Shown here: positions 1-25,224 of the stretch, in pieces
How the letters are laid out: each line of letters opens with the position of its first letter
Position numbering within the stretch: position 1 is the stretch's first letter
Notes under the pieces: model-generated
What the model saw: only the letters and a program-made list of their open reading frames with translations
What the model was told of the DNA's origin: nothing
Database searches by the model: none
Program-made: the position numbers and the translations under genes
Virus record (IMG/VR): IMGVR_UViG_3300049736_000070
Location: 1 to 25,224 of that record
Origin: a virus
DNA length: 25,224 bases
Strand: one strand, 5' to 3'

Positions 1-1534
1 ACTTGGCATAGGTATTCTTCATAGTGTAACTTTCATTCTTCGCGTTGTGCGCGGCATCTACACTATTGAAAAACTTTTTCTTCTCATCGGGTGACATGGA
101 AGCAAGTGACTTACCACTTTTCTTCAACATTGCCTGAAACTTGGCCTTGTATTCCATTTCGATCAACTCATCCAACTCTTCATCAGAGTAGTCATCGAAT
201 ACACCTTCGTTTGCCTGTCGTAATGCTTTCTGGGCGCCTGGGTGATTAGAGAGACCTTTCTTAATCTTCTCCATCTTCTTAGCGGCACCTGTCATGTTAC
301 CACCCTTGTAGCGGGGATCGTTTGCGATACCCTTCGCCATCTTGACCTGTTTAGAAGTGATATACTCATCCAGTTGATCAACGAGTTCATCAAACTCTAC
401 ACTTTCTGCTTTCCAACTACCACCAGCAGCCTTATATTGTTTTGCAGCCCAACCGTTGGCATATGCAGAAGGATATACATCAAATTTCGCCTTTGCCTGT
501 GACTTGAACTTTGACCACAGTTTTGGATTCGTAGGAACATTCTTCTCAAGAAGTTCTTCAAACTTTTCCTCAATTGTATCTTCCTTGAGGCCTGGGTCTG
601 TTTCTTTTTCCATTTTGGACATCTTCTTGGAAAGTCGAGCGGCTTTCTTCTGCGCCTTCAGACGAGAATCTTCCTCATCGTCAGTGGCCATTTTTTTATA
701 TGCACCTTCCTGCATTTCTCTTTTTGCTTTAGCGAAAGGATTTCCAGGCTGGAATTGAAACATTTTTTCGTCTCCTGTTAAGTCTTCACCGTAACGGCCC
801 CTATCTCGGTTACCGTCACCGTTGAGTTCTGTTTGGTCTTGTTGAACATCTTTGAAGCTTCGAGCCTCCAAATCTTTATTTTCTTTCATACGATTTTTCT
901 TTTGAAACTCGTTGTAAGCATTTCGCCTCTCATCGTTTGCTTTCTTTTCGGCGGGAGTCATTTGAGATACTGGCTTTTTCTTAGCAGGAGTATCATATTT
1001 CTCCAATACTGGTTTCATCAAACCGCATGTCTCACAGATATTGCCATCGCACTCGCAATCGCAATCACACATGTCCATTTCTTCTTCCATTTCTGGTTTG
1101 TCATGAGTGTAACCCATCTTACCCATCTTCACATGGTCTTCATATTTTTTTGCCATGTAACCTTTGCCGGTCTTTGGGTCATACATCATATGAGGTTTGA
1201 AATCTTCCTCGTCCTTACACTCCTCGACACTCTCACTCTCTTCGGCTTGATACCGATTCTTTTGTGTGTGCTGTCTCGCACGTTGGAATACCGTGTCATC
1301 ACCCAATACAATGAACATCATAGAATTCAACAGGGTGTTGATTGCGTCTCTCTCCTGTGGAGTTCCGACTTTACCCATTTGTAATTTTTCTAAGCCTCGT
1401 TTCAACAGGGGTAGTTTTGACACCGGCATCAAACCCTGTCTTACCAACATATCAAGGCGTCTTGACATATCTGCTTCTAGTAGGGTAGATTCGCCGGCCG
1501 CCAAAATTTCTCGGATATTCCTTTCAACTGGCAT
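1..1534 (-). CDS. Large late protein with six-cysteine cluster, C-terminus beyond window
   Basis: An uninterrupted frame of 511 codons runs from ATG at 1534 off the left edge, so the C-terminus is missing. The start is preceded by AGGAG at good spacing, and a late promoter lies 33 bases further up. The protein is strongly charged and Lys/Glu rich. Residues 156-170 form a CxCxCxCx4CxxC cluster that could bind metal. Around residues 334-375 is a segment with YPSAYANGWAAKQYK that I recognise from many marine T4-like phage proteins (I associate it with DUF5872, from memory). Further on are short Lys-rich blocks such as SPDEKKKFFNSVDAAHNAKNE. No enzyme motif is seen. The composition and late promoter suggest a virion-associated or head-interior protein, but this is inference. 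The reading frame is secure; the function is unknown. Confidence 0.85.
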   Translation of the reverse strand, partial: MPVERNIREILAAGESTLLEADMSRRLDMLVRQGLMPVSKLPLLKRGLEKLQMGKVGTPQERDAINTLLNSMMFIVLGDDTVFQRARQHTQKNRYQAEESESVEECKDEEDFKPHMMYDPKTGKGYMAKKYEDHVKMGKMGYTHDKPEMEEEMDMCDCDCECDGNICETCGLMKPVLEKYDTPAKKKPVSQMTPAEKKANDERRNAYNEFQKKNRMKENKDLEARSFKDVQQDQTELNGDGNRDRGRYGEDLTGDEKMFQFQPGNPFAKAKREMQEGAYKKMATDDEEDSRLKAQKKAARLSKKMSKMEKETDPGLKEDTIEEKFEELLEKNVPTNPKLWSKFKSQAKAKFDVYPSAYANGWAAKQYKAAGGSWKAESVEFDELVDQLDEYITSKQVKMAKGIANDPRYKGGNMTGAAKKMEKIKKGLSNHPGAQKALRQANEGVFDDYSDEELDELIEMEYKAKFQAMLKKSGKSLASMSPDEKKKFFNSVDAAHNAKNESYTMKNTYAK

Positions 1535-1566
1535 GGTGGTACTCCTAAAAATTTGTTGTTTCAATA

Positions 1567-1574
1567 TATTTATA
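1567..1574 (-). promoter_or_regulatory. T4-type late promoter
   Basis: Exact TATAAATA on the minus strand in the intergenic gap. It lies 33 bases upstream of the ATG at 1534, which leaves a leader of about 27 bases containing the AGGAG ribosome site. Confidence 0.8.
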
Positions 1575-1614
1575 AAGAAACTGTGCTTGACAATGCACAA
1601 TCACAAGAACATGA

Positions 1615-1863
1615 TCAATAGATTTTCTTCAGATCGTATCCAACAGGATTGACAACTTTAATCTCATGTCTTTTATTGTCCATATCAACAAAGATCATAT
1701 GAGTTTGTTTGAGTTTGATTATTTTCTTTGCTTTATAAGTTTTCGGGCTAGCAGATTCTACACGGGAACCATCAGGCATAATGTCAGTCTTGCCTGGAAA
1801 ATATACTGTTAGTTCGTATTCTTCAAGAAACCACAGTAAAATTTTATCCCATAACCACTTCAC
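1615..1863 (-). CDS. Small hypothetical protein, 82 aa, GTG start
   Basis: The frame opens with GTG at 1863, with GAGG seven bases before it. It begins 9 bases after the end of the 94-aa gene, so the two are probably co-transcribed. The N-terminus is aromatic (MKWLWDKILLWFLEEYELTVYF begins it), followed by a beta-rich basic body ending in a VNPVGYDLKKIY-type tail. The tail resembles that of small hypothetical proteins seen in marine T4-like phages. No catalytic motif is visible. The downstream gap of 80 bases holds the late promoter of the next gene. Function unknown; moderately sure it is real because of the ribosome site and packing. Confidence 0.65.
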   Translation of the reverse strand: MKWLWDKILLWFLEEYELTVYFPGKTDIMPDGSRVESASPKTYKAKKIIKLKQTHMIFVDMDNKRHEIKVVNPVGYDLKKIY

Positions 1864-1872
1864 TTAGATACC

Positions 1873-2157
1873 TCAGCAGTTCCAACGGCGTCTTGCAGCC
1901 TTTCCTCTTTCGCCTGTCCAACTTCTACTTCTTGCACAAAATGATTTGCGTCTTTTTGCAGCTTTGCTGCCAGGCTTCAGTTTACTTGGTGGTGTTGTCA
2001 CAGCAGTCTGCAATTTAGAGCCTGGATTCTGTCGGCGATATTTCTCGACACCCTTTTTGGTTAATCCTGCTCCCTGACTAACTGGTTTTTTATGACCACC
2101 CTTGACGGTCATACCCTCCATACCTTTTTCTTCTACGAATTGAGCAAACGTCTTCAT
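1873..2157 (-). CDS. Small basic protein with capsid-targeting-like N-terminus
   Basis: The 94-aa protein starts at an ATG that overlaps the stop of the kinase gene (ATGA), so translation is probably coupled. Its first residues, MKTFAQFVEEKG, match the T4 internal-protein capsid-targeting sequence (MKTYQEFIAE, cut after Glu10) in register: aromatic 4 and 7, aliphatic 8, Glu 10. The remainder (TVKGGHKKP, GAGLTKKGVEKYRR, SKAAKRRKSFCARSRSW) is Lys/Arg rich. It belongs to a small family common in marine T4-like phages that I associate, from memory, with DUF6321. There are only two Cys, one in SFCARS and one at the very end. By analogy it may be a DNA-associated internal head protein. The reading frame is secure; the role is inferred. 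Confidence 0.8.
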   Translation of the reverse strand: MKTFAQFVEEKGMEGMTVKGGHKKPVSQGAGLTKKGVEKYRRQNPGSKLQTAVTTPPSKLKPGSKAAKRRKSFCARSRSWTGERGKAARRRWNC

Positions 2158-4523
2158 TTCTTTTTCACCTTAAACTTCTTCGCCTTCTGTTTAGAAGCAG
2201 CTGCCTTTGCTCTAGCGGGATTATACTTCTTCGCCTTCATGGGTTTCTTGTTTCTTGATGTCAGACGTTTCAATTCGTTTCGTCTCACAACTGGTGCCAA
2301 CCTAGTTGCCATTCTAGCAACCAGACCAGAGAATCTTTTCGCCATCGCTTCGATTCGTGCCTTCTCTGCGGGTGGAAGTGATTGGATATCTCTACCCCGA
2401 GCGATTCTTGCCTTGATCATGTTTCTCGCACCACGAGTAGCACGGCGTTTCAATCGGCCTGGATCAGATGCTCGTCTTGCAGCACGCATACGGGCAACCT
2501 TCAACTTCTGGCGGTTTCTCCTAGCGGCAAACCGTCTTTTCATTCTACCTTGAATTGACAAGACTTCTGTTATTTGTATCTCATCGTGGATATCATCTTC
2601 ATCCTCGACATCAATATACTCTAACTCTTCCTCATCATACATCCCTAAGTCAACCAGATCATCAAAATTCATATTGTCGATTTGGATTTCCATATCAGCA
2701 ACATCTTGCGGAGTGAAGATAGAATCTACGTCCATCTCCAATACTTCTATTTCCGGTTTTTCTTCTTCTTTTCGATCCTCAACAATCTTTTTTGCTTTGT
2801 AGTGATACTTACTGTTATTCTTATTTTTCTTTGTGGTCTCGCCGGGCTCGCCTGGGGTCAGTGCTTTTAAGTATTCGGTTCCTTCTGGTCTGCCCCACTC
2901 ATACCTACTGATCTGAATGTCTTCGGTAACCATCTTAGCAAGAGTTCTGGGATCAACCTGACTCATACCACGAGTGCTTCTTTGAATTTGTTGTGCGTAG
3001 TATTCTGGTGAATGTCTCAGTCTACCACCACCCTCTTTCTTTTTTCTGTCCAACAATTTGAGCAATGCCTTCTTTGCACTATCATATTTTGCTTTGTGAA
3101 CAGTCTTAGCAAGAGCAGGCAACATATATCGTGGCATATCTTCTTTCACATCGGTCTTCACCATGACAGGTTTGCCACCTTTACCTGACCGATCTGCAAC
3201 AGGGTCTTTTCTGCGTTTGCGTCTGGCAGAAGTTGCTCTGTCATCTTTGGACATACTGTGAGCCTTTGAACGAGGCATACACTTGGGTTTACCTTCTCCA
3301 GGCTCTCTTGCACAATCTCCTTTGATTTCACCATCAGTGCCGACACGAACCCAATCACCTTTCGGGCCTTTACCAAACCACTTTCTTAAATCTTCTGAGG
3401 TGAAAGAGAGTTCTTCTTCTGCGGATAGTTTTGCGGCGATGGCCATCTCTCTGCGTTTCTTCTTGGACTTACCCTTAAATTGGGGTGCATCACTCTTATA
3501 GAAATCTTTGATAACATCCCCCATATCCATCTTCTTGATGTCTTCATCTACTGTGTAGCCAGGCACTTTGATAGTTTTAACTGTAGTCTTTATCTTCGGT
3601 TGTTTCTTATCCGCTTTCCAATCACCAGACTTCCAAGAACCTTTTTTAACATTTCCGTCCTTGTCAAAATGTCTCTTGAGATGTGGCGGCAATTCTGCCT
3701 CTGTCACATCATCTTCTTTGACACAATTAGGAACCATTCGGTTTCCCTTCTTCTTCATGCCCTTTTGTTTCCAACCTACCCAGCATGCCTCATCAATGTA
3801 GTTCTCATCGTCAGGCACAGATTCTCTGGTAATGTTTCTCTTTTGTTTTTCATCCTTGATCCAAGCTTTTGCTTGTCGGGAAACAGGCGGTTTCCTTGTC
3901 CACGCCATTATTTTCCTGTATGTCCCAAGAATAGCATTTTCATAGTCAGAACCATCGGAGTTGTCAACGATAAACATATCTTGACGAAACAAGTTTTGAA
4001 ACCGTCCAATATTTTTTTGTACTGACTTCCACATTTGGCCAACTTGCACTGACCCAAGAGTTCTGTCTCTCTTTTCATCTCTGGAAACAGCAGTTTCAAG
4101 ATCAGTATTCACAAAAATCATCGCAGTTTCATATCCTAATTTTTCTATTTCGATTTTCTGCTTCTTGATTTTGTCGTAGTTTTTACCAGTTCCATCAATA
4201 ACCAAACCAAGTCTACCTGACAAAAAATTAGACTTACGTTGAGCAGTGATGTATGTGGCACGATCCCTCAGTTTTTGTCCCTTGAGTGAAAAAATATTTT
4301 CGGGAGCCATGGGATTTATTTTATCTTTGAATTCTTTTTTGAGAGCGTTCTCAAATGCCGTGTCAGAATTGACAACCTTGTATCCGAGAGTAGTTAGGGC
4401 AGTTTTTCCAACAATAAAAGATTTACCAGAACCAGGCCCGCCGGCGAGGAAAACTGCCTTGAAGATAGCAGGGTCGTTGACTCCCTCCTCAAGAGGGACA
4501 AAATCTGTAAATTTCTTTTCCAT
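2154..4523 (-). CDS. P-loop kinase (PNK/zeta-like) fused to a long basic mosaic tail, 789 aa
   Basis: Residues 22-205 form a P-loop kinase domain. GGPGSGKS (28-35) is Walker A, NSD at 52-54 fits the acidic base position of polynucleotide-kinase/zeta-toxin kinases, LVIDGTG (107-113) is a Walker-B-like strand, and RDEKRDR (148-154) is an Arg-rich lid. The tail is a mosaic: EACWVGWKQKG...MVPNC (245-267), a CAREPGE...KPKC block (404-415), a very acidic stretch (about 587-650) and an Arg/Lys-rich end (658-789). I recognise several of these blocks as separate pieces in other marine T4-like phages. The N-terminus FTDFVPLEEG loosely resembles a capsid-targeting sequence ending in a possible LEE/G prohead-protease site. 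Its late promoter is built on the upstream stop codon. Frame and kinase fold are clear; substrate unknown. Confidence 0.85.
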   Translation of the reverse strand: MEKKFTDFVPLEEGVNDPAIFKAVFLAGGPGSGKSFIVGKTALTTLGYKVVNSDTAFENALKKEFKDKINPMAPENIFSLKGQKLRDRATYITAQRKSNFLSGRLGLVIDGTGKNYDKIKKQKIEIEKLGYETAMIFVNTDLETAVSRDEKRDRTLGSVQVGQMWKSVQKNIGRFQNLFRQDMFIVDNSDGSDYENAILGTYRKIMAWTRKPPVSRQAKAWIKDEKQKRNITRESVPDDENYIDEACWVGWKQKGMKKKGNRMVPNCVKEDDVTEAELPPHLKRHFDKDGNVKKGSWKSGDWKADKKQPKIKTTVKTIKVPGYTVDEDIKKMDMGDVIKDFYKSDAPQFKGKSKKKRREMAIAAKLSAEEELSFTSEDLRKWFGKGPKGDWVRVGTDGEIKGDCAREPGEGKPKCMPRSKAHSMSKDDRATSARRKRRKDPVADRSGKGGKPVMVKTDVKEDMPRYMLPALAKTVHKAKYDSAKKALLKLLDRKKKEGGGRLRHSPEYYAQQIQRSTRGMSQVDPRTLAKMVTEDIQISRYEWGRPEGTEYLKALTPGEPGETTKKNKNNSKYHYKAKKIVEDRKEEEKPEIEVLEMDVDSIFTPQDVADMEIQIDNMNFDDLVDLGMYDEEELEYIDVEDEDDIHDEIQITEVLSIQGRMKRRFAARRNRQKLKVARMRAARRASDPGRLKRRATRGARNMIKARIARGRDIQSLPPAEKARIEAMAKRFSGLVARMATRLAPVVRRNELKRLTSRNKKPMKAKKYNPARAKAAASKQKAKKFKVKKK

Positions 4524-4527
4524 ACGC

Positions 4528-5109
4528 CTATTTATAAAAAGTTTGAAAAAGAGTAACGGATAGTTTTGGTTGTCTTCTCATTATTTTATTGTATGCTTTA
4601 TCTTCTTTGTGCAATTCCTCCATCGACCAAAAGGGAGTATATTTGGTAGACTTCAAATAATTGCCATCCGAATCAAACATTCTCTCCTTGACACCAGAAT
4701 AATTTGCGTTGGTCGCTACGGTGTAGTGACCGCGATTTGGAACATAATCAGAGAACTTATAAAAATCTATGACAAAATAATCTTCAAATCCCGAATCATA
4801 CAATTCACTCAGATATGGCCTCGAATGAGTCCTAGCGAATGGCCTATCTACTTGTGTGAAATTTTTGGGGTCGGTGATCCACCGAGAGATATTCATCGCG
4901 GATTGAAGTCTATCCCAAGGATTCCTAACCACAATGGCCTTAATCTCGGCATTGGAGTTCTTAAATTTGTCTAACCAATTCTCCGGTGATAAGTCTGGAT
5001 GATTTTTCGGTAGTGTGTGAGCTTTGATACCAAATGAATTTGCCATACTGGTATGGCCACATCTGAGATTGCATACTATGCAAGATTTCTCGGTATCGTG
5101 AAAAAACAC
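4528..5109 (-). CDS. Sulfotransferase-family protein, 193 aa, GTG start
   Basis: Sulfotransferases move a sulfuryl group from PAPS to a sugar or other hydroxyl. Near the N-terminus, CNLRCGHTSM sits where the 5'-phosphosulfate-binding loop lies in the family (usual form KxxxTS). IVVRNPWDRLQSAM (about 59-72) fits the 3'-phosphate-binding strand and helix (RNPxxRxxS). The rest is aromatic-rich, as in carbohydrate sulfotransferases. The only start that keeps the N-terminal loop is GTG at 5109, one base after the upstream stop; no strong ribosome site precedes it, so translation may depend on coupling. The last codons (TTT TAT AAA TAG) double as the late promoter of the next gene. The family is likely; the target (host surface glycan or virion) is unknown. 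Confidence 0.75.
   Translation of the reverse strand: MFFHDTEKSCIVCNLRCGHTSMANSFGIKAHTLPKNHPDLSPENWLDKFKNSNAEIKAIVVRNPWDRLQSAMNISRWITDPKNFTQVDRPFARTHSRPYLSELYDSGFEDYFVIDFYKFSDYVPNRGHYTVATNANYSGVKERMFDSDGNYLKSTKYTPFWSMEELHKEDKAYNKIMRRQPKLSVTLFQTFYK
4529..4536 (-). promoter_or_regulatory. T4-type late promoter overlapping a stop codon
   Basis: Exact TATAAATA on the minus strand, inside the final codons of the sulfotransferase gene. The next ATG (4523) begins 6 positions after the last A. By the T4 spacing, where the box is centred about 10 bp from +1, transcription would begin at or next to this ATG. Confidence 0.7.
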
Positions 5110-5110
5110 A

Positions 5111-5329
5111 TCAAAAAATTCTTATCAATTTGGATATCGCGTCAACAACCTTTGCAGCCATAATCTTCATAGACTCTTCATTGATGTCTTCCCTGATCGT
5201 TTCGACATCTGTAAAATCTTGAACGAGTTCTTCGTACTCGGCCTGATTGATCATCCCCCCGTCCAAAAGATTATTGAGTTCTTCTACCTTTTGTGCGTAG
5301 TGGGAAATTATATCTTCTTCACTTATCAT
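5111..5329 (-). CDS. Small acidic helical protein, 72 aa
   Basis: The ATG at 5329 overlaps the lipoprotein stop (ATGA), and the gene ends just before the sulfotransferase start. The protein is acidic and predicted to be mostly helical (EEDIISHYAQKVEELNNLLD, then QAEYEELVQDF, then a C-terminal helix ending in RIF). The N-terminal half, with its DGGMINQAEYEELV turn, recalls the short two-helix SHOCT-type arrangement, but this is only a resemblance. There is no signal peptide and no Cys. Function unknown; support comes from coupling and tight packing. Confidence 0.65.
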   Translation of the reverse strand: MISEEDIISHYAQKVEELNNLLDGGMINQAEYEELVQDFTDVETIREDINEESMKIMAAKVVDAISKLIRIF

Positions 5330-5697
5330 TTCATTCTACTCCCAGAAACTTGCAATGCTTCTTCAACTATACTTGAGATGTTACCCCATTTGATCCTGCA
5401 ATATGCGGGAGAGGGGTCTTCCCTGTTCCTCAGTTCTTCTACCAGTTCATTAATCTTTGTGTAGATTCTCTGATTTGTTTCGTTCATGGTGTGTTCCGCA
5501 TACTTATCAAGAAACGCAGATTCAAACCATGCTACATTTATATAGTCAACATCGCAGGCCTTGGTATTTTCGGCAATCACACCCAATCTAACCAAAGAAC
5601 TGTACTCAGCATTATCAAATTTATTTGGGATCAAATTTGAAACCGAACATGATGTGAGTATGAATAACGAGAGTACAACCCCAATGGTTTTATTCAT
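5326..5697 (-). CDS. Small lipoprotein next to lysozyme
   Basis: The start is ATG 5697, 8 bases inside the end of the lysozyme gene; a TTG one codon upstream is less likely. The N-terminus is a lipoprotein signal: MNKT, a hydrophobic stretch, then the lipobox LTSC with the lipidated Cys at 17. Two further Cys (about 48 and 100) could form a disulfide in the periplasm. The mature part of roughly 105 residues is helical and charged, with no Pro-rich stretch, so it does not look like a classical Rz1-type o-spanin. Adjacency to lysozyme suggests a lysis or superinfection-exclusion role, but that is inference from context. The lipoprotein call is firm. Confidence 0.8.
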   Translation of the reverse strand: MNKTIGVVLSLFILTSCSVSNLIPNKFDNAEYSSLVRLGVIAENTKACDVDYINVAWFESAFLDKYAEHTMNETNQRIYTKINELVEELRNREDPSPAYCRIKWGNISSIVEEALQVSGSRMK

Positions 5698-6142
5698 CAA
5701 TATTCTCCAAACGTGACATTAATCTTTCTGCTCTATTGGTAACCTGTTTATACCACCTAGAGTCCCGGCCTTCCATAGCGGCAATCTTCCAATCCCCATC
5801 GGTGATTGCTCTGTTCATTTTCTTAAATTGACTCAATCTGGGCCTCCCCATATTGAACATCATATTAACCAAGATTTGCTGGACTTGTTCTGGTAAACAT
5901 CCAAATTCCCGTTCTCCGTATAGATGCTCACACTCTCGTTCGGCAGTGTCAAGGTCTCTCTCAAAACACGACCTGACTCTTTCTTCGTCAACTGGAGTTC
6001 CAATTGGTTTTCCGTATTCCTCGTCACTTTCTTTGATAAGATGACCGACTCCAAAAGTTGGGTATCCGAGGTGGTCGTTATAGATGACATATTCTACTCC
6101 CTCATCAATTTTTAGTTGTTCGTATACTTCTTCTCTATTCAT
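5690..6142 (-). CDS. e: T4-type lysozyme (endolysin, GH24), 150 aa
   Basis: The enzyme cleaves the MurNAc-GlcNAc bond of peptidoglycan to release progeny. The catalytic triad has T4 spacing: Glu14 (KIDEGVEY), Asp23 (YNDHLGYP) and Thr29 (PTFGVGHL), equivalent to T4 Glu11, Asp20 and Thr26. The C-terminal lobe carries the family signature around QQILVNMMFNMG and GRDSRWYKQVTNRAERL. At 150 aa it is slightly shorter than the 164-aa T4 enzyme. There is no signal peptide, so it needs a holin to reach the wall. The start overlaps the stop of the NMNAT-like gene by one base (TAATG). Unlike the spanin-like and holin-candidate genes at 11822-12909, it sits in the distal late cluster. High certainty. Confidence 0.95.
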   Translation of the reverse strand: MNREEVYEQLKIDEGVEYVIYNDHLGYPTFGVGHLIKESDEEYGKPIGTPVDEERVRSCFERDLDTAERECEHLYGEREFGCLPEQVQQILVNMMFNMGRPRLSQFKKMNRAITDGDWKIAAMEGRDSRWYKQVTNRAERLMSRLENIDE

Positions 6143-6780
6143 TAAAGTGTTCCTATCTGTTCTTTTAAGAACGCAGCGAAAGAATATCTTACCTGACCTT
6201 CTTTCAACTTCATTCCCTTTCTAGTTGCGTCAAAAAGTTTCTTTGCTTCTGCATGTGATGTTTTGTGATGAAGACCCGACTTGAACGATTTTAAATCATT
6301 GTTAGATGCGTGAGCCCTCATCTTAGTACCACTGATACCAGCGACACCCGTAGCATCTGGATCACGGGCGCCGGCAGAAACTACTTTCAAACTTTTGAAT
6401 TTGTAGTATCCGTGTGGGCCCTTCTTTCCGTTGTACTTATTGATTGTTTTATGAAATTCGTTGACACGATCAGACCCAGCAACCATAGTCACATGAGTGT
6501 GTCCCTCTTTGTGCATCTTTGATAGGTGTGCAAAGACATGCGGGTGAGATGAAGACGAACCTTCAAACTTACCTTGCGGGTGAACGTGTTTGAGATATCT
6601 TATTTTCTGATCAGAATTAAGAGGGTTCTTGTGTTTATCCTGAGAATGACTTACAATAACTCTGTGATCAGCTCCTCTCTTCTTTGCTTCGGAATGAACC
6701 TTGTCCACCAATTTACTGTGACCAGCAGTGGGTGGATTCATCCTACCGAAAGCGAATACCATGTGTTTTTCTTTGCTCAT
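6142..6780 (-). CDS. NMNAT/cytidylyltransferase-like nucleotidyltransferase, 212 aa
   Basis: A member of the HxGH nucleotidyltransferase superfamily, which joins NMP to phosphorylated substrates such as NMN, pantetheine-P or glycerol-P. AFGRMNPPTAGH near the N-terminus is the first signature (TAGH replaces HxGH). GISGTKMRAHA (about residue 145) is the ISxTxxR nucleotide-binding signature, closest to NadR/NMNAT-type enzymes. ATG 6780 is chosen because it forms an ATGA overlap with the upstream stop and has GGGA before it; an ATG 9 bases further up has too short a ribosome spacing. The C-terminus (SFAAFLKEQ) repeats the F-x-x-F-L-x-E pattern seen in capsid-targeting sequences, preceded by LKEG. 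It is coupled to a ligase-like gene, suggesting linked nucleotide chemistry. Family secure; substrate unknown. Confidence 0.85.
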   Translation of the reverse strand: MSKEKHMVFAFGRMNPPTAGHSKLVDKVHSEAKKRGADHRVIVSHSQDKHKNPLNSDQKIRYLKHVHPQGKFEGSSSSHPHVFAHLSKMHKEGHTHVTMVAGSDRVNEFHKTINKYNGKKGPHGYYKFKSLKVVSAGARDPDATGVAGISGTKMRAHASNNDLKSFKSGLHHKTSHAEAKKLFDATRKGMKLKEGQVRYSFAAFLKEQIGTL

Positions 6781-8036
6781 CTGTCCCATGCCTTGATTGC
6801 GGTGAAGTTATTGTAACTGAACTCCATCCTGTCTACGAGTTTTACCGCATTTCCACCAACTCTGTCAATGGCAACATATCCTTCTGGATTGGTAACCTTG
6901 AATCCTTGTTTAGTGCGAACAAAAGTATCCATCAACTGTTTGATAGTATTTAGTTTCCTCACAATAATCATTTTCGCATCTACCAGTGCGTTCTGGAAAG
7001 TGATTACGTTGATCAACAGATTGCGGTATCTTTTAATTTCTCTGAGAGTTTCATTTTTTCTCCTCTCAGTTTCTTTGATTGCCTTTTCTGATTTTAATTT
7101 ACCTATTGCGACATCAAATTTATCTGACACCCACTTTTCATATCCCGCCGCGTGACTGCGGGGATTGGTAATCTTTTCTCCCACTCTCACCTTTGAGTTG
7201 TTGTAGGTCTTGAGTGTAGCACCAGAAGTCTTACTGTTATTTGCAAGACTTTCCTGCAACCTCAACATTGAGGTCAACTCTGATTTACCGATCCTTTGAA
7301 AAACTCTGCCCGCAGTGGCCAAGTGTGCGGTCACCTGAGCGGTCTCAGCCTTTGTAAAAGTAGCAGTACCAGATTCATCTCTATATGTCGCGTCATCCAT
7401 CCAAACATTTTTATTTTTTCTAAGTCCGCTAAGGTTGGCACCAAAAGATGCAGACATTTTTTCAAGACTAGAGCCTGTATATGTGGTGTGCCAAACGATG
7501 CCAATTTTCGCAGACCGGATTTGATTATCAAGATCAGAGTATCTAGGAACCGCGTATACAATAGTGTTCGGTTGGAAGGTAGTGTAATTTTGTCCATCTA
7601 TTTTATCCGTTTCAAGAGAACCAGCAGTGAACATTAAGTCGCCCTGTAGAACACCTTTTATACCTAATTTACTAAATTCTTCCAGCGCGACAGTGAATGG
7701 ATACTTTAAAGCCTGTGGTAATTTTGAGTCATCTTGAATTTCTTTCTTCGTCTTATATAGCAATGGGGACTTGTTGAATACCGACTTCTTGGCGACAAAG
7801 AACTTACCATCAGACGGATCGACACCCGCAAATAGGGCAGGGGCGCCATCCCACTTTACTGTCATGTTGATTGATGATCGGGAATTACCAGCAAGCATGT
7901 CCCGCAATGACTGTAAAAAATTGATTGCGCCACGAGCACCACCGATTCCGAAATTAAGTATTTCGTCCTCTAGGTGTTCCAGATGCAGATTCTTACCTTG
8001 TGCATCTTCATTTAAATATGACGCGAAACCAAACAT
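6777..8036 (-). CDS. Ligase-like nucleotidyltransferase candidate with capsid-targeting-like start, 419 aa
   Basis: I recognise this as a conserved but undescribed protein of marine T4-like phages (DUF6267-like, from memory). Counting from ATG 8036, KWDGAP at about 61-66 looks like the KxDG adenylation motif I of DNA/RNA ligases and capping enzymes. GVLQGDLMFT (about 128) could be motif III, PEGYVAI (about 384) motif IV and NAVKLV (about 396) motif V. A Lys/Glu-rich helical insert (about 310-345) separates them. The first ten residues, MFGFASYLNE, match the T4 capsid-targeting register (aromatic 4 and 7, aliphatic 8, Glu 10). ATG 8036 is preferred over TTG 8045 for this reason and for the GAG six bases before it. 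A late promoter lies about 30 bases upstream. Fold assignment is inference from motifs. Confidence 0.8.
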   Translation of the reverse strand: MFGFASYLNEDAQGKNLHLEHLEDEILNFGIGGARGAINFLQSLRDMLAGNSRSSINMTVKWDGAPALFAGVDPSDGKFFVAKKSVFNKSPLLYKTKKEIQDDSKLPQALKYPFTVALEEFSKLGIKGVLQGDLMFTAGSLETDKIDGQNYTTFQPNTIVYAVPRYSDLDNQIRSAKIGIVWHTTYTGSSLEKMSASFGANLSGLRKNKNVWMDDATYRDESGTATFTKAETAQVTAHLATAGRVFQRIGKSELTSMLRLQESLANNSKTSGATLKTYNNSKVRVGEKITNPRSHAAGYEKWVSDKFDVAIGKLKSEKAIKETERRKNETLREIKRYRNLLINVITFQNALVDAKMIIVRKLNTIKQLMDTFVRTKQGFKVTNPEGYVAIDRVGGNAVKLVDRMEFSYNNFTAIKAWDR

Positions 8037-8065
8037 TTTACTCAAAAACCGTTTTGTGTTAGTAG

Positions 8066-8073
8066 TATTTATA
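8066..8073 (-). promoter_or_regulatory. T4-type late promoter
   Basis: Exact TATAAATA on the minus strand, in the short gap before the ligase-like gene. The predicted leader is about 24 bases. It probably drives the run from the ligase-like gene to the sulfotransferase. Confidence 0.8.
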
Positions 8074-8082
8074 AAAAACCTC

Positions 8083-8541
8083 TCAGGCGTTTTTGGCCGG
8101 TGACTTTTTTTCTGGGGCCAAACGCTTTGAAACTTGTTTTGGATTTTTGAGCGACTTCACTTCGGCTTTCAATGACTTGATTTCTTCTTTCAATTTCATT
8201 TTGTCTTCTATCTCAAAGTCAAGTGCAATCTTCTTGTCTTCTAAACCCTTCAACGTTACATCCAGATTGCCTTGAACTTGTATGAGTCTTTGTATCAAAC
8301 TCTTACGCATCATCTCAGATTTTTCAAAGTTTCTCTGTGCAAGTTTCATCCTTGCGTAGACCTTCCACTTTTCAACGTAATCTATTGACAATGCCTCTGA
8401 TAAAGATTCTATAATGTCCTCTGTATCATCCGTGTCAAATTCTTCTTGGTCTTTCAAAAAGGCCTTTTCAATCTTCTCAGATATAATAGCTAGTTTTTCC
8501 TTCTCCTCTTCGGGATTGGGTCTTGCTTCAAATTTTGCCAT
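8083..8541 (-). CDS. Coiled-coil protein, 152 aa
   Basis: The ATG at 8541 is preceded by GGAG at ideal spacing. The N-terminal third is acidic (EEFDTDDTEDIIESLSEALS). From about residue 75 to 135 the sequence shows heptad-like spacing of Leu/Ile/Met with Lys/Glu (LIQRLIQVQ, LKEEIKSLKAEVKSLKN), a likely long coiled coil, and the tail is Lys/Pro rich (APEKKSPAKNA). There is no signal peptide or Cys. The gene lies just after a terminator hairpin that closes the lipoprotein gene, so it needs read-through or its own weak promoter. No family recognised; a scaffold or structural role is possible but unsupported. Confidence 0.75.
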   Translation of the reverse strand: MAKFEARPNPEEEKEKLAIISEKIEKAFLKDQEEFDTDDTEDIIESLSEALSIDYVEKWKVYARMKLAQRNFEKSEMMRKSLIQRLIQVQGNLDVTLKGLEDKKIALDFEIEDKMKLKEEIKSLKAEVKSLKNPKQVSKRLAPEKKSPAKNA

Positions 8542-8554
8542 AATTTTACTCCAT

Positions 8555-8579
8555 AAAAAAAGGGGGTCAACACCCCCTT
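8555..8579 (-). terminator. Rho-independent terminator
   Basis: On the minus strand AAGGGGG and CCCCCTT form a 7-bp stem with a 6-base loop, directly followed by a run of seven T. It lies 22 bases after the stop of the 296-aa lipoprotein gene and ends its transcript. Confidence 0.88.
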
Positions 8580-8601
8580 ATTTATCACACTTTTAATGTA
8601 A

Positions 8602-9492
8602 CTAGCCACCAGTGCAAGTAAATGCTCCGGTGCCATCATCGTTACAGGTGATAGGTGTTGCGAGATCAGTTCCAAACTGTCGGATTGTCGCATTGAAATC
8701 GGCGATAATGTTAGCAAAGTTAGTATCATTAGTAGCAGAATACTCTAACCAATCTTTGTTGGTAGTCCAGATACCTTCCATACCCCATTTACCTAACTCA
8801 GTAGTCTTATCAAGACCGTGAGTTCCGATTGCGCCAACAGTGGTCATACCAAACTGACCCATATCGTTGAGGTTGTTCATACCAACTGTAGCAATGTCAC
8901 CAGCAGTGGTGAGACCAGTGGTAGCGATACTGTCAGCAGTATCTAACCCAGCGAGACCGAGTGTAACAGTTTGGTCACCAGCGGTATTGAGTGCGCCAAA
9001 TCCAGCGAGAGCAACATCAACTGTTGCCTGTCCGCCAGCAGATGCGACATTCGCCCACTGTCCACCCATGTCAGTAATCATGGATTGTTGACCCAATTGG
9101 ATATCCGCATTAGCCTGCATAGAAGCCATTTGAACTTCAGCAGCCTTGTTTGCAGCGTTCTTAGCAACGTTTGCTTGAACGATACCCAATCCCAATGTTC
9201 CGATAGTTGGTGTCAAGACTTGCGCCCATTTCAGAGCGGAAGATTCGACATACTGTGGAACGATTGTGTCGTCATTAGATAATGCGATTGCCATGACAGC
9301 TGCGGATGCAGCCTGACCATCACCACTAGATGCGACTTGAGCAAGAGCTCGATATCGTGCTTCAGACACAAGAGCTTTCGCTTCTGCGGCTTTCTGCACG
9401 GCTTCATAATAATTACTTCCAGAGGCTGAAGCACACCCCACGTTTACTACTGAGATCAAAGAGATCGCAGTAACCATTTTGAACCATTTCAT
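8602..9492 (-). CDS. Late lipoprotein with 11-residue repeats, 296 aa
   Basis: The ATG at 9492 has GAGGGA upstream and a late promoter 36 bases before it. The N-terminus is a lipoprotein signal ending in VNVGC (Cys20). The body is Ala/Gly/Thr/Met rich: an Ala-rich helical part (30-130), then from residue 182 five perfect 11-residue repeats starting with Gly-(Leu/Met) and a sixth that starts the same way. The C-terminal domain has Trp/Tyr and two Cys (283 and 293), probably a disulfide. The gene has its own promoter and terminator, so it is a single-gene late unit. A 296-aa lipoprotein is unusual in T4-like phages. It might act at the outer membrane in lysis or exclusion, or be a host-derived surface protein. 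Function not recognised. Confidence 0.85.
   Translation of the reverse strand: MKWFKMVTAISLISVVNVGCASASGSNYYEAVQKAAEAKALVSEARYRALAQVASSGDGQAASAAVMAIALSNDDTIVPQYVESSALKWAQVLTPTIGTLGLGIVQANVAKNAANKAAEVQMASMQANADIQLGQQSMITDMGGQWANVASAGGQATVDVALAGFGALNTAGDQTVTLGLAGLDTADSIATTGLTTAGDIATVGMNNLNDMGQFGMTTVGAIGTHGLDKTTELGKWGMEGIWTTNKDWLEYSATNDTNFANIIADFNATIRQFGTDLATPITCNDDGTGAFTCTGG
8770..8949 (-). repeat. Tandem 33-bp coding repeats (11-residue units)
   Basis: Codons 182-241 of the lipoprotein: Gly occurs at 182, 193, 204, 215, 226 and 237, each followed by Leu or Met, with Ile/Met/Leu usually at the eighth position of the unit (GLDTADSIATT, GLTTAGDIATV, GMNNLNDMGQF, GMTTVGAIGTH, GLDKTTELGKW). The DNA is diverged, so the repeat shows only at protein level. 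Confidence 0.85.
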
Positions 9493-9527
9493 ATTAAGTC
9501 CCTCTTAGAGTCCATACGGCTCATCAC

Positions 9528-9535
9528 TATTTATA
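9528..9535 (-). promoter_or_regulatory. T4-type late promoter
   Basis: Exact TATAAATA on the minus strand, 36 bases upstream of the lipoprotein ATG, with a GAGGGA ribosome site in the leader. Confidence 0.82.
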
Positions 9536-9579
9536 AATGTTGTGTTAAAAATAATAGTGAATTTTCCATGTCACCTTGC

Positions 9580-9882
9580 TCAAAAGTCTTTGGGGCGATG
9601 TTTTTGCACCAAATTTCTTACAGCCACGGATTTGGAATCCTTCGCTCCGTAACTGTTTGCAAGGGCAGAGGTTGGATTTGCCTCTGATATTTTAGATAGG
9701 ACTTCCTTGAACCCACCATCCGGTCTAGTCCGGTCACCTGTGCCTCCAATGAGGCCCGGCGCACCATTGACTAGCCGTTCAATATGGGGATTATCTTTCA
9801 GCATATCATCTGCTGCGGATATCCCCATAAAGTCTTCCCAAACTTCGCCTGTATTCTTGTTATGAAACTTATAGGTAGGCAT
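9580..9882 (-). CDS. FmdB-like N-terminus small protein, 100 aa
   Basis: The ATG at 9882 overlaps the end of the preceding gene by 14 bases. The start MPTYKFHNKNTGEVWEDFM resembles FmdB-type zinc-ribbon proteins (MPTYEYxCxxC), but the zinc cysteines are absent. The C-terminal half has ISEANPTSALANSYG and a basic end, VRNLVQKHRPKDF. I recall this overall form as a conserved small protein of marine T4-like phages. It is last in the run of small genes behind the promoter at 11153-11181. Function unknown; existence well supported by the recognisable family form. Confidence 0.8.
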   Translation of the reverse strand: MPTYKFHNKNTGEVWEDFMGISAADDMLKDNPHIERLVNGAPGLIGGTGDRTRPDGGFKEVLSKISEANPTSALANSYGAKDSKSVAVRNLVQKHRPKDF

Positions 9883-10075
9883 TCTGTTCTACTTTCGGTA
9901 AACCTAAACAAACTCGAGCCTGATCCCTGACCTCAGCAGATACGGCATGGCCATACATCTCTGGGTTCAGAAGATTATTCACAAATTTGAATGTGTTGTA
10001 GATGATCGCTGCGTCATTCGGTGACAATTTTTCCACCATGAACGTAACGTCTTCCATTGTTAATTTATCGCTCAT
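9869..10075 (-). CDS. Small hypothetical protein, 68 aa
   Basis: The start is ATG 10075, with AGGAG six bases upstream; a TTG one codon earlier is less likely. It overlaps the next gene by 14 bases. The protein is acidic and helical (DVTFMVEKLSPNDAAIIYNTFKF), with a single Cys near the end (ARVCLGLP). No motif is recognised. As part of a run of small genes behind a strong sigma70-type promoter, an early host-directed role is plausible but unproven. Confidence 0.7.
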   Translation of the reverse strand: MSDKLTMEDVTFMVEKLSPNDAAIIYNTFKFVNNLLNPEMYGHAVSAEVRDQARVCLGLPKVEQNAYL

Positions 10076-10084
10076 CAAAATCTC

Positions 10085-10273
10085 CTACACTTCAACTTCG
10101 ACAAAACTTCGGCGGCGTTTGTCGAACTGTTTCGATGGTTTTGAGAACATCAAAATCTCAGATGTTCCCTGTTTGATATATCCAACGTTTTGATTTTTGT
10201 CATTAAATATATATGTGTGGTTCGGAGTGCCTGGGGCCTCAGTCCACTTCGTTACTTCTTTCAAGAACTTCAT
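10085..10273 (-). CDS. Small beta-rich protein, 62 aa
   Basis: The start is taken at ATG 10273 (MKFLKEVTKWTEAPGTPNHT), with GGAA upstream. The frame is open back to 10336, but the extra 21 residues look random. The body alternates hydrophobic and polar residues (TYIFNDKNQNVGYIKQGTSE, then ILMFSKP) and ends in FDKRRRSFVEVEV, suggesting a small beta sheet. I recall similar 60-70-residue proteins in marine T4-like phages, without known function. It overlaps the preceding small gene by 35 bases in another frame. Confidence 0.7.
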   Translation of the reverse strand: MKFLKEVTKWTEAPGTPNHTYIFNDKNQNVGYIKQGTSEILMFSKPSKQFDKRRRSFVEVEV

Positions 10274-10427
10274 TATGCCATTTCCAAATTGCAGTTTCAA
10301 TTTCTTCTGGGCGCCCGTTGGTGATATATTCTCCATTTGACCGAGCGATCAGATAATGATCCAGAAGCAGGAAAAGCCCTCTGCGGGCTTCCTGATTCAA
10401 TAATTTTTGTTTACTTCTTTTTTTCAA
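10239..10427 (-). CDS. Possible small protein with TTG start, 62 aa
   Basis: The frame has no internal Met, so it would start at TTG 10427, inside the end of the 59-aa gene, with GGAAG about 9 bases before it. The predicted protein has a basic start, a hydrophobic LFLLLDHYLIARS helix and an acidic/aromatic end (PEEIETAIWKWHNEVLER), which reads like a genuine protein. Against it: the non-ATG start, a terminator-like hairpin across codons 13-19 and overlaps at both ends. It fills what would otherwise be a gap of about 140 bases. Moderate doubt. Confidence 0.5.
   Translation of the reverse strand: MKKRSKQKLLNQEARRGLFLLLDHYLIARSNGEYITNGRPEEIETAIWKWHNEVLERSNEVD
10372..10390 (-). terminator. Weak terminator-like hairpin
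   Basis: On the minus strand AAGCCC and GGGCTT form a 6-bp stem with a 5-base loop followed by TTTT (partly within the stem end). It lies 21 bases after the stop of the 59-aa gene, and could reduce transcription into the rest of the small-gene run. It falls within the questionable 62-aa frame. Confidence 0.35.
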
Positions 10428-10590
10428 TTTCTAAGACTTCCTCAGCGTAAACGTGCATGATCTCCTGATCACTCAACCCAATTTTACGCAACGAATTTAT
10501 GAAACGTGTTTGATCACCCCCATCAAGGGCAGATTCAACCACACTCAAAACTGACTCACCAGTTTCCCCATAAGCATACCAAGGTGTCAT
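10411..10590 (-). CDS. Small acidic protein, 59 aa
   Basis: A 59-codon frame from ATG 10590 to TAA 10411. The start overlaps the stop of the 49-aa gene (ATGA), like the pair before it, so the three genes form a translationally coupled chain. The sequence starts MTPWYAYGETGESVLSVVES, continues with a helix around RFINSLRKIGLSDQEIMHVY and ends in a charged EEVLEIEKKK tail. No Cys and no signal. No family recognised. Good start context and coupling support it despite its size. Confidence 0.72.
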   Translation of the reverse strand: MTPWYAYGETGESVLSVVESALDGGDQTRFINSLRKIGLSDQEIMHVYAEEVLEIEKKK

Positions 10591-10736
10591 GATTGTGTCA
10601 ACACCTTGTGTGCCTCTATGGCACGATTGGGGAACATCTCGGGCTTAGTGGCGATGGCATTCATCACCCAATCCCATGACTTGCCAAGGAACTCGGCCTC
10701 TTGGAAGATAATACGTCCTGCTTTAGTAAGTGTCAT
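10587..10736 (-). CDS. Small protein, 49 aa
   Basis: A 49-codon frame from ATG 10736 (ATGA overlap with the end of the 127-129-aa gene) to TGA 10587 (ATGA overlap with the next start). The protein reads MTLTKAGRIIFQEAEFLGKS, then WDWVMNAIATKPEMFPNRAI, a compact helical and aromatic sequence. No motif recognised. Two-sided coupling in a promoter-led run of small genes makes it likely to be translated. Confidence 0.7.
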   Translation of the reverse strand: MTLTKAGRIIFQEAEFLGKSWDWVMNAIATKPEMFPNRAIEAHKVLTQS

Positions 10737-11116
10737 GCTGCTTCTCCAACTTTAGAACTCAATAACTGAGTGAAACCCACGTTGTCAACCATGTGGACAT
10801 CACCATACTCGCCAACAAGAATGTCACCAACTGACATCGAATGTTGTGGGCCGTGTCGAGTGATACGCTCCTCAAAATGTTCCATACCATGCGGATTGTT
10901 GTGAACCATAAAGGCGTCCTCAAGATCACGCACGTTGATGTCAGCGACATGTTTGAAATACTGATCAAACTCTGACACCCAACCCTCAGAACCACCAGTG
11001 GTCAGCGCCATGTGCGCCTCAACACGGGGAAACTGTGCCATTGCTTCCGTCCAACCCATTTGGTTGACGGCATCGAACTCGGATCGGGGAACATCTAACT
11101 GAAACAATCGAAACAT
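10733..11116 (-). CDS. First gene of the early small-gene run, 127 aa
   Basis: The start is ATG 11116 or the in-frame TTG 11122. GAGAGG lies about 10 bases before the ATG and 4 before the TTG, so the choice is open. The protein has an acidic, aromatic N-terminal domain (FRLFQLDVPRSEFDAVNQMG), then a C-terminal block HSMSVGDILVGEYGDVHMVD. This block recalls an (R/H)SMSVGD(I/V) element that I have seen in plasmid and phage proteins of unknown function. It is the first gene after the strong promoter at 11153-11181 and is coupled by ATGA to the next gene. An early regulatory or host-takeover role is inference from position. Confidence 0.75.
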   Translation of the reverse strand: MFRLFQLDVPRSEFDAVNQMGWTEAMAQFPRVEAHMALTTGGSEGWVSEFDQYFKHVADINVRDLEDAFMVHNNPHGMEHFEERITRHGPQHSMSVGDILVGEYGDVHMVDNVGFTQLLSSKVGEAA

Positions 11117-11152
11117 AACCAAAAAACCTCTCTCAACTCAATTTACACATAT

Positions 11153-11181
11153 ATTATGACAGCTATTGAGGCAGATGTCAA
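11153..11181 (-). promoter_or_regulatory. Sigma70-type (early) promoter
   Basis: On the minus strand TTGACA (11176-11181), a 17-base spacer, then CATAAT (11153-11158). This is near consensus for the host housekeeping sigma factor. It lies 37 bases upstream of the first small gene, in a 167-base intergenic region otherwise A/T rich and without a gene. Confidence 0.85.
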
Positions 11182-11289
11182 GTCTTTTTTCGACTGTAAG
11201 TCATTGATTTTATTGAGAAAAGAAAAAAATTTGAAAAAATTCTAACCCCTTGATTTATAACGAAAAAAATATCTTTGAATATCAATCAC

Positions 11290-11820
11290 TTACGGGAGAA
11301 TCACACTATTTTCGGGGGAAATCAACTGTCCTGACTGATAAAGTTCAAAAAATTCCTCAATTGGCATGTCGAACCAGAGCTGAAGATTGTATCGGTCATA
11401 TTCGTTGTTCTTTACCCCATGTTTTACTTGAGTGTTGAACGCATAACAGGGAACCCATGGCAGATCAAATGTGCCAGCGTCCATGTACATGGTACAGGGA
11501 GCATATTTTTCGGTGCCTGCGGGGATCAGTGGAAAAACAACTGAGGTCATGCGGCGGTATTGTTCACCATCAACGTGAGGGACAACTTCTTGACCCGCCT
11601 TGATTCTCATGAGGGTAACTTCGGTAGGATCAGCGTGAAAAATACTTCTCACTTGAGCATCCATTTCTGCATCTCTGTCGGAGAGACGGCAGATACCTAG
11701 ATTAGTATCATCGCCTTCTGAGGTGTGATCGGTATAGACTGTGCCACGATCAGTAGCGAGGCCTCGCAAGACCAGCGCCTGTTCCGGATAGAGTCTTGTC
11801 GAGAGTTCAAAGTATAACAT
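11290..11820 (-). CDS. 2OG-Fe(II) oxygenase-like protein, 176 aa
   Basis: The start is ATG 11820, one base after the holin-candidate stop; upstream extension adds only unlikely sequence. VPHVDGE gives the iron-binding HxD (His82, Asp84). KHGVKNNEYDRYNLQLW gives the distal His (134) and the 2OG-binding Arg (143). The overall form recalls aspartyl/asparaginyl beta-hydroxylase-like or prolyl-4-hydroxylase-like oxygenases, which use 2-oxoglutarate and O2. The size (176 aa) fits a single jelly-roll core. All expected metal ligands are present, unlike the TauD-like protein at 20567. It is last in the late lysis operon, although oxygenases have no known lysis role. The substrate could be a protein, nucleotide or DNA. 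Confidence 0.75.
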   Translation of the reverse strand: MLYFELSTRLYPEQALVLRGLATDRGTVYTDHTSEGDDTNLGICRLSDRDAEMDAQVRSIFHADPTEVTLMRIKAGQEVVPHVDGEQYRRMTSVVFPLIPAGTEKYAPCTMYMDAGTFDLPWVPCYAFNTQVKHGVKNNEYDRYNLQLWFDMPIEEFFELYQSGQLISPENSVILP

Positions 11821-11821
11821 T

Positions 11822-12133
11822 TTATTTCTTAGTAAATGCTTGTGCGCCAAAAAATGCAGCAACTATACCGGCAACTGCGACAAAGTAGGTTGGGGCCATG
11901 TCACCCAGAGTTTTTTGAGCCTGATCTAAGTCAGCGAGTGAGGCAACAACCACAGCAAAAGGATATAAAAGCATGCCTCCAAGGGCAAACCAAGCCATCT
12001 TGCGTTGAGAATCACGCATTGCATCTTGATCTTCAAGTTCTTTGCGCTTGAATTCAAGATACATTCTCTTTTCTTCGTCATCAACTTTACCATCTCCGTT
12101 TACGTCCGCTGGTAATCGTTCACTCTGTTTCAT
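11822..12133 (-). CDS. Two-TM protein with EF-hand-like loop; holin candidate, 103 aa
   Basis: The start is taken at ATG 12133 (14-base overlap with the o-spanin-like gene; GGAAG five bases upstream); a GTG at 12148 is in frame. The N-terminal DVNGDGKVDDEE (residues 10-21) is a canonical EF-hand calcium loop (D-x-N-x-D-G-x-V-x-x-x-E). A charged helix follows, then two membrane segments, WFALGGMLLYPFAVVVASLA and YFVAVAGIVAAFFGAQAF, separated by a short acidic loop, and a Lys-Lys end. Size, two TMs and position next to a spanin-like pair suggest a class II-type holin or membrane regulator of lysis. I recall EF-hand/TM proteins of this form in marine T4-like phages annotated as hypothetical. The holin call is inference. 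Confidence 0.75.
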   Translation of the reverse strand: MKQSERLPADVNGDGKVDDEEKRMYLEFKRKELEDQDAMRDSQRKMAWFALGGMLLYPFAVVVASLADLDQAQKTLGDMAPTYFVAVAGIVAAFFGAQAFTKK

Positions 12134-12593
12134 TTCCTCTTCCGCCACTGACTCTCTCCTTCAATGTTTGCATGAGTGATGACTCTTCTTGAGTCTCTTC
12201 TTCTACCTCTTTTTCATCATCAGGGTCGGTCACGGTTCGGTAGTATATTACAACTTCTTTTGTTTCTTTGACATATCGTTTGATTTCTTGTAGATTGTAT
12301 GCCATCAATTCATAATCCGGCACTGACATGGCCAAGAATACCATCTTACCAGATTCTTTTTCAATTCGTTTTAAAAATTCTTCCAGATTTTTGTCAGAGA
12401 CAACATACCAATTAGGTTCCTTCATGTCGATTGGTCTCGGCATGGGAGGATGTTGAATTGGAATTTTGAGTTCTACTGTCCTAATTTCCACCTCTCTTGG
12501 GGCGGGGGTCAGTAAAGAACAACCACTAAGGATTGCTATCGAACTCAAAAGTGCTATCGGTTTCCAAACTGTCAAACACATCTTTTGTCGCAT
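12120..12593 (-). CDS. Lipoprotein, o-spanin candidate, 157 aa
   Basis: The N-terminus has a lipoprotein signal with lipobox LSGC (Cys25). A Pro-rich stretch follows (PIQHPPMPRPIDMKEP, about 45-60), then a mixed domain (NWYVVSDKNLEEFLKRIEKE) and an acidic tail. The start at ATG 12593 lies inside the upstream gene, overlapping it by 68 bases in another frame, as Rz1 does within Rz. Together the pair fits the two-component spanin that fuses inner and outer membranes in the last step of Gram-negative lysis. It is longer than typical o-spanins because of the added domain. Lipoprotein assignment strong; spanin role inferred from architecture. Confidence 0.78.
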   Translation of the reverse strand: MRQKMCLTVWKPIALLSSIAILSGCSLLTPAPREVEIRTVELKIPIQHPPMPRPIDMKEPNWYVVSDKNLEEFLKRIEKESGKMVFLAMSVPDYELMAYNLQEIKRYVKETKEVVIYYRTVTDPDDEKEVEEETQEESSLMQTLKERVSGGRGNETE

Positions 12594-12909
12594 TGTTTAC
12601 TCTCGGTTCAATCAGGCCAGGCTTTGCAGCCGCAAGTTTACTAAGATCGTGTCTACGAAAAATATCTAGGTATCTAGTCATCTCCGCTTCTGCCTCTTGA
12701 AACTTGCTATTCAACTCACCAAACGCCTTCATCTGGGTTTCGTATTGGGTAGACATCTTATCTATGGTATCATTTTGAGTTTGCACTTGTAGTTCCAACG
12801 CCATATTATATTCACGGAGCTCAATGAGCTGTGCTTGGGTCTGGTTGTAGTAGAAGTATCCTGCTACACCACCCGTCAAAACAACACCTAATAATAGTTT
12901 ACTTAACAT
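12526..12909 (-). CDS. i-spanin candidate (N-terminal TM plus coiled coil), 127 aa
   Basis: One N-terminal membrane anchor (MLSKLLLGVVLTGGVAGYFY) is followed by a long periplasmic coiled coil (about 28-85: QLIELREYNMALELQVQTQ and QFQEAEAEM-like heptads). A conserved-looking end, YLDIFRRHDLSKLAAAKPGL, then IEPRVNNATK, completes it. I recall this RHDL...KPGLIE block from marine T4-like phage proteins. TM, coiled coil and an overlapping downstream lipoprotein gene match the Rz/Rz1 pattern. A late promoter is fused to the stop codon of the preceding helicase gene, so the operon switches from replication to late lysis here. Role inferred with fair confidence. Confidence 0.8.
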   Translation of the reverse strand: MLSKLLLGVVLTGGVAGYFYYNQTQAQLIELREYNMALELQVQTQNDTIDKMSTQYETQMKAFGELNSKFQEAEAEMTRYLDIFRRHDLSKLAAAKPGLIEPRVNNATKDVFDSLETDSTFEFDSNP

Positions 12910-12914
12910 AACTT

Positions 12915-12922
12915 TATTTATA
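12915..12922 (-). promoter_or_regulatory. T4-type late promoter overlapping the gp41 stop codon
   Basis: Exact TATAAATA on the minus strand; its TAA (12918-12920) is the gp41 stop. The i-spanin ATG begins 6 positions after the box, so the transcript is predicted to start at or beside the ATG, as at 4529-4536. Confidence 0.72.
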
Positions 12923-14300
12923 TCTTTATAGAACCCAAGTTTGAACGTGAACCAAAAGAACTATTATCAAACACTGGCCCATTATCTTCTTGACCAGAAT
13001 CATGAATGTCCTGTTGTGCTTCTTCATCCAGATCGTACAGTCTCATCTTCGCACGATCCACACCAATCATGAATCGTTTGTTGCGAGTAGGATCACTGTA
13101 ACGATTCTTCAATTGTTTCACCATGATGTGACCCTGTTGTTCCAACTCTTCAGTGGAGATCAGGGCGAACATCAAATCAGCAGTAGCAGGAAGACCAAAA
13201 GATTCTGAAGTATCAGTCAAATCAACATCACTGTTGTTGTATCCACCACGGGTTGTCTGAGTGGCAGTCACAATCGGTACATCAAACTCAACAGCCAGTC
13301 CACGCATTTCTTCTGCAATACTTTTGACAATGGTGTACGAATTCGCACCAACATTGCCACGGAGTCGTTGACTCACACATATATTTAGGTAGTCAACATA
13401 GATGATATCTGGTTTGAAATCCTGTTTGACTTTTAGTTCTTCAAGTAGTGTACGGAAATGTCCAACGTGAGCAGAGGCAGTCGGATACTCTTTGATGATC
13501 AATCGACCATCAATCTTGTTCTTGATTTTATCCACACGATCATCAAACATCTTCTTGGATAAATCGCGGAGATCAGTGATAGGAACATTCATCATGTTGG
13601 CGTCGATACGTTCTGCGATGCGTTCCTCTGCCATTTCCAAAGTGATGTACAATACATTTTTACCCTGTGCAATACAAGATGAGGCACAGTGACACATGAA
13701 GAGAGACTTACCGACACCTGTTCCTGCAAGTGCAACATTTAAAGTCTTGTTACTCAGACCACCTTCAGTGATCTTGTTGAAGTAGTCCAGATCAAACGGA
13801 AGTTTCTCTTCCTCTCGGTGATAGTAATCATATCGCAGTTCCGCATCAGCCACATAGTCGTGACCAACGTGATTGTCAAACCCGACACCCAAGGCATCGG
13901 ACAAGATACTAGGCAGAGAGTCTACGGTGTGTCGTTTGTCTTGACCATCAATAATCTGAATAGACTGCATGATAGCATTGTATACAGCTTTGTCTTTGCA
14001 AAACTTTTCGGTTTGATCAACCAGCCAATCTTGATCACCCTCAACCTCATTTAAAGAGTTGATTAGTTCTTCCGATTTACCATAGAGTTCTTCGGTGACT
14101 TGCCGATTCTCTTGAAGAGATATCAGCAGGGCATTCTTGGACGGGGTTTGATTGTATTTCTGAAAGTGTTCTTGGATTGTGCCGAATACCAAACGAAACT
14201 CGGCATCAAGGAAATAGTCTTCCTTGAGAAACGCAATAGTTTTTCTAATATAGTCTTCACATAATATCAGATTCGATAATATTTGTTTCTCTAATCTCAT
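12918..14300 (-). CDS. 41: Replicative DNA helicase (DnaB-like, gp41), 460 aa
   Basis: Hexameric 5'-3' helicase that unwinds the fork and loads with primase. Residues 1-110 form the DnaB-type helical N-domain. The RecA-like ATPase core has Walker A GTGVGKS (193-199) and Walker B DIIYVDYLNI. The TATQTTRGGYNNSD stretch and VKQLKNRYSDPTRNKRF contain the expected DnaB-family arginine-rich motifs. Length is close to T4 gp41 (475 aa). The start is ATG 14300; the TTG one codon before is disfavoured. It overlaps the Cys-rich small gene by 44 bases. The stop codon lies inside the late promoter of the next gene. No gp61 primase gene is seen in the window. Confidence 0.95.
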   Translation of the reverse strand: MRLEKQILSNLILCEDYIRKTIAFLKEDYFLDAEFRLVFGTIQEHFQKYNQTPSKNALLISLQENRQVTEELYGKSEELINSLNEVEGDQDWLVDQTEKFCKDKAVYNAIMQSIQIIDGQDKRHTVDSLPSILSDALGVGFDNHVGHDYVADAELRYDYYHREEEKLPFDLDYFNKITEGGLSNKTLNVALAGTGVGKSLFMCHCASSCIAQGKNVLYITLEMAEERIAERIDANMMNVPITDLRDLSKKMFDDRVDKIKNKIDGRLIIKEYPTASAHVGHFRTLLEELKVKQDFKPDIIYVDYLNICVSQRLRGNVGANSYTIVKSIAEEMRGLAVEFDVPIVTATQTTRGGYNNSDVDLTDTSESFGLPATADLMFALISTEELEQQGHIMVKQLKNRYSDPTRNKRFMIGVDRAKMRLYDLDEEAQQDIHDSGQEDNGPVFDNSSFGSRSNLGSIKI

Positions 14301-14439
14301 CAATAAATTCTCTTTTCACAATTTCGACGCATGGTTCGCAGATGTATACTTCTCCACCACCATCAGTATTAAAACATATTGCTTGGTCTTTGTCAAGGTC
14401 TATTTGACCTTCACATCTATCACAATTCGCTGTACGCAT
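14257..14439 (-). CDS. Small zinc-ribbon-like protein, 60 aa
   Basis: The start is ATG 14439, or TTG 14445 (GGAAG at nine or three bases respectively). It overlaps the uvsX stop by 20 bases and gp41 by 44, so it is embedded in the recombination-replication operon. CDRC (Cys6, Cys9) and CEPC (Cys34, Cys37) flank an acidic loop with one more Cys (22) and a GGG turn: a compact treble-clef or zinc-ribbon-type site. The C-terminus is acidic and helical (REFIDEIRETNIIESDIM). No name recognised. Between UvsX and the helicase, a fork or recombination accessory role is possible. Confidence 0.75.
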   Translation of the reverse strand: MRTANCDRCEGQIDLDKDQAICFNTDGGGEVYICEPCVEIVKREFIDEIRETNIIESDIM

Positions 14440-15478
14440 TTTCAATGTCTTCCTCAGAAACTTCTTCTTGCATGATAGAGTCTGAAGAAATTAAGTATCT
14501 TTGAGTGATCCATTCAACAAAAGATTGGTCTTGGAGAATAGACAACCAGAATTCTTTTGTATATGTATCCTTAGTTCGATACTTCTTCGCATCTGCTTCG
14601 CCAGATTTCGCATACCATCCGTTTGAAGGTTTGACCACATGACCTGACTCAAGAGCCATATCAAGAAGACCAGACCACTTGCTAATCCCACCTTCCCACG
14701 ATACTTCAATTGGTATCTTGGATTTTTCTCTAACGTAACGCGACTTTTCAACGTTAATGATGAAGTTGTATCCGACAACATCCTTTCCTTGTTTTTCTTG
14801 TTGTCTGCCAATAATGTAAATGTTATCGGCAGAATAGTAAATGCCAGTACCACCAGAAACAATATCTTTGGGGAACATGCCAATTTCTTTGTATGTGTGG
14901 TTTACAACCACGGCAGGAATATCTTTCAATGTCAAATGTGGTGTGACCATTCGGAACAGAGACTTCATCTGTTTGGCTCGAGTCATATCAGCAACAGACT
15001 TGCCGTCTATTGCGTCATCAACTTCTTTCTTGGATGCCAAGTTACCAACAGAATCTACTATGATCATGACCCGATCACCGCGTTCAAGGTTCTGTAGTTG
15101 CGACATTACATCGTGTTTGAGTTGTTCAATGTCAGTGATAGGCGAGTGAACAACTCGACCAGTGTCAATACCAAAACTATCAAAGTATCCTTGGGGGGCA
15201 CCAAATTCTGAATCATAAAACAGGATTACTGCATCATCATATTTATCAAGATATGCTTTTGCAAGCAACATGGCAAATGCAGTCTTGAAATGTTTTGACG
15301 GCCCAGCGAAAACAGTTAGACCGGAACTCATACCGCCATCTAGTCTACCGGACAACGCAACATTCAATGCGGGTACGGTGGTTTGAATAAAATCTTTCTG
15401 ATTGAAAAACTTTGAATCAGACAAAATCTCTGACTCTTTAATTGTAGTATTCTTTCTTAACTTATCTAAGACACTCAT
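14420..15478 (-). CDS. uvsX: UvsX RecA-like recombinase, 352 aa
   Basis: The T4-type RecA homologue forms filaments on ssDNA for strand exchange and recombination-dependent replication. Walker A is GPSKHFKT (59-66; T4 has GPSKSFKS). A Walker B-like strand is RVMIIVDSVGNL, and the GTGIYYSADNIYIIGR region follows, with loops typical of UvsX. It is slightly shorter than T4 UvsX (391 aa). The start is ATG 15478: it overlaps the gp43 stop (ATGA), has GAGGGA upstream and yields the family N-terminus MSVLDKLRKN; the longer in-frame extension reads into gp43. High certainty. Confidence 0.95.
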   Translation of the reverse strand: MSVLDKLRKNTTIKESEILSDSKFFNQKDFIQTTVPALNVALSGRLDGGMSSGLTVFAGPSKHFKTAFAMLLAKAYLDKYDDAVILFYDSEFGAPQGYFDSFGIDTGRVVHSPITDIEQLKHDVMSQLQNLERGDRVMIIVDSVGNLASKKEVDDAIDGKSVADMTRAKQMKSLFRMVTPHLTLKDIPAVVVNHTYKEIGMFPKDIVSGGTGIYYSADNIYIIGRQQEKQGKDVVGYNFIINVEKSRYVREKSKIPIEVSWEGGISKWSGLLDMALESGHVVKPSNGWYAKSGEADAKKYRTKDTYTKEFWLSILQDQSFVEWITQRYLISSDSIMQEEVSEEDIENAYSEL

Positions 15479-17979
15479 GCAAATAATCCCTCTAGTGTAG
15501 CAACTGGTTTCGTATTCCAATCCAAACTTTCAACAATCGTATTTAACGGATCAATAAAAGCCTTTTGAAATTGTGTATCATAATCAATGTATCGGTGCAA
15601 GTCGAACTCCTTTGGCATGAGTCCGTTCATTGCGACAGTGTTTTCTCTGACATGGTTTGGTTCCTTCAGATAGATAAACTTGATCTTGTCACCATCTTGG
15701 ATGATCTGATACTTGTTCTCTAGTTTCTGAGTCCTGACCAAATGATTGTACACCAAAGCACCTCTAACGTGCATGGGAGTCCCCTTGGTGTACACCGTTT
15801 CTCTTGACCGATATCTATCAATGTTATTACATCCACGCGGGAAGGCAATATCTTCTGGAGGCAAGTCCTTGAACTTCTCCCACGTTTCCTGTACATAATC
15901 TTGTAAGTCTTTTTCATCTCTGGCCAGACACAAAGCAACTGCCTCCTTCAACCAAACACGAACAGGAGCTGGAGTAGAGGATCGAACAATCTCCAGACCC
16001 ATCACCTTGAGTTTGGGTTCCTTGTATCGAACACCTTCGTTGTCCCAGACATTCATGGCATATCGTTTCTTCGCAACCCAAATGCCAGTATCAGCGATAC
16101 CCTCGCGTTTGAACACAATCTTTTTGTCAAACACATTCATGTAATCGCCAAGTTCTTGCATCCGGCCATTGATAATTGGTTCAAGTTTCTGATCAACAAA
16201 CTTGTCAAGGATGTCAATGATCTCATCGAATGGTTTGTCCTTCAGATGTTTCTCCACCATTGTATCCAGTGTCAGATAACAGGAGTCGGTGTCAGTATAG
16301 AAAGAATACACCTCATCTTCTGTGTCAAGAAACTTGTTCATAAATTCATCAATCACCTTCGCAGTGTCACGAATGATCAACTGACCCGTCAGAGTGATTG
16401 ACTCCGCGATGCGTTCATCAAAGTATCGGAACCACTTGTTACCGATTGCACCAAACAAAGAGTTCAACTGAATCTTTCGTGCCATCTGGAAGTTGTGATA
16501 CTTGGCAATATCATTTTTGAGTTTGGGATTCTTTGTGTCCTCATACTCTTGTTCTGCCTGTTTCATCAGTTTCTTGTACCGTTGACGGTCATCAAAGAAC
16601 TTCTGAGTAATCTCTGCCATGAAACCCTGTCTGTCTTTACGATAGAGATATCCATTCGCAGCCATAGACAAGTCGGAGTCACCCAACTTCAATTGATGGC
16701 GGCGTTCAAGAATACTCTCGACACTACAATCAATCGGTTTGTGATTCTCTGCCAACATCTCGGGTGACAGATTGTGTTGCATGATGATTGATGGATACAG
16801 TGACGTTGCATCTACAGAGACAACCCACTTGTACTTACCTGTTTTTGGTTCTTGGACATACCCGCCTGGAAATCCTTTGGAGAAGTGTTCTTTCTTCTGC
16901 GGGATCATGATACCCTTGTCCAGCAGATGATTGTACAATAGACAGTCCCATGTACGCACTGAAGAAAAAATATCATTGTAGTTACACTTGCAGTCATATG
17001 CCATCGTAATGATCAACTCAAGGAACTTCATCTTGTCATCAAGTTCGTCCACGAGTTTGGTATCAATGATGTTGTAGTCGATGAACCTGTTCCAATCATT
17101 CTCATAGAACTCGCGGAAAGTTTCAAAACCAGACTCAAGTTTGTTCTTACCAAGTTCAACTTCGGCAATGTAGTCTAGTCGATAAGATTCTTGGAATGTG
17201 TATGTGAACTTTTTGTACAAGTCCATGTAATCCAGTTGGATGATACCCTTGATATCAACCTTCATGATTTCTCTGTTGTGGCCCTTGACCATCCTCTTAC
17301 GAGTCATGTTATAAGGACTGAGACTGTTCTTGGCATCACCACCGAATACACGATCAATCCGACTGATCAGATACGGCATGTCAAATTGTTCCATGTTCCA
17401 ACCAGTGACCACATCGGGATAGTCACTAGCCCACCACTTCATGAATTGTTGGAGCAGATCATATTCATCACTGCAATAGTGATAGTTGACCGGCAAATCT
17501 TTGACTTCATCGGAGACACACTTCCACTCACCAGAACCCCAAGTGTTGATTTCTTTGGTGGCATTGTTGATCACAGATATCAACAAAACTTCTTCGATTG
17601 GATTCTCGACATCAGGGAAGCCATGTCCGGCAGTTGTCTCAATATCAATTGAGAGTATGTTCATCTGACTCATGTCAAACGAAACATCATTTGGATACAT
17701 GGAAGAAAGATACTGATAGGTCAGATCGGTTTGACCATAGATGGGATAGTTCTCTACCTTAGAATAATTATCCAAGAATTCTTTACAGTCACCGTTGTCG
17801 CCGAACTGAATCGGTTTCAAACTTTGACCGTCGATAGATTTGTACTCAGTAGTTTCTGAGGACTTGACATATAGGGTAGGGGTGAATGGGTGACGTTCCG
17901 TAAAACGTTTCCCGTTCCTCACCCCTCTCACTAATATAGAATTACCGTATTGCCAGGCGTAAGTGTAGAAGTTCGACAT
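15475..17979 (-). CDS. 43: Family B DNA polymerase with 3'-5' exonuclease (gp43), 834 aa
   Basis: Replicative polymerase. The exonuclease motifs are LSIDIET (Asp112, Glu114, the same numbers as T4), GWNMEQFDMPYL and YNIIDTKLVDEL. The polymerase motifs are DATSLYPSIIMQHNLSPE (motif A), KIQLNSLFGAIGN (motif B) and YTDTDSCYL (motif C, the catalytic DTD). It is about 60 residues shorter than T4 gp43 (898). A sigma70-type promoter lies about 32 bases upstream. The leader ends in GGTTATGGTTAATG, so an out-of-frame ATG precedes the true start at 17979. Directly followed by uvsX with an ATGA overlap. The gene is intact, with no intein or split. Confidence 0.97.
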   Translation of the reverse strand: MSNFYTYAWQYGNSILVRGVRNGKRFTERHPFTPTLYVKSSETTEYKSIDGQSLKPIQFGDNGDCKEFLDNYSKVENYPIYGQTDLTYQYLSSMYPNDVSFDMSQMNILSIDIETTAGHGFPDVENPIEEVLLISVINNATKEINTWGSGEWKCVSDEVKDLPVNYHYCSDEYDLLQQFMKWWASDYPDVVTGWNMEQFDMPYLISRIDRVFGGDAKNSLSPYNMTRKRMVKGHNREIMKVDIKGIIQLDYMDLYKKFTYTFQESYRLDYIAEVELGKNKLESGFETFREFYENDWNRFIDYNIIDTKLVDELDDKMKFLELIITMAYDCKCNYNDIFSSVRTWDCLLYNHLLDKGIMIPQKKEHFSKGFPGGYVQEPKTGKYKWVVSVDATSLYPSIIMQHNLSPEMLAENHKPIDCSVESILERRHQLKLGDSDLSMAANGYLYRKDRQGFMAEITQKFFDDRQRYKKLMKQAEQEYEDTKNPKLKNDIAKYHNFQMARKIQLNSLFGAIGNKWFRYFDERIAESITLTGQLIIRDTAKVIDEFMNKFLDTEDEVYSFYTDTDSCYLTLDTMVEKHLKDKPFDEIIDILDKFVDQKLEPIINGRMQELGDYMNVFDKKIVFKREGIADTGIWVAKKRYAMNVWDNEGVRYKEPKLKVMGLEIVRSSTPAPVRVWLKEAVALCLARDEKDLQDYVQETWEKFKDLPPEDIAFPRGCNNIDRYRSRETVYTKGTPMHVRGALVYNHLVRTQKLENKYQIIQDGDKIKFIYLKEPNHVRENTVAMNGLMPKEFDLHRYIDYDTQFQKAFIDPLNTIVESLDWNTKPVATLEGLFA

Positions 17980-18010
17980 TAACCATAACCAAAATCATCA
18001 ATAAAAATAC

Positions 18011-18040
18011 ATCTTATCACAAACAGGATACGTTTGTCAA
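18011..18040 (-). promoter_or_regulatory. Sigma70-type promoter for gp43
   Basis: On the minus strand TTGACA (18035-18040), an 18-base spacer, then TAAGAT (18011-18016). The -35 box overlaps the TGA stop (18037-18039) of the preceding 131-aa gene. Confidence 0.75.
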
Positions 18041-18432
18041 CCCTCAAAATTAGGTTTTCGTTGCGTCTCTGTATTGTTTGAATGAGTAAACTTACTCATG
18101 TATTCTGACTTGATGTCCGGTTTTGGTTCAAAGACATAATTGAGTTCACCATAAGGAACGAACAGAGTTCCCTCACTAGACGGTGACGCGGGCACGAATA
18201 CAATCTTGTACGTTGCACCACTCTCTGATGTCTCGTCTTGTTTATAATGAATCTCAGCGGGGTTCTCAATGATCCATCGGTTACCCTTACTATCGTCAGT
18301 AAGGAAACAAATCATATCAGATGGGTTTCCGTTGATGTGGATACCCAAACACCGAGACTGTTTATCCTGCCAATCATCCTGCGGGATTTCAATCTCAGCA
18401 CCGCTCATTCCTTCATTCACTTCTTCACTCAT
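18037..18432 (-). CDS. Hypothetical protein, 131 aa
   Basis: The ATG at 18432 has CTGGAG seven bases upstream, in the short gap after the 35-aa gene. The N-terminus is acidic (MSEEVNEGMSGAEIEIPQDD), followed by a beta-rich domain with CLGIHINGNPSDMICFLTDD and KGNRWIIENPAEIHY, then FVPYGELNYVFEP. Hydrophobic/polar alternation suggests a compact beta barrel or OB-like fold. Two Cys, no zinc pattern. It lies directly before gp43 in the replication module, and its stop lies inside the gp43 promoter. Not recognised; a replication accessory role is possible by position only. Confidence 0.75.
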   Translation of the reverse strand: MSEEVNEGMSGAEIEIPQDDWQDKQSRCLGIHINGNPSDMICFLTDDSKGNRWIIENPAEIHYKQDETSESGATYKIVFVPASPSSEGTLFVPYGELNYVFEPKPDIKSEYMSKFTHSNNTETQRKPNFEG

Positions 18433-18446
18433 AATTTTCTCCAGTT

Positions 18447-18554
18447 TTATACAATCGCAGCAAGACTATAAGCCATTGTTCCGCACACTACTAATGATAA
18501 TATGTATATTCCGAATGTGTTGAACTTTCTAAATACTTCAGGCTCTGTCTTCAT
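18447..18554 (-). CDS. Tiny single-TM protein, 35 aa
   Basis: A 35-codon frame from ATG 18554 to TAA 18447. The start overlaps the hsp20 stop by one base (TAATG), with AAGGAG seven bases upstream inside the end of hsp20, an excellent ribosome site. The peptide has a charged N-terminus (MKTEPEVFRKFNTF) and a hydrophobic C-terminal helix (GIYILSLVVCGTMAYSLAAIV) that reaches the last residue. It looks like an inner-membrane peptide. Small phage membrane peptides can block host functions or act in lysis inhibition, but nothing here shows which. Confidence 0.68.
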   Translation of the reverse strand: MKTEPEVFRKFNTFGIYILSLVVCGTMAYSLAAIV

Positions 18555-19030
18555 TACTCTCCTTCTTGTAGGAATTGGGGTTTACTTTTGTTTACCACGA
18601 TTTCTTTGGCTTTCATTTCTTCGGGAACTACTTTCTCCAGTGAGATGTAGAGCATACCATCATCAAAGTCTGCGCCTAAAACTTTTACGTCTTCCGTAAG
18701 AGCGAAAGTCCGTGTGAAGTTTCTAGCGCCGATACCTTTGTGAAGATATTCCTTTTTATCTTCCCCACGATCTTGAACACCTTGGACAACCAGTTTGTTA
18801 CCTTGCGGAACAACATGAATGTTGAATTCATCTGATCGAAAGCCTGCGCCTGCGATCTCAATAATATAGTGTTCATCATCTTGTTTGATGATATTGTAGG
18901 GTGGATAGTTGTTTGCGATTTCACTGACTGTGTTAAGATTGTCGAACATCGAATCGAATCCAATTGTGAATGGACGATAGTGTTCTACGAATTTATCAAT
19001 ATCAGCTACACCAAATCTGCGTGTGACCAT
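18554..19030 (-). CDS. hsp20: Small heat-shock protein (Hsp20/IbpA type), 158 aa
   Basis: An ATP-independent chaperone that holds unfolding proteins. The N-terminal PFTIGFDSMFDNL and YPPYNI are IbpA-like. The alpha-crystallin core runs from about residue 47 to 140, with YIIEIAGAGFRSDEFNIHV, NKLVVQGVQ, the GIGARNFTRTFAL strand and the GADFDDGMLYISLEK end strand (usual form A-x-x-x-n-G-v-L). Similar genes are frequent in marine T4-like phages next to replication genes. It has its own strong promoter inside an inverted repeat and a structured leader, and an AAAAGGAG ribosome site. High certainty. Confidence 0.93.
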   Translation of the reverse strand: MVTRRFGVADIDKFVEHYRPFTIGFDSMFDNLNTVSEIANNYPPYNIIKQDDEHYIIEIAGAGFRSDEFNIHVVPQGNKLVVQGVQDRGEDKKEYLHKGIGARNFTRTFALTEDVKVLGADFDDGMLYISLEKVVPEEMKAKEIVVNKSKPQFLQEGE

Positions 19031-19068
19031 GTTAGTCTCCTTTTCAGCGAGTTATGTTTAAAAATCAT

Positions 19069-19087
19069 GTGTTCCTTTCGGCAACAC
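19069..19087 (-). promoter_or_regulatory. Stem-loop with GAAA tetraloop in hsp20 leader
   Basis: On the minus strand GTGTT-G-CC-GAAA-GG-AACAC: seven pairs with one bulged G and a GNRA loop. It lies about 8 bases after the -10 box, so near the 5' end of the mRNA. It may stabilise the transcript or hide an AAAGGA/ATG upstream start. Confidence 0.5.
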
Positions 19088-19094
19088 ACTACTA

Positions 19095-19123
19095 TATATA
19101 ACACTTCCTACCCCAAATGTCAA
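19095..19123 (-). promoter_or_regulatory. Sigma70-type promoter for hsp20
   Basis: On the minus strand TTGACA (19118-19123), a 17-base spacer, then TATATA (19095-19100). Near consensus. The -35 box lies in the loop of a 10-bp inverted repeat. Confidence 0.85.
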
Positions 19124-19133
19124 GGGGTAGGAA
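19105..19133. repeat. 10-bp perfect inverted repeat around the hsp20 -35 box
   Basis: TTCCTACCCC (19105-19114) and GGGGTAGGAA (19124-19133) are exact inverse copies separated by nine bases that contain the whole TTGACA. One arm lies in the promoter spacer, the other upstream of -35. This fits an operator. On the plus strand the repeat is followed by ATG and eight T, so it could also terminate antisense transcripts; no plus-strand gene is seen. Confidence 0.8.
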
Positions 19134-19166
19134 ATGTTTTTTTTCTATGACACATATGTGTTTTGA

Positions 19167-19463
19167 TTATAATGCAAGTCCAGTGGTGCGATCAAACAAT
19201 CCGCTTACCTGTTCTGCGTTTCTATCCCAAACACAATTTACTACTCGGATTTTACCGTTGATAGAAGTGCGATATTTTGCGATAGCGCCTCCCTTTTTAC
19301 TTCTTATACCATTGAGGGTGACTCTCCCACTACGGTTTTCAATTTGTTTTACGGATGATTTGCAGGCTGTATGCACTTTTTGTTTTTCTGAGGAAGCAAG
19401 AGATGTAGCGGGTATTGCAATAACAAGGGATACCAAGGCACAGAGTGCCAATTTTTTGTTCAT
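19167..19463 (-). CDS. Small secreted (periplasmic) protein, 98 aa
   Basis: MNKKLALCALVSLVIAIPAT is a typical Sec signal, probably cut near SLA/SS at about residue 23. The mature part of about 75 residues is basic with two Cys (34 and 77), likely disulfide-bonded in the periplasm. Beta-type strands are visible (GRVTLNGIRSKKG, AIAKYRTSINGKIRVVNCVW). The ribosome site AAGGAAA lies upstream. It sits between regA and hsp20, an unusual place for an exported protein. No family recognised; it may be host-derived or act on the envelope in exclusion. Confidence 0.75.
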   Translation of the reverse strand: MNKKLALCALVSLVIAIPATSLASSEKQKVHTACKSSVKQIENRSGRVTLNGIRSKKGGAIAKYRTSINGKIRVVNCVWDRNAEQVSGLFDRTTGLAL

Positions 19464-19483
19464 CGTTTTTCCTTAGTTGAAGT

Positions 19484-19900
19484 TTATTTTTTTCTGCCAA
19501 TATTATACTTGGTAACCAGAGTCCAATCGTTCTTTTCCTTGAACGGCAAAATTTTGATCTGACTCATTGGTGCCAAGCTTTCTTCTGTGATTGGCTTACA
19601 CAGTTCGATGAGGCCCCAATCACACAAAAGTTTGGCGATTGAATTCCTTCTCATCAAATCGTTTTCGCTCAAGTCAGCTGACTTACCATCAAGAGCAAAG
19701 AGCTCTTTGAAATGGGTGATGAAATACCTACCCTGTTTATGTAGGATATGGCAGGACTGATAGAGCACTTTCTCTTTCTTGGATGCAACACCTATTCGGG
19801 ATAGGGTCTCTCTTACTTTCAAAAAGTCATCATCGCTTTTTAGTTTTATTTCCACGGGAATATAATTTGGGAAATCAATGTCGAAAAAATCTTCACTCAT
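19484..19900 (-). CDS. regA: RegA translational repressor, 138 aa
   Basis: RegA binds ribosome-site regions of early mRNAs (in T4 including 44, 45 and rIIB) and blocks translation. The block KVLYQSCHILHKQGRYFITH, then FKELFALDGK, closely follows T4 RegA (KVLYQSCHILQKKGLYYIVHFKEM). RRNSIAKLLCDWGLIEL also matches T4 (RRDSIAWLLEDWGLIEI), and the end KYNIGRKK matches KYTIGN. It is 16 residues longer than T4 RegA (122), mainly at the N-terminus (MSEDFFDIDFPNYIPVE). It follows gp62 as in T4, but a late promoter lies between them. High certainty. Confidence 0.95.
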   Translation of the reverse strand: MSEDFFDIDFPNYIPVEIKLKSDDDFLKVRETLSRIGVASKKEKVLYQSCHILHKQGRYFITHFKELFALDGKSADLSENDLMRRNSIAKLLCDWGLIELCKPITEESLAPMSQIKILPFKEKNDWTLVTKYNIGRKK

Positions 19901-19945
19901 TTTATTAGTACCTTCAACATATTAAAATTTAAATATCGTTGAAAG

Positions 19946-19953
19946 TATTTATA
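19946..19953 (-). promoter_or_regulatory. T4-type late promoter before regA
   Basis: Exact TATAAATA on the minus strand in the 58-base gap between gp62 and regA, giving a leader of about 40 bases to ATG 19900 with GAAGG about 10 bases before it. Confidence 0.72.
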
Positions 19954-19958
19954 AAATG

Positions 19959-20405
19959 TTAGCCTTTGCCGCCCTTATTGAGACGTTTACGCATCAAGAA
20001 CAGGTCATCATCACTAAGAATTCTCAATGCTTCAAGTGCCTTGGTCTTACTATATCCAAAGTATTGTTGCACCAGTTCCATGTTTTCTTCTTGTTCTGGT
20101 TTCAACCACTTGTTGAACCTCTTCTTCTTGCGAATGATACTCTTCAGAAAATCATATTGCAACTTGTGATCAATATGAGGCCGTGCGTTCATCTCATTTG
20201 CAGCAGTCACGGTGTCACTGCCGTAAGACAAGTGTTTGTTTACGATGTAAGGACTGTATTGTTTCTCAGACCAATCATCAACCATGATATTTTCTTTTGA
20301 GTGACAGATGCTATTGGCAAAGTCAAAGGGACTGATTGCCTTCTTCTTGACCACATACTCATTCGCGTCAAAAGTTTTTTTGGGTTCACCCAATCCTTCA
20401 AGCAT
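19959..20405 (-). CDS. 62: Clamp loader small subunit (gp62), 148 aa
   Basis: Forms the clamp loader with four gp44 subunits and loads gp45 onto DNA. SPFDFANSICHSKENIMVDD, then a WSEKQYSPYIVNKHLSYGSD block and HIDHKLQYDFLKSIIRKKKRF are the gp62 signature of marine T4-like phages. The C-terminal part is basic and helical. It is shorter than T4 gp62 (187). The start is ATG 20405, overlapping the preceding small gene by 8 bases, with AAAGGAA upstream; a TTG one codon earlier is less likely. Position between gp44 and regA agrees with T4. High certainty. Confidence 0.93.
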   Translation of the reverse strand: MLEGLGEPKKTFDANEYVVKKKAISPFDFANSICHSKENIMVDDWSEKQYSPYIVNKHLSYGSDTVTAANEMNARPHIDHKLQYDFLKSIIRKKKRFNKWLKPEQEENMELVQQYFGYSKTKALEALRILSDDDLFLMRKRLNKGGKG

Positions 20406-20547
20406 CAAACAATTCCTTTAGGTTCAATCCATTCTTCTTTGCGATGTGTTTCGCGTTCCGATACCAGAAACTCCGGAACTGTGGATTAATTGTTCTACGG
20501 TAGGCTTCTAAACATAGCCTAATTCTTTTCTTCGCTTTATCTTGCAT
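20398..20547 (-). CDS. Small basic protein between TauD-like gene and gp62, 49 aa
   Basis: The start is taken at ATG 20547, with AGGA seven bases upstream; the frame is open further up (to 20649), but that part overlaps the TauD-like gene. The protein MQDKAKKRIRLCLEAYRRTI, then NPQFRSFWYRNAKHIAKKNG, is highly basic and helical, suggesting nucleic-acid or partner binding. The end overlaps gp62 by 8 bases. I have an impression of similar small genes beside gp62 in marine T4-like phages, but cannot name a family. Confidence 0.7.
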   Translation of the reverse strand: MQDKAKKRIRLCLEAYRRTINPQFRSFWYRNAKHIAKKNGLNLKELFDA

Positions 20548-20566
20548 ATCAAATCCTGTTTCACTA

Positions 20567-21376
20567 TCAGCGATGTCTCTCATACTTGAATTGTTCATAA
20601 TCAAATGCAATCCTATGTAATACTCGGTTAGACATATTATCAAACTCATGACGTTTGTGAATTGTCAACCACTGTTCACTGATAACTACGTCACCATCTT
20701 TCCAGTGATGATCGTATCGGTATTTATCTTGTTGAACGTGTTCTATCAACCAATCCATAGTCTGTTTGAAGTCATGTTCTTTGTACCCTACCATTCCGAA
20801 TATCTGTAGGAATGGAAAGTATAGTCCGGTTTTGCCACCATCATTTGTATGAACTAGTTTGAACGGTCTATCCGTAGCATGATGTTCTACAAAGAATTCA
20901 CTGTCAGAGTAGGAACCAGACTTGTATCCCAAGGTAATCTCTACTTCTTTCAATTCTGTTTTGATAATTTGTGGCAAATCCCTGTACGCCGCTTGCATGT
21001 CAATCCAACTGGTGCAACTACCTTCAGTGCCCTTGACACCATACAACCAAATTAGGGGCGCACGATCATAACTGCTTGCCTGATTGGCATGCCAATCCAG
21101 TGCAGAAGTATGACCAAACAATCCAGGCTCACCGTGATTATTTTTCTCACCAGTTACCCGAATGATATGATCATTGACCGCGATGTGTTCGCCCCTCTCG
21201 CCAGGCTCGTTCTGTAATCGTTGGCAGTTACCAATCAACTGGCAGAATTGAACCTCTTCATCGGGGGACAAATCTTGATTGGGAAAAACAACTACACCAT
21301 CATCCAGAAGCATTTCTGTGATATCAAATGCAGTTTCTTTATCTGCGGTCTTTAGATTTACATTACTTAATATCAA
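20567..21376 (-). CDS. TauD/2OG-Fe(II) dioxygenase-like protein with HAN in place of HxD, 269 aa
   Basis: The form is that of TauD-type 2OG dioxygenases: DDGVVVFPNQDLSPDEEVQF near the start, LDWHANQ (93-99) where TauD has WHxD, LIWLYGVKG after it, WKDGDVVISEQWLTIHKRHE with the distal His (240), and RVLHRIAF with the 2OG-binding Arg. The usual iron-ligand Asp is replaced by Asn98. There is no ATG at the right place: the first in-frame ATG would cut conserved sequence, so TTG 21376, inside the end of gp44, is the likely start. It is inserted between gp44 and gp62. I recall DWHAN-type relatives in marine phages, so this may be a distinct subfamily. Activity uncertain. Confidence 0.8.
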   Translation of the reverse strand: MILSNVNLKTADKETAFDITEMLLDDGVVVFPNQDLSPDEEVQFCQLIGNCQRLQNEPGERGEHIAVNDHIIRVTGEKNNHGEPGLFGHTSALDWHANQASSYDRAPLIWLYGVKGTEGSCTSWIDMQAAYRDLPQIIKTELKEVEITLGYKSGSYSDSEFFVEHHATDRPFKLVHTNDGGKTGLYFPFLQIFGMVGYKEHDFKQTMDWLIEHVQQDKYRYDHHWKDGDVVISEQWLTIHKRHEFDNMSNRVLHRIAFDYEQFKYERHR

Positions 21377-22292
21377 GGTTCGCCATCACATCTACTAAAC
21401 AAGCAGTCAAATTAATTTCCTGATCAGCAACAAACGCAGACTTGTATTGATAGTCTGCAACCAACAACACGAGATGAGCTGGGTTACTAACCTTGTCCAT
21501 GAGACTGTCATAGATTTTGCGATACAAACCTTGAGGATCAGTGTCAGCATTGTTTGCCACCCACTGTCGCATCTTCTTGAAGTCCTTGTCTTTGAGACTG
21601 TCAATCAGACCCTTGATGTTGACCTCAGCAATGTTACTGAGTATGCCCTCATCAATGACTCCAGACTTAGAGTATCGTTGCAACTCATTCAGAGTCCTAC
21701 GATAGTCTGGGAAATACTTCATCAACAGTTCAGCGACCACCTTCTCCGAATAGTCAATGTCATTCTCGCCGAGGATGTCAGTAAGTCTCTTCATGAACTT
21801 ACCCGCGATCAACTGTTTCTCATCCTTGTTGAGTTTGAAGTCGATCACCGCACAACGAGAGTGCAGTGGTTCAATGATTCGATTCTTGAAGTTACATGTG
21901 AAGATGAATCGGCAGTTAGCAGAGAACTCCTCAATGAATGCCCTGAGTGCAGGCTGCGTGGAGTTTGGATTCAGATAGTCTGCCTCGTCCAAGATCACAA
22001 CCTTAGTTTGCCCACCAAAACTTACCGTGGATGCAAAGTCTCTGATCTTTGTCCTGAGAACATCAATACCCGATTCATCGGAACCATTGATAAGGATGTG
22101 ATCAACACCAAGTTCATTGCACAGAGCCTTAGCAACAGTAGTCTTACCTGTACCAGCAGTGCCACATAGTAACATGTTGGGAATCTCACCCTGTTTGACG
22201 ATCTCTTCAAAACCACTTTTGATTCGATCAGGAAGCACACACTCCGCGATAGTAGCTGGACGATACTTTTCTACCCACAAAAACTCATTCAT
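21363..22292 (-). CDS. 44: Clamp loader large subunit, AAA+ ATPase (gp44), 309 aa
   Basis: ATP-driven subunit that opens gp45 and places it on primer-template DNA. The start is ATG 22292 (MNEFLWVEKYRPATIAECVL), overlapping the stop of the 57-aa gene (ATGA). WVEKYRP is the classic RFC-type box. Walker A is GTAGTGKT (44-51), Walker B is VVILDEADYL, and SRC (LHSRCAV) gives the arginine finger. The C-terminal collar domain is helical. Length is close to T4 gp44 (319). T4 RegA represses this gene; the ribosome region here is AGGAAAGAGAATCCGATG, A-rich but not tested. High certainty. Confidence 0.97.
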   Translation of the reverse strand: MNEFLWVEKYRPATIAECVLPDRIKSGFEEIVKQGEIPNMLLCGTAGTGKTTVAKALCNELGVDHILINGSDESGIDVLRTKIRDFASTVSFGGQTKVVILDEADYLNPNSTQPALRAFIEEFSANCRFIFTCNFKNRIIEPLHSRCAVIDFKLNKDEKQLIAGKFMKRLTDILGENDIDYSEKVVAELLMKYFPDYRRTLNELQRYSKSGVIDEGILSNIAEVNIKGLIDSLKDKDFKKMRQWVANNADTDPQGLYRKIYDSLMDKVSNPAHLVLLVADYQYKSAFVADQEINLTACLVDVMANLDIK

Positions 22293-22462
22293 CGGATTCT
22301 CTTTCCTAGAGTTTCTATCTGTTGTTGCCGTTTCTCGTTCCAAGTTTCCTCAGAACGCTCGACCATCTTCTTACCAGACTTGATCTTCTTTGGGAAGAAC
22401 TTAGCCTTTTCCAAGTTTGCCAGCGCAACCTTGCGCCGATCATTCACACCTTTCTGTTTCAT
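22289..22462 (-). CDS. Small basic protein before gp44, 57 aa
   Basis: A 57-codon frame from ATG 22462 to TGA 22289. Both ends are ATGA overlaps, with the cupin-fusion gene and with gp44, and GAGGAG lies five bases before the start. The protein is very basic (MKQKGVNDRRKVALANLEKA, then KFFPKKIKSGKKMVER) with a charged helical end (NEKRQQQIETLGKRIR). It looks nucleic-acid or ribosome binding. Its place ahead of the clamp loader may make its translation set that of gp44. No family known. Confidence 0.78.
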   Translation of the reverse strand: MKQKGVNDRRKVALANLEKAKFFPKKIKSGKKMVERSEETWNEKRQQQIETLGKRIR

Positions 22463-23208
22463 AGAATCTCCTCACGTTCAATGTCATCTTCTTCAAGATA
22501 ACTACCATACTGTATTTCTAAAATTTTCAAAGGTTCATCGCCAATATTTTTAACTTGATGCCAGTGATAAGGCATTATACTAAAGTAATCATGTTTTGTC
22601 AAGATATGATTTTCATAGTTTGACTCGTGGCCTATTGCATGTTTGACTAGTGCTTTGCCCTCAAGGATAAACCAGAACTCACCTCTTTCAAAATGTCTCT
22701 GGTATGATATTGCATCATTCGGTTCTACGTTAAGGAGTTTTACTTTTGCATCAGGATACTTGAGCAGTTGATCAAAGTATCCCCAATTTCTTTGTGTCCG
22801 GCAGATGTGAGAACTAGAGTTTGCCTTGTTGTCTCCTCCAACTCCAGTAGCTTGTTGAACGCCCTCAACACTCTCTGGAACATTAGAGCAGTTCCTATCC
22901 CCCCCGTTGGCAAAAATGTAAATACAATCTTTGCCGTAGTTTCGTTTACAATCAAGAATGAATTGTGTTGCGGTATCATCATCGTCATCGAATGGGACAA
23001 CGTGATCAACCATTTTTAGATTTGCCATGATGTCTAGTCTTTGCCAGAAGTCCATGAATGGTTTTCCTTTTTTGCGGAACAACCATTCATCACTATTCAG
23101 ACCGACCACCAGAACATCACCAAGTTTCTTGGCGTTTTCTAGTAAATTTATGTGGCCACCGTGTAGGGGATCAAAACCCCCCGAGACCATAACAATCTTT
23201 TTTACCAA
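22459..23208 (-). CDS. Nucleotidyltransferase-cupin fusion, 249 aa
   Basis: The N-terminal domain (1-130) is an HxGH nucleotidyltransferase: MVSGGFDPLHGGHINLLENA is the nucleotide-binding signature (as in heptose-1-P adenylyltransferase HldE/RfaE2 and glycerol-3-P cytidylyltransferase), and NSDEWLFRKKGKPFM fits the following strand. NKANSSSH (about 127-134) may be the second signature. The C-terminal domain (about 150-249) is a cupin like that of type II mannose-6-P isomerase/ManC: YQRHFERGEFWFILEGKALV, HWHQVKNIGDEPLKILEIQYG, YLEEDDIERE. The fusion could make and epimerise or isomerise an activated sugar. The start is TTG 23208, directly after the peroxiredoxin stop; ATG 23190 would cut into the first strand. 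Domains clear; reaction unknown. Confidence 0.85.
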   Translation of the reverse strand: MVKKIVMVSGGFDPLHGGHINLLENAKKLGDVLVVGLNSDEWLFRKKGKPFMDFWQRLDIMANLKMVDHVVPFDDDDDTATQFILDCKRNYGKDCIYIFANGGDRNCSNVPESVEGVQQATGVGGDNKANSSSHICRTQRNWGYFDQLLKYPDAKVKLLNVEPNDAISYQRHFERGEFWFILEGKALVKHAIGHESNYENHILTKHDYFSIMPYHWHQVKNIGDEPLKILEIQYGSYLEEDDIEREEIL

Positions 23209-23826
23209 TTATCCACCAATAACGTCTTCGGTGCCCATAGTCTCTTCTAGTGTCAATTCTAGTTGTTGACCAACTGGACTCTTATTCATAATGTAATTGT
23301 ACATGGTCAGGGCATCAGAAACCTCAAAGGGATCATCACCCACATTGTCACCATAACCATCTTCAATGAACGCAGTTTCGACCACACCATCATTCACCAA
23401 GAGTGAATATCTCCAAGATCGTTTGCCAAAAGTAAGGTTATCCTTATCAACCAACATACCCACCTTTTCAGTGAAGGTGCCTGATCCATCGGGGATCGGT
23501 TTTACCCCATTGATTTGTTGATGTCGAAACCAAGCGTTCATGACAAAACTATCGTTCACAGACAAACAGTAAATTTCATTAATACCTTTTGTCCGGAACA
23601 CCTTGTAATTCTCTTCGTAGCCAGGCAATTGTTCAGCAGAACATGTTGGGGTGAAAGCCCCAGGCAATGCAAAAAGAATCACACGTTTGTTCTTGAACAA
23701 GTCACCAGAGACTACCTTCTCCCACTTGTATGGGTTTTGAATACCCTGCTGTGACATCTCTTCATCACGGACACGAGTATTCCATTCAATATCGGCGGGT
23801 AACCGATAACCAACTTCTAATGCCAT
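23209..23826 (-). CDS. Peroxiredoxin (Prx5-like), 205 aa
   Basis: Thiol peroxidase that reduces H2O2 and organic peroxides. PGAFTPTCS (55-63) is the active-site motif, with peroxidatic Cys62 and Thr59; the RSWRY stretch (136-140) supplies the conserved Arg. VILFALPGAFTPTCSAEQLP is typical of Prx5/AhpE-like enzymes. A second Cys (87, in EIYCLSV) is not at a canonical resolving position, so it may be 1-Cys type. About 40 extra C-terminal residues are acidic and end in GG. It sits directly behind gp45, two bases after its stop, so it is expressed early with the clamp. A role in redox protection during infection is inferred. Confidence 0.92.
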   Translation of the reverse strand: MALEVGYRLPADIEWNTRVRDEEMSQQGIQNPYKWEKVVSGDLFKNKRVILFALPGAFTPTCSAEQLPGYEENYKVFRTKGINEIYCLSVNDSFVMNAWFRHQQINGVKPIPDGSGTFTEKVGMLVDKDNLTFGKRSWRYSLLVNDGVVETAFIEDGYGDNVGDDPFEVSDALTMYNYIMNKSPVGQQLELTLEETMGTEDVIGG

Positions 23827-23827
23827 T

Positions 23828-24484
23828 TTAACCTACCTTTGAACTTGGGTCAAGAGCCAACCAGTAAATTCGATTATCATTCTCAAACTTCATAACTGGT
23901 TTGGTTCCGACTGTTACTGTATAGTCATCGGGGATAACCTTGAGGGATTCAATACTCAAACGAGCATCAAACTCCTGTTGACTATCACCCAGAGACGTTG
24001 TGAAAGAATTGCTCTTCGGTGTGTTGGGATCACCAACGGAAAGGAAGACTTCATTGCCGTTGCCGACAACACGCAAGAATGGTGCAGAGATCGCAGACGC
24101 AGCACGATAGATTGTCTGGATACTATCTTTAGTGATAGGGAAGGAATACATTTCCTCGACAGGAATTTCCTTGTCTGGTGCAGCCTTGATAACGGATGGT
24201 TCTGCATAGAAGAACTCAAACTTACCAACGCCAGTTTTTACCGTGACAGATTCATCACCAAATTCAAGATCAGCATTCTCATCCATAGTCAATAAGGACA
24301 AGAACTGATTCAAATCATAGATGGCAAACTCGCGGGGAAAACTTTCTGTGACCGAGGCACGGCACAGAATATTCATGGAATTGGATACAGTAGCAAGAGT
24401 TTGCCCCTCACGAACCAAAAGATTCGTGTTGATAGAGGCAAAGTTCTTGAAGGTATCCAACGTGGACTTTGAAACTTTCATCAT
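23828..24484 (-). CDS. 45: Sliding clamp (gp45), 218-219 aa
   Basis: Trimeric processivity clamp for gp43 and, in T4, mobile activator of late transcription, linking replication to the TATAAATA promoters seen here. MKVSKSTLDTFKNFASINTN matches the T4 start (MKLSKDTTALLKNFATINSG). FAIYDLNQFLSLLTMDENAD is the typical interdomain region and YWLALDPSS the C-terminal strand. Two adjacent ATGs (24484, 24481) are possible; GGAG lies 6 and 9 bases before them. Length is near T4 (228). It is the first gene after a strong sigma70-type promoter. High certainty. Confidence 0.95.
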   Translation of the reverse strand: MMKVSKSTLDTFKNFASINTNLLVREGQTLATVSNSMNILCRASVTESFPREFAIYDLNQFLSLLTMDENADLEFGDESVTVKTGVGKFEFFYAEPSVIKAAPDKEIPVEEMYSFPITKDSIQTIYRAASAISAPFLRVVGNGNEVFLSVGDPNTPKSNSFTTSLGDSQQEFDARLSIESLKVIPDDYTVTVGTKPVMKFENDNRIYWLALDPSSKVG

Positions 24485-24512
24485 AAAATTCTCCAATCAA
24501 ACTTCAAATTAC

Positions 24513-24541
24513 ATAATAACAAAATGTGGGGCGGGTGTCAA
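24513..24541 (-). promoter_or_regulatory. Sigma70-type promoter for gp45
   Basis: On the minus strand TTGACA (24536-24541), a 17-base spacer, then TATTAT (24513-24518). Near consensus. The -35 box lies 3 bases after the stop of the upstream late gene. It opens the replication module. Confidence 0.88.
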
Positions 24542-24544
24542 GGG

Positions 24545-24880
24545 TTAAACTTCACCCTCACTAACAGCAACCGAAATGCCATTGCCTGACATATATGAGG
24601 TGACATTACTATCTGCCCATTGATCATTCTCAACCTCAGAATCATAAGCAGCCTTGTAAGTATTCCACGCGGTCTGATCAGCACAAGTTATGTCAGCGTG
24701 CAAGGTCAAACCATCTGCACTGGTATCTACTGTCATGGTTGCATCACTTCGACCAGCAAACCAACTTTGCCAGGCCTGTGCTTTAGTTTCAAAGGAAGTG
24801 CCATTCAAACTTGCCTCCCAAAAGGGCCACTCATCATCAGATGAGGTTCGCGTAAAGGTCATTCGATATCTATAAGCCAT
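24545..24880 (-). CDS. Small late protein, 111 aa
   Basis: The ATG at 24880 has GGAGAG seven bases upstream and a late promoter 35 bases before it. The protein (MAYRYRMTFTRTSSDDEWPF...) is acidic, Thr/Ser/Asp/Trp rich and predicted beta (TMTVDTSADGLTLHADITC), with a helical segment (QTAWNTYKAAYDSEVEND). One Cys, no signal peptide. The composition fits a small virion protein (decoration or tail), but no family is recognised. It is flanked upstream by a large inverted repeat and downstream by the gp45 promoter. Confidence 0.75.
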   Translation of the reverse strand: MAYRYRMTFTRTSSDDEWPFWEASLNGTSFETKAQAWQSWFAGRSDATMTVDTSADGLTLHADITCADQTAWNTYKAAYDSEVENDQWADSNVTSYMSGNGISVAVSEGEV

Positions 24881-24914
24881 TGTTCTCTCCGTAACAGGTT
24901 AGTCTTTCTCTCTC

Positions 24915-24922
24915 TATTTATA
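24915..24922 (-). promoter_or_regulatory. T4-type late promoter
   Basis: Exact TATAAATA on the minus strand between the 14-bp inverted repeat and the 111-aa gene. The predicted transcript starts near 24909 and lacks the inverted repeat. Confidence 0.8.
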
Positions 24923-24929
24923 ATAAAAT

Positions 24930-24980
24930 GCCGGACACTGGTGAATTGAGAGAGAGTGAGAGAGGCCACCAGTGTCCGGC
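24930..24980 (-). promoter_or_regulatory. 14-bp perfect inverted repeat (terminator or RNA switch)
   Basis: GCCGGACACTGGTG and CACCAGTGTCCGGC form a perfect 14-bp stem around a 23-base loop rich in CTCTCTC (minus strand). ATTTTATT follows it. It lies 17 bases after the stop of the DUF3310-like gene, so it may end that transcript, although the U-run is interrupted and the loop is large for a simple terminator. Confidence 0.8.
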
Positions 24981-24997
24981 CCGCCGTAGCGGAACTG

Positions 24998-25224
24998 TTA
25001 CTCCTGTTCTAAGTCATGAACATGGAGTGCGATGATGGCGTAATGTAACACCTTCATCAAATCTTTTCGGTTGTATCCATCCTTCTTACCGTAGCGTTGT
25101 GCATACTTTAGGATGTTTCCTATACAGAACCCCTCACCGTGGCCACCGTCAATAATAAACTCAGTCGCCTGATACTTATTGATTGAGTAGTGTTCACCAT
25201 AGGTAGCATCTATATACTTTTGGA
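24998..25224 (-). CDS. DUF3310-like protein, N-terminus beyond window
   Basis: The last 74 codons of a gene that enters from the right edge and stops at TAA 24998. HYSINKYQATEFIIDGGHGE, then GFCIGNILKYAQRYGKKDGY and RKDLMKVLHYAIIALH, match the DUF3310 pattern (Y-x-x-x-(D/E)FI...NLGNAIKYI-x-R-x-GKKD...DL-K-x-x-Y), a small helical family common in phages. The family is sometimes labelled nucleotide kinase, without firm evidence. It ends in an acidic HDLEQE. The inverted repeat lies just downstream. Family assignment from memory, good fit. Confidence 0.8.
   Translation of the reverse strand, partial: QKYIDATYGEHYSINKYQATEFIIDGGHGEGFCIGNILKYAQRYGKKDGYNRKDLMKVLHYAIIALHVHDLEQE

What the first reader, a model, noticed from the sequence alone, without database searches (positions are those of the whole stretch)
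2125..8036. Capsid-targeting-like peptides on several non-structural proteins
The 94-aa protein starts MKTFAQFVEE and the 419-aa ligase-like protein starts MFGFASYLNE. Both match the T4 internal-protein capsid-targeting sequence (MKTYQEFIAE, cut after Glu10 by prohead protease gp21) position for position: aromatic 4 and 7, aliphatic 8, Glu 10. The NMNAT-like protein ends in SFAAFLKEQ with the same spacing, and the kinase starts FTDFVPLEEG, a looser version. All lie in one late-expressed block. This predicts that enzymes, not only small basic proteins, are put inside the head, trimmed and ejected with the DNA.
Basis: partly seen in the sequence, partly recalled or inferred. Interest (0 to 1): 0.87.

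Follow-up and report, generated by a model that had tools for sequence, protein, structure and literature searches.

The report
Head-packaging tags on phage enzymes
A marine relative of phage T4 carries, on several enzymes, short end tags like the one T4 uses to load proteins into its head, so it probably delivers a small enzyme kit into the host together with its DNA; relatives' enzymes with the same tag have been found in purified virus particles.

Summary
The 94-aa DUF6321 protein (MKTFAQFVEE) and the 419-aa DUF6267 protein (MFGFASYLNE) match T4's capsid-targeting sequence at positions 4/7/8/10. The pattern is rare: 16 N-termini against 0.33 expected in 1,613 T4-like genes, none in 208 marine podovirus genes. 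In the T4 stretch tested it finds only IPII and IPIII. In relatives, the positions that T4 genetics assigns to targeting (4, 7) and cleavage (8, 10) are kept, while the others drift. The NMNAT-like protein carries the tag at its C-terminus in the window's clade and at its N-terminus in others. The kinase's looser tag has the layout of T4 IPI. Published virion proteomes of three T4-like cyanophages contain tagged enzymes (NMNAT in all three) and a DUF6321-domain protein; an untagged DUF6267 homologue was not listed. Late-promoter motifs precede the DUF6267 and kinase genes. Best explanation: capsid-targeting propeptides that load an enzyme set (ligase-like, kinase, NMNAT) into the prohead for gp21 trimming and ejection. 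Trimming and ejection are inferred. Enzymes in heads have a precedent (T4 Alt); new here are the breadth of the enzyme set and the C-terminal tag.

The parts
8007..8036 (-). N-terminal tag of the DUF6267 (ligase-like) protein, MFGFASYLNE|D, predicted cut after Glu10
   Evidence: disordered in the structure model (residues 1-16)
6777..8036 (-). DUF6267 protein, 419 aa, nucleotidyltransferase/ligase-like (payload)
   Evidence: Pfam PF19782 E=1.7e-101; invariant K61xDG64, E385G386xV388, K399; many RNA/DNA ligases among the best structural alignments, Z up to 6.5, below the firm range
2128..2157 (-). N-terminal tag of the DUF6321 protein, MKTFAQFVEE|K
1873..2157 (-). 94-aa basic DUF6321 protein (payload)
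   Evidence: Pfam PF19846 E=1.2e-10; the same domain ends S-CREM2 ORF137, which is listed in its virion proteome
6160..6180 (-). C-terminal tag of the NMNAT-like protein, FAAFLKE|QIGTL
   Evidence: C-terminal tag in 30 of 48 unique complete homologues
6142..6789 (-). NMNAT/cytidylyltransferase-like protein, 215 aa (payload)
   Evidence: Pfam PF01467; PHROG cytidyltransferase E=1e-61; family members in cyanophage virions
4485..4523 (-). N-terminal tag of the kinase, MEKKFTDFVPLEE|G, spaced like T4 IPI
2154..4523 (-). 789-aa protein with an N-terminal P-loop (polynucleotide-kinase-like) kinase domain (payload)
   Evidence: Pfam AAA_33 and Zeta_toxin; PHROG polynucleotide kinase E=4e-6
8066..8073 (-). 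TATAAATA, T4-type late promoter motif before the DUF6267 gene
4529..4536 (-). TATAAATA, T4-type late promoter motif directly before the kinase ATG

Best explanation
The tags are T4-type capsid-targeting propeptides. During late expression the aromatic pair (positions 4 and 7, F-x-x-F/Y) binds the prohead core and carries the attached protein inside. The prohead protease gp21 then cuts after [L/I]-x-E and frees the protein in the head; after DNA packaging it leaves with the DNA at the next infection. The payload here is an RNA/DNA-ligase-like enzyme (DUF6267), a polynucleotide-kinase-like protein, an NMNAT-like enzyme tagged at its C-terminus, and a small basic DUF6321 protein. Supported here: tag presence, non-randomness, selective conservation, modularity (N- or C-terminal, or absent), late-promoter context, gp21 in close relatives, and presence of tagged enzymes of relatives in purified virions. 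Inferred: core binding, cutting and ejection in this phage, and enzyme activities. Most likely purpose (inference): to have NAD- and nucleic-acid-repair functions in the cell before any phage gene is expressed, for instance against host defences.
For: Enrichment 16 vs 0.33; T4 control finds only IPII and IPIII. Drift everywhere except 4/7/8/10 in DUF6267 and DUF6321 N-termini, and F-x-x-F plus LEE/ISE kept in most kinase N-termini. Distant DUF6267 of DLP_6 (42% identity) and C48C1 (44%) carry FTQFLAE|S and FKNFITE|Q. T4 genetics: residues 4 and 7 target, 8 and 10 process, Asp10 still targets but blocks cutting (PMC9026906). The window kinase MEKKFTDFVPLEE|G has the spacer layout of T4 IPI; G004 and other relatives have plain FKDFISE|G. 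gp21 and gp23 in 4 of 4 large relatives; candidate gp23 cut sites there read FSE, ITE, LNE or LSE; a gene between portal and gp21, where T4 has core proteins 67/68, starts MKTFRDFREE, MKTFKELREE or MKTFRQFQEE in three of them. Virion proteomes: S-CREM2 SAM hydrolase MKDFDSFLEE, kinase (V)KRFDAFLTEE, cytidylyltransferase MKNFSSFLTEA, ORF136 MQTFSMFFSED; S-SCSM1 NMNAT MKSFLQFLKEA; S-SZBM1 cytidylyltransferase MRFRQFIIEA. Tagged genes in these three proteomes: 6 of 11 detected, 2.1 expected, p = 0.009.
Against: No virion data for this phage or for Melnitz, and no N-terminal peptide data anywhere in what I could read. The published authors note that such proteins could be co-purified contaminants. 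Five of 11 tagged genes in the three proteomes were not detected; some are small, at least two look like chance matches. DUF6267 of S-SZBM1, S-CAM9 and Syn1 has no tag, so packaging of that protein is not universal. No virion evidence was found for the DUF6267 family or for this kinase family. gp21 is not in the 25-kb window. The virion association test is modest and its tag pattern was fixed after seeing some of the data.
Confidence: 0.78

Rival explanations
1. The tag is a core-binding peptide, but the proteins act only inside the prohead or the infected cell (assembly helpers) and are degraded or lost before the virion matures, like T4 gp68.
For: The same tag is on a gene at the place of gp67/68 in three relatives; no virion data for DUF6267 or this kinase family.
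Against: Tagged NMNATs, a SAM hydrolase and a kinase persist in mature purified virions of cyanophages; the payloads are enzymes with no evident assembly role.
Confidence: 0.12
2. The N-terminal peptide is a docking motif for something else made late (tail, replisome or host protein), and the likeness to the T4 sequence is convergent.
For: Short linear motifs of the type FxxFL are used in many interactions (general knowledge).
Against: The final Glu with L/I two residues before it is as conserved as the aromatics, which fits a protease site; in C-terminal tags Glu is kept in 11 of 11 unique tails with residues after it and relaxes to E/G/D where the chain ends there; link to virion proteomes.
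Confidence: 0.06
3. Chance or compositional resemblance of phage N-termini.
For: The motif is short; one or two of the matches found are clearly accidental, for example a 2OG-oxygenase alternative start in S-SCSM1.
Against: About 50-fold excess over shuffled N-termini; conservation across homologues; specific hits in T4.
Confidence: 0.02

Closest known systems
T4 internal proteins IPI, IPII, IPIII and their capsid-targeting sequence
   Same: Same positions 4/7/8/10; IPI-like spacer version in the kinase; late-promoter context; gp21 in relatives
   Different: Payloads are enzymes of about 200-790 aa, not only small basic inhibitors; one tag is C-terminal; cutting and ejection not shown
T4 Alt ADP-ribosyltransferase
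   Same: An enzyme packaged in the head, cut by gp21 and ejected (PMC9026906)
   Different: Unrelated enzyme; Alt's propeptide is described there as 7 residues, and Alt was not compared here
NMNAT/cytidylyltransferase detected in cyanophage virions (S-SM1, S-SZBM1, S-SCSM1, S-CREM2)
   Same: Same enzyme family; the three examined (S-SZBM1, S-SCSM1, S-CREM2) carry an N-terminal tag
   Different: Window protein has the tag at the C-terminus; the papers, as far as read, gave no targeting mechanism, and two of them left contamination open
Giant phages phiKZ and SPN3US head propeptides
   Same: Prohead-protease-cut propeptides on ejected proteins; a C-terminal propeptide on the SPN3US protease with a proposed targeting role (PMC7411985)
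   Different: SPN3US gp75/gp53/gp54 propeptides are 124-130 residues; cut motif only reminiscent of T4 gp21

Membership tests
T4-type capsid-targeting sequence (internal/ejection proteins) | Terminal peptide with aromatic residues at 4 and 7, aliphatic at 8, Glu at 10 | tested here: met
   94-aa and 419-aa proteins exactly; 16 vs 0.33 expected; conserved in homologues
T4-type capsid-targeting sequence (internal/ejection proteins) | N-terminal position | tested here: inconclusive
   Met for DUF6321, DUF6267 and kinase; the NMNAT-like protein has it at the C-terminus in the window's clade
T4-type capsid-targeting sequence (internal/ejection proteins) | gp21-type prohead protease in the phage | tested here: inconclusive
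   Window is a fragment without it; Peptidase_S77 found in 4 of 4 relatives of 138-166 kb and annotated in Melnitz
T4-type capsid-targeting sequence (internal/ejection proteins) | Cleavage after Glu by the protease | not testable with these tools
   Only the site motif is seen; it agrees with candidate gp23 sites of relatives
T4-type capsid-targeting sequence (internal/ejection proteins) | Protein present in the mature head | not testable with these tools
   Not for this phage; relatives' NMNAT and a DUF6321-domain protein are in published virion proteomes
T4-type capsid-targeting sequence (internal/ejection proteins) | Ejection into the host | not testable with these tools
   Inferred from T4 only
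Covalent nucleotidyltransferase (RNA/DNA ligase) superfamily, for DUF6267 | Motif I KxDG, motif IV EGxV and motif V lysine | tested here: met
   K61xDG64, E385G386xV388 and K399 invariant in 33 homologues; assignment to motifs rests on my knowledge of the superfamily
Covalent nucleotidyltransferase (RNA/DNA ligase) superfamily, for DUF6267 | Ligase fold | tested here: inconclusive
   No significant Foldseek match in PDB; many ligases among top structural alignments but Z at most 6.5; model mean pLDDT 74

The most novel reading that the evidence does not exclude
Marine T4-like phages use an interchangeable capsid-targeting tag, at either end of a protein, to preload the head with a repair-and-NAD enzyme kit (ligase-like, polynucleotide-kinase-like, NMNAT-like) that acts in the host before phage genes are expressed, for example to undo NAD-depleting or RNA-cutting defences. 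At the C-terminus, targeting is uncoupled from cleavage where the chain ends at the tag.
Probability: 0.35. Interest if true: 0.9.

Novelty: new variant of a known kind. Interest (0 to 1): 0.78.

Why it matters
It gives a sequence rule for which proteins of abundant marine viruses enter the host with the DNA, and it suggests why enzymes such as NMNAT keep appearing in cyanophage virion proteomes, which authors could not distinguish from contamination. The rule can be checked at once by re-searching existing mass spectra for cut N-termini, and it turns many 'hypothetical' and 'metabolic' genes into candidate injected effectors.

Tried and rejected
Chance: rejected by shuffles and by conservation. 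A universal tag on DUF6267: rejected, since S-SZBM1, S-CAM9 and Syn1 copies begin at the domain. Homology of this kinase to the virion kinase of S-CREM2: Pfam assigns different families, AAA_33/Zeta_toxin here against Pkinase/APH there, so S-CREM2 supports the tag, not this kinase. Sequence search of solved structures for DUF6267, kinase and NMNAT gave no convincing relatives; Foldseek against PDB gave none significant. The podovirus comparison (0 of 208) has too little power alone. A literature search for capsid targeting plus prohead protease plus cyanophage found only the T4 head review, and none of the papers found names DUF6267 or DUF6321; the library is open-access only, so prior reports elsewhere are not excluded. 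The proteome association test used a tag pattern settled after looking at some of these proteins, so its p-value is indicative.

Full report
What the window is. The 25.2-kb window is a viral contig. Its DUF6267 protein is closest, among named phages, to the T4-like Methylophilales phage Melnitz (64.5% identity) and to IMG/VR contigs at 63-100%. All genes concerned are on the minus strand. Pfam gives DUF6321 for the 94-aa protein, a P-loop kinase (AAA_33, Zeta_toxin) for the 789-aa protein, CTP_transf_like for the 215-aa protein and DUF6267 for the 419-aa protein.

Observation. The two N-termini match the T4 internal-protein sequence, which I read from the T4 record (IPII and IPIII, MKTYQEFIAE), at positions 4, 7, 8 and 10. 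Across 8 T4-like genomes plus the window (1,613 called genes) the exact register occurs 16 times where shuffled N-termini give 0.33. In the T4 segment tested it finds IPII and IPIII and nothing else; in four marine podoviruses it finds none among 208 genes (the last comparison alone is not significant).

Conservation. Thirty unique DUF6267 N-termini keep F/L at 4, mostly Y/F at 7, L/I at 8 and E at 10 without exception, while positions 2, 3, 5, 6 and 9 take many residues. Short versions (for example MISFKQLNED) drop one residue but keep F, L and E. The domain itself does not need the tag: some cyanophage copies start at it (MAKNTHLEHLED). Distant copies in DLP_6 and C48C1 have full tags. All seven unique DUF6321 N-termini fit. 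The kinase family shows two layouts, plain (FKDFISE|G, FKEFISE|G) and spaced (FTDFVPLEE|G, FVDFLDPRPLEE|G). The spaced one is the layout of T4 IPI (MKTFKEFTSTTTPVSTITE|A; the IPI cut site is my reading, consistent with the 10-19-residue propeptides described in PMC9026906).

The C-terminal tag. Of 48 unique complete NMNAT-family genes, 23 have only a C-terminal tag, 14 only an N-terminal one, 7 both by a loose test and 4 neither. In C-terminal tags Glu is kept in all 11 unique tails that continue past it, but is E, G or D in the 18 that end there (5 E, 7 G, 6 D; counted from the table). This fits T4 genetics, in which positions 4 and 7 target, 8 and 10 are needed for cutting, and Asp10 still targets (PMC9026906). 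The sequences are related, so this is a pattern, not an independent test. The prohead protease itself ends in F-x-x-F-[L/M] in most of these phages (VFSSFLDRLSKI, AFHEFLQSL), and a C-terminal targeting role has been proposed for the SPN3US protease (PMC7411985).

Machinery. All four large relatives encode gp21 and gp23. Likely gp23 cut sites there read FSE|A, ITE|A, LNE|V and LSE|S, the same [L/I/F]-x-E as in the tags. Three of them have a tagged gene between portal and protease, where T4 has core proteins 67 and 68. TATAAATA occurs seven times, always on the coding strand, with 0.62 expected, including just before DUF6267 and the kinase.

Virion evidence from relatives. In S-CREM2 the non-structural proteins listed in the virion proteome (PMC10665884) begin MKDFDSFLEE (SAM hydrolase), (V)KRFDAFLTEE (kinase) and MKNFSSFLTEA (cytidylyltransferase); the Cas9-like protein has RFASFMAEA at 18-26, and ORF136 and ORF13 begin MQTFSMFFSED and MKDLHSFLTEQ. 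The two large endolysins have no tag. S-SCSM1 NMNAT begins MKSFLQFLKEA and S-SZBM1 cytidylyltransferase MRFRQFIIEA; both are in their virion proteomes. The untagged S-SZBM1 DUF6267 protein was not among the listed proteins. S-CREM2 ORF137, in the virion list, ends with a DUF6321 domain. S-SM1 also has the cytidylyltransferase family in virions (PMC3037559). Over three proteomes, 6 of 11 tagged genes were detected with 2.1 expected (p = 0.009).

Payload. DUF6267 has invariant KxDG, EGxV and lysine motifs. Its model aligns most often to RNA and DNA ligases, at Z values too low to be firm. The kinase matches a polynucleotide kinase family weakly. NMNAT and DUF6267 match different parts of one PHROG profile (phrog_455), which suggests they are fused in some phages. 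A repair-and-NAD kit acting at the start of infection is the reading I find most interesting, but it is inference.

Verdict. The tags are very probably T4-type capsid-targeting propeptides. The mechanism is known from T4; the variety of enzymes, the spread across marine T4-like phages and the C-terminal version extend it.

Noticed in passing
window 4523-4536 (-) and relatives L008, L014, L023, L035: TATAAATA lies directly before the kinase ATG (TATAAATAGGCGTATG), and the in-frame upstream residues of many relatives suggest the same; with T4 spacing the late mRNA would be almost leaderless.
   Followed up: partly
G002 114295-116223, G003 9585-11678, G004 21257-22813: A 518-697-aa protein shares its N-terminal style with the scaffold gp22 (MSxExxIRExL then LxE|A), possibly a second core-targeting tag.
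   Followed up: no
L131:7704-10313 (S-CREM2 ORF12, Cas9-like, virion-detected): Has a tag-like RFASFMAEA at residues 18-26 and ends in TFRDFLN; may be an injected nuclease.
   Followed up: no
S-SCSM1 44215-44535 and S-SZBM1 122311-122628: A conserved ~105-aa tagged protein (MKTFKQFMSES / MKSFKSFLSES, then VNISGDFNGNLY) lies among structural genes but is not in either virion list.
   Followed up: no
L135:31626-31835 (S-SCSM1 gene 93): 69-aa virion-detected protein ends in RTFKEFLEYIE, another C-terminal tag.
   Followed up: no
window 22459-23208 (-): From its translation, an apparent fusion of a cytidylyltransferase-like domain with a cupin-like domain, outside the late block.
   Followed up: no
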